From Melioribacteraceae bacterium (lineage in GTDB: Bacteria; Bacteroidota; Ignavibacteria; Ignavibacteriales; Melioribacteraceae), in the NCBI GenBank assembly GCA_026417375.1, contig JAOADJ010000008.1:160640-205965 (forward strand): a stretch of 45,326 nt of DNA, in the 5' to 3' direction. Below, one piece after another: positions 1-45,326 of the stretch. Each line of letters starts with the position of its first letter. Position 1 is the stretch's first letter. The notes below the pieces were generated by a model. The model did not search any database, was not told where the DNA came from, and was given only the letters and a program-made list of their open reading frames with translations. The position numbers and the translations under genes are program-made.

Positions 1-1581
1 ATTTCTTCCTTGCACGATCCATTTTTAATGGATGGAATGCACGATGCAACCGACCGTGTTATAAAAGCATTAACGGATAATCAAAAAATTTGTGTATATG
101 GAGATTATGATGTTGATGGCACCTGTTCCGCTTCTTTAATGTATCTATTCTTGAAAGAACTTGGTGCTAATGTCGAAACTTATATTCCTAATAGATTAAC
201 CGAAGGTTATGGTATTTCAATTCAAAGTATTGATTTACTAAAAGAAAAAAATATTGATTTAATTATTTCTGTCGATTGTGGCATAACTGCAGTTGAAGAA
301 ATTGATCATGCGAATACTTTAGGAATTGATACCATTGTTTGCGATCATCATAAACCAAAAGATATTTTACCAAATGCTTATGCAATTTTAGATCCTATTA
401 AACCTGGTTGTAATTATCCTTTCAAACATTTGTCGGGTGCAGGTGTTGCATTTAAACTTGCTTCTGCAGTTGCCTCAAGAATTGGTAAAGATTCTCTACC
501 TTTGAAATATTTAGATTTAGTTGCATTAGCGGGGGCTGCCGATATTGTTCCTTTAACTGATGAAAATAGAATTTTAGTTAAAGAAGGATTACAATTAATT
601 AATACAAATCCTCGCCCCGGAATTGCAGCATTAATTCGATCAGCAAGAATGGAACCCGGAAATTTAACAGCTGGTCAGGTTGTTTTTACAATTGCTCCTC
701 GTGTTAATGCTGTTGGTAGATTGGGTGATGCAAATCGTGCGGTTGAATTATTTACAACAGATGATCCAAACAAAGCAGTTGAACTTGCAAGAATTCTTGA
801 AGAAGAAAATTCAGAAAGAAGAAAAATTGATGAGATGACATTTTCTCATGCTACAAGCTTACTTGAAGAAACCATTGATTTAGATAATGATCTTGCTATT
901 ATTCTTCATTATGAAGATTGGCACCCTGGTGTAATTGGAATAGTTGCTTCGCGTATGGTAGAAAAATACCATCGCCCAACTATTATGTTGACAACAATTG
1001 ATGGTGTTGCAAAAGGTTCAGCTAGAAGTATTCCCGGTTTTAATATTTATGAGGCTCTCCAAAATTGTGAAGAATTTTTAGTTCAATTTGGTGGACATGA
1101 AGCTGCTGCTGGTTTAGCAATTGAAGTGGATAAATTACATGACTTTAAGAAAAAATTTAATGACGTTTTAAAATCTTGTTTAAAAGAAGAACATATACTC
1201 CAAGAAATTGCAATAGATGCAAAAATTAATCTGTCAGAAATTTCACCGAAGTTTATTAGAATATTAGATCAATTTGCTCCTTTCGGTCCCGGTAACATGC
1301 GTCCAACATTTTTAAGTGAAAATGTTTCTTTGGTTCAAACCCCAAGATTAGTTGGATCAAATCATTTAGTTACAAGCTTCAAACAAAATGGTCATGAAAA
1401 AATTTTAGATGCAATTGGTTTTAATCTTGGTTATTTTGTATCTAAAATTGACAAAGACAACAATCTGGTTGATATAGTTTATACAATTGAATCAATAACA
1501 AAAGATGGAAAACAATATCCACAAATTAGAATCAGAGACTTACGTATAAAAGACAAAAATGGAAATTACATAGAGGCTTAA
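1..1581 (+). CDS. recJ: Single-stranded-DNA-specific exonuclease RecJ, 5' end outside the window
   Basis: 5'-3' single-strand DNA exonuclease of recombination and mismatch repair, cytoplasmic. The reading frame is open from base 1, so the N-terminus (roughly 40-50 residues by family length) lies upstream; no start can be chosen here. The DHH phosphoesterase motifs appear in order: DYDVDG near the start, then SVDCG, CDHHKP and LSGAGVAFK. The DHHA1 part follows with HPGVIGIVASR and FGGHEAAAG, and a C-terminal OB-like region closes the protein. All metal-binding Asp/His motifs are intact. It ends with TAA one base before yebC, so recJ, yebC and ruvC probably form one DNA-repair transcript. Confidence 0.95.
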   Translation: MSSLHDPFLMDGMHDATDRVIKALTDNQKICVYGDYDVDGTCSASLMYLFLKELGANVETYIPNRLTEGYGISIQSIDLLKEKNIDLIISVDCGITAVEEIDHANTLGIDTIVCDHHKPKDILPNAYAILDPIKPGCNYPFKHLSGAGVAFKLASAVASRIGKDSLPLKYLDLVALAGAADIVPLTDENRILVKEGLQLINTNPRPGIAALIRSARMEPGNLTAGQVVFTIAPRVNAVGRLGDANRAVELFTTDDPNKAVELARILEEENSERRKIDEMTFSHATSLLEETIDLDNDLAIILHYEDWHPGVIGIVASRMVEKYHRPTIMLTTIDGVAKGSARSIPGFNIYEALQNCEEFLVQFGGHEAAAGLAIEVDKLHDFKKKFNDVLKSCLKEEHILQEIAIDAKINLSEISPKFIRILDQFAPFGPGNMRPTFLSENVSLVQTPRLVGSNHLVTSFKQNGHEKILDAIGFNLGYFVSKIDKDNNLVDIVYTIESITKDGKQYPQIRIRDLRIKDKNGNYIEA

Positions 1582-1582
1582 T

Positions 1583-2308
1583 ATGTCGGGTCATAATAAG
1601 TGGTCAACCATCAAAAGAAAAAAAGCAGTTCTTGATGCAAAGAAAGGGAAAATATTTTCACGTATAATTAAAGAAATAATGATTGCTGTAAAACAAGGAG
1701 GAGCCGATCCTGAGGGAAACGCAAGATTAAGATTGGCTATTGATAATGCTAAATCTGCAAACATGCCCGCAGAAAATATTGAACGTGCAATTAAAAAAGC
1801 TTCCGGAGAATTAGAGGGGCAGCAGCTTTATGAAGTAGTTTATGAAGGTTACGGTCCCGGTGGTGCAGCAATTATTGTTGAAGCAGCAACTGACAATAAA
1901 AACAGAACTCTTCAGGAAATCAGACATTTATTTACAAAATATGGTGGTACTCTCGGCGAAAGCAAATCTGTTTCTTGGATGTTTGAACATAAAGGAGTAA
2001 TCACAATTAAACGAGATGGAAAAAGTGAAGATGAAATGATGGAAATAATTTTAGATGTTGGTGCTGATGATTTAATTACAGATGAAGAAATATTTCAGGT
2101 AAAAACTTCTGTTGAAGATTTTGAGCATGTTCGTCGTGCATTAGTTGATAAAAAATTACAAATCGAAAATGCTTCTCTTCAGTGGATTGCAAAAACAAAT
2201 CATGAATTAAAAAAAGAAGATGTTGAAAAATTCGAAAAACTAATGGATGCAATTGAAGATTGCGATGATGTTCAAAATGTTTATACAAATGCATATTATA
2301 AAGATTAA
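1583..2308 (+). CDS. yebC: YebC/PmpR/TACO1-family protein
   Basis: Member of the YebC family, described in different bacteria as a DNA-binding regulator and, for relatives, as a factor aiding translation of proline stretches. The opening MSGHNKWSTIKRKK and the following DAKKGKIFSRIIKEI are family hallmarks; YEGYGPGGAAIIVEAATDN in the middle and a C-terminal ferredoxin-like domain ending NVYTNAYYKD are also typical. Its 241 residues match the usual length. It starts one base after recJ stops and ends two bases before ruvC, the common yebC-ruvC arrangement. No membrane segments are visible. Confidence 0.95.
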   Translation: MSGHNKWSTIKRKKAVLDAKKGKIFSRIIKEIMIAVKQGGADPEGNARLRLAIDNAKSANMPAENIERAIKKASGELEGQQLYEVVYEGYGPGGAAIIVEAATDNKNRTLQEIRHLFTKYGGTLGESKSVSWMFEHKGVITIKRDGKSEDEMMEIILDVGADDLITDEEIFQVKTSVEDFEHVRRALVDKKLQIENASLQWIAKTNHELKKEDVEKFEKLMDAIEDCDDVQNVYTNAYYKD

Positions 2309-2310
2309 AG

Positions 2311-2850
2311 ATGAGAATAATAGGAATTGATCCGGGGACATTATTTACAGGTTATGGAATAATTGATTTTGATAATAATGAAATTATACACGTTGTATCC
2401 GGTGTAATAAAAATTGAAGCCTTTAAAGAACAATCAAAGAGATTAGAAGTAATTTACTCTGAAATAAATTCAATTATAAAAAAATACAAACCGCAAGAGT
2501 TCGCTTTAGAAACAGCATTTTATGGAAAAAATGTTCAATCAACTTTGAAGATTGGTTATGCTCGCGGTGTTTCGATGTTGGTTGCTATTCATAATAATTT
2601 ACCCATAAAAGAATATTCACCAAGAGAAATTAAAAAAGCGGTTGTTGGAAATGGTGCTGCTTCGAAAAATCAAGTTCAGTATATGGTTAAAAAACTTCTC
2701 TGTTTAAATAATTCAAAAAAAATTAAGTTTGACGAAACCGATGCGCTTGCAGTTGCTGTTTGTCATGCTTTTAAAATTACTTCGCCAAATAAAAGAAGTA
2801 AATCCTGGAAAGAATTTTTAACAGATAATCCTGATAAAATATTAGAATAA
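2311..2850 (+). CDS. ruvC: Crossover junction endodeoxyribonuclease RuvC
   Basis: Holliday-junction resolvase that cuts four-way junctions together with RuvAB. The RNase H-like fold is shown by the N-terminal GIDPGTLFTGYG (first catalytic Asp), the second acidic residue in FALETAFYGKN, and the C-terminal FDETDALAVAVCHAF with the last catalytic Asp pair. The length of 179 residues is normal. It sits two bases after yebC. ruvA and ruvB are not in this window. A strong hairpin follows directly after the stop codon and probably ends the transcript. Confidence 0.96.
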   Translation: MRIIGIDPGTLFTGYGIIDFDNNEIIHVVSGVIKIEAFKEQSKRLEVIYSEINSIIKKYKPQEFALETAFYGKNVQSTLKIGYARGVSMLVAIHNNLPIKEYSPREIKKAVVGNGAASKNQVQYMVKKLLCLNNSKKIKFDETDALAVAVCHAFKITSPNKRSKSWKEFLTDNPDKILE

Positions 2851-2883
2851 AAATAATGGGCGTTATCAAAACGCCCATTATTT
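2851..2883. terminator. Bidirectional hairpin terminator between ruvC and the convergent gene
   Basis: A perfect 14-bp inverted repeat (arms 2851-2864 and 2870-2883, loop of 5 bases) has a GGGCG/CGCCC core flanked by A runs on one side and T runs on the other. It lies between the ruvC stop and the stop of the leftward gene at 2891, so it can act for both strands. Confidence 0.85.
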
Positions 2884-2890
2884 AAGTTAT

Positions 2891-3583
2891 TTATTTCTTC
2901 TTTTCATTTTTTGATTCTTTTTTCTCAATCTTTTTTTCTACAACTTTATCATCTTCTTCTTCAAAATCAAAATTTTTGTAATACATTTTTCTTGGTGCTT
3001 TGTGAATCATTACATCGTCTCCACAACAATTACAACAGCATTTACTTCTTCCATGATTCATTCTTTTATTAAAAAACATATAGTCATCATCTTCTTTTTC
3101 TTTTTTAATTATGACATTTACTTTAGCATCTTTTTCGTTTTCTTCTAAAAACTTTTCTGCATCTTTTCCTTCATAAATTTTTGTTTCTTCTTTTCCATCT
3201 TTTATAGTAGTAACAGTTACTTTTTTTATATCATCTTTTACTTCAACTTTTATTTTCTTTTTTTCTTTTGAATCAACATCAATTTGTTCAGTTTCATCTT
3301 CGTTATCCTTAAATATCATCATCTTTCTTTTTGGTATTTGAAAATTTTCATCAAAATTTTCAATCCACAAAAATGGTTTTGCCGTTTTAATTATTCTTTC
3401 AGCTTCATTACCTTCAAACACAACATCTTTTCCATCAACCTTTACAGTAACTTTTTCAACTTTTCCCTTTAAACTTTTTACTTTTTCTTTGAATGAATTA
3501 TTTTCTTGAGCGAATAATGAAATACTCGTTAAAAATAAAATCAAAAGAACAAAAAGCTTAGTTTTAATTTTTTGTGTCTCCAT
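2891..3583 (-). CDS. Exported Lys/Glu-rich protein with a cysteine cluster, function unknown
   Basis: I do not recognise this 230-residue protein. An N-terminal signal peptide is clear (basic start, hydrophobic run, then LFAQ as a probable cleavage site near residue 25), so it should be exported. The mature part is very rich in Lys, Glu and Asp. It contains two similar beta-like segments: one around residues 40-60 with VTVKVDGKDVVFEGNEAERI, and one around 120-145 with VTVTTIKDGKEETKIYEGKD, suggesting an internal duplication. Near residue 180 comes the cluster CCCNCCG, flanked by His and Met (FFNKRMNHGRSK), which could bind metal. An AGGAGAAAT-like ribosome site precedes the ATG. Confidence 0.8.
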   Translation of the reverse strand: METQKIKTKLFVLLILFLTSISLFAQENNSFKEKVKSLKGKVEKVTVKVDGKDVVFEGNEAERIIKTAKPFLWIENFDENFQIPKRKMMIFKDNEDETEQIDVDSKEKKKIKVEVKDDIKKVTVTTIKDGKEETKIYEGKDAEKFLEENEKDAKVNVIIKKEKEDDDYMFFNKRMNHGRSKCCCNCCGDDVMIHKAPRKMYYKNFDFEEEDDKVVEKKIEKKESKNEKKK

Positions 3584-3712
3584 TCTATTTCTCCTGTTGA
3601 ATTAGGTTTTTTGCACAACTTGTTTGTAACAAATGTTCCGAGTTTTATTTAAAATAAAATCTCATTTATATTTAGATTAGCAATTGAAAAACTGAACAAT
3701 AAAGAGGTAAAA

Positions 3713-3931
3713 ATGATTTCGAAGGAATTACTTGAAATTCTTTGCTGTCCCGAATCAAAAGCAGATTTGGTTTTAGATGGTGATTTTCTTGTTTCTGTTG
3801 ACAGCAAAACTCGTCGCCGTTATAAAATTGAAAATGATATACCAATAATGTTGATTGAAGAATCCGAACAACTTGATTATGATACATGGAAAGAAATTAT
3901 GATTCGTCACAATGTTAAGATTGAAGAATGA
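3713..3931 (+). CDS. Trm112-family small protein
   Basis: A 72-residue protein of the Trm112/YcaR family, small zinc-ribbon-like proteins; the eukaryotic member activates methyltransferases, while bacterial roles are poorly known. The start MISKELLEILCCPESKADL and RRYKIENDIPIMLIEE are characteristic. The second Cys pair expected of a full zinc site is absent, as in many bacterial members. AGAGG lies at a good distance before the ATG. The stop overlaps the start of the next gene (ATGA at 3928), which indicates translational coupling with the flavoprotein. Confidence 0.85.
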   Translation: MISKELLEILCCPESKADLVLDGDFLVSVDSKTRRRYKIENDIPIMLIEESEQLDYDTWKEIMIRHNVKIEE

Positions 3932-5397
3932 TTATCAAAACAAAAAAAGATGAATTTCAAAATTATTTAACTGATGCATCAAATTATAAAGGTGATGCTG
4001 ATTCGGTTTACATTCCTAAAAATGAAACTGAATTAATTGAATTATTAAAAAAATTCAATGAAGAAAAAATAAAAGTAACTATTTCCGGAAATGGAACTGG
4101 ATTAACCGGGGCAAGAGTTCCTGAAAGTGGAATTGTAATTTCAACTGAAAAATTAAATAAGATTCTTGAACTCAACAAAGAAGAAAAATTTGTAATTGTT
4201 CAGCCTGCTGTAATTCTAAGTGATTTACAATCATACGTTGAAGAAAAAAATCTTTTTTATCCACCCGATCCAACTGAAAGAAATTGCTTTGTTGGATCAA
4301 CCGTTGCAACAAATTCATCCGGAGCAAGAACTTTTAAATATGGACCAACAAGAAATTATGTTCTTGCATTAAAAGTTATTTTGACCAATGGAGAAACAAT
4401 ATATATTGAGCGTGGTAAACAAAAAGCCGTAGGATATTTTGCTTCATTAGAAACTCAAAACAAAAAAAATATTTCTTTTGAAATACCAAAATTCGAAATG
4501 CCTGAAACTAAAAATGCTTCTGGTTATTACTGCAAAGAAAATATGGATTTGATAGATTTGTTTATAGGTTCAGAAGGCACACTTGGAATAATTACCGAAA
4601 TAAAATTTAAATTAATTGATTATAATGAAAATATATTATCTGCAATTGCTTTTTTTGAAAACGAAAATGATGCTTTTAATTTTTCTCAGGAAGCAAGAAA
4701 ACTCTCTTTTGATAATACATCAAAAATTGATGCACGTGGTTTAGAATTTTTTGACCACAGGACATTAAACTATTTGAGAAACGATTATTCTTCCATTCCA
4801 AATAATACTTGTGCAATTTGGTTCGAACAAGAAATAGAAAATAATGAAGATGAAATAATTGACTGTTGGATGAAATTAATTTTAAAACATAATTCAAACC
4901 CAGAAACAGTTTGGTTGGCGGTTGATAAAAAAGAACAGGAAAAATTTAAAGATTTCCGCCATGCAATTGCCTGGAAGGTTAACGAAATTGTTGCTCAAAG
5001 AAATTTAAGAAAAGTTGGAACTGATATTGCTATTCCGGATGAACATTTTGTTGTCTTTTATAAATGGATGAAAAACTTAGTTGAAGAAAATAAAATTGAT
5101 TATGTTGTTTATGGTCATATTGGTAATAATCATCCACACTTAAATATGATTCCCAAAAACGAAAACGAGTTTCACCTTTGCCAGAAATTATATTTTGAAA
5201 TTTGTAAAGAAGCTGTTAAATATAAAGGAACCGTTTCGGCTGAACATGGAATTGGAAAAACAAAAAGAGATTATTTATTAATGATGTATGGCGAACATGT
5301 TATTAAAGAAATGGCAAAATTAAAATTGGTTTTTGATCCGAATAAAATTTTAAATATCGGAAACATTTTTGATGAAAAATATCTCGAACAATTATGA
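3928..5397 (+). CDS. FAD-linked oxidoreductase of the GlcD/D-lactate dehydrogenase type
   Basis: A 489-residue flavoprotein that probably oxidises a 2-hydroxy acid such as glycolate or D-lactate; the exact substrate cannot be read from the sequence. The N-terminal half is a PCMH-type FAD-binding domain: SGNGTGLTGARVP, PPDPTERNCFVGSTVATNSS and GSEGTLGIITEIKFKL. The C-terminal FAD-oxidase domain includes VVYGHIGNNHPHLN and GTVSAEHGIGKTKRDYL, with the catalytic-type His residues. No Fe-S (GlcF-like) domain is fused and no glcE/glcF gene is adjacent. It overlaps both neighbours by ATGA (3928 and 5394), so the three genes look like one translational unit. Confidence 0.9.
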   Translation: MIIKTKKDEFQNYLTDASNYKGDADSVYIPKNETELIELLKKFNEEKIKVTISGNGTGLTGARVPESGIVISTEKLNKILELNKEEKFVIVQPAVILSDLQSYVEEKNLFYPPDPTERNCFVGSTVATNSSGARTFKYGPTRNYVLALKVILTNGETIYIERGKQKAVGYFASLETQNKKNISFEIPKFEMPETKNASGYYCKENMDLIDLFIGSEGTLGIITEIKFKLIDYNENILSAIAFFENENDAFNFSQEARKLSFDNTSKIDARGLEFFDHRTLNYLRNDYSSIPNNTCAIWFEQEIENNEDEIIDCWMKLILKHNSNPETVWLAVDKKEQEKFKDFRHAIAWKVNEIVAQRNLRKVGTDIAIPDEHFVVFYKWMKNLVEENKIDYVVYGHIGNNHPHLNMIPKNENEFHLCQKLYFEICKEAVKYKGTVSAEHGIGKTKRDYLLMMYGEHVIKEMAKLKLVFDPNKILNIGNIFDEKYLEQL

Positions 5398-7334
5398 ATT
5401 TTTTTTACATAAATATATTTTTCAATTTATTACCCAACTGTCAATCAAAGCTGTTTCATATTCAAAAAATATTTTTTGTATTCTTTTTTTCTCTTCGCAA
5501 ACATTATTTAATAATATTTTTAATTACATTTTTGTCAACATCAACATTTTCACAAACACAAAATCTTGATAATAAATTTAGACTTGCACAATCATACGAG
5601 TTAGCCGGGCAATTTGAAAAAGCCGAATTAATATATCGGGAACTTTACCAATTACAGCCATTTAACAGTATTTATTTCGAAGCTCTGACAAAATCATTGA
5701 CTTCACAAAAAAAATATGATGAGGCAATTTTTTTAATTGAAGAAAAAATTAAAACTCAACCTTATGATGTTTCCAATTATGGAATGCTTGGTTCAATCTA
5801 TTTTATGAAAGATGATTTAACCAATGCATTTAAAACTTGGGAAAAGGGAATTGCAACAAATCCTAATTCAAATGTTGTTTATAGAGTAATGGCAAATTAT
5901 GCAATTGAAAATCGTGCTTTTGTAAAGGCAATTGATTTTTTAAATCGTGGTAAAAAATTATCTGTTGATAAATATATTTTTTCTCTTGACCTTGCAAATA
6001 TTTATGCAATCAATATGAATTTTGAAAATGCAGCAAATGAATTTTGTGAACTGCTGGTAACAAACCCGGAATTTTTACCGACTGTAAAATCCCGAATTTC
6101 AACTTATATTACCCGTCCTCAGGCTGCCGAGCAAACAATTGTTGCTATTAATAAATTTTTAAAATCAACAAAAAAAATTGAAGTGTTCGATTTATTATCA
6201 ACCATATATCAGCAGGTTGGCGAATATGAAAAAGCTTATGAAATAATTACAAAAATTGAAAATGATTTTAATGGTAATGGCTCAAACTTTTATTTTTTTG
6301 CAATTGAATCATTAAAGGGAAAAAAGTTTGAAGTCGCTTTAAAATCATTTAAAGCTATTTTAGATAAATACAAAAATTCTGGTTACGAAGCTTCAGCAAG
6401 AATCGGTTATTCAAAAACATTAGAAGAAATATTAAACGAAAAAAGTATTTCAAAAGATGAGCAATGGAAACCTATTATTCTTCATCAAAAAAAATTTGAA
6501 GATGAATATATAAATCTGATTCGCTCTTATGAAAAATTTATTGATGACTTTGAAAATAATTCATACACAGCAGAAGCATTTTATAGAATAGCTGAAATTT
6601 ACAATCATCGTTTACTAAACTTAGAAAAAGCCGATAGTCTTTATCATTTCATAGAACTTAAATTCCCCTATTCTAATTTTTCTGTTTTATCTGCAATTAA
6701 TAGAGCTAAAATTTTTATTAAACAAAATAAACTTGAACAAGCCAAATTACTTCTTAATAAAGTTCTTCAAAGTCCTAAAATTGATTACCAAAATATTTCT
6801 GAAGTTAATTTTTTATTAGGGAAAATAAATTTCTGGAAAGGAAATTTTTCCGAAGCAATAAAATTATTTCAGCAAAGCTCACAAAATTTACAAGATGATT
6901 TTACAAACGACTCTTTAGAAAATCTTTTTATAATAAATAGTTCAAAAAAAGATTCTGTAAATCTTTCAAAATATGCAAACGCAGAATTGTTACTTCAACA
7001 AAAAAAAGAAGAAGAGGCAATTATTGAATTTAAAACTTTAAGTAATAACGATAACTTATTTTTAATAAATCAGTTCGCAAATTTTAAACTTGCCGAAATT
7101 TACATATTAAAAAATAATTTTTTAGAAGCTGAAAAAATCCTCGAAAAATTATCAAAAAACAGCGAAAACCCTCTTTTTAGTGAAAAATCGATGTTTTTAC
7201 TCGCTCAAACTCAAAAATATGGTGAAAAAAATTTTGAAAAAGCTAAAAAAACTTATGCTCAAATACTTGAATTTTTCCCAAACTCACTCTATTTTGACCG
7301 TGTAAGAGAAGAATTAAATGCAATTTCTAACTAA
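5394..7334 (+). CDS. TPR-repeat protein with N-terminal signal/anchor
   Basis: A 646-residue protein built largely of tetratricopeptide-like helical repeats, for example [20 protein letters not shown] near residue 65 and repeated A/Y/F spacing onward to the C-terminus. Such proteins usually scaffold protein complexes; no enzymatic motif is seen. The hydrophobic stretch around residues 35-53 ending in TFSQ resembles a signal peptide, but about 30 residues precede it, which is long. No better start codon lies between, and the ATG overlaps the upstream stop (ATGA), so I keep it. It is 11 bases upstream of clpX and may be cotranscribed with it. Confidence 0.8.
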
Positions 7335-7345
7335 TATGGAAAAAA

Positions 7346-8599
7346 ATGAAAGAAACCAGAGAACCTCGAAGTGTTAAATGTTCATTCTGCGGACGAGATG
7401 GAAGTGAAGTTTCATCAATGGTTGCAGGACCTGATGTTTATATTTGTGACATTTGTATTAAAACAAGTGTTGATATATTAAAAAGCAACATAACTCATCA
7501 CACAAAAAAAGATCATATTGCGCCAGCTTTAACTCCCGATATGATTAAAGCAAATCTGGACGATTATGTAATTGACCAGGATTTAGCAAAAAAAATTCTT
7601 GCTGTTGCTGTTTATAATCATTATAAAAGAATAAATGCAACAAATTCCCTTTTTGAAGTTGATGATGTTGAAATAGAAAAAAGCAATATTTTATTAATTG
7701 GTCCAACTGGTGTTGGCAAAACATTATTAGCCCAAACTTTAGCTAGAATTTTAGATGTCCCTTTTGCAATTGCAGATGCAACAACATTAACAGAAGCTGG
7801 TTATGTTGGAGATGACGTTGAAACAGTTTTAGTACGTTTACTTCAGGCAGCTGATTATAACCTGGAAAAAGCACAAAAAGGAATTGTTTACATAGATGAA
7901 ATTGATAAAATTGCCCGCAAAAGCGAAAGCGTTTCAATTACCCGCGATGTATCCGGCGAAGGTGTACAACAAGCTTTATTAAAAATTCTTGAAGGTACTA
8001 TTGCCGGCGTTCCTCCACGTGGCGGAAGAAAACACCCTGAACAAAGTTTAATAAATGTTAATACTAAAAATATTTTGTTCATTTGTGGCGGTGCCTTTGA
8101 TGGAATTGAAAATATTATTGCAAGCAGAATAAACAGAAATCCTATTGGATTCGATACAAATGTAAAATCTTCAAATGAAATTGAAAGAGACAATTTAATA
8201 CAAAAAGTTCAACCAGAAGATTTAGTTAAATATGGATTAATTCCGGAATTAGTTGGAAGACTTCCAATCATTGCACCACTTTCATCATTAAATGCCAAAG
8301 CAATGAAAAATATTTTAACTGAACCTAAAAACGCATTAGTAAAACAATATAAAAAACTTTTTGCTCTTGAGGGCGTTGAATTAGAATTTGATGAAAAAGC
8401 TCTTGATGAAATAGTAAAAAAAGCGATGGAAAGAAAAACAGGTGCCCGTGCTTTACGTTCTATTGTTGAAGGAATTCTACTTGATATTATGTATGAACTA
8501 CCAACTAAAGAAAATATTGACAAATGTTTAATAACTAAAGATGTCGTTTCGAAAAACGAAAAGCCTCTTTATATAGAAAGCGACAGAAAAATTGCTTAA
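7346..8599 (+). CDS. clpX: ATP-dependent Clp protease ATP-binding subunit ClpX
   Basis: AAA+ unfoldase that feeds proteins to ClpP. The N-terminal zinc-binding domain has Cys12, Cys15, Cys34 and Cys37. The Walker A motif GPTGVGKT is at residues 119-126, the pore-loop motif GYVGDD follows, and Walker B VYIDEID is at 181-187. The RGGRKHPEQ loop, the NPIGFD tripeptide loop (IGF, which docks on ClpP), [11 protein letters not shown] and the sensor-2 motif [11 protein letters not shown] are all present. The 417 residues match the family. The upstream ATG at 7335 is in another frame and soon stops. clpP is not in the window, an unusual separation since clpP and clpX are often adjacent. Confidence 0.97.
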
Positions 8600-8622
8600 T
8601 TATTTTTTTTACATTTAAAAGT

Positions 8623-8655
8623 AGTGTCACTCTTTTTTTCTTAAAGGGTGACATT
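8623..8655 (+). terminator. Probable terminator of clpX
   Basis: Inverted repeat with arms TGTCACTCTTT (8625-8635) and AAAGGGTGACA (8643-8653), 11 pairs including one G-T wobble, 7-base loop, then a T-rich tail. It lies 25 bases after the clpX stop and before the next gene's start. Confidence 0.65.
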
Positions 8656-8739
8656 CTTATTTTAATAAATAGTGCCTCAACATTTTGAATTTATTAACGA
8701 TAATAGATTAGAAAAATTATATAAAAATGAACCAATTAA

Positions 8740-10746
8740 ATGAAATTTGAGGGTAAAATAATTTTTATACTCTTTTCTATTTTGTTTTTAGCTTTTACAT
8801 ATCAAGATTACAACAAAATTGAAAGAATAAAACAATCTTTAACTAAAACAAATAGTTCAAAAGATAAAGTTGAATTATATAAAGAATTAGCTGAAGAATT
8901 TAATAAACAATTGCCTGATAGTTCCCGCAAATATGCTTTTCTTGCATTAAAATTCAGTAATAACATTAAACTTAACGCAGATCTTTTATTTAAAATCGGT
9001 CTTAATTTTAATTATCAAAGTGAATATGATAGTTCGCTTGTATATTATAAAAAATCTCTAACTATTTATGAACAAATAAAAGACAGCATTGGAATTGGTA
9101 ACTGTTATTACAGATTAGGATTATTAGCAACAATCAGAGGTAATTACATAGAGGCATTAGATTATTGTTACAAAGCCGTTGATATTCTTGAACATCAGAA
9201 CGACTATACTTCTCTTGCATATGCTCAAAATTATTTAGCTATAGTTCTTTATATAACTGATGATTTGGCAAATGCAGAAAAACAAATGTATAAAGCTTTG
9301 GAGTTTAGTGAAAAAATTAAAGACGATAACAACAAAGCCCTTGCAAATGAACATTTTGCAATTTTATTTATAAAAAAAGGAGATTATGAGAAAGCTAAAA
9401 ATTATGTTAATAAATCAATTGAGTTGAGAAAAAAAAATAATGATAATGCCGGTTTATCAGGTTCATATGAAAACTTAGCTATTATCTATCGGAATCAAAA
9501 AAAATATGATTTAGCTTTAGAGTATTACAATAAATCTCTTGAAATAAAAAAAACTTTTAACAGCATAAGAGGAATTGCTTCATCTTATCTTGGAATTGGA
9601 ATAACTTATTTAAACATTGGCGATTATCAAAAAGCTATTGATTTTATTAATAAGTCAATCGAAATAAGATTAAAGATAAAAGATAAACGAGGGCTTGCTT
9701 CTTCTTATTCGCGGCTTTCAGAAGTTTATGAAAAGATAAATGATTTTAAAAGTTCTCTTAAATATTACAAACTATCTAAAGAATATTCTGATTCTCTTCT
9801 TAATGAAAGAAACACAAGAAATATTGCCGAACTAAAAGAAAAACATGAAGCAAAACAAAAAGAAGAAAAATTAAATCTGTTAAACATTGAAAATGAATTT
9901 TATAGAAATCGAAGTAATTATTTAATTCTTATTTCCATTCTTTTAATTGGATTAATTTTAGCATTAGTTATTGCTTATAACTCTAAACGAAAATTAGTTT
10001 CCACAATAACAAATCAAAATAATGAATTGGAAAAACTGAACTCTCAATTAACTGAATTAATTCAAGCACGGGAAAAAATATATTCAATCATAGCGCACGA
10101 TTTAAAAAGCCCGTTTCAGGGAATATTGGGTGCTACAGAAATTTTAGAATCCGATTTCAATAATCTTTCAAACAATGAAAAAATTTATTTCATAACAGGA
10201 GTTAGAAATTTAGCCAAACAAACTTTTCGCTTACTTGAAAATCTGTTGGAATGGTCAAAGTTTCAAACAAATAAAGTTACATTCTTTCCCGAAAACTGTA
10301 ATCTTTACTTAGAAATATTTCCAACAATTAATTATCTAAAAACATTAGCAGAAGAAAAAAATATAAACTTAATTTTTGAAATTGATCCAAACATCAATAT
10401 CAATGTTGATAAGAATATGATTTCTTCAATTATAAGAAATCTTATTTCAAATGCTATTAAATACACAAATGAAAGTGGCACAATAAAAATTTATTCAAAA
10501 GAATATGAAAGTAATGTTGAAATATTTATTGAAGATAATGGTATTGGTATGGATGAAGAATTACAAAAAAATCTGTTTACATTTAACAGATCTGTTACCA
10601 GAAAAGGAACAAAAAACGAAAAGGGCACCGGACTTGGTTTGTTGCTTTGTAAAGAAATGATTGAAAAACATAATGGCGAAATAAGAATACAAAGCGAAGT
10701 TGGAAAAGGAACTACCATTTCATTTACTTTAGATAAAAACTTATAA
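8740..10746 (+). CDS. Sensor histidine kinase with an extracytoplasmic TPR domain
   Basis: A 668-residue membrane histidine kinase. An N-terminal hydrophobic segment (residues ~5-20) is followed by many TPR repeats (about residues 60-370) with the recurring pattern of A, Y and G residues. A second membrane segment lies near 393-415 (ILISILLIGLILALVIAY), then a short coiled coil. The phospho-acceptor His453 sits in SIIAHDLKSPFQGILG. The ATPase domain has the N box NLISNAIKYT, G1 EDNGIGM and G2 KGTGLGLLLCKEM. No receiver domain is fused and no response regulator gene is adjacent, so this is an orphan kinase here. The signal sensed is unknown. Confidence 0.9.
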   Translation: MKFEGKIIFILFSILFLAFTYQDYNKIERIKQSLTKTNSSKDKVELYKELAEEFNKQLPDSSRKYAFLALKFSNNIKLNADLLFKIGLNFNYQSEYDSSLVYYKKSLTIYEQIKDSIGIGNCYYRLGLLATIRGNYIEALDYCYKAVDILEHQNDYTSLAYAQNYLAIVLYITDDLANAEKQMYKALEFSEKIKDDNNKALANEHFAILFIKKGDYEKAKNYVNKSIELRKKNNDNAGLSGSYENLAIIYRNQKKYDLALEYYNKSLEIKKTFNSIRGIASSYLGIGITYLNIGDYQKAIDFINKSIEIRLKIKDKRGLASSYSRLSEVYEKINDFKSSLKYYKLSKEYSDSLLNERNTRNIAELKEKHEAKQKEEKLNLLNIENEFYRNRSNYLILISILLIGLILALVIAYNSKRKLVSTITNQNNELEKLNSQLTELIQAREKIYSIIAHDLKSPFQGILGATEILESDFNNLSNNEKIYFITGVRNLAKQTFRLLENLLEWSKFQTNKVTFFPENCNLYLEIFPTINYLKTLAEEKNINLIFEIDPNININVDKNMISSIIRNLISNAIKYTNESGTIKIYSKEYESNVEIFIEDNGIGMDEELQKNLFTFNRSVTRKGTKNEKGTGLGLLLCKEMIEKHNGEIRIQSEVGKGTTISFTLDKNL

Positions 10747-10798
10747 CACTTCTAAACATTTTTTTTATTTATTTTATAACTATCAATTTTACTTTACA

Positions 10799-12049
10799 AT
10801 GAAAAAATTTTTTCTGCTTTTAATTATATATTCATCTGTATTTGCTCAATCAAAGATTTTAATATTTATGGATTTACAGCAAACAGATCATCTTAAAGCA
10901 TATGGTATTACTTTTAATGCTCTTAAAAATGGGGCAACTGCAGATTGGCTTTTAAATTATCGTGGCGGATCATTTCTAATTGATTATAGTAATGAGTTGG
11001 CATTAAAGTGCAGATTAAAAGGTGTTTCGTTTCAAACTTTATCAAATGAAGAAGTTACTTCAATTTATTCTACTGTTCAAAGCGAAGACAACAATATGGA
11101 TGTTGTTCGTTTAGAAAAAGCACCTAATATTGCTGTTTATGTTCCGCCTAATTTTAAACCCTGGGATGATGCTGTAACTTTAGCATTAGATTACGCCGAA
11201 GTTAAATATGATAAAATCTGGATTGAAGAAATTCTTAAAGGTGATTTATCAAAATATGATTGGCTTCATCTTCATCACGAAGATTTTACAGGTCAATATG
11301 GAAAATTTTATGCTTCTTTTAGCGAAGCACAATGGTATGTTGAACAACAATCTGTTTATGAAAACGAAGCTAAAAAACTTGGATTCAAAAAAGTAAGCCA
11401 AATGGAAAAAGCTGTTGTATTAACAATTAAACAATACGTTGCAAATGGTGGGTTTTTATTTGCAATGTGTTCTGCAACAGATTCATATGATATTGCTCTT
11501 GCCGCACAAAACATAGATATTGTTGATAAAATGTATGACGGAGATCCGCCTGATCCGGATGCACAAAACAAATTAGATTTTTCACAAACTTTTTCTTTTG
11601 AAAATTTCAAACTAGAAATGAATCCATTGGTTTATGAATATAGCGACATTGATATTCAACCACTTGAAGTTGGTCCGCAACAAAATGATTTTTTTACTCT
11701 TTTTGATTTTTCTGCAAAGTATGATCCTGTTCCAACTATGCTAACTCAAAATCATGTAAATGTTATTCCCGGATTTATGGGGCAAACAACTATGTTTAGA
11801 AAAAAACTTATAAAACCATCAGTTTATATTTTAGGTGAAAAAGCCGGTACTGATCAGGTAAAATATTTACATGGAAATTTTGGGAGAGGAACATTTACAT
11901 TTTATGGTGGACATGATCCCGAAGATTATCAACACGCTGTTGGTGATCCTCCAACTGATTTAAGTTTGTTTAAAAATTCTCCTGGTTACAGATTAATATT
12001 AAATAATATTTTATTTCCCGCTGCTAAAAAGAAAGAACAAAAAACTTAA
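10799..12049 (+). CDS. Exported conserved protein of unknown function
   Basis: A 416-residue protein with a clear signal peptide (MKKFFLLLIIYSSVFAQ). I recall similar proteins in this bacterial group carrying the label asparagine synthetase B, but no N-terminal Cys glutaminase site or ATP-pyrophosphatase motif is visible, so I do not accept that name. Visible features are WLLNYRGGSFLIDY near residue 48, a His-rich DWLHLHHEDFTGQYG around 155, NGGFLFAMCSATDSYD around 215, and FGRGTFTFYGGHDPEDYQH near the end. These could suggest a glutamine-amidotransferase-like alpha/beta fold acting in the periplasm. It stands between the sensor kinase and the FAH-family gene, 10 bases before the latter. Confidence 0.75.
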   Translation: MKKFFLLLIIYSSVFAQSKILIFMDLQQTDHLKAYGITFNALKNGATADWLLNYRGGSFLIDYSNELALKCRLKGVSFQTLSNEEVTSIYSTVQSEDNNMDVVRLEKAPNIAVYVPPNFKPWDDAVTLALDYAEVKYDKIWIEEILKGDLSKYDWLHLHHEDFTGQYGKFYASFSEAQWYVEQQSVYENEAKKLGFKKVSQMEKAVVLTIKQYVANGGFLFAMCSATDSYDIALAAQNIDIVDKMYDGDPPDPDAQNKLDFSQTFSFENFKLEMNPLVYEYSDIDIQPLEVGPQQNDFFTLFDFSAKYDPVPTMLTQNHVNVIPGFMGQTTMFRKKLIKPSVYILGEKAGTDQVKYLHGNFGRGTFTFYGGHDPEDYQHAVGDPPTDLSLFKNSPGYRLILNNILFPAAKKKEQKT

Positions 12050-12059
12050 TGAGGTTTAA

Positions 12060-12722
12060 ATGAAATTTTTAAAATTCAAAAAACATAATGAAGATGTACC
12101 TATTGGTAAAATTGTTTGTATAGGAAGAAACTATTTAGAACATGCAAAAGAAATGGGAAACGAAAAACCTGATGAATTTCCAATTGTATTTTTGAAACCT
12201 GCATCTACGGTAATTTATTCGGGAGAAAATGTTATTCATCCAACATATTCCGATAATCTTCAACATGAAGTAGAATTAGTATTATATATTGGTGAAGAAG
12301 TTAAAAACGCAACCGATGAAGAAGCCGAGAATGCAATTCATGGTTACACCGTTGGACTTGATATGACTTTGCGTGATTTACAATTTGAATTTAAGAAAAA
12401 GGGGGATCCATGGACTCTTGCTAAATGCTTTGACACGGCAACAGTTCTGTCAGAAATTGTTTTAAAGAAAGATTATCTGTTAAAAGGTAATGAAAAAATA
12501 TTGTTGAAAGTAAACGATGAAATAAAACAAAGTTCATCAATTGATAAAATGATTTTTTCCCAAATTGAAATTATAAAATTTATTTCAACAAGAATGAAAC
12601 TTGAAAAAGGAGATTTAATTTTCACCGGCACACCAGAAGGTGTAAGTAAAGTTGTTCCCGGCGATAAAATTTATGCTGAATTGGAAAATATTTCCAACCT
12701 CGAAACAAAAATCATTGAATAA
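12060..12722 (+). CDS. Fumarylacetoacetate hydrolase (FAH) family protein
   Basis: A 220-residue enzyme of the FAH superfamily, whose members hydrolyse, isomerise or decarboxylate oxo-acids (acylpyruvases, oxaloacetate decarboxylase, HpcE/HpaG isomerase). Motifs include CIGRNYLEHAKEMGNE, the metal-binding acidic cluster HEVELVLYIGEE, GLDMTLRDLQ, KGDPWTLAKCFDT and DLIFTGTPEGVSKV. These fit the small single-domain acylpyruvase/oxaloacetate decarboxylase-like group, but substrate choice is not readable. GAGG precedes the ATG. The FmdB-like zinc ribbon gene follows 15 bases later. Confidence 0.88.
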   Translation: MKFLKFKKHNEDVPIGKIVCIGRNYLEHAKEMGNEKPDEFPIVFLKPASTVIYSGENVIHPTYSDNLQHEVELVLYIGEEVKNATDEEAENAIHGYTVGLDMTLRDLQFEFKKKGDPWTLAKCFDTATVLSEIVLKKDYLLKGNEKILLKVNDEIKQSSSIDKMIFSQIEIIKFISTRMKLEKGDLIFTGTPEGVSKVVPGDKIYAELENISNLETKIIE

Positions 12723-12737
12723 TTAAAGGAATTAATT

Positions 12738-12986
12738 ATGCCTATTTATGAATACCTTTGTAATGATTGTAATAAAAAATTTGATGTTCTTCATAAATCA
12801 ACTTCTAACTTAGAAGAAGTAAGTTGCCCAAGTTGTAATTCAAAAAACTTTAAAAAACTTTTATCAACTTTTAGCACATCAACAAATTCGAATTCGGGAT
12901 TCAATGAAATTCCCTCTTGTTCAACCGGCTCTTGTGGAGTTGATTCATTTGGTGGTTGTGCTAATGGAATGTGTGGTTTGAATTAA
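12738..12986 (+). CDS. FmdB-family zinc ribbon protein
   Basis: An 82-residue protein of the FmdB/CxxC zinc-ribbon family. The start MPIYEYLCNDCNKKFDVLH and the second knuckle VSCPSCNSKNFKKLL give the two CxxC pairs of the ribbon. The C-terminal tail is low-complexity (Ser, Asn, Gly) with five more Cys, including CSTGSCG and GGCANGMCG, which may form a second metal site. The family's role is unclear; relatives are called putative regulatory proteins. AAAGGA lies eight bases before the ATG. A strong hairpin follows. Confidence 0.88.
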   Translation: MPIYEYLCNDCNKKFDVLHKSTSNLEEVSCPSCNSKNFKKLLSTFSTSTNSNSGFNEIPSCSTGSCGVDSFGGCANGMCGLN

Positions 12987-12990
12987 ATTT

Positions 12991-13032
12991 ATTGGAACAC
13001 GGATTTTTGTTAAATAAAATCCGTGTTCCGAT
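12991..13032. terminator. Bidirectional terminator between convergent genes
   Basis: A 14-bp perfect inverted repeat (GGAACACGGATTTT at 12994-13007 with its complement at 13016-13029, 8-base loop), extended outward by weaker pairs and followed by ATTTTTT. It serves the rightward zinc ribbon gene and can also serve the leftward peptidase gene ending at 13040. Confidence 0.85.
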
Positions 13033-13039
13033 TTTTTAA

Positions 13040-15088
13040 TTAATTATATGTGTTTAACAACGAATAGTTTTTGGCATACTCGAGCATCTGCTTTGTAAAA
13101 TCTTCCGGGTATTCAATTTTTACATCAATTATTTTTTCTCCTTGTTTTACAGGAATTAATTTCGGTTGAATAAATCCAGCATAAGGAGCAATTTTTAATT
13201 TAGAATATCTTTCTAAAACTTCTTTATGTAAATCTTTATCTACTTTTACACCATAAGTTTCAACTAAATTTTTACCAGCATTGTAATCCCCTTCCGATTT
13301 AATCCTTTGAATTTCTCTTAATAATTCACCAAATAATTTTCTTAACTTATCAAAATCATTCACAACAAAATATGTTTTACCATCTTTAATTTTCTTTTCA
13401 ATTACATTTTCATTTTTTCCTTTTTCAAAAACCCATTTAGAAACTAATTGACGATTTCGCATATGAGCTTCTTCAATATTTTCTCCTAATTTTACACGTG
13501 CAAGCTGAACCATCAAACCATTTCTTATGTAGTCACAATAAGCTGCTTTACCAACTTCGAGTGATGGCATTACTCCAATATCAATTAATTTTTTGTCCAT
13601 CAAATAATAAAGAGCAACTAAATCTGCTCTTGCTTCTTCTAAAGTTGAATAATAATTTTTTAATGTTTGATGTGGTTCGGCAACACCTTTGTTAATTTGC
13701 CCCGATGCATGACCAATTACTTCGTGCATATCTGTATGAAGATCATCCGCCAGCGTTCCATATTTTTTATCTCTTTCAATTTCTTCATCAGAATATGCAA
13801 ACTCTTGTAACACACCACTTGTTTCTGCAAACTTATTATATGAGTAAACAATATTTCCAATATTAACGGATTTTGAACCGTGTTCTTTTCTGATCCAATT
13901 TGAATTTGGTAAATTTATTCCGATTGGTGTTGATGGTGAACAATCTCCTGATTCAACAACAGCTGTTATTACTTTGGCAGATACTCCTTTTACATTTTTC
14001 TTTTTGTGTTCCTGCATTAAAGGTGAATTATCTTCAAACCATTGTGCGTTATTGCTAATTGCTTCTATTCTTTTTGTTGCTTCTTTATCTTTAATTGATA
14101 CTACAGATTCAAATGTTGCACGATAACTTAATGGATCATTGTAGGTTTCTATAAAACCATTAATTACATCAACAACTGAAGATGTGTCTTTTACCCATTC
14201 TATATTGTATTCGTCCCATTTTTTTAAATCACCTGTTTTATAATATTCAACTAACAACTGCAAAGCTTTCTTTTGTTGTTCGTTTTCTGAAACTGTTACA
14301 GCTTTTTCTAACCAGTAAACTATTTTTTGAATTGCCGGTGCATACATTCTATTTATAGTCCATTGTCTTTCTATTATTTGTCCATCTTTCTTTAACATTT
14401 TTGAGTTTAATCCATAAGAAATTGGATGTGGATCGTTTGGATCAACTATTTTTTTATAATAATCTTCAACTTCTTTTTGAGTAACATTTTCATAAAAGTT
14501 AATTGCTGATGTTTTTATTAAATCTACTCCATCTGATTGGTTTACTTTTATTGCATCATAATTAGGATCAAAAATTATTTTGCTTAGTTTGTCAATTAAT
14601 TGGTCTAATGTTTCTCCTGTCTGAATTGGAAATTGATATTCATCAGAATTAACTATTAATTGCTTTAAATATTCTTTTGAAAAATCGGGGATAATTTTTT
14701 TGTTTGAATAATGATGATGAATTCCATTAGAAAACCAAACTCGTTTAACGTAAATCATAAAATTTTGGAAATCCTGAGTGGTTCTATCTCCACTATAAGA
14801 ATTAACAATCGCTTCAAGAGAGCGACGAACGTATAAATTATGTTTATAATTTTGATCATAAATTATATCGCGGCCAGAAAGTGCTGCTTCATATAAATAA
14901 TAAACAAGTTCTTTTTGTTGAAGAGTTAATTCATCAAAACCGGGAACGTAATAACGCTGAATGCGAAGATCGGCAAAGGATTCTGTATAAAATTTAAAGT
15001 CCTGTGGAATCTCATTTTTATTTTCTGTTGAACAGCTCATAATTATTCCTAAATAGATTATGGGTAAAAATTTTTTTAAATATTTCAT
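13040..15088 (-). CDS. Dipeptidyl-peptidase III-like M49 metallopeptidase, lipoprotein
   Basis: Zinc peptidase of family M49, which removes dipeptides from peptide N-termini. The zinc motif HEVIGH is at residues 455-460 and the second motif EEARAD at 484-489; the 30-residue spacing is that of the Bacteroides type rather than the human type. The N-terminus is a lipoprotein signal with a lipobox-like IIMSC, so the enzyme is probably membrane-anchored and extracytoplasmic. I take the ATG at 15088 (682 residues): it has AAGGAA at a good distance, while the in-frame TTG at 15100 has none. Homologues in this bacterial group are sometimes mislabelled dihydrofolate reductase. Confidence 0.9.
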   Translation of the reverse strand: MKYLKKFLPIIYLGIIMSCSTENKNEIPQDFKFYTESFADLRIQRYYVPGFDELTLQQKELVYYLYEAALSGRDIIYDQNYKHNLYVRRSLEAIVNSYSGDRTTQDFQNFMIYVKRVWFSNGIHHHYSNKKIIPDFSKEYLKQLIVNSDEYQFPIQTGETLDQLIDKLSKIIFDPNYDAIKVNQSDGVDLIKTSAINFYENVTQKEVEDYYKKIVDPNDPHPISYGLNSKMLKKDGQIIERQWTINRMYAPAIQKIVYWLEKAVTVSENEQQKKALQLLVEYYKTGDLKKWDEYNIEWVKDTSSVVDVINGFIETYNDPLSYRATFESVVSIKDKEATKRIEAISNNAQWFEDNSPLMQEHKKKNVKGVSAKVITAVVESGDCSPSTPIGINLPNSNWIRKEHGSKSVNIGNIVYSYNKFAETSGVLQEFAYSDEEIERDKKYGTLADDLHTDMHEVIGHASGQINKGVAEPHQTLKNYYSTLEEARADLVALYYLMDKKLIDIGVMPSLEVGKAAYCDYIRNGLMVQLARVKLGENIEEAHMRNRQLVSKWVFEKGKNENVIEKKIKDGKTYFVVNDFDKLRKLFGELLREIQRIKSEGDYNAGKNLVETYGVKVDKDLHKEVLERYSKLKIAPYAGFIQPKLIPVKQGEKIIDVKIEYPEDFTKQMLEYAKNYSLLNTYN

Positions 15089-15163
15089 AATTTCCTTCAA
15101 AATTTTATTTGATTATGCTTTCTAAAAATATAACTTTTGTAATAGTCAAACAAAGAATTAAAC

Positions 15164-15496
15164 ATGAATATTCAAATTATAGGAACTAAAAGTTGTTCTG
15201 AAACAAGAAAAGCTGAAAGATATTTTAAGGAAAGAAGAATTCCTTTTCACTTCAGAGATTTAAATGAAAAAGGCATATCAAAAGGGGAACTTGAAAATAT
15301 AACCCGCAAAATTCCACTTGAGGATTTAATAGACAAAGATGGAAAGCAATACAAAAAAAGAAATCTTCAATTCATGGTATTTAATTTAGAAGAAGAATTA
15401 TTGAACGATCCTTTATTGTTAAAAACACCAATAGTTAGAAATGGTAGCGAAGTAACTATTGGTTACAAACCAGAAATTTGGAAAGCGTGGAAATAA
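15164..15496 (+). CDS. ArsC/Spx/YffB-family thioredoxin-fold protein
   Basis: A 110-residue protein of the arsenate-reductase-like (ArsC/Spx/YffB) family. The active-site loop is GTKSCSETRKAERYF with a single Cys at residue 12 (CxxT rather than CxxC), followed by RDLNEKGISKGEL and the cis-Pro region LLLKTPIVRNGSEVTIGY, ending in the expected WKAWK. Family members reduce arsenate using glutathione, or act as regulators (Spx). With one Cys and no ars genes nearby, the substrate is uncertain. It is divergent from the M49 peptidase gene and convergent with the beta-barrel gene. Confidence 0.85.
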   Translation: MNIQIIGTKSCSETRKAERYFKERRIPFHFRDLNEKGISKGELENITRKIPLEDLIDKDGKQYKKRNLQFMVFNLEEELLNDPLLLKTPIVRNGSEVTIGYKPEIWKAWK

Positions 15497-15513
15497 TTTA
15501 TTTATAATAAAAC

Positions 15514-16197
15514 TTATAAAGCATTAAAGTACGCTATCACTCCAATATGAAAAGTAAAAAAATCTGTTTTTGATTTTTTAGGTTGAAAAATTACATCGCC
15601 AAGAGAATTTGTTATAACACTTTCTTCTGTTAAATATTCTGCTTCAGTACCATAAAGATATCTTGCTTTAAAGTCGAGATATATTTTTCCAACATTTTCA
15701 AAGCCATCACTTACTTTAAATAAAATTCCTGCACCATAACCATAGTTCCATGCAAAATCATCAAAATTTGTTGAAGAAGCGATTTTCTGATTTAAGTTTT
15801 CATTTTTAACTTCAGATTCAGTAAAAATGTAAGCACCACCAAATAAACCTTCGATATATGGACGAACCGTACCAAAGAAAGGGCTGACTTGCATCAGGAA
15901 ATGTAAGTTAGCCATACTATTTGTTCTTTGAAGATTAAGATAAACACCGGGAAATCCAATCCATGGTCTTCTTTCATTTACCTGACCATAAACAATATAT
16001 CCTAAATCGAATCCTATTGTAAAAGGGCGCGAATGTGTTGGAGCCCATAATGTCCCCTGAAGCTGAACACCGAAACCTATGTTGTCAACATTTTTTCTGA
16101 ATTCCCCTTGTGGATAGCCTAACATAAAACTTATTCCACCTGTCTGTGCAAAACTTGTTGCTGTTAAAACTGCTAATATTATTATAAGCTTTTTCAT
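15514..16197 (-). CDS. Outer-membrane beta-barrel-like protein
   Basis: A 227-residue exported protein. The signal peptide MKKLIIILAVLTATSFAQ is clear. The rest is rich in Gly and aromatic residues in alternating patterns (ISFMLGYPQGEF, TIGFDLGYIVYG, VRPYIEGLFGGAYIF, IYLDFKARYLYG) and ends with a strand-like FHIGVIAYFNAL, which fits a small 8- to 10-strand barrel of the OmpW/OmpA type. No specific function can be assigned. An AGGA ribosome site precedes the ATG. It lies downstream of aat on the same strand, about 50 bases away. Confidence 0.75.
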   Translation of the reverse strand: MKKLIIILAVLTATSFAQTGGISFMLGYPQGEFRKNVDNIGFGVQLQGTLWAPTHSRPFTIGFDLGYIVYGQVNERRPWIGFPGVYLNLQRTNSMANLHFLMQVSPFFGTVRPYIEGLFGGAYIFTESEVKNENLNQKIASSTNFDDFAWNYGYGAGILFKVSDGFENVGKIYLDFKARYLYGTEAEYLTEESVITNSLGDVIFQPKKSKTDFFTFHIGVIAYFNAL

Positions 16198-16249
16198 TTT
16201 AGTTCCTGTTTTAATTAATCAATTTATTTTGAGGCAACATTTTTTAAAA

Positions 16250-16837
16250 TTAAAATTTAGTGTCAGTTTTATAAGATTCCATTAACAAACTTTCATATTC
16301 TTCAAAAGAAATTTCAACTGCACCAAACATACTTAAATGTTCTGTTTGATATTGAACATCAAGAAGTTTGAATTTTTTTTCATTTAAATGTTCAATTAAT
16401 TTTATCAAGGCACATTTAGAAGCCTGACTTATTTTAGAGAACATCGACTCGCCAAAAAAAGCTCCACGATAAGTTACACCATATAATCCACCTACTAATT
16501 CATCATCTTTATATACTTCTACGGAGTGCAAATTTCCTTTTTTTATTAATCCTTTATATGCTTCAATTAACTCGTTTGAAATCCATGTTTCTTTTCTGTC
16601 GGCACAATTTTTAATCACTTCAATTATTTGAGTATCAAATTTATATTCAAAGTAGTTGCTGTAATAAATTTTTTTTAATGAACGTGGAAAGTTAAAATTG
16701 TTGAGAGGTATAATTGTTCTTATTTCCGGCATATACCAATTAATTACACCTTTTTCATCCGCCATTGGAAAAGCGCCACGTGCATAAAGAAGCAGCATTG
16801 TGTCCGGTTCTAAAAAATTAATCTGATTATTATTCAT
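16250..16837 (-). CDS. aat: Leucyl/phenylalanyl-tRNA--protein transferase
   Basis: Transfers Leu or Phe from aminoacyl-tRNA to proteins with N-terminal Arg or Lys, marking them for ClpS/ClpAP degradation. Family motifs are present throughout: LLYARGAFPMAD, INWYMPEIRTIIPL, TWISNELIEAYKGL, HSVEVYKDDELVGGLYGV, FFGESMFSKISQASKCAL and DVQYQTEHLSMFGAVEIS. Length (195 residues) is within the family range. Its start lies 8 bases inside the end of the DUF2721 gene, indicating coupled translation. Confidence 0.93.
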   Translation of the reverse strand: MNNNQINFLEPDTMLLLYARGAFPMADEKGVINWYMPEIRTIIPLNNFNFPRSLKKIYYSNYFEYKFDTQIIEVIKNCADRKETWISNELIEAYKGLIKKGNLHSVEVYKDDELVGGLYGVTYRGAFFGESMFSKISQASKCALIKLIEHLNEKKFKLLDVQYQTEHLSMFGAVEISFEEYESLLMESYKTDTKF

Positions 16838-17321
16838 GAACTTTTACTTCGTATGAAATAATTTCATAACCTTTTAATGCTTCGTATCCAGCGAAAATAA
16901 CTCCAACTATTACTGATACCATTCCAAGTAGAAATGTTGTGATAATTATAAAATTTAATTTATTCAATGAAAGCACAGATGAAATGCCCAAGACTAAAGA
17001 TGTTGAAATAAATAACGCAATTGCAGTTGCATAACTTAAAACACTATTTCGAACAAGTTTTGCTCTAAACGTTAGTGCATTAATTTGAACAGATAAACTT
17101 TCTAAACGGATATTATCTTCAAGAGAAGGAGATTTTTCACCAATTTTAATCATCATTTTTCTTTTTTCTTCATTTAAAAGACGAATACGATTTACAACAA
17201 GTGAATATCTGTTATTTATTCCTAAAAGAAGAAGACCGCAAGCATTTATCATTACTGCTGGCGCAAGCATTAATTGAATAATTTGAAGTGCATTTAATGT
17301 AAAGTTATTCAATAAGTCCAT
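16830..17321 (-). CDS. DUF2721-like membrane protein
   Basis: A 163-residue integral membrane protein with three hydrophobic segments (about residues 12-34, 88-112 and 122-150). The opening IIQLMLAPAVMINACGLLLLGINNRYSLVVNRIRLL matches my memory of the DUF2721 family; I split it here only as a description of residues 14-49. A charged cytoplasmic-looking stretch (residues 45-85) separates the first and second segments. Function unknown. AAGG precedes the ATG. It follows the giant aminotransferase gene by 60 bases on the same strand and overlaps aat. Confidence 0.72.
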   Translation of the reverse strand: MDLLNNFTLNALQIIQLMLAPAVMINACGLLLLGINNRYSLVVNRIRLLNEEKRKMMIKIGEKSPSLEDNIRLESLSVQINALTFRAKLVRNSVLSYATAIALFISTSLVLGISSVLSLNKLNFIIITTFLLGMVSVIVGVIFAGYEALKGYEIISYEVKVHE

Positions 17322-17381
17322 TTTTAACCTTTTATTTTAATGTCAAAATAAAAAAATAAATTAAGAAAGGTGAAAGAAATT

Positions 17382-20300
17382 TTAACCGTTTTCTCCGGTT
17401 AATCTTGCAATCTGAAGTAAATAAAATCTTAATAGGTCTTGTTCTTTTTTATTTAAAGCTTGTTCTTCAATTTTAATTATTCTTTTTGCTTCTTTAAGCG
17501 CTCTTACAATATTTATTGGTACTTCAACCATTTCTTGAGTTAGAGAGGATAGATAATCAACAGCGGCAGATAAAAACTGTTGCATGTTTTCATCTGAGTA
17601 GTTATTTAATTTAGGAGCTTTTATTGAACTTAATTTTTTGTTTGAAAATAAATTTTGTTTTTCGAAACCATTTTGTGAAAGAGAGTTTAACGCAATTGCT
17701 AAATCAACAAAACTTGATACACGCTGAAAAACTGGTGATTCAAGTAGTTTCCAAATTTCTTCTCTCCACATTTTAATTGCATTAGGAACTGATAATAATT
17801 TAATCATTTCCTTTTGCCAATTTTTTTCTATTGTATAATTAATTTTATCAAAAAGTTTTTCCGGATTTGTATTAAAAAATTCTGGTTGCAAAAGAATAGC
17901 AACATCTGGACGAACTGTTGGTAATAAGTCAATTATAAATTCATCTTTTTCGAAGAAATCATTTACATCAACGCCATGTCTTCTTATTAATTCTTTCTGA
18001 AAAAGTGGCAAATATTTTTTTATTGAATCAATATCTTCTCTTAAAGCTAATAATGCAGAATTTCCTGCCGGAAAAGCTTTTTCAATTCTATTTAAATAAA
18101 TCAAATCAAAATCTTGATAAATTCTAAGAGTATTTAAAATTTCATAAACAGGAAGTTTTGGCAAAACTCTATCAATAATCAAAGAAGAAATATTTCCTTC
18201 TGAAAATTGCTTTTTAGTTATTTCATCAAGCGTGCGAAATAATCCGGTTGTTAATTGATTAATTCCAAGCACAACTGTTTGAGATTGGTTATGTGCTATT
18301 GCTCTTAAAAGACTTCCATATTTTGAAAATGGTATAGTGCCGGCTATTCTTTCCAATATTTGATAGCCGATTTTTCCGGTATCGTTTTGCTGTGGTCTTA
18401 CTGTTGGTCTATCTCTTAATACAGGTGATGTTCTTCCTATGAAATAAGAAATAATATGAATACCAACAACATCAACATCATTTCCATATAAAATTTGTCT
18501 GAAATTTTTTTGATGTGTTAATAAAAATTCTTCAAAAATTTTATCACTATTTCCAATTGTTAATTGTTCAAGGTTTTTGTATCCGCGCGTTCTGAATTGT
18601 AATCTTGTTTCGCTAATTGGTTCGCCTGCTTTTAATATTTCGGATTCATAATATTTCTGAGATTCCTTTAAATGATAAATCAGTTGTGCATAATTTTTTA
18701 TTGGAATGTGTCTTAGTTTTTCTGAGATAGTACTTTGAAAAGTTCTTAAATCTCCACCTGCAAAAACACCAAGCAGAGGAGTAGTTGCATAAACAGTACT
18801 TCTTTTAGTTGATTGTTGAAGTAATTTTGAAAATCTAATATTTGAATTTTCATTTTGACTAAAAATTTTTTCACCGGCAAATGTTGAATAATAACCACCC
18901 TGCCGCTGCATTGGTTCGCCGCTTCCCATTTTGATTCTAATTTTTCCAATAAGATTATGAAGGGCAAGCCAATTGTAAATAGTTAATTTCGATTTTCTAA
19001 AAAGTTGCATAGCCATAGCCTGACTAACTTGCTGACTTAAATCTGAACCCGCAATAAAAATTTCAGTTATTATTTCATTAAATCTTTCTTCTGTTTCCTG
19101 ATTTAATCTTCTGCTTTGAAGTGAGTATTCCCAAACTTTGTTCAAAAAATTTTCTATGTTATTTACCGAATCAACATCTTCAAATAATGGGACAGAAGAA
19201 ATTTGAGGAATATTAGTTTCATTATTTTCTCTTAATATTTGTTCACGTTTTGCTCTTAGTTTTCTATCCAAAGAAATTAATGCTTCGGCTTTTGTACTCA
19301 TGCTAACCTGAAGTGTAAGCACCATTGCGGGATTTCCAAACTTGCCGGATATTTCATTTATTTCGTTTGCATTGTGAACAGTTGTATCTATTGCAAATTG
19401 ATCTTGTGCTAAAATTAATTTCTGATGTATTCTTGGAGTGATAATAAATCTTTTCAATAAATCGCGAAACATTCCGGCTTCAATCATCACTTGTTGATTT
19501 GAAATGTTTTCTTTGATTGTTGGAATTAATGCAAAAAGTGTTTTACGAAGTTTCTTATTTAAAGAGAAATAATATTCAAGTGTTTCTCTTCTTTTGTTTC
19601 TAAGCTCAAGCATTTTTCTTTCAAGTCTATCATTATGATACCACAAACTTGTAAGCGGGTCTTTTGCAATATGAAGCTTCATTCCAATTTTTCTTAAAGT
19701 TCCTGCTTCAATATTATATGGAAGAATTCCACGATATCTTTTTTCCAACTGATGTGTAAGTGAATTTATGTCATTAAAAAGAGAAATAAATTTTTCATTT
19801 GTTCTTGATAGATTTTCAATTTCATAAATTAATTTTGGATCAACTTTTATAGAGTTGTTAAGTTTTAAAAGTGTTCTTAAAATCTTTGCCTGTTGATTTA
19901 CATTTTCAATAAGTCCTGCAGCAACAAGTCTATGTCCCTGACCACTTGGACGGTTGCTTCCATCCCAATCGCCCCAAAAAGAAAGAAATGATTTGTACTC
20001 TTCATTTGTATTAATTAAAAAATAGTTTTCTGCATTGATTAATGATTTTAAATCAAGAATTAATTCTTCAGACTCTTCTGCTGAAACAATTGTTACATTC
20101 AAACCTAAGTATTCTTTTACTAATTCTTTTTGTAAATCTTTTATTAAATCTATTTTGAGTTGATTTTTACTAACTATATTGTGAAATATTTTTTCAAATA
20201 ATAATTCAGTTTTAATTGAATACATTTGTGTTGGATGAACGGTTCTGTCATAAAGTCTGTTTTTAAATTTCTTTTTTCTGCATTCTAAATCATCTTTCGA

Positions 20301-22919
20301 AAATTCATACTCAAGAATTTCTTCTAGTTTTTGATTTTTATCTTGTGTAAAAAGATTATAAAGTTCATTAATCAAATAAATTTTTTCTTGAAATTTATTT
20401 TTAAATATTGAAATTCTTTCCGGATAGAAATAATTAATAAATTCATTAAAATATTTTTTTTCGGTTAGTTCTATTTTGCTTTGAGAAGATATTTTTTTAT
20501 AAACATCATTTATGTTGTCATTTAATTTTTCAAACAAAAAATCAACTGGCAAAGAAACATGTATTTCTTTTTTCTTTTTTGATGTAAAAATTTTTTGTTC
20601 ATTAAATTCTTTTTTCTTGTATTGGCTTGATTCATTAGCAATATGTTTATTTAAATCAATAACAACTCTTCTGGTTTTTGCCAATAATATTTCGTCGTTA
20701 TCTGTTCCACCTAAAGTTAATCTGAATGTTTTTCTTCCGGCTTCAAATCCATCTTCGGTTCTTGCAAAAGTTGAAAGTGGAATTAATCCAATACCTTGTC
20801 TTGCTAATCCATAAGCAAGCCAATCCAAAGATAATCCATCAGGTAAATTTTCAATTATCATTTGCGGATACATACTTGCTTCAGGTGGTTTTATTTTAAT
20901 ACCAAATTGGTTTCTGGTTTTAGGTAAATTTTCAATTGCTTTTAATAATGCGTCGCTTCTTGCTTTAAATATTTTATTTCTCATTAACCAATATGAATCA
21001 ACAACCTCTTTTTTGTTTCTATAAAACAAGTATGTTAAAAAAATTGCTCCGATATTTGGTTTAATTGAGGAAATAACATTCCTAAATTTTTCTGCTATTT
21101 CCTGATTTCTTATTTCTATAACAGATAATCTTGCGCCAGCTAGTGAATCGGTTTTTGAAACCGAATGAACAGTGATTAAATAATTTCCTTCTTCTTCTGT
21201 TAAATACCCCTTTTTAATTAATTCATTTGTCAGCTGTCTTAATGTTTTTATTTCTTCTAAATTTTCTGTTGGAGTAACATTTTGATATGATAAATCATCT
21301 ATAACAAATATTTTATTTGAGAGTAACCACTTCAAAAGAAATTTTAAATCTTCCTCATCAAATTTATTTCCTGTAGCATTATGAGGATTATTAAAAACAA
21401 CAGCACCATATTTTTTCCAGTTTAAATTGTCATTTATTTTTCTTTTTACCGTGTCAATTATTTTTTCTTTATCTAAACCAAAGTTTTTATTTAATGGAAC
21501 AACTTCAACTTTTGGAAAACAATGTTCATATGTCCAGCTTAAATCAGGAAAAACAACTTCATCTAATCCACAATGAAACCCTAATAAAGCCAATGCTGTT
21601 CTTGACGATCCGCTGGCAACAAAACAATTTTCAAATTTATACTCAGGATGTTTTTCAAGAAAAGAATACAAAAAACTTTTTTCTAAATTTTTCTGCCATG
21701 TTGAATTATCAATGTTTTGAATAAGTTCATCAATCAGTGAAATTGTTTCTTTGCCTGAATAAAAATCTATTGGAAATTTATCTTCTAAATACTTTGTTTT
21801 ATTGTTTAACAGAACTAATTGCTTGTTGATTATTTTTTCAAAAGGATAAAAATGTTTTTGAACATTATCAAATTGTTTTTCAAAATGAAATTGTGCTTCA
21901 GAATATAATTCAATTACATCGTTTGATTTATTTGTATTGTTCTCTTCAAAAAAAGTTTTGTTGTTTAAGATAAAAGAAAGTAATTCTATTTCTGATGCCG
22001 AAGGAGTTCCTTTCAATTGAAAATGAATTGTTTCTATTATAGAAATAAATTCATAATAACCCGCAATAAATGTAATTGATAAATTTTTTAGCTTTGAATT
22101 GAAAATGCCGGGTGTTAAAATTCGCAAAACTCTATCCATCATCTTTGCTTCGCGAGCAAGTGAAAGATGGTTTGGTGCATCATTTGTTTCTATGAAAAAC
22201 AATGGGGCTTTAAGACTTAATTTTCTTAGTTCTCTTCTTGTTTCTTCTTTTAATAAACTTCCTATTATTAAAATATTTGGTTTAGTGTTTTCAATTTTGG
22301 TTGTTAAAAATTCTATTATACATTCTTCATCATAAAGTGTATTAAAGAATTTTAGACTATTAAAATTTTTAATGTGTGTTGGTAAATCAACATTAAAGAA
22401 AAAAATGTTTGCTGGTTTATGTAACAAAAATTTTGATAGAGCATGAAATAACATTCTTAAAGCTTCTGAAATTCCTCCAGAAGAAATGATAATTTCTCTG
22501 TTTCCGGTTTGTCCACCCAAATCGTAATTAAGTGCTTCCTGTTGATTTTTAGAAAGCCAGTCATAAAAATAATTTATTAAAAAATTTGGGTTTCTTTTAT
22601 TAAATCCACCACGTGGTGTGTAAGGTGCACTTTTTTCAATTAAGTTTTTTAAAAATTCTATTTTCGATTTATCAACTTCGTTAATTTCTAACTCTTCATA
22701 TATTTTTTCCAAAGAAGAGATTTCTTTTTTGTTTATATCTATATTAAGAATTGAACGTAAATATGCATAAACCAACTGTTCATCTTGAACAGGATTTCCA
22801 ATGTGAAAGTTTACTCTTTCAGAAACAGGAATTGGTGAAGAAGATGTTGCTTCGCTTATTTCTGATACGGTTGCTGCTTTAATATGTTTTATTGCAAAAT
22901 ATTTTTGTAAATCGTTCAC
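17382..22919 (-). CDS. Giant fusion: tandem aminotransferase-like regions plus a divergent PEP-carboxylase-like domain
   Basis: An 1845-residue protein in three parts. Residues ~1-340 resemble an aminotransferase fold (HIGNPVQDE at 39-47, YTPRGG at 100-105, SSGGISEALRMLF at 146-158, SKLKNLSITFIAG at 275-287) but lack clear catalytic motifs. Residues ~350-765 are a class I/II aminotransferase with NNPHNATGN (510-518), IDDLSYQ (540-546), the PLP lysine Lys589 in HSVSKTDSLAGARLS, and Arg733 in FRLTLGG. Residues ~870-1845 follow PEP carboxylase order: HPT (895-897), GDWDGSNRPSGQGHR (983-997), PLFEDVDSVNN (1244-1254), GSDLSQQ (1291-1297), the Gly loop 1331-1342, LRAI (1538-1541) and a C-terminal ENG. 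Several PEPC catalytic residues are replaced. The start is GTG; the next Met is at residue 156. It lies 5 bases after the SPFH gene. The PEPC relation is from remembered motifs. Confidence 0.75.
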   Translation of the reverse strand: MNDLQKYFAIKHIKAATVSEISEATSSSPIPVSERVNFHIGNPVQDEQLVYAYLRSILNIDINKKEISSLEKIYEELEINEVDKSKIEFLKNLIEKSAPYTPRGGFNKRNPNFLINYFYDWLSKNQQEALNYDLGGQTGNREIIISSGGISEALRMLFHALSKFLLHKPANIFFFNVDLPTHIKNFNSLKFFNTLYDEECIIEFLTTKIENTKPNILIIGSLLKEETRRELRKLSLKAPLFFIETNDAPNHLSLAREAKMMDRVLRILTPGIFNSKLKNLSITFIAGYYEFISIIETIHFQLKGTPSASEIELLSFILNNKTFFEENNTNKSNDVIELYSEAQFHFEKQFDNVQKHFYPFEKIINKQLVLLNNKTKYLEDKFPIDFYSGKETISLIDELIQNIDNSTWQKNLEKSFLYSFLEKHPEYKFENCFVASGSSRTALALLGFHCGLDEVVFPDLSWTYEHCFPKVEVVPLNKNFGLDKEKIIDTVKRKINDNLNWKKYGAVVFNNPHNATGNKFDEEDLKFLLKWLLSNKIFVIDDLSYQNVTPTENLEEIKTLRQLTNELIKKGYLTEEEGNYLITVHSVSKTDSLAGARLSVIEIRNQEIAEKFRNVISSIKPNIGAIFLTYLFYRNKKEVVDSYWLMRNKIFKARSDALLKAIENLPKTRNQFGIKIKPPEASMYPQMIIENLPDGLSLDWLAYGLARQGIGLIPLSTFARTEDGFEAGRKTFRLTLGGTDNDEILLAKTRRVVIDLNKHIANESSQYKKKEFNEQKIFTSKKKKEIHVSLPVDFLFEKLNDNINDVYKKISSQSKIELTEKKYFNEFINYFYPERISIFKNKFQEKIYLINELYNLFTQDKNQKLEEILEYEFSKDDLECRKKKFKNRLYDRTVHPTQMYSIKTELLFEKIFHNIVSKNQLKIDLIKDLQKELVKEYLGLNVTIVSAEESEELILDLKSLINAENYFLINTNEEYKSFLSFWGDWDGSNRPSGQGHRLVAAGLIENVNQQAKILRTLLKLNNSIKVDPKLIYEIENLSRTNEKFISLFNDINSLTHQLEKRYRGILPYNIEAGTLRKIGMKLHIAKDPLTSLWYHNDRLERKMLELRNKRRETLEYYFSLNKKLRKTLFALIPTIKENISNQQVMIEAGMFRDLLKRFIITPRIHQKLILAQDQFAIDTTVHNANEINEISGKFGNPAMVLTLQVSMSTKAEALISLDRKLRAKREQILRENNETNIPQISSVPLFEDVDSVNNIENFLNKVWEYSLQSRRLNQETEERFNEIITEIFIAGSDLSQQVSQAMAMQLFRKSKLTIYNWLALHNLIGKIRIKMGSGEPMQRQGGYYSTFAGEKIFSQNENSNIRFSKLLQQSTKRSTVYATTPLLGVFAGGDLRTFQSTISEKLRHIPIKNYAQLIYHLKESQKYYESEILKAGEPISETRLQFRTRGYKNLEQLTIGNSDKIFEEFLLTHQKNFRQILYGNDVDVVGIHIISYFIGRTSPVLRDRPTVRPQQNDTGKIGYQILERIAGTIPFSKYGSLLRAIAHNQSQTVVLGINQLTTGLFRTLDEITKKQFSEGNISSLIIDRVLPKLPVYEILNTLRIYQDFDLIYLNRIEKAFPAGNSALLALREDIDSIKKYLPLFQKELIRRHGVDVNDFFEKDEFIIDLLPTVRPDVAILLQPEFFNTNPEKLFDKINYTIEKNWQKEMIKLLSVPNAIKMWREEIWKLLESPVFQRVSSFVDLAIALNSLSQNGFEKQNLFSNKKLSSIKAPKLNNYSDENMQQFLSAAVDYLSSLTQEMVEVPINIVRALKEAKRIIKIEEQALNKKEQDLLRFYLLQIARLTGENG

Positions 22920-22924
22920 TTCTA

Positions 22925-23890
22925 CTACTTATCTTTCTTTTTGTCAGTTTTATTGAATGTGCTTTCTAAAAAATTTTGGAAAAGAGAAATTAAATCCACA
23001 CCTTGTGAAATTTCATTTGGGGCAAGATTAACAACTGTTCTTGCATTTTTAAGTGACTGACTTGCTTCTGCTAATTTTGCTGCTTGTGGTGAAAGTAATA
23101 AAAGTTCCGGATTGTTTTTTAATAACTCAAGTTCCTCTTTTTCAAATTCAAGATTTAATTTTTTTCTCTTTAATTCTTCCTCTGTTTTTTTATCTGCTAT
23201 CTGAGATTCTTTTTCAAGTTCTTTTTTCTTTAATTCAAGTTTTTTTAATTCGAGTTCATTTTCCATTAATGCAATTTCTTCATCAGCTTTTAGTTTCGCT
23301 TTTGCTGCTGTTATTCTGGCTTTCTGACTCAATAATTCTGTTTGCTCTAATATTCGCGCAGATTCCTGTTGGCGAATTGCTTCTGCTATTTTGCTGTCAA
23401 CAATTTCAAATGATTTAACTGAAATTGATATTATTTCAATTCCATATTTCTCTTTGCTTATTTCTAATTTTTCTGAAATATGATTTTGAATTTTTTCTGA
23501 AGAGATTTCTTCAACTTCATATTTATCAGTGAATTCTTTAACAAAACTTTCAATAACGGTCTCAAATTCTTTAATAGCTTTTGAAACCGCATTTTTATTC
23601 CATCCGCCAACTTTAATCAAGCTATCAATATTTTTTTCAGCAAGAGACGCAACCAAATTTATTTTTACTTTAACATCTAAACTTCCTTTTGCCGTTGCCT
23701 CTATTTCTAATTCTGAAGTGTGTGTTGTTTTGGGTAACACAAGACTAAAATGCCTTGGATAAAATTTAGATTTTCTTTTTCCTATTTTATCTTTTGTTTC
23801 AAAAAGAATTAATTGATCCGGTTTTTTTAACCTATATTCTAAAAGCAGATATACAATTAATGCTGTTATAATTATAATGAACCAAAACAT
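22925..23890 (-). CDS. SPFH/band-7 domain membrane protein
   Basis: A 321-residue protein of the SPFH (stomatin/prohibitin/flotillin) superfamily, which forms membrane-associated oligomeric assemblies. One N-terminal membrane segment (residues ~2-20), an SPFH domain (about 25-180, with IEATAKGSLDVKVKINL and IEIISISVKSFEI followed by IAEAIRQQESARILEQ), then a long charged coiled coil (about 180-265) rich in Lys, Glu and Leu. A good AGGAG site precedes the ATG. The next gene on this strand, the giant fusion protein, begins 5 bases after the stop, so the two are very likely cotranscribed and perhaps work at the same membrane site. Confidence 0.85.
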   Translation of the reverse strand: MFWFIIIITALIVYLLLEYRLKKPDQLILFETKDKIGKRKSKFYPRHFSLVLPKTTHTSELEIEATAKGSLDVKVKINLVASLAEKNIDSLIKVGGWNKNAVSKAIKEFETVIESFVKEFTDKYEVEEISSEKIQNHISEKLEISKEKYGIEIISISVKSFEIVDSKIAEAIRQQESARILEQTELLSQKARITAAKAKLKADEEIALMENELELKKLELKKKELEKESQIADKKTEEELKRKKLNLEFEKEELELLKNNPELLLLSPQAAKLAEASQSLKNARTVVNLAPNEISQGVDLISLFQNFLESTFNKTDKKKDK

Positions 23891-24140
23891 TTTATAACTC
23901 CTATGTTCTTAATTAATATTTTCTTCAGAATTCAATTGTGATGAACTTTCGCACTTAACTTTGCTTTTGGCAAAGATTAAGTGAATTGAACTTGATTGCA
24001 TGTTGGTAAGTTTTATGAAATGAAAAAGCAATCAAAAACTGGAATTGAATTTAATATTTTTTTGTTTCAATCGAAATATTTTTTGCTTTATTAATTTTAT
24101 TTTTACTAATTTTTTAGAAAATAAGCTTACATTTTAAACT
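23891..24140. promoter_or_regulatory. Divergent intergenic region with a 13-bp hairpin
   Basis: This 250-base gap separates the leftward SPFH operon from the rightward PspC gene and must hold both promoters; I cannot place them with confidence. It contains a strong hairpin at 23952-23983: CACTTAACTTTGC pairs with GCAAAG-TTAAGTG around a 5-base loop with one bulged A. An outer TTCAATT (23931-23937) / AATTGAA (23984-23990) pair could extend it. There is no T tail, so it is not a typical terminator. Confidence 0.5.
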
Positions 24141-24815
24141 ATGGATGAAAAAAATCTTTACAATAGTCTTTTTGACGAAGATGATTCAATTGAAAACAGA
24201 AGTTCAAAAAAAATTGGTTTAAGTAAATCTTCATCAAATGTTATTATTGCAGGTGTTTGCGGCGGTATTGCAGAATATTTAAATAAAGATGTAAAATTAA
24301 TCCGCTTTATATCATTGTTAATTGCTCTACTTGGTTGGTTTCCTTTTTTTATTTATTTGATTTTAGCATTTTCATTACCTGCTGAAAAAAAGATTTTATC
24401 TAACGAAGAAATAATCAGAATCAATCACGAAAATAATATAACTATTTTAGCAGGTCTTTTTATCTATTTGGGCTTTTATACTCTTTTAACAAATTTTAAT
24501 TTCAGCACAAACAATTTTGTTTTTTTTGAAAACGAATTTTTACTTATTTCATCAGCAATAATATTTGGTGGATTAATTCTTATAGATAAAATAAAATTGC
24601 CTTTCTTAAACTATTACAACATAAATTTTATAGAAACCCAAAAAAATGAAAAGATGTTTTTGGGTGTTTGTCGTGATTTTTCAAATTATCTTTCTGTTGA
24701 TATAAATATTATTAGAACAATATTTCTAATCTTTACCATCTTAACTATTGGTTTATTTGCTTTCTTTTATTTTATAATATACTTTCTTTCAAAAGCGGAT
24801 GTGGTTAAACAATGA
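24141..24815 (+). CDS. Membrane protein with two PspC-like domains
   Basis: A 224-residue protein. The first PspC domain (about residues 25-78) reads VIIAGVCGGIAEYLNKDVKLIRFI followed by a hydrophobic hairpin ending in LAFSLPAEKK; I give this as residues 34-57. Two further membrane segments follow (residues ~95-115 and ~125-150). A second PspC-like copy (about 170-222) has MFLGVCRDFSNYLSVD and INIIRTIFLIFTILTIG, then another hairpin. PspC proteins take part in phage-shock/envelope stress responses, but no pspA or pspB is nearby. The stop overlaps the next gene's ATG (ATGA at 24812). Confidence 0.85.
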   Translation: MDEKNLYNSLFDEDDSIENRSSKKIGLSKSSSNVIIAGVCGGIAEYLNKDVKLIRFISLLIALLGWFPFFIYLILAFSLPAEKKILSNEEIIRINHENNITILAGLFIYLGFYTLLTNFNFSTNNFVFFENEFLLISSAIIFGGLILIDKIKLPFLNYYNINFIETQKNEKMFLGVCRDFSNYLSVDINIIRTIFLIFTILTIGLFAFFYFIIYFLSKADVVKQ

Positions 24816-25312
24816 TTAATAAAAAACTGTTTGCTGTTTCATTAATTGTTTGGGGAATTTTTTCTTTATTGATTTACTTTAACATTTTGATAATTGAGAA
24901 CCAGTTGATTACATCTTTAATATTAATCAGCTATGGTTTATTGAGTACCAATTTAGCTTTTAAAGAAAGCAATAGATTACAATTAATCATTTCTTCTACG
25001 GTTTTTTTTATAGGAATAATTTTTTTAATTAAATCAACTTATCAGATTATTGATTCGCGGGGATTAGTTTTTTATTCGATACTATTTATAAGTGGGGCAA
25101 ACTTAATTTTACTTTTCATTGAAAACATGAACAAAAAAGTTTTTCTTTATTCTGGAGTGATTATTTTTATTTCAAGCATTGTCTTACTATTTACTATTGA
25201 AAAAATTGGAATATTATATTTTATAAATCAAACTTATAAAATATTTGAAATTTTTTTACCATTTCTTTTAATTCTAATTGGAGTGTTTTTCTTTTTCAGA
25301 AAAGTTAAATAG
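24812..25312 (+). CDS. Small integral membrane protein, function unknown
   Basis: A 166-residue, almost entirely hydrophobic protein with five or six predicted membrane segments and short loops. I do not recognise a family with certainty; the layout resembles the DUF5668/LiaF-type membrane parts often found beside PspC proteins. It overlaps the double-PspC gene by ATGA, so the two are translated together and probably act together in the envelope. It ends one base before the convergent anti-sigma factor gene stops, without a visible terminator. Confidence 0.75.
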   Translation: MINKKLFAVSLIVWGIFSLLIYFNILIIENQLITSLILISYGLLSTNLAFKESNRLQLIISSTVFFIGIIFLIKSTYQIIDSRGLVFYSILFISGANLILLFIENMNKKVFLYSGVIIFISSIVLLFTIEKIGILYFINQTYKIFEIFLPFLLILIGVFFFFRKVK

Positions 25313-25313
25313 T

Positions 25314-26447
25314 CTAACGGTTTGGTTGACTTGACAAAATTATTTCATAAGATGGTTCAGTAGCACCTTCAGAACTTTCAATTGTTACTTTATAATAATC
25401 AATTTGTTCTTTTGGCATAGGTGGAAATTGTGTTATTCTTAAATATTCATTTCCACTTGGTTGAAATGTTCCTAAGGATATTGCTTGATTTCTTCTTACC
25501 GCCCACAATTGATATGTTTTTCCTATTGGCAATGCTTTTGGATTTTTAAATTGTATTAATCCGGATTTTTCATTAAATGACATTAATAATTTTGCAGAAC
25601 TTACTAAATCTTCTTTGAAACTTTGAAGATTATAAACTGAAATATCTTTATAATTAAAAAATTCAATCAGCGCGCTGTAGTTATCAACAAAACTATTAGT
25701 TGTTGATAATTGATTTTTCATTAAACTTATTTGTGATTCTAATTCGGAAACTTTATTGTTAAGTTTTTGAATATTAATAAATGAATAATATCCTAAAATT
25801 GTAAAGATTAGTAATGAAATTATAATTCCAAGAATTCCAATCCATGAAGATGGTTTAGTTTCTTCTGAAAGAACTGTTTCTTTTGATTGAGTCGGAAGTT
25901 TTTCGGTAATAATTTTTGTTGGTTCTTTATGAATTTTTTCAAAAGTGTCTTCTTTTGCCGGTGGAAGTGGTGCTGGTATAAAATCATCTTCAACATTCAC
26001 TTTTGTTTTTCTTTTTTCTAAATATTCAGCAAAATCATCTTTTGATGTTCTGGTTTGTCTTATATTTAAATTCGTTAATCTTGGACTAAAATTTTGTGTT
26101 TGTTGCTTTGTTTGTTTTGATGGAAATTTATCTTGAGTTTCATGAGGAGCTGTAAATGTTTTGCTAAATGTTGATGAGCCCGATTTTCTTTCGTTAATTA
26201 TTTTTGCTTTTATTTCATCTTTAATTTCAATTAATCTTTTTGCAACTTTATCTTTTATTGAAGGATGTGGAATTTCAATATCTAAAATAATAGGAATCAT
26301 TGCCACAATATTTTGAAGTTCTCCCATTTCCCCTTCCGGAAGATCTCCATCTTGTTGCATGTACTCTTTAAATTGAACAAAGTTTTGTTTATCCATGCAA
26401 CCAACAGAAAATGCGGCTATCATTTCATGTACAATTTGATCTGCCAT
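25314..26447 (-). CDS. RskA-type anti-sigma factor
   Basis: A 377-residue single-pass membrane protein. The cytoplasmic N-terminus (HEMIAAFSVGCMDKQNFVQF, residues ~6-25) follows the RskA-type pattern and lacks the HxxxCxxC zinc motif. A long Pro/Thr/Lys-rich linker leads to one membrane segment (about residues 203-223), then a short coiled coil and a C-terminal RskA domain with PIGKTYQLWAVRRNQAISLG and a closing SYEIILSSQP. Such proteins hold an ECF sigma factor until regulated proteolysis frees it. Its ATG overlaps the sigma factor stop by one base (TAATG), the usual coupling of the pair. Confidence 0.87.
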   Translation of the reverse strand: MADQIVHEMIAAFSVGCMDKQNFVQFKEYMQQDGDLPEGEMGELQNIVAMIPIILDIEIPHPSIKDKVAKRLIEIKDEIKAKIINERKSGSSTFSKTFTAPHETQDKFPSKQTKQQTQNFSPRLTNLNIRQTRTSKDDFAEYLEKRKTKVNVEDDFIPAPLPPAKEDTFEKIHKEPTKIITEKLPTQSKETVLSEETKPSSWIGILGIIISLLIFTILGYYSFINIQKLNNKVSELESQISLMKNQLSTTNSFVDNYSALIEFFNYKDISVYNLQSFKEDLVSSAKLLMSFNEKSGLIQFKNPKALPIGKTYQLWAVRRNQAISLGTFQPSGNEYLRITQFPPMPKEQIDYYKVTIESSEGATEPSYEIILSSQPNR

Positions 26448-27025
26448 TATCCTTTTACCATATAATCTCTTAAACTATGAAGTGCATTCATTACTTTTAA
26501 TCTTACAGTTTCAATGGGAACATTTAATTTATCTGCAATTTCATCAATTGTGTATCCTTCATAATATGCAAGGTGTAATACATATTTTTGGGTATCGGTT
26601 AATTTTGATAAAGCTCTTTCAACGTTTGGTTTTAATGCAGTTGCTGTTTTAAAATCTAAACTATCAATATTTTTATCGAATGTTGGTAAAATAAAATAAT
26701 CTTCATATTCATCATCATATAATTGAACTGTTTGTCCTGCCATTCTCTCTCTTCTCACAAAATCAATTGCTTTGTTTCTTGCTAATGTAACCAGCCATGT
26801 ATAAACATTGCCTGTGTTAAAATCGAATTGAGAAATTTTTCTCCAAATTATTACAAAAACTTCTGTTAAAATATCTTCTGCGGTTGATTGGTTTGGAGCT
26901 ATTTTTTTAATAAGGGTAAACAATAGTGGCGAATATCTATCATATAATTCTTCAAGTGCACGAGATTCATATCTCGAAATCTCTTTCATTAATTCTAAAT
27001 CTGTTAAATCTTTAAACTTGCTCAA
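26447..27025 (-). CDS. ECF-type RNA polymerase sigma factor
   Basis: A 192-residue sigma-70 family factor of the extracytoplasmic-function group. Region 2 spans about residues 20-95 (ALEELYDRYSPLLFTLI, AEDILTEVFVIIWRK, YTWLVTLARNKAIDFVRRER) and region 4 about 130-185 (LTDTQKYVLHLAYYEGYTID then EIADKLNVPIETVRLKV). It most resembles the SigK/RpoE-like ECF factors controlled by RskA-type anti-sigma factors, one of which is encoded immediately downstream with a one-base overlap. Its regulon cannot be told from this window. Confidence 0.92.
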   Translation of the reverse strand: MSKFKDLTDLELMKEISRYESRALEELYDRYSPLLFTLIKKIAPNQSTAEDILTEVFVIIWRKISQFDFNTGNVYTWLVTLARNKAIDFVRRERMAGQTVQLYDDEYEDYFILPTFDKNIDSLDFKTATALKPNVERALSKLTDTQKYVLHLAYYEGYTIDEIADKLNVPIETVRLKVMNALHSLRDYMVKG

Positions 27026-27084
27026 TTATAATTCTCTTTTCTTTTTTTCAAAAGTAAAATTAGTTAAATAAAATTTCAATTTAA

Positions 27085-28998
27085 TTACTTTTTCTCCCAA
27101 ACATTGTTTTTTGTTTCCGCATCAGATGAACGTTTTGTTATTAATTCTATTTTCTGAACTTCTTTTTTGTTATCAAATTTAATCACAAATTCTGAATTTC
27201 CTTTTTTCCAAATAGATGTGTTTTTATAAATTTTTTCTTTTGAACCATCGTTGTATGTAATTTCTAAATCAATTGGAACAGGAACATTTCCAACTTTTTC
27301 GATTGTGATTTCACATTTTTTATTTTTCATTAAAACATTTTTTATTCCTAAATCCGGATATCCGTAATCAAAAAACCATGGTTTAAAGAACCAACTTAAA
27401 TCTTCTTTTACAACATCATTAAATGTAAAAAAGAAATCATATGGAATCGGATGTTTACCATTCCAACGATTAATATATTCTTTCATTGCTTTGTCAAACA
27501 GCTCATTGCCAATAGCATCTCTTAAAAAATAATATGCAGAAGACGCTTTAGTATAAGAAGCAAAACCAAGCATTTGGCTACGGGCAGATATTGAAGGAAT
27601 AATAGTTGGTAAATCAAGTTCGTTTCCCATCATCATTCCAACTCCACGAATATTTCCTTCAAAACCTTCACCACTTTCTTGTTCAATAACTAAATGAATG
27701 TTATCGGAAGTGAAAAACGTTGCCCAACCTTCATCCATCCAGGCATATTTTCTTTCATTTGTACCCATATAAAATGGGAAATATGAATGTGCTATTTCAT
27801 GTAAAGTAACTCCTGCTTGCGAACCACGTGACATTGCAACTCCGTTATTACACATCATTGGAATTTCCATTCCGCCACCTCCACGTGTTTCGCCATTAAA
27901 GGTTGTAACCTTTGGAAATGGAAATGGTACCCCCGGAGAATTTGTTGATAATGCCTGAACAGATAATTTTGAAAACAAAGCTACTTCATTCCATCCCTTT
28001 TGAAAAGATTCAATTGGATAAACTGCATCGGTTAAAACTCTTCTACCTTTGTTATCAACTTCTACACTTGTTGCATCCCATAAATAACCACTGCTTGTTG
28101 CCCAAGAAAAATCTGCAATGTTGTTTCCTATCAGGTGCCAGGTATTTTTTTCTGAGTTAATTGTTGTACCGTTTTTTAAATCTTCTTCTGTTATTACATT
28201 TATAATTTCATCGGAAGTCCATGCCTTTTTATATTTTTCAAAAATATTTGGTTTTAAGATTTTATCAGCATTTTGATATAATCCACTTCCCCAGACAACA
28301 TAATTTTTTGGAACTGTTATTTCAACATCAAAATTATTTATATCGTTATAAAATTCAACTGCTCCGCCGTAATCAAAACGATCCCAACCATCTATATCGT
28401 CATAAACAGAAATTTGTGGATACCAATATGCAACGTAAAATGTTGAGTCGTTATAAGCACCCATTCTTATTCTTGTTTCTTTAGGAATAATCATTGACCA
28501 TTTTATTTCAAAAGTGGCTTTTGATTTTGGAGCTATTGATTGTGGTAATTCTCTTATAAATAAATTTGTACCCGTTCTTTGAGCCCTTAATTTTCTCTCT
28601 TTTATATTTAATTCTTTACCATTAAAAATAATTATTGAATCAAGCTGAACACCATCAGTTAAATCAAAAGGATTAACCTGAAAATCGCGAGCCGATCCTT
28701 TTTTCATTACGTCCTGATAAAGTCTTATTACAATTTGTTTTAATGAATCAGGACTTTCGTTATAATAAGTTATAATTTCAGAACCAGCAACTTTTCTTTC
28801 TGAAGGAAATAATTCTGCTTTTATTTTGTAATCAGCTCTATTTACCCAATAGTTTTTTCCCGGTTTTCCATCATAAGAACGGGTTTCTTTTTCGTAAGCT
28901 TTGAGTACATTTCTTGGAATATATAGAGATGTTTTTTGAGCAAATGAAAATGTAGTGAAAAGAAGAAGTGTTATAAAAAATAAATTTATTTTCTTCAT
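27085..28998 (-). CDS. Secreted M1-family zinc aminopeptidase
   Basis: A 637-residue exported metallopeptidase of the M1 (aminopeptidase N-like) family. The signal peptide MKKINLFFITLLLFTTFSFA is clear. The zinc motif is HEIAH, followed after 18 residues by the third ligand Glu in YAWMDEGWATFF. The upstream exopeptidase motif appears as GGGGMEIPMM, a variant of GxMEN in which the last Asn is replaced. The N-terminal region is a beta-rich M1-type domain. I choose the ATG at 28998; the in-frame GTG at 29010 forms part of its ribosome-site region (GTGAGAA). It is downstream of the sigma/anti-sigma pair on the same strand. Confidence 0.9.
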   Translation of the reverse strand: MKKINLFFITLLLFTTFSFAQKTSLYIPRNVLKAYEKETRSYDGKPGKNYWVNRADYKIKAELFPSERKVAGSEIITYYNESPDSLKQIVIRLYQDVMKKGSARDFQVNPFDLTDGVQLDSIIIFNGKELNIKERKLRAQRTGTNLFIRELPQSIAPKSKATFEIKWSMIIPKETRIRMGAYNDSTFYVAYWYPQISVYDDIDGWDRFDYGGAVEFYNDINNFDVEITVPKNYVVWGSGLYQNADKILKPNIFEKYKKAWTSDEIINVITEEDLKNGTTINSEKNTWHLIGNNIADFSWATSSGYLWDATSVEVDNKGRRVLTDAVYPIESFQKGWNEVALFSKLSVQALSTNSPGVPFPFPKVTTFNGETRGGGGMEIPMMCNNGVAMSRGSQAGVTLHEIAHSYFPFYMGTNERKYAWMDEGWATFFTSDNIHLVIEQESGEGFEGNIRGVGMMMGNELDLPTIIPSISARSQMLGFASYTKASSAYYFLRDAIGNELFDKAMKEYINRWNGKHPIPYDFFFTFNDVVKEDLSWFFKPWFFDYGYPDLGIKNVLMKNKKCEITIEKVGNVPVPIDLEITYNDGSKEKIYKNTSIWKKGNSEFVIKFDNKKEVQKIELITKRSSDAETKNNVWEKK

Positions 28999-29033
28999 AA
29001 TAATTCTCACTTTGTTTATAAAATTACATTTTC

Positions 29034-30221
29034 CTATTCAGGAATTTTTTCCAAGGCTTGTTCTAAATCATCAATTAAATCCTTAACGTTTTCAATACCA
29101 ACAGAAAGACGAACTAACCCTTCGGTAATACCAGCTGCTTTGCGTGCTTCTTCTCCCATAGATAAATGAGTCATGCTTGCCGGATGTTGAATTAATGTTT
29201 CTACTCCGCCCAATGAAACAGCCAAAGAACAAAGTTTTACATTATTCATTACTATTTCCCCTGCTTTAAAACCATCTTTTAATTCAAAAGAGATCATTCC
29301 ACCATGAGCTTTGTGTTGTTTTAATCCAAGTTCATAATTTGGATGACTTTTTAATCCGGGATAACGAACCCATTTTACTTTTGGATGATTTTCTAAATAT
29401 TCAGCTATTAGTTGTGCATTTTCTGTATGCTTTTGCATTCTGATTGAAAGAGTTTTTAAACCACGATGAACAAGAAAAGCATTAAACGGATCAATTACTC
29501 CACCCATTTGATTTAATGTTTTTCTCATTATTGAATACATTGATTCATCTTTCACAACTATTATTCCTGCTACAACATCTGCGTGACCATTCAAAAATTT
29601 TGTCATACTATGAAGAACAATATCAGCACCTAAATTTATTGGTTGTTGCAAAGCGGGACTCATAAAAGTATTATCCACAACAAGAAGAGCATTATTTTCG
29701 TGAGCAAGTTCAGAAGCTTTTTTTATATCGGTAATTGCAATCATTGGATTAGCGGGAGATTCAACATAAACAATTTTTGTGTTTGGTCTTATTGCACTTT
29801 TTATTTCATCAATTATATCTGTATCAACAAAAGTTGAATCAACTCCAAACTTATTAAAAATGGATTGAAGCAAAGTTAAAGTTGGACCATAAACAGATTT
29901 ACTGCAAACAACATGATCGCCATTTTTCAAAAGCGCAGTAAAAATTGTACTAATTGCAGCCATACCACTTGCACAACCAAGTGATTTATATCCATTCTCA
30001 AGTTCTGCAATTGCATTTTCCATTGCTTCTATTGTTGGATTTTTCATTCTTGTATAAATATATCCTTCAGCTTCTCCTTTGAAAAGTGCTGCTCCATGAG
30101 CTGCGTTTTCAAATTTAAATGTTGAAGTTTGATAAATAGGTGGAACTACTGGTCCAAACTCATATTCACCGATACCGCTGTGAACGCATTTTGATTCAAA
30201 GTGTAAATTTTTGTTTTTCAT
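29034..30221 (-). CDS. PLP-dependent trans-sulfuration enzyme (methionine gamma-lyase/cystathionine lyase type)
   Basis: A 395-residue enzyme of the Cys/Met metabolism PLP family. Hallmarks are PPIYQTSTFKFEN, YIYTRMKNPTIEAME, the Asp in VVDNTFMSPALQQP, PLP Lys208 in HSMTKFLNGHADVVAG, and LGGVETLIQHPASMTH near the end. The overall sequence is closest to methionine gamma-lyase, but the lyase-specific Cys after YG is Pro here (YGPT, residue 113), so cystathionine gamma-lyase or -synthase activity is equally possible. A TTGACA-like element lies at 30260-30255 on this strand, inside the end of the upstream pseudogene, without a clear -10 partner. Confidence 0.88.
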   Translation of the reverse strand: MKNKNLHFESKCVHSGIGEYEFGPVVPPIYQTSTFKFENAAHGAALFKGEAEGYIYTRMKNPTIEAMENAIAELENGYKSLGCASGMAAISTIFTALLKNGDHVVCSKSVYGPTLTLLQSIFNKFGVDSTFVDTDIIDEIKSAIRPNTKIVYVESPANPMIAITDIKKASELAHENNALLVVDNTFMSPALQQPINLGADIVLHSMTKFLNGHADVVAGIIVVKDESMYSIMRKTLNQMGGVIDPFNAFLVHRGLKTLSIRMQKHTENAQLIAEYLENHPKVKWVRYPGLKSHPNYELGLKQHKAHGGMISFELKDGFKAGEIVMNNVKLCSLAVSLGGVETLIQHPASMTHLSMGEEARKAAGITEGLVRLSVGIENVKDLIDDLEQALEKIPE

Positions 30222-30245
30222 TTATTTCTTATTAAGGTTTAGTTT

Positions 30246-30669
30246 TTATAAATCTGTCAAGTCTTGAAGACGACCCGCAGCTTTTTTATTTATTTCTAAA
30301 TCTTCTAATTAAAGAAGTTTTATTTTTCTCCATCATATTCTGTTTCAATTGCTCTTGAATAGCAATCACTAAAAATTAATCCTTCAGCTTAAGTTATAAT
30401 ATCAATTCTGTCTGGTTCGTAACCAAGTTGGATTATAGAATCTTTTTCCATAAAATCTTTTTTTAAAAACCAATTGAACCAAAACAAAATTTTTCAATAA
30501 CTCTTATCATTTTATCGGCATTCTAATTTGAATTATTAATCCAAACATCGAGATCACCTGTAAAACGAACATTGTCATGATAAATTACTGTATGATCATC
30601 AAAAATTTTATACTCAACTTTTTGTTCGTTTAGTAATCTTATAAACTCTTAGAAATCCTGTGTAAGAAT
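30246..30669 (-). pseudogene. Decayed nucleotidyltransferase gene
   Basis: Read leftward, this stretch encodes recognisable pieces of a small minimal-nucleotidyltransferase protein in shifting frames: EFIRLLNEQKVEY, then RFTGDLDVWINNSN carrying the DxD metal motif, then NADKMIRVIEKF, then after a frameshift DSIIQLGYEPDRIDIIT and, after another, NKKAAGRLQDLTDL. At least five in-frame stops and two frameshifts break it, and no ATG remains at the expected start (an ATT stands near 30669). It is clearly nonfunctional. Intact relatives are often encoded beside a short partner protein, whose remnant lies just upstream. Confidence 0.8.
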
Positions 30670-30805
30670 TTCCTAAATATTTTTTATACCTATTTCTTAA
30701 TTCTTCAGCAGTTTTAAATATTTCTTCAGGTGTTTTTGATAACCAGTATTCTAAATCCTATTTATAGTTATCTTTTAATGAAATCTTTTTAACAACAAGT
30801 TCCAT
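30614..30805 (-). pseudogene. Decayed short partner gene of the nucleotidyltransferase
   Basis: A 64-codon frame starting at the ATG that overlaps the gyrA stop by one base (TAATG). It reads [15 protein letters not shown], an in-frame TAG at codon 16, then DLEYWLSKTPEEIFKTAEEL and a basic tail. The DLEYWLSKTPEE segment matches my memory of short proteins encoded directly before DxD nucleotidyltransferases, possibly an antitoxin-like partner. One nonsense codon breaks it unless TAG is read through. The tail overlaps the nucleotidyltransferase remnant. Confidence 0.65.
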
Positions 30806-33243
30806 TATTCACCTTCATCTTCTTCCGGAATTACTCTTGCAATATCAGCTATTGCATCATCATCATTCAAACGAATTAAGCGAACACCTTGTGTGTTTCT
30901 TCCCATCACTCTTAATTCTTTAACAGCTTGACGAATAACCATTCCATTTGTAGTGATTATAACCAATTCATCATTATCATTAACTTCTTTCATTGCTATC
31001 ATTTTACCATTTTTATCAGATGTTTTAACAGTTATAACTCCTTTACCGCCACGTTTGGTTAAACGATAATCTTCTATTTCAGATCTTTTACCAAAACCTT
31101 TATCTGTTACAACCATTAATGTGTTTGCATTTCTAACTACTATCATTCCTATTACGATATCATTTTTTCCAAGTTTAATTCCACGAACACCGGTTGCAGT
31201 TCTTCCCATATCGCGAACATCTTTTTCATTGAAGCGAATAGCCATTCCATTTCTGGTTCCGATAATTATATCATTATTGCCATCACTTAATTTTGCTTCA
31301 ACAAGTTTATCACCAGCGGCAAGATTAATAGCAAGAATACCACCTCTTCTAATATTTGAGTATGCAGATAAAACAGTTTTCTTTATTGTTCCTTTTTCTG
31401 TTACCATTAAAATAAATTTATCATCAGTAAATTCTTTAACAGTTACAAATGCTGTTATTTTTTCTTCTTTTTCTTTTTCAATTAAATTAAGAATTGATCT
31501 TCCTTTTGTTGCTCTGCCACCTTCAGGAATTTCGTGTACTTTTAACCAATAACATTTTCCTTTATCTGTAAAAAACATAATATAATGATGTGTTGAAGCA
31601 ACAAACATATGTTCAATAAAATCTTCTTCTTTTGTTCCGGCACCTGTTACACCTTTACCACCACGCGCTTGTCTTCTGTAACCACTAACAGGAAATCTTT
31701 TTATAAATCCCTGATGAGAAATTGTAACAACAACATCTTCTTCTACAATTGTGTCTTCAAAAGAAAATTCTTTATAGTCTTTAATTATTTCTGTTCTTCT
31801 TTCATCTCCATATTTTTCTTTCAAAGCAAGAAGTTCTTCTTTAATTATCTGCTTTCTTAGTTTTTCATTTCCTAAAATTGCTTTCAATTTATTTATCAGT
31901 TTAATTGTTTCTTTATATTCATCTTCAATTTTCTTTCTTTCTAAACCTGTCAGGCGTTGTAACCGCATATCAAGAATGGCTTTTGCTTGAATTTCACTTA
32001 ACTTGAATTTACGCATCAAGTTTTGTTTAGCGGTTTCAACATCTTTAGATTTTTTAATTGTCTGAATTACATCATCAATATTATCAAGAGCAATTATATA
32101 ACCTTCTAAAATGTGAGCTCTTCTTTCTGCTGCATCTAAATCAAATTGTGTTCTACGAATTAAAACATCCATTCTATGTGCTAAAAAGTGTTCCATCATT
32201 TGTTGAAGTGTTAAAACTTTAGGAACACCATTAACAAGAGCAAGCATTATTACACCAAAAGTTACTTGCATTTGTGTGTGTTTGAATAAATTATTCAACA
32301 CAACAACAGGTTGACCATCACGTTTTAATTCAACAACCACTCTTAAACCATCCCGGTCACTTTCATCACGAATATTTGAAATGCCATCAATTTTTCCATC
32401 TCGAACAAGCTCAGCAATTTTTTCAATTAACGAGGCTTTGTTGACTTGATATGGTAATTCAGTAATAATAATATTTTCTCTATCGTTTTTTAATGTTTCG
32501 ATATTTGCTTTTGCTCTTAGAATAATTCTTCCGCGACCTGTTAAGTATGCTTCTTTAACTCCCTCATAGCCATAAATAATTCCACCAGTTGGAAAATCCG
32601 GTGCTTTAATTATTTTCATTATTTCTTCTGGTTTAATCTTTGGATTTTCAATCAACGCAATTAAACCATCAATAACTTCTGTTAAGTTGTGTGGTGGAAT
32701 ATTGGTAGCCATTCCTACAGCAATACCACTTGAACCATTTACTAATAGATTTGGTAAATAAGAGGGAAGCACTAAAGGTTCTTGAAGTGAATCATCAAAG
32801 TTAGGACCAAAATCAACTGTGTTTTTGTCTAAATCACGTAGTAATTCATCAGCTATTCTAGCTAATCGGGCTTCAGTATAACGCATAGCTGCGGGACTAT
32901 CGCCATCAATTGAACCGAAATTTCCTTGTCCATCAACTAAAGGATAACGAAGAGAAAAATCCTGAACCATTCTTACCATTGTATCATAAACAGCGCTATC
33001 GCCATGTGGATGATATTTACCAAGAACTTCTCCAACAATACGGGCAGATTTTTTATAAGGTTTATTATATGCCAATCCAAGTTCATGCATTCCAAAAAGT
33101 ACGCGGCGATGAACCGGTTTTAATCCATCTCTTACATCTGGCAATGCTCGTGCTACAATTACACTCATTGCATAATCAATGTAAGATGATTTCATTTCTT
33201 CTTCTAATGAAACAGGTACTACTTTTTCAAATATTGTGCTCAT
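30805..33243 (-). CDS. gyrA: DNA gyrase subunit A
   Basis: Breakage-reunion subunit of gyrase (type IIA topoisomerase), which introduces negative supercoils using ATP bound by GyrB. The catalytic Tyr122 lies in [13 protein letters not shown]; numbering coincides with E. coli. The quinolone-resistance region [15 protein letters not shown] has the sensitive-type Ser83 and Asp87. The C-terminal beta-pinwheel domain contains the GyrA box as QARGGKG and repeated blades with RxTGVRG-like motifs. An acidic tail (EEDEGE) ends it. Its 812 residues are normal. It is in one leftward cluster with gyrB, separated by the MgtE-like gene. Confidence 0.97.
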
Positions 33244-33295
33244 AATTTATTTCAACTTTTACTGTATATGAATCTGTTATTTAATTAAAATTTAT

Positions 33296-34297
33296 TTATA
33301 ATATAAATGATGCTAATCCAAAATATGTTATTATTGTACTAATATCTGCCAAAGCTAAAGTAATTGGTCCGGCTGCAATTTTAGGATCTAGTTTTGTTTT
33401 ATGTAATATTGTTGGAATTATTAATCCTAAAAGTGAAGCTATTATTTGTATAAAAACTATACTCAATCCGATTGTCAATGATGAATAAAAATCTTTTTTC
33501 CAGATTATAGCAACTGTAAAAACAACGATTGAACATGTTAATCCTAAAAGAGAAGCTGTTTTAATTTCTTTAATAAAATTTTTTGTAAACCATTTTAAAG
33601 TTGGTTTTGTGGTTCTTAATGTTTGAATTGCCACTGTCATAGACTGAATACTAATACTTTCACCCAATCCTAAAACTAAAGTAAAGAAAAAAACAAGTAT
33701 TATACTTTCTGTTAATGTTGTTTGAAAAACTCCTGTTAACAATGCACAAACAATTCCACTTGAAACGGTTGCGAATAGCCAAGGTATTCTTAATCTCCAT
33801 GCTTTTAATGGTGAAGCGTTTCTTATTTCATTTATTCTAAAACCTATAGTTTCAAAAATTGTATCGTAATTATATTTTTCTAAATCTTCATCGCCTTCAT
33901 CTTTTTCTTCAAGTAGTTCATCAGTAAATAAATTAACATCAACAATTCCTAAAATTCTTCTTTCACTATCAACAACAGGAAAAGCAAGAAATTTATAAGT
34001 TGCAAAAAATTCAAGGGCGTCATAAACTGTTGCTTCATAAGGTAAAGCCGCAACTCTTTTAACCATTATTTCTTCTATTTTCTGATTTTCTTGTGCTATT
34101 AAAATTCTTCTTGTAGGCAAAACACCAACTAATTTATTTTCATCATCAACTACATAGAAGTAAACTATTCTTTCGCCAACGCCTTCGTTTCTTATTTTAT
34201 TTAATGCTTCGTGTACAGTTAAATTTTTATTTAAAGAAGTAAAATCTTTTCTTGCAAAGTCTAAAATTTTTTGACCATATGTTGGTTTTGATTGCAT
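33296..34297 (-). CDS. MgtE-like divalent cation transporter without the N-terminal domain
   Basis: A 333-residue protein: two CBS domains (about residues 15-135) followed by five membrane segments (about 170-333) of the MgtE Mg2+ channel type. Motifs include AWRLRIPWLFATVSSG, LGLGESISIQSMTVAI (MgtE has GGNAGTQS here) and DPKIAAGPITLALADISTI with the Asp that binds Mg2+ in MgtE pores. The usual MgtE N-terminal helical domain (about 120 residues) is absent, making this a short form in which gating would depend on the CBS pair alone. It stands between gyrB and gyrA on the same strand. Confidence 0.85.
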   Translation of the reverse strand: MQSKPTYGQKILDFARKDFTSLNKNLTVHEALNKIRNEGVGERIVYFYVVDDENKLVGVLPTRRILIAQENQKIEEIMVKRVAALPYEATVYDALEFFATYKFLAFPVVDSERRILGIVDVNLFTDELLEEKDEGDEDLEKYNYDTIFETIGFRINEIRNASPLKAWRLRIPWLFATVSSGIVCALLTGVFQTTLTESIILVFFFTLVLGLGESISIQSMTVAIQTLRTTKPTLKWFTKNFIKEIKTASLLGLTCSIVVFTVAIIWKKDFYSSLTIGLSIVFIQIIASLLGLIIPTILHKTKLDPKIAAGPITLALADISTIITYFGLASFIL

Positions 34298-34338
34298 TTA
34301 ATAATTTTTATTTATCGCTAAATCTTTTTTAAGATTCA

Positions 34339-36333
<1,995 letters not shown>

Positions 36334-36346
36334 TTATATTCTTCTC

Positions 36347-36646
36347 CTACAAAAACTTAATTGTTTTAATTATTTCTTCTTTGAAGTAATTATTTATTTT
36401 TTTTATCAAAATATTTTTTTGAAAATTTAATTCACTTTTCCAAACAGAGTTTTCAACGTTAAGAAATAATGTTTGTTTTTCAACTTTAATTGCTTTTGCT
36501 ATTTTTTTTAATTCTGGAAAAATATTTTCAAATTCGTTTACAACATCTAATAATTTTAATTTTTCTTTTAGTGCTGTAAAGTCTTCACTTGTTTCTATAA
36601 TTTCATCAATACTTTTAAAACTAATTGATGATTTTTGTTTTGCCAT
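36347..36646 (-). CDS. DUF721/DciA-like protein
   Basis: A 99-residue protein of the DUF721 family; the family includes DciA, the ancestral loader of the DnaB replicative helicase. The visible pattern is a helical N-terminus, then FPELKKIAKAIKVEKQTLFL and VENSVWKSELNFQKNILI, the W-x-x-E-L core of the family. Its position between recF and gyrB is the classic one. Its start overlaps the recF end by 26 bases. No dnaC or other loader is in the window, so a DciA role near the origin is plausible. Confidence 0.8.
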   Translation of the reverse strand: MAKQKSSISFKSIDEIIETSEDFTALKEKLKLLDVVNEFENIFPELKKIAKAIKVEKQTLFLNVENSVWKSELNFQKNILIKKINNYFKEEIIKTIKFL

Positions 36647-37733
36647 TTTCTACTTTAATTATGTTACTATCTTTTTTAAGATTTAATTCTTCTACTCTGG
36701 AAAAATCTGTCATTGTAATAAAAGATTGACCAATTTCGTTTAAGTGGTAACTTATTTTTTCTGAGCGATATGTATCAAGTTCACCAAAAACATCATCCAT
36801 TAAAAAAATTGGTGCTTTCATTAATTTTTCTTTTATGAAATAAAACTGTCCGAAACGTAAAGCAATCTGAAAAGTTTTATGTTGACCCTGAGAACCAAAT
36901 CTTTTCAGTTCGAGATCGTTTATGTAAAAAATAAAATCATCTCGATGTGGACCAACTAAATTTGCTGCTCTTCTAATTTCATCATTTCTTGAAGAATTTA
37001 TTTCATCAATAAAATTTTCTTTTATGTTTTCAAAATCAGTTGTTATTGTTTTATAAATAATTTTTGGTATTTCTAAATTTTCAACTATTTGTGAATAAGC
37101 TTTTAATAAATACTCATTAAAATCATTTACAAAATTTATTCTGTGTTTAATAATTTCAACGCCAGCATTTATTAAAGAAATTGTCCATGCGTCAAGCTGA
37201 TCGAATAAGTTTCTGTCATTTGTTTCTTTAATTTTCCAAAGTAAAGCAGAACGTTGCCTTAGTATTTTATTATACTCCAACAAAATTTCTAAGTATGTAT
37301 GTGAAACTTGTGAAATAACAGAGTCAATAAATTTTCTTCTATCTGCCGGAGCTCCAAGAGTAATTGAATGATCAGATTGAATTAAGGAAACAACGGGAAA
37401 TTTACCTATAATTTCTGCTGAGTTCGAAATTTGTTTATCGTTTAGAAAAACACTTTTTTTATTTTTATTTAAATCAAAAAAAATTCTTGAAAAATTATTT
37501 ACTAAATCAGAAAAATTTCCTTTTGTATCAAAAAAATTTTCATTCAAAGAAACAACATCGCTTTCACTTGCAAGTATTAAATTTTTTGTTGTACACAAAT
37601 AATAAATTGCTTCAAGAATAGTTGTTTTTCCTTGTCCATTTCCACCGATAATTAAATTTAATTTATCGGAGAAAGAGAGCGATGTGTTTTTATGAAGTCT
37701 AAAATTTTGCAATTCGATTTGTTTAAGAACCAT
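36621..37733 (-). CDS. recF: DNA replication and repair protein RecF
   Basis: SMC-like ATPase that helps load RecA at gaps. It begins LKQIELQNFRLHKNTSLSF, with Walker A GGNGQGKTT at about residues 30-38, a GPHRDDF block, the ABC signature region FGSQGQHKTFQIALRFGQ and Walker B PIFLMDDVFGELD. The 370 residues match the family. It starts one base after dnaN stops and overlaps the DUF721 gene by 26 bases, so translation is coupled along the cluster. Confidence 0.95.
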   Translation of the reverse strand: MVLKQIELQNFRLHKNTSLSFSDKLNLIIGGNGQGKTTILEAIYYLCTTKNLILASESDVVSLNENFFDTKGNFSDLVNNFSRIFFDLNKNKKSVFLNDKQISNSAEIIGKFPVVSLIQSDHSITLGAPADRRKFIDSVISQVSHTYLEILLEYNKILRQRSALLWKIKETNDRNLFDQLDAWTISLINAGVEIIKHRINFVNDFNEYLLKAYSQIVENLEIPKIIYKTITTDFENIKENFIDEINSSRNDEIRRAANLVGPHRDDFIFYINDLELKRFGSQGQHKTFQIALRFGQFYFIKEKLMKAPIFLMDDVFGELDTYRSEKISYHLNEIGQSFITMTDFSRVEELNLKKDSNIIKVENGKTKIIN

Positions 37734-37734
37734 T

Positions 37735-38856
37735 TTAAGAATTTAAACGCACCGGCATCAGAAGCATCATAATATCACTATTTTCTTTCTTTTCAACAGG
37801 TTCAATTATTACTGCTTTTGTTGCTGAGTGAAGTTTAAAAATTATTTCTTCTTCGCTTGTTAAATGACTTAAAACATCCTGTACATATGCACAATTAAAA
37901 CCTATTTCTAAATTATCACCGGAAAATTCGCACGAAACTTTTTCTTCACCACTTGCACCTGTATCTACATCTTCAGCAAAAATATCTAACTCTTTTTGTG
38001 AAATAGAAAACTTAACTCTTTTTGTTGTGTTTGTTGAAAACAACATCATTCTTTTAATTGAATCTAAAATTTCTTTTGTATTTACTTTTAATGTCAATTC
38101 ATTTTCTAATGGAATTACACTTGCATAATCGGGATATTTTTGTGATATCAATCTTGTAATTAATTCAATATCATTTAACTTGAATGACATTGAAGATTTA
38201 TTCATTCTGATAGTAACATCTTTATCATCTAATATTTTTGATAATACAGAGATAGCTTTTTCCGGAACAACATACTGATTATTAGAAATAGATTTTATGT
38301 TTTTGTATAGTAAGTTAACTAAACGATGTCCATCGGTTGTTACAAATCTTAATCCATTATTGCTAAATTCAAACAGCGTTCCCATCATTGCAGGTCGCAT
38401 TTCTTCTTTACTCATTGCAAATGATGATTTATCAAATGCTGTTTTTAATTCATTTCCATTAATTGATATTTCATTTGCATCTTTATCAATTTCAAATTTT
38501 GGTATATCTGGGTAATTTACACCTTCGATATAATTTAATGTATATTTACCAAAATCGGTAACAATGTTTATTTTTCCAGATGTAGTAAACTTAAAGTGAA
38601 TAGTAGTATCTTTTAATGAACGCACAATATCATAAAGCAATTTTGCTGGTACAACATATTTTTCATTTTCTTCTGAAACAACACTAATAGAAGATCTTAA
38701 AGAAATTTCCATATCTGATGCGTAAACTGTAAGTAAACCATCTTTTATTTCAAAAAGAAAATTTTCTAGAATTGGCATTGGTGTTCTTGTTGGAACAGCT
38801 GGAATTACTTTGCTAAGTAATTTTTCTAATTCTCTACTATTTACTTTAAATTCCAT
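37735..38856 (-). CDS. dnaN: DNA polymerase III beta sliding clamp
   Basis: Ring-shaped processivity clamp. It begins MEFKVNSRELEKLLSKVIPA, includes the conserved RTPMPILENFLFE, VTTDGHRL and a C-terminal MLLMPVRLNS that ends like the family consensus MPMRL. I choose the ATG at 38856 (373 residues), which has GGAG seven bases upstream; the open frame continues to a TTG at 38889 but family members start at MEF/MKF. It is followed one base later by recF and preceded by the long AT-rich gap that separates it from dnaA. Confidence 0.96.
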   Translation of the reverse strand: MEFKVNSRELEKLLSKVIPAVPTRTPMPILENFLFEIKDGLLTVYASDMEISLRSSISVVSEENEKYVVPAKLLYDIVRSLKDTTIHFKFTTSGKINIVTDFGKYTLNYIEGVNYPDIPKFEIDKDANEISINGNELKTAFDKSSFAMSKEEMRPAMMGTLFEFSNNGLRFVTTDGHRLVNLLYKNIKSISNNQYVVPEKAISVLSKILDDKDVTIRMNKSSMSFKLNDIELITRLISQKYPDYASVIPLENELTLKVNTKEILDSIKRMMLFSTNTTKRVKFSISQKELDIFAEDVDTGASGEEKVSCEFSGDNLEIGFNCAYVQDVLSHLTSEEEIIFKLHSATKAVIIEPVEKKENSDIMMLLMPVRLNS

Positions 38857-39168
38857 AAAAATTCTCCATGTTGAATCAAAAAATATCAAAATTAAAATAG
38901 AAGTTCAATTAAATCTATCTTTAATTAGTTATTCACATTATATAATTATTATTATTTATTTATATGTTATAAAGAATTTAATGTTTTAATAATAAGTGTG
39001 TTGATATGTTGATAAACTATAACTTATTTACTTTTTAGTTTTATTTCTTAACAATAAAAATTTTTTAATTGTTTGTTAGTTGTTAATAATTACTAGTTAT
39101 TTCTTTTTAGTTGATAAAGTCAGTTTACAAACATTTAATTAACATGCTATTAACTAAATATCAACAGC
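38857..39168. other. Candidate oriC, dnaA-dnaN side
   Basis: A 312-base gap, extremely AT-rich and without a gene. It contains one consensus DnaA box TTATTCACA (38929-38937) and relaxed boxes TGTTGATAT (38999-39007), TGTTGATAA (39007-39015), AGTTGATAA (39109-39117) and, on the other strand, TATCAACA (39159-39166). The near-tandem pair sharing base 39007 is notable. The AT-only stretch 38938-38990 could be an unwinding element. The dnaN promoter should also lie here. It is one half of a possible bipartite origin flanking dnaA. Confidence 0.55.
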
Positions 39169-40578
39169 TTAACCCACAGTCATTTCAATTTTATTTTTTA
39201 TAGATTCAATTGTTTCTTTTAGTTTTAAATCGCTTAAAATCATTTCTTCAATTGATGTTTGAGCATGAATTACTGTTGAATGATCTCTTCCACCAAAATG
39301 CAAACCAATTGTTTTAAGAGAAGATTTTGTTAATTGTTTAGAAAGATACATTGCAATTTGTCGTGCAAGTACAATCTCTTTTCTTCTGTTTTTTTCTCTT
39401 AACTTATTTTCTTCAATGTCAAAATGTTCGCAAACAGTTTTTGTTATTAACTCAATTGAAATATTAACTTGTTTTGTTGTTGAAACCTCTTTCACGGTTC
39501 TTTTAACTAAATCAAAATCAATTTCTCTGTTTGTTAACGAAGCATTTGCTAAAAGTTTTACTAAACAGCCTTCAAGTTCTCTAATGTTTGATGTAATATT
39601 ATGAGCAATATATTCTAAAATTTCTCTGCTTAAATTTATTCCGTATGATTCACTTTTGTTTTTAAGAATAGCAATCCTGGTTTCTAAGTCGGGTGGTTGA
39701 ATATCTGTTTGTAATCCCCATAAAAATCTTGAAACTAATCTGTCACTTAACCCTTTTAATTCTTTTGGAGAACGGTCACTTGATAAAATAATTTGTTTGC
39801 CACTTTGATGTAGAGTATTAAAAATGTGAAAAAATAAATCCTGGGTTTTTTCTTTACCAACTAAAAATTGAATGTCATCAATAATTAATGCATCCATATT
39901 CTTATAAAAATTTGAAAACTCATTTACAGTGTTTGATTGAATTGCTTCTACAAACTCAACAGTAAAAGCATCTGATGAAATATAAATAACTCTTTTATCC
40001 GGATATTTTTCTAATATTTTATTTCCTATGGCATGAATTAAATGAGTTTTGCCTAAACCAACACCGCCATAAATAAATAATGGATTAAAAGAAGTTTGTC
40101 CTGGATTTTCACCAATAGCATAAGCAGCAGCTCTAGCTAACTGATTACCTTCACCTTTAATAAAATTATCAAATGTGTATTTTGAAATTAAACCAGATTC
40201 AAATTCTTTTTCTACAGGTTCAGATTGTTTATTTTCTTTTGTTTCTAACTGAGATACAACATGAGTTATATCATCTTTAAAATTTTCTTTTTCATCTAAA
40301 ATTAAATAAACAAGTTTACCTGTTTCTCCGATTACCTGATTAACAGTTTTGTTTAAAAGAGTGTTGTAATGTTCTTCAATCCATTCAATAAAATAATTAC
40401 TGGGAACATAAACCTTTAAAGTTGTTCCATTGAACTCAGCAGGTTTGATAGGTAAAAACCATGTGCTATAACTTATAAATGGTATATTCTCTTTGATTAT
40501 ACTTAAACATTCTTTCCAAATTTGGATAGCGTCTTTTTCAATTTTTTCGTATGAAATTTTTTCTGCACTGTTTAGCAT
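39169..40578 (-). CDS. dnaA: Chromosomal replication initiator DnaA
   Basis: AAA+ initiator that binds DnaA boxes and melts the origin. Domain I is at the N-terminus (IWKECLSIIKENIPFISYST), a poorly conserved linker follows, then the AAA+ domain with Walker A GGVGLGKTHLIHAIGNK and Walker B DALIIDDIQFLVGKEKTQDL, and domain IV ends with FGGRDHSTVIHAQTSIEEM, the DnaA signature. I place the start at the ATG 40578 (469 residues); an in-frame GTG at 40587 is also possible, but it lies inside a perfect DnaA box. The box at the start suggests autoregulation. No clear ribosome site distinguishes the two. Confidence 0.96.
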   Translation of the reverse strand: MLNSAEKISYEKIEKDAIQIWKECLSIIKENIPFISYSTWFLPIKPAEFNGTTLKVYVPSNYFIEWIEEHYNTLLNKTVNQVIGETGKLVYLILDEKENFKDDITHVVSQLETKENKQSEPVEKEFESGLISKYTFDNFIKGEGNQLARAAAYAIGENPGQTSFNPLFIYGGVGLGKTHLIHAIGNKILEKYPDKRVIYISSDAFTVEFVEAIQSNTVNEFSNFYKNMDALIIDDIQFLVGKEKTQDLFFHIFNTLHQSGKQIILSSDRSPKELKGLSDRLVSRFLWGLQTDIQPPDLETRIAILKNKSESYGINLSREILEYIAHNITSNIRELEGCLVKLLANASLTNREIDFDLVKRTVKEVSTTKQVNISIELITKTVCEHFDIEENKLREKNRRKEIVLARQIAMYLSKQLTKSSLKTIGLHFGGRDHSTVIHAQTSIEEMILSDLKLKETIESIKNKIEMTVG

Positions 40579-40965
40579 ATTATCCACATTATTTGAAATC
40601 TATAACTCTTTAAAAAATAAATTGTTTTGCAAAAAACTTAACAATAATTTTAATTTATCAACAAATTATTAACATTAATTTAATCCCGTAACTTATTGTT
40701 TTATAATAAGTTATAAATAATTAATTATTAATAAGAACAAATTGATTAAAAATTCGGGTTGATAATTTATATAAAAAACAAGCGTGAAACGTTTCACATT
40801 TTAAAATTATCCACAAATTGTCAACATGTTAATTTCCCTTCAAAGAAGGGCGAGCAAAATAGTTTTTGGAAAGCAATCAAGCAAATATTTTTTTATTTTA
40901 TTTAAAAATTTTTTGAGCAAAGCATCTTTTAACAATGTAATTTTACAAAAAAAATATGGTGTTAA
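40579..40965. other. Candidate oriC upstream of dnaA, with DnaA boxes and a palindrome
   Basis: This gap of nearly 390 bases separates leftward dnaA from the rightward asparaginase gene. It holds two perfect DnaA boxes TTATCCACA (40580-40588, touching the dnaA start, and 40807-40815) and relaxed boxes TTATCAACA (40655-40663), GGTTGATAA (40757-40765) and TTGTCAACA (40818-40826). An AT-rich core with the inverted repeat AACTTATT / AATAAGTT (40690-40697 / 40705-40712) could melt. Transcription of dnaA-dnaN-recF-gyrB runs away from it to the left and of the asparaginase gene to the right, which fits an origin here. Confidence 0.65.
40784..40797. promoter_or_regulatory. Perfect 14-bp palindrome GTGAAACGTTTCAC
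   Basis: A perfect palindrome with a central CG, ten bases before a perfect DnaA box. Its half-sites are those of the ParB site parS (GTTTCAC and GTGAAAC) in swapped order. The AAACGTTT core also resembles LacI-family operators. No parA/parB or LacI-type gene is in the window, so the binding protein is unknown. Confidence 0.6.
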
Positions 40966-41940
40966 ATGAAAAATATTTTAATTGTATTTACCGGTGGTAC
41001 ATTTTCAATGAAAATTGATGAATCCACAAAAGCTGCAGTTCCATTTTTTCATGGAGAGGATTTAATTAAAATGATACCCGAAATTCAAGGAAAAGCAAAT
41101 ATATCTATTTATGAGTTTGGTAATTATCCCGGACCACACATGACACCGGAATTAATGTTAGAGTTATCAAAAAAAATAAAACAATTTATTTCACAAAAAG
41201 ATATTGATGGAATAATTATTACACATGGAACAGACACTCTTGAAGAAACTGCATATTTTCTTGATTTAACAATTAACACTGAAAAACCAATTGTTGTAAT
41301 TGGTGCCATGAAAACAAGCTCGGAACCTGATTGGGATGGACCAAAAAATTTATTAGACGCAATTCATATAATTAATAATCCAAACAGTAAAAATTTAGGT
41401 GTGCTTGTTTGTTTAAATGGAGAAATTAATGCTGCAAGTGAAGTTACAAAAACACATACAGAAGATATAGAAACATTTCATAGTCTGGATTTTGGCTCGC
41501 TTGGTTTTGTTGAAAAAGGAAGAGTCTGGTTTAACAGATTACCTCGTAAATTAGAACATTTTGAAACAGATAAAATAAATAGCAACATAGATTTAATTAA
41601 AATTTATGCTGGAATGGATGAAAAGTTCTTTAAATTTTCTGCGGATAACAATGTAAGTGGTTTAGTAATTGAAGCGATGGGAGTTGGAAATGTTCCTCCT
41701 AAAGTTTTTGAGGGAATAAAATATGTTGTAGAAAAAAATATTCCTGTTGTTTTGGTTTCCCGTTGCCCTGCAGGAGAAACTCTTGATATTTATGGTTACC
41801 CCGGCGCAGGAAAATGGTTAAAACAAATTGGAGTAATTTTTGCCGATTATTTGAATGGACAAAAAGCAAGAATAAAATTGATGATCTGTATGGGAATAAC
41901 AAATGATATTAATGAGTTAAGAAAAATGTTCGAAGAATAA
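40966..41940 (+). CDS. L-asparaginase family protein
   Basis: A 324-residue amidohydrolase converting asparagine to aspartate and ammonia. The first active-site motif is IVFTGGTFSMKID near the N-terminus (nucleophile Thr in TGGT), and the second is IITHGTDTLEETAYFLD with the Thr-Asp pair near residue 90. VVIGAMKTSSEPDWDGPKNL and a C-terminal VVLVSRCPAGE are typical too. No signal peptide is seen, so it is the cytoplasmic type I form. The stop codon is directly followed by the ATG of the next gene, indicating coupling. Confidence 0.92.
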   Translation: MKNILIVFTGGTFSMKIDESTKAAVPFFHGEDLIKMIPEIQGKANISIYEFGNYPGPHMTPELMLELSKKIKQFISQKDIDGIIITHGTDTLEETAYFLDLTINTEKPIVVIGAMKTSSEPDWDGPKNLLDAIHIINNPNSKNLGVLVCLNGEINAASEVTKTHTEDIETFHSLDFGSLGFVEKGRVWFNRLPRKLEHFETDKINSNIDLIKIYAGMDEKFFKFSADNNVSGLVIEAMGVGNVPPKVFEGIKYVVEKNIPVVLVSRCPAGETLDIYGYPGAGKWLKQIGVIFADYLNGQKARIKLMICMGITNDINELRKMFEE

Positions 41941-42465
41941 ATGAAAGAAAAAATAAAAAACTTTTTTTCTTCTTGGATTGGTTCAATTTTAATTTTTCCG
42001 CTAATATTATACTTATTAATTAACATTGGAAAATTTCATTTTATTGATTTTGTAAATCTTTTAATTCACGAAGGGGGACACGGAATATTTAAAGTTTTTG
42101 GTGGATATATTTATACACTCGGTGGCACTTTAATGCAATTATTTATTCCGTCAATGTTTGTTATTTATTATTTAACTCAAAAGAAAAAATTTTTATCACA
42201 AATTTTTTTAGTATGGCTTGGAGAAAATTTAATTAACATAAGTATCTATGTTAAAGATGCAAGAATAAAACAACTTCCATTGCTTGGAGGAAATAAAGTT
42301 TATCACGATTGGAACTATCTTTTATCAGAATCCAATTTACTCGAATATGATCAACTAATAGGAAATATTTTAATCAGCTTTTCAATTTTAGTTTTTTTAT
42401 TTGCGTTATTGATACCATTGTTTATAAAAAAAGAAAAGCCCGTAAATCTAAATTTGCAACTTTAA
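41941..42465 (+). CDS. Membrane protein with a HEGGH motif, possible M50-like metalloprotease
   Basis: A 174-residue membrane protein with about four hydrophobic segments (residues ~12-28, ~35-62, ~62-80, ~140-162). The motif LIHEGGHGIFKVFGG (about residues 41-55) has the HExxH zinc signature set in a hydrophobic helix, as in site-2-protease-like (M50) proteins. A possible third ligand is the Asp in VYHDWNYLL near residue 122. The protein is short, and catalysis is not certain. It starts immediately after the asparaginase stop codon. A weak hairpin (GCCCGT 42438-42443 / ACGGGC 42470-42475) spans its end. Confidence 0.7.
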   Translation: MKEKIKNFFSSWIGSILIFPLILYLLINIGKFHFIDFVNLLIHEGGHGIFKVFGGYIYTLGGTLMQLFIPSMFVIYYLTQKKKFLSQIFLVWLGENLINISIYVKDARIKQLPLLGGNKVYHDWNYLLSESNLLEYDQLIGNILISFSILVFLFALLIPLFIKKEKPVNLNLQL

Positions 42466-42482
42466 ACTCACGGGCAGAATTA

Positions 42483-43778
42483 TTATAGGAAAATTATTTC
42501 AACTAAAATGTAAATTGGAAGAAGAACAATAATTGAGAACTTAAACATATAGGAAAAGAAATCCGGCATTTTAATATTATTTTCTTCTGCAACAGCTTTT
42601 ACCATAAAGTTAGGACCATTTCCAATATAAGTCATTGAACCAAAAAAAACAGAGGCAACAGAAATTGCTTTTAGAAACTCTTCAGGAATATTTGCAACAA
42701 TATTTCCGCTTGTAATTCCTAAACCTAAAGCTAATGAATGAAAAGTAACAGCCGTTGGTGTGTTATCTAAAAAACTACTTAATGCGCCGGAATAAAAATA
42801 AAATTGACTAATAGTATTAACACCCAAATTAGAAGCGTTCGATTCTAAAAATAAAAGACAAGGAACCATTGTTATAAAAATACCTAAAAATAAATAAGCA
42901 ACTTCTTTAATTGGCTCCCATGTAAAATTATTTGAAACACGTAACAAATTAGGTGTAAATAAAAGAGAAAAAATACTCATCGAAAGAATAACAGCTTCTC
43001 TTATAAATCCATAATAATGATTTTCTTTAATAAACGGTAAATATTGTTCATTTAAAAAAGCAACAGATAAAACAACACCAATTAACCAAATAAAATTAAT
43101 TTTTCCTTCTATCTTAATTGGTTTGATATAAGTTTTATCAGCAAGTAATGCTTTTTCTGGTTCCCTTTTGTGATAATAAGTATCAACAAAAAAATAAATT
43201 AATAATAGAAGAGCATTTGTAAAAAACCATTCAGGTAATAATTTAAGAAACCAGGTAAAAGGAGCACCTCTTAAATACATCATAAAAAGAGGTGGATCGC
43301 CAAGTGGTGTTAATAATCCGCCACAATTCGCTACTATAGCAATAAAGAAAAGAATTGTGTGTACTTTAAATTTTCTTTCTTTGTTGGTTTGAATAACAGG
43401 ACGAATTAATAACATTGCCGCACCCGTTGTTCCCATTATAGAAGCAAGAACTCCACCAATAGCAAGAAAAATAGTATTAGTAACTGGCTTTGCTTCAATA
43501 TCGCCGGAAAGAAAAATTCCACCTGTAATTGTAAACAAAGCACCAAGCAGAATAATAAAAGGAATGTAATCAAAAACTAAAGTATGAATAAGATGATGAC
43601 TTAAATTTGATAACAATAAATAAGCAACAATTGGCACACTTAAAACAATAGCAACGATTAACTTGTTTGAATTTTTCTCCCAGAAATGATGAAAAAAAAG
43701 AGGAAAGACAGCGATCGAAATTAACATTAATAAAAAGGGCAAAAGAGAAAGCAGAGGAATTTGAATAGTATGTTCCAT
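42483..43778 (-). CDS. NhaD/citrate-transporter-type sodium:proton antiporter
   Basis: A 431-residue transporter of the ion transporter superfamily with roughly 11-12 membrane segments. GGVLASIMGTTGAAMLLIRP, NCGGLLTPLGDPPLFM and the second-half FLDNTPTAVTFHSLALGLGI are the paired discontinuous-helix motifs of NhaD-type Na+/H+ antiporters. It probably exports Na+ or a related ion; citrate/dicarboxylate transport is the alternative. I choose the ATG at 43778; the open frame begins with a TTG at 43784. It converges with the HEGGH gene, with 17 bases between the two stops. Confidence 0.85.
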   Translation of the reverse strand: MEHTIQIPLLSLLPFLLMLISIAVFPLFFHHFWEKNSNKLIVAIVLSVPIVAYLLLSNLSHHLIHTLVFDYIPFIILLGALFTITGGIFLSGDIEAKPVTNTIFLAIGGVLASIMGTTGAAMLLIRPVIQTNKERKFKVHTILFFIAIVANCGGLLTPLGDPPLFMMYLRGAPFTWFLKLLPEWFFTNALLLLIYFFVDTYYHKREPEKALLADKTYIKPIKIEGKINFIWLIGVVLSVAFLNEQYLPFIKENHYYGFIREAVILSMSIFSLLFTPNLLRVSNNFTWEPIKEVAYLFLGIFITMVPCLLFLESNASNLGVNTISQFYFYSGALSSFLDNTPTAVTFHSLALGLGITSGNIVANIPEEFLKAISVASVFFGSMTYIGNGPNFMVKAVAEENNIKMPDFFSYMFKFSIIVLLPIYILVEIIFL

Positions 43779-43905
43779 AAGCAACTCAAATTAATTAGAA
43801 AAGTTTGTACAAAATTACAGAGCTTATAACTCACAAAAAAAATCTTGACAAAAATATTTATAAAAATTAAGTTGCAAATAACTACAGAGGGACTTGAGTT
43901 CAAAG
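43779..43905. promoter_or_regulatory. Spacer with a TTGACA-like promoter element
   Basis: This spacer separates the leftward antiporter gene from the rightward integrase remnant. TTGACA occurs at 43845-43850, followed by TATTTATAAA about 5-10 bases later and no clean -10 at 17 bases. It may be a relic promoter of the integrase or part of an old attI region. Nothing else is recognised. Confidence 0.3.
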
Positions 43906-44081
43906 ATGGACTTAAGATTAGAAAAACCAAAACTACTTGATTTTGTAAGAACAAAACTACGAGTTAATCGCTACAGCAAAAAAACAGAAGAAGATTAAAC
44001 CAGGTTGAAGAAAAATTTTTTGCTTAATAATTAATGCGAAAAAAATGGAAACAGATAAAACGATAGTAAATATATTCAAAT
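43906..44081 (+). pseudogene. 5' remnant of an integron-type tyrosine integrase
   Basis: From the ATG at 43906 the frame reads KPKLLDFVRTKLRVNRYSKK then TEED before a TAA at 43996 where integrases have Tyr. The same frame goes on TRLKK-NF, and a shifted frame at 44045 gives METDKTIVNIF. This order matches the start of integron integrases (IntI), whose N-terminal SAM-like domain has PKLLDxVRxxLRxxHYSxRT and a following YxxWIxRFI. The catalytic domain with the Arg-His-Arg-Tyr residues is absent. It is a broken 5' fragment, on the same strand as the small genes that follow. Confidence 0.6.
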
Positions 44082-44161
44082 CTGGCGAATGTAATTTGAA
44101 AAAGATGATGTTAATCAGCGGATTTATTAATAGTTATACTTTACAAAAATAGGAGCCAGTT

Positions 44162-44518
44162 ATGCAAATTATTTTACTTGTTATATTATGTACAATCAAC
44201 GCAATAATAGCTAAGAATAAAGGTTATAATCCATTTATTTGGTTTTTTGCTGCTGGTTTATTATGGATTATTGTAATATCATTCTTACCTAACGATGCAA
44301 TAATAGTTAAGAATAAAGGTTATAATTTCCTTTTTTGGTTTTTTGCTGCTGGTCTATTAGGGCTTATTGTAATATCATTCTTACCTAATACAAATGCAGA
44401 AAAATATAATGCAGAAGAATCAGAAAAGTTAACAAAAAGAGGGGATAATATTGGCTTATTTATAATAGTAGTATCATTGTTTATAATATTAATCTTTTTT
44501 ATTGCAAGTTTAATATGA
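44162..44518 (+). CDS. Small membrane protein with an internal tandem duplication
   Basis: A 118-residue membrane protein of unknown function. Two near-identical copies of a 32-residue unit (NKGYN-FFAAGLL-IVISFLP) make up residues ~14-76, followed by a charged stretch and a final membrane segment (about 97-117). At DNA level 44201-44292 is repeated at 44297-44388 with few changes, so the duplication is recent. AGGAG precedes the ATG at a good distance. It lies right after the integrase remnant and before attC-like sequence, in the place of a gene cassette. Confidence 0.7.
   Translation: MQIILLVILCTINAIIAKNKGYNPFIWFFAAGLLWIIVISFLPNDAIIVKNKGYNFLFWFFAAGLLGLIVISFLPNTNAEKYNAEESEKLTKRGDNIGLFIIVVSLFIILIFFIASLI
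44201..44388 (+). repeat. In-frame tandem repeat, 96-nt period
   Basis: Two copies, 44201-44292 and 44297-44388, both starting GCAATAATAG and ending ATTCTTACCTAA, spaced exactly 96 bases apart so that the reading frame is kept. Differences are mostly confined to the middle (CCATTTAT versus TTCCTTTT). Confidence 0.85.
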
Positions 44519-44598
44519 TGAACGAAGTTTACTTTATAATTTTATTTAAAGAAATATAGAAGTTATTCGGATAGGTATTATTTGTGGTTTATTTGCTC

Positions 44599-44634
44599 AT
44601 ATATGCTTAAGTATTAGTGAATAAGCACATATAT
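44599..44634. repeat. AT-rich imperfect hairpin after the small membrane gene
   Basis: ATATATGCTTA (44599-44609) can pair with TAAGCACATATAT (44622-44634) with a two-base bulge and a 12-base loop. It lies about 80 bases after the stop at 44518. It could be a weak terminator; there is no long T run. Confidence 0.4.
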
Positions 44635-44654
44635 TAAAATTAAAAAATAAATTA

Positions 44655-44856
44655 TAACTAGTTCTTCAAGTCGACCATATCTTCGCCAGAGGTGGATAAA
44701 TTCGATTCGGTTGGTTGAAGTTAAATAAAAATAGGTTGACAAAACTTAGTTTCTCTTTGAAATAGATTATAAAATAAAAATATGTTAAAATTATTTGCGT
44801 TCGTTTTTCAAAGCTATTTAGTTGTGTTGGGCGGCTTAAAAACAACGCCGTTAGAT
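44655..44856 (+). other. attC-like recombination sequence(s)
   Basis: TAAC (44655-44658) is followed by an L''-like box TTCAAGTCGACC (44665-44676). That box can pair with GGTTGGTTGAA (44709-44719), leaving one G unpaired, directly followed by GTTAAAT (44720-44726), which fits the R' consensus GTTRRRY. A second attC-like right end occurs farther on: GCGGCTTAA (44831-44839) and GTTAGAT (44850-44856). Either there is one degenerate 72-base site plus a half site, or an attC interrupted by about 130 bases. The R'' box (TTATAAC) does not fit RYYYAAC well. Confidence 0.4.
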
Positions 44857-44876
44857 GTGAGAGGAGACATACCAGA

Positions 44877-45221
44877 ATGAGAAAGCATCGTCTATTAGTC
44901 TTAAACATCTTCATGATGTTCACCATAGCTTGTGTGCAAAGTGCCCACGCCCAGGCTCCCAATGAACCTCTTTATAATGACCTTAGCAAGACTTTGGGGT
45001 TTATAATGGGGCAACGATTCACTCTAAACCGCATCAAAGCCGAATACCCAACATTATCTTTACAAGTTCAAATAACAGAACTTCAATTTAAGGCTACTTT
45101 TGGAACCGCTGAAAAGAAAATTGAAAAATTGTTGAAAAACCTCCTAAAGGAGAAATATACTGAATATGTAGCAACGTTAGAAAAGAAAGAGGCTGTCTCA
45201 AAAGGGCAGCCTTTTTTGTAA
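44877..45221 (+). CDS. Exported small protein, C-terminus probably truncated by the insertion element
   Basis: A 114-residue frame of unknown function. A signal peptide is clear (positively charged start, hydrophobic core, then SAHAQA near residue 25), so the product is exported. The mature part includes LYNDLSKTLGFIMGQRFTLN and a helical Lys/Glu-rich end. GAGGAG lies upstream of the ATG. Base composition is visibly more GC-rich than in the core genes (for example GTGCCCACGCCCAGGCTCCC), a sign of transfer. From about codon 105 (45189) the sequence looks like the end of the insertion element, so the last 10 residues (EAVSKGQPFL) are probably not native. It follows an attC-like right end, as a cassette gene would. 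Confidence 0.65.
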   Translation: MRKHRLLVLNIFMMFTIACVQSAHAQAPNEPLYNDLSKTLGFIMGQRFTLNRIKAEYPTLSLQVQITELQFKATFGTAEKKIEKLLKNLLKEKYTEYVATLEKKEAVSKGQPFL

Positions 45222-45326
45222 AATAGAAAAGATTTAAATAAGTTTGTCTGAAGAAGAAAGGAAAAATAAATGGGACAAAGCGGGAAAGTAATATTTAAGC
45301 CATATCATCAAAATCAAATCAGTTTA
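45189..45326 (+). mobile_element. Left end of an IS1182-like insertion sequence
   Basis: GAGGCTGTCTCAAAAG at 45189-45204 resembles terminal repeats I remember from IS1182-type elements, and 81 bases later the transposase frame begins. The stretch AGGCTG (45190-45195) / CAGCCT (45207-45212) with a following T run also forms a terminator-like hairpin, which could block outside transcription into the element. The right end and target duplication lie outside the window. Confidence 0.55.
45270..45326 (+). CDS. IS1182-family transposase, N-terminal fragment running off the window
   Basis: ATG at 45270 preceded by AAAGGA. The 19 visible residues MGQSGKVIFKPYHQNQISL match the opening of IS1182-family (DDE) transposases, which typically read GKVxFKPYxxNQxxLLPPSL. 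The frame is still open at the last base. The catalytic core is outside the window, so completeness cannot be judged. Confidence 0.7.
   Translation, partial: MGQSGKVIFKPYHQNQISL

Follow-up and report, generated by a model that had tools for sequence, protein, structure and literature searches.

An aminotransferase fused to a divergent PEP-carboxylase-like domain and paired with an SPFH/Band-7 gene in Ignavibacteria

Phosphoenolpyruvate carboxylase (PEPC) is a central CO2-fixing enzyme of which two sequence kinds are recognised, the bacterial/plant and the archaeal, and a stretch of 45,326 nucleotides from a Melioribacteraceae bacterium (hereafter the window) raises the question of whether such a carboxylase has been joined to an aminotransferase in one chain and, if so, what the resulting protein would do. 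The gene in question (17382..22919, minus strand) starts with GTG and has no internal stop, its 1845 codons agreeing with the length given in the initial annotation, and the landmarks that this annotation had read as PEPC-like are indeed found at the residues given there: HPT at 895, GDWDG at 983, PLFED at 1244, GSD at 1291-1293, a glycine-rich loop from 1331, LRAI at 1538 and a C-terminal NG. The window also carries genes that we take, from their translations, to be dnaA, dnaN, recF, gyrB and gyrA, so that it appears to lie near a replication origin.

The initial annotation had suggested looking for the same fusion in related genomes, and it is present there. With the C-terminal 972 residues as query, relatives were found in 55 of the 391 genomes sampled from the class Ignavibacteria (at most two candidates per genome were scored, here, in the 296-genome search and in the PF00311 genome search below, and such counts could be low); 43 of these relatives are single frames of at least 1800 residues and 12 are shorter or broken, several of them at contig edges. 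With the whole protein as query against a phylum sample, the fusion was present in 12 of 296 genomes, its own included, all of them of its own class, and it was split in one (G062). Nine 'same phylum' matches from the 296-genome search are frames of 399-444 residues that cover the aminotransferase part only. A profile (A1) run on 148 phylum genomes matched nine, all with the fusion and one of them (G062) split, and detected no stand-alone PEPC-like part among those 148; in the two phylum samples (296 genomes, and 148 by profile) no fusion was found beyond its own class. Forty loci were fetched from the 55 fusion genomes, of which 39 carry a single open frame of more than 1800 residues, and our alignments hold 40 rows, namely the 39 intact proteins and the window protein, with the split gene (locus L086, genome G504) left out. 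The fusion is real and conserved, its relatives in many genomes ruling out an assembly fluke. Identity to the window protein drops to about 47%, and the retention of the fusion at this distance indicates an old architecture that has been kept. The nearest named relative, from Stygiobacter electus, which is placed in Ignavibacteria, Melioribacteraceae, is 87% identical across the C-terminal 972 residues. A scan of genome contigs for exact peptide patterns gave a single relative and the viral contigs searched gave none; the sole match in a plasmid search, at E 0.9, was taken as chance.

The C-terminal domain (residues 846-1845; 17385..20384, minus strand) is not recognised in a Pfam scan of the window protein. 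PF00311, the bacterial/plant-type PEPC family, has no match in the window protein or in its own genome, PF14010, the archaeal-type family, has none in the genome, and the NCBIfam PEPC profiles miss the window protein. Among the 40 relatives scanned, PF00311 touches three (best E 0.0085) and PF14010 one (E 0.064), and since PF01877, to which the protein is unrelated, touches 10 of these 40 (best E 0.022), these touches are close to noise. In the whole-genome search PF00311 reached three further fusions, all of them under its cut-off (E 4.8e-4 to 8.4e-4). Two PEPC profiles, NF000584 and the archaeal TIGR02751, head the NCBIfam list by number of members touched, with four of the 40 relatives each (best E 0.0016 and 0.008, respectively). 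HMM-HMM comparison with 19 PEPCs scored 44.0 (P 6.2e-4), the alignment running from before PLFE to GRGG; in the reverse direction it scored 34.4 (P 8.6e-3), where the maximum in 60 column shuffles was 32.8. The PEPC match at the level of sequence is weak and direction-dependent, and sequence alone is suggestive. A sequence search of the PDB with this domain returned no match; the lone match of a profile search of the PDB (E 0.51) and weak Pfam matches to DED, CARD, UPF0175 and RNA_binding were put down to chance.

As the sequence comparisons are suggestive, the fold was decided by the PEPC-only matches of an AlphaFold2 model of residues 846-1845 (mean pLDDT 79.9). All 48 PDB matches returned by Foldseek at E<=0.001 are PEPC, and the next match is at E 0.17. 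In the VIA comparison the best match is 3odm_D, an archaeal-type PEPC (Z 19.6, rmsd 3.6, 484 residues, 17% identity), and E. coli PEPC follows at Z 16.1 (1jqn) and, in an older entry, Z 11.5 (1fiy); the best row outside PEPC is at Z 12.4, the best rows of this sort (CLYBL, malate synthase) being at about Z 12. Global TM-scores of the Foldseek PDB matches are low, 0.26-0.39 by query, thus domain placement differs or is uncertain, and two stretches of the model, 1334-1345 and 1500-1539, which contain R1339, R1504 and R1539, have pLDDT <50. The model predicts a PEPC fold for residues 846-1845, and the PEPC assignment of the initial annotation holds for the predicted structure, whereas the PF00311 and PF14010 profiles fail to recover it.

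The domain resembles both recognised kinds of PEPC and matches neither throughout. With the archaeal type (PF14010; 3odm), its best VIA match, it has in common the motifs HP, TPRI, PL(F/V)E, SD and GxGxxxxR in the same order, and Lys546 and Arg581 (E. coli numbering) are missing in both; however, archaeal-type PEPCs have 495-560 residues and the fused domain about 1000, roughly double, and the fusion is unmatched by PF14010, is joined to an aminotransferase and has Gln instead of the archaeal Met at position 546. In PMC8100219 the archaeal type, of about 55-60 kDa, is treated as a true PEPC. With the bacterial/plant type (E. coli Ppc), the fusion shares a fold match over E. coli residues 130-882 and the order of GDxDG, PLFE, SD, LRAI and a terminal Gly, but K546, H579 and R581 are replaced, the C-terminal half is longer and an aminotransferase is attached.

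Residue equivalences between the domain and E. coli PEPC rest on the order of motifs and on predicted strands, Arg396 being the least sure. Seven residues are identical in 40 of 40 rows (codons on the minus strand): His895 (20235..20237), equivalent to His138; Arg1163 (19431..19433), the proposed equivalent of Arg396, in a TPRI motif common to 3odm; Glu1247 (19179..19181), equivalent to Glu506; Asp1293 (19041..19043), equivalent to Asp543; Arg1339 (18903..18905), equivalent to Arg587 and in a stretch of the model with pLDDT <50; Arg1539 of LRAI (18303..18305), equivalent to Arg713 and at the edge of another such stretch; and Gly1845 (17385..17387), which ends the chain as a glycine does in E. 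coli PEPC. Of these seven, the first five fall within successive predicted strands or just behind them. Arg1504, the proposed equivalent of Arg699, is likewise found in all 40 rows. In E. coli PEPC, Glu506 and Asp543 are metal ligands. The roles of the catalytic histidine, Arg587 and the C-terminal glycine are described in PMC3894211 and PMC11832675, and the latter reports His579 as important for E. coli PEPC activity.

Three positions differ, as aligned by motif. Gln1296 occupies the Lys546 position in 40 of 40 rows, the Arg581 position holds Ser in 38 and Cys in two, and the His579 position holds Met in 26, Leu in 13 and Ile in one. In an archaeal-type PEPC of the class (L114) aligned to 3odm, and read by motif, position 546 is Met and position 581 either Cys or Val. 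The residue pattern indicates that the window domain keeps the residues common to both PEPC kinds and lacks those of the bacterial kind only.

The N-terminal 770 residues had been annotated as an aminotransferase, and this is borne out for their second half, the best profile stretches lying within 393-741, whereas residues 1-326 are degenerate and unrecognised by sequence searches. Residues 385-770 (20610..21767, minus strand) form an intact class I/II aminotransferase domain, which PF00155 matches over residues 420-741 (E 1.6e-18; 67.5 bits against a cut-off of 19.7). Lys589, Asn514, Asp542, Tyr545, Arg597 and Arg733 are invariant in all 40 rows and agree with the PLP-site residues given in PMC6715241, the numbering being equated by motif. 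The model of residues 1-790 (AlphaFold2; pLDDT 87.7, pTM 0.87) has aminotransferase matches in Foldseek at E down to 9.2e-16, and in VIA at Z of about 29-32 among the matches listed. The subfamily cannot be assigned: the best NCBIfam match of this part scores 45.6 bits against a cut-off of 389, and the aspartate-aminotransferase equivalog NF041091 28.6 bits against 550. The part thus shares with the class I/II PLP aminotransferases (PF00155) the family match and a full PLP site in 385-770, but it differs from them in having two lobes in one chain, the first of them degenerate.

The model of residues 1-790 shows two successive seven-strand lobes with similar spacing, the strands starting at 143, 170, 189, 215, 240, 264 and 282 in lobe 1 and at 432, 454, 470, 505, 538, 581 and 598 in lobe 2. 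On the model and the HMM-HMM match, residues 1-326 (21942..22919, minus strand) appear to comprise an N-terminal arm and a degenerate aminotransferase-like lobe. Against a profile of 17 stand-alone aminotransferases, lobe 1 scored 36.0 (P 5.8e-4), collinear over 202 columns and beginning at the motif PYxPRGG; the maximum in 60 column shuffles was 26.3 and the reversed profile gave 20.6. A direct HMM-HMM comparison of lobe 1 with lobe 2 was negative (P 0.16). A sequence search with lobe 1 gave no aminotransferase, two matches at E 0.46 and 0.66 being taken as chance, and a second search gave 14 scattered families with no aminotransferase among them. In the 40-row alignment the Schiff-base position of lobe 1 lacks a conserved lysine, and Tyr100 of PYxPRGG, at the place of Tyr70 of aspartate aminotransferase, is present in all 40 rows. 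In aspartate aminotransferase Tyr70 reaches over from the neighbouring subunit. It touches the PLP phosphate and lies near the dimer interface, according to PMC6715241. The simplest reading is that lobe 1 stands in for the second subunit in cis. In VIA, single aminotransferase chains align to the model from residue 2 to about 762, an extent that would be compatible with an N-terminal arm which opens the chain and serves lobe 2.

Directly upstream of the fusion, on the same strand, lies a gene for an SPFH/Band-7 protein of 321 residues (22925..23890, minus strand; PF01145, 29.6 bits against a cut-off of 23.6), which ends 5 bp before the fusion start codon; neither this gene nor the two-lobed nature of the aminotransferase part figured in the initial annotation. 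By eye, an alignment of 40 such proteins shows a hydrophobic N-terminal stretch and a coiled-coil-like tail. Direct tblastn placed the SPFH gene next to the fusion and on the same strand at 39 of 40 loci, the exception (L097) being a contig that begins 5 bases upstream; an earlier clustering of neighbours had found the family at 35 of 41 loci, the window included. No further sense-strand gene family recurs at most loci within the few kilobases of flank that were clustered. As a query, the SPFH protein was found in 55 of the 391 class genomes (up to five candidates per genome were scored, and the count could be low). Both genes occur in 54 of these genomes, the fusion alone in one (G484), the SPFH gene alone in one (G423) and neither in 335 (Fisher P about 3e-64, ignoring the relatedness of genomes), and in G484 and G423 the gene found sits at a contig edge. 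Together with the adjacency, this co-occurrence makes the pairing close to absolute. An anti-phage defence role was considered and set aside, as neither the fusion nor the SPFH protein matched a PADLOC defence protein at E<=0.1. HflK/HflC are SPFH cages that enclose partner AAA+ proteases, according to PMC11260169, and the protein described here has in common with them an SPFH/Band-7 domain and, by eye, a coiled-coil-like tail. It differs in that a single private SPFH subfamily is tied to a metabolic enzyme, whereas HflK/HflC are tied to a protease, and the tie seen here is one between genes.

On a tree built from the C-terminal domain, 7 changes are required for family f1, well-supported branches forcing at least 6 of them, and 4 for f2 (3 forced), and f8 is a single clade among f1 rows. 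This pattern suggests that the fusion moved between families, the alternative being an old duplication with loss. The distribution of the fusion-SPFH pair is patchy and apparently extends across families.

Taken together, we propose that the gene encodes a bifunctional, membrane-tethered enzyme that makes aspartate from PEP, bicarbonate and glutamate, with the SPFH protein as its anchor or enclosure, a reading to which we give evenly balanced confidence. Residues 385-770 would be a working PLP aminotransferase; the degenerate lobe of residues 1-326, with its PLP lysine lost and its tyrosine kept, would supply the usual second subunit in cis, the tyrosine reaching the PLP phosphate of its partner; and residues 846-1845 would be a highly diverged PEPC whose active site is archaeal-like. 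The net reaction would then most likely be PEP + bicarbonate + glutamate -> aspartate + 2-oxoglutarate + phosphate. The fused architecture is well supported and the case from fold and residues a good one; what we infer is the joining of consecutive steps, from PEP to oxaloacetate to aspartate, for a protein in which K546, H579 and R581 are replaced and from whose sequence the aminotransferase substrate cannot be read. The upstream SPFH protein would most likely assemble into a membrane-bound ring or cage, anchoring the enzyme or enclosing it; HflK/HflC with AAA+ proteases is the precedent for such a cage, and binding to the fusion is putative.

The main rival to this proposal arises from position 546, which is an invariant Gln here, Lys in E. 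coli and Met in the two archaeal-type sequences. The domain may still bind PEP or its enolate and a divalent metal while its second substrate is something other than bicarbonate, or its product something other than oxaloacetate, and the aminotransferase would then use that other keto acid. The replacement of Lys546, of Arg581 (Ser in 38 of 40) and of His579 (Met, Leu or Ile), with the residues common to both PEPC kinds kept, is what such a change would look like; that the active site is invariant yet altered suggests a selected function over decay, and the patchy, seemingly family-crossing distribution would be more typical of a specialised pathway than of core metabolism. However, the archaeal-type PEPC also does without Lys546 and Arg581 and is nonetheless treated as a true PEPC in PMC8100219, and with no recurrent sense-strand family in the flanks there is no pathway partner that points elsewhere. 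We consider altered chemistry possible, if rather unlikely.

It could also be argued that the PEPC-like domain is a catalytically dead sensor of PEP or aspartate that regulates the aminotransferase or the SPFH assembly. It falls below detection by PEPC profiles and has lost Lys546, His579 and Arg581, and aspartate is a competitive inhibitor of the archaeal type with respect to PEP, as stated in PMC8100219; but the counterparts of the catalytic base, the two metal ligands and the PEP-binding arginines are invariant in 40 of 40 rows, which go down to 50% identity, and retention of the catalytic His is not what one expects of a pure sensor. This makes a dead sensor improbable in our view.

The genome of the window has neither a PF00311 nor a PYC_OADA match, as would be expected if the fusion were an ordinary anaplerotic PEPC in organisms that have lost the classical one. 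The same genome, however, has an ATP-dependent PEPCK, and classical PEPC is as common beside the fusion (11 of 55 genomes) as in its absence (71 of 336; Fisher P 1), so that a replacement of classical PEPC by the fusion is unsupported. Furthermore, 265 of the 391 class genomes have neither the fusion nor a classical PEPC, and a simple anaplerotic role would leave the SPFH partner unexplained; we regard such a role as very unlikely. There are 17 PF00155 matches in the genome, the fusion included, and of the six best stand-alone PF00155 proteins scanned, two are closest to aspartate aminotransferases, with 454 and 317 bits, both under the equivalog cut-offs; the best (L131) scores its 454 bits to NF004769, which has a cut-off of 617. 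With stand-alone aspartate-aminotransferase-like genes present, the fused one may be dispensable for making aspartate, and the bifunctional unit is probably accessory, not the sole route of the cell to oxaloacetate or aspartate. A chimeric assembly or a chance open frame, which the shorter or broken frames in 12 of 55 genomes (G504 among them), several at contig edges, might suggest, can be given almost no credence, as the frame exceeds 1800 residues at 39 of 40 loci from different genomes with residues conserved throughout.

A fuller form of the proposal, which we put forward as tentative and doubtful, is a transferable two-gene unit in which a private SPFH membrane cage would surround a one-chain enzyme whose archaeal-like carboxylase would pass oxaloacetate directly to a self-dimerised aminotransferase. 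The initial annotation knew of no described protein with this architecture, and in the titles and abstract openings of the open-access literature no description of the fusion was found among the matches listed, nor was one of the fusion-SPFH pairing among the matches listed from that literature. The parts are of known kinds, with a possible third PEPC lineage among them. If the proposed reading is true, this would be a third, profile-invisible lineage that keeps the shared active-site residues intact and so extends the family, and the fusion would be a naturally occurring single chain that leads from bicarbonate to an amino acid, with bicarbonate and the amino group entering aspartate inside a protein-walled membrane compartment. 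To our knowledge, an SPFH assembly that serves a central metabolic step would be the first of its kind, and the near-absolute pairing of the fusion with a private SPFH protein offers a testable case for what bacterial SPFH proteins do.

The gene directly upstream of the fusion on the same strand (window 22925-23890) encodes an SPFH/Band-7 protein, and its subfamily is almost confined to genomes that carry the fusion: in the class sample of 391 genomes, the fusion was also present in 54 of the 55 with this SPFH subfamily. In a few assemblies the fusion gene is divided by a stop or a frameshift (loci L012 and L030 of genome G062, L086 of G504, and the fusions of G372 and G438), and in all four genomes the break lies inside the PEPC-like part; these splits may reflect either sequencing error or a real division of the gene.

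The PF00311 profile search of the class genomes also revealed another diverged PEPC form, in G426, G434, G584 and G109, with frames of 849-855 aa whose best stretch scored 374-403 bits, as compared with ~670-1040 bits for most full-length frames. G584 contains both this form and the fusion.

Elsewhere in the window, a 230-aa protein (2891-3583) displays, by eye, a likely signal peptide, Lys/Glu/Asp-rich stretches and a Cys-rich patch, and a Pfam search gave no match at E<=0.001. An MgtE/CBS-domain divalent cation transporter-like gene (33296-34297) is flanked by the putative gyrA and gyrB, all in the same direction. Away from the fusion, the same genome holds a separate cluster of stand-alone genes around oxaloacetate and aspartate, with an ATP-PEPCK and two aspartate-aminotransferase-like genes close together (contig C27, 1610-9366).
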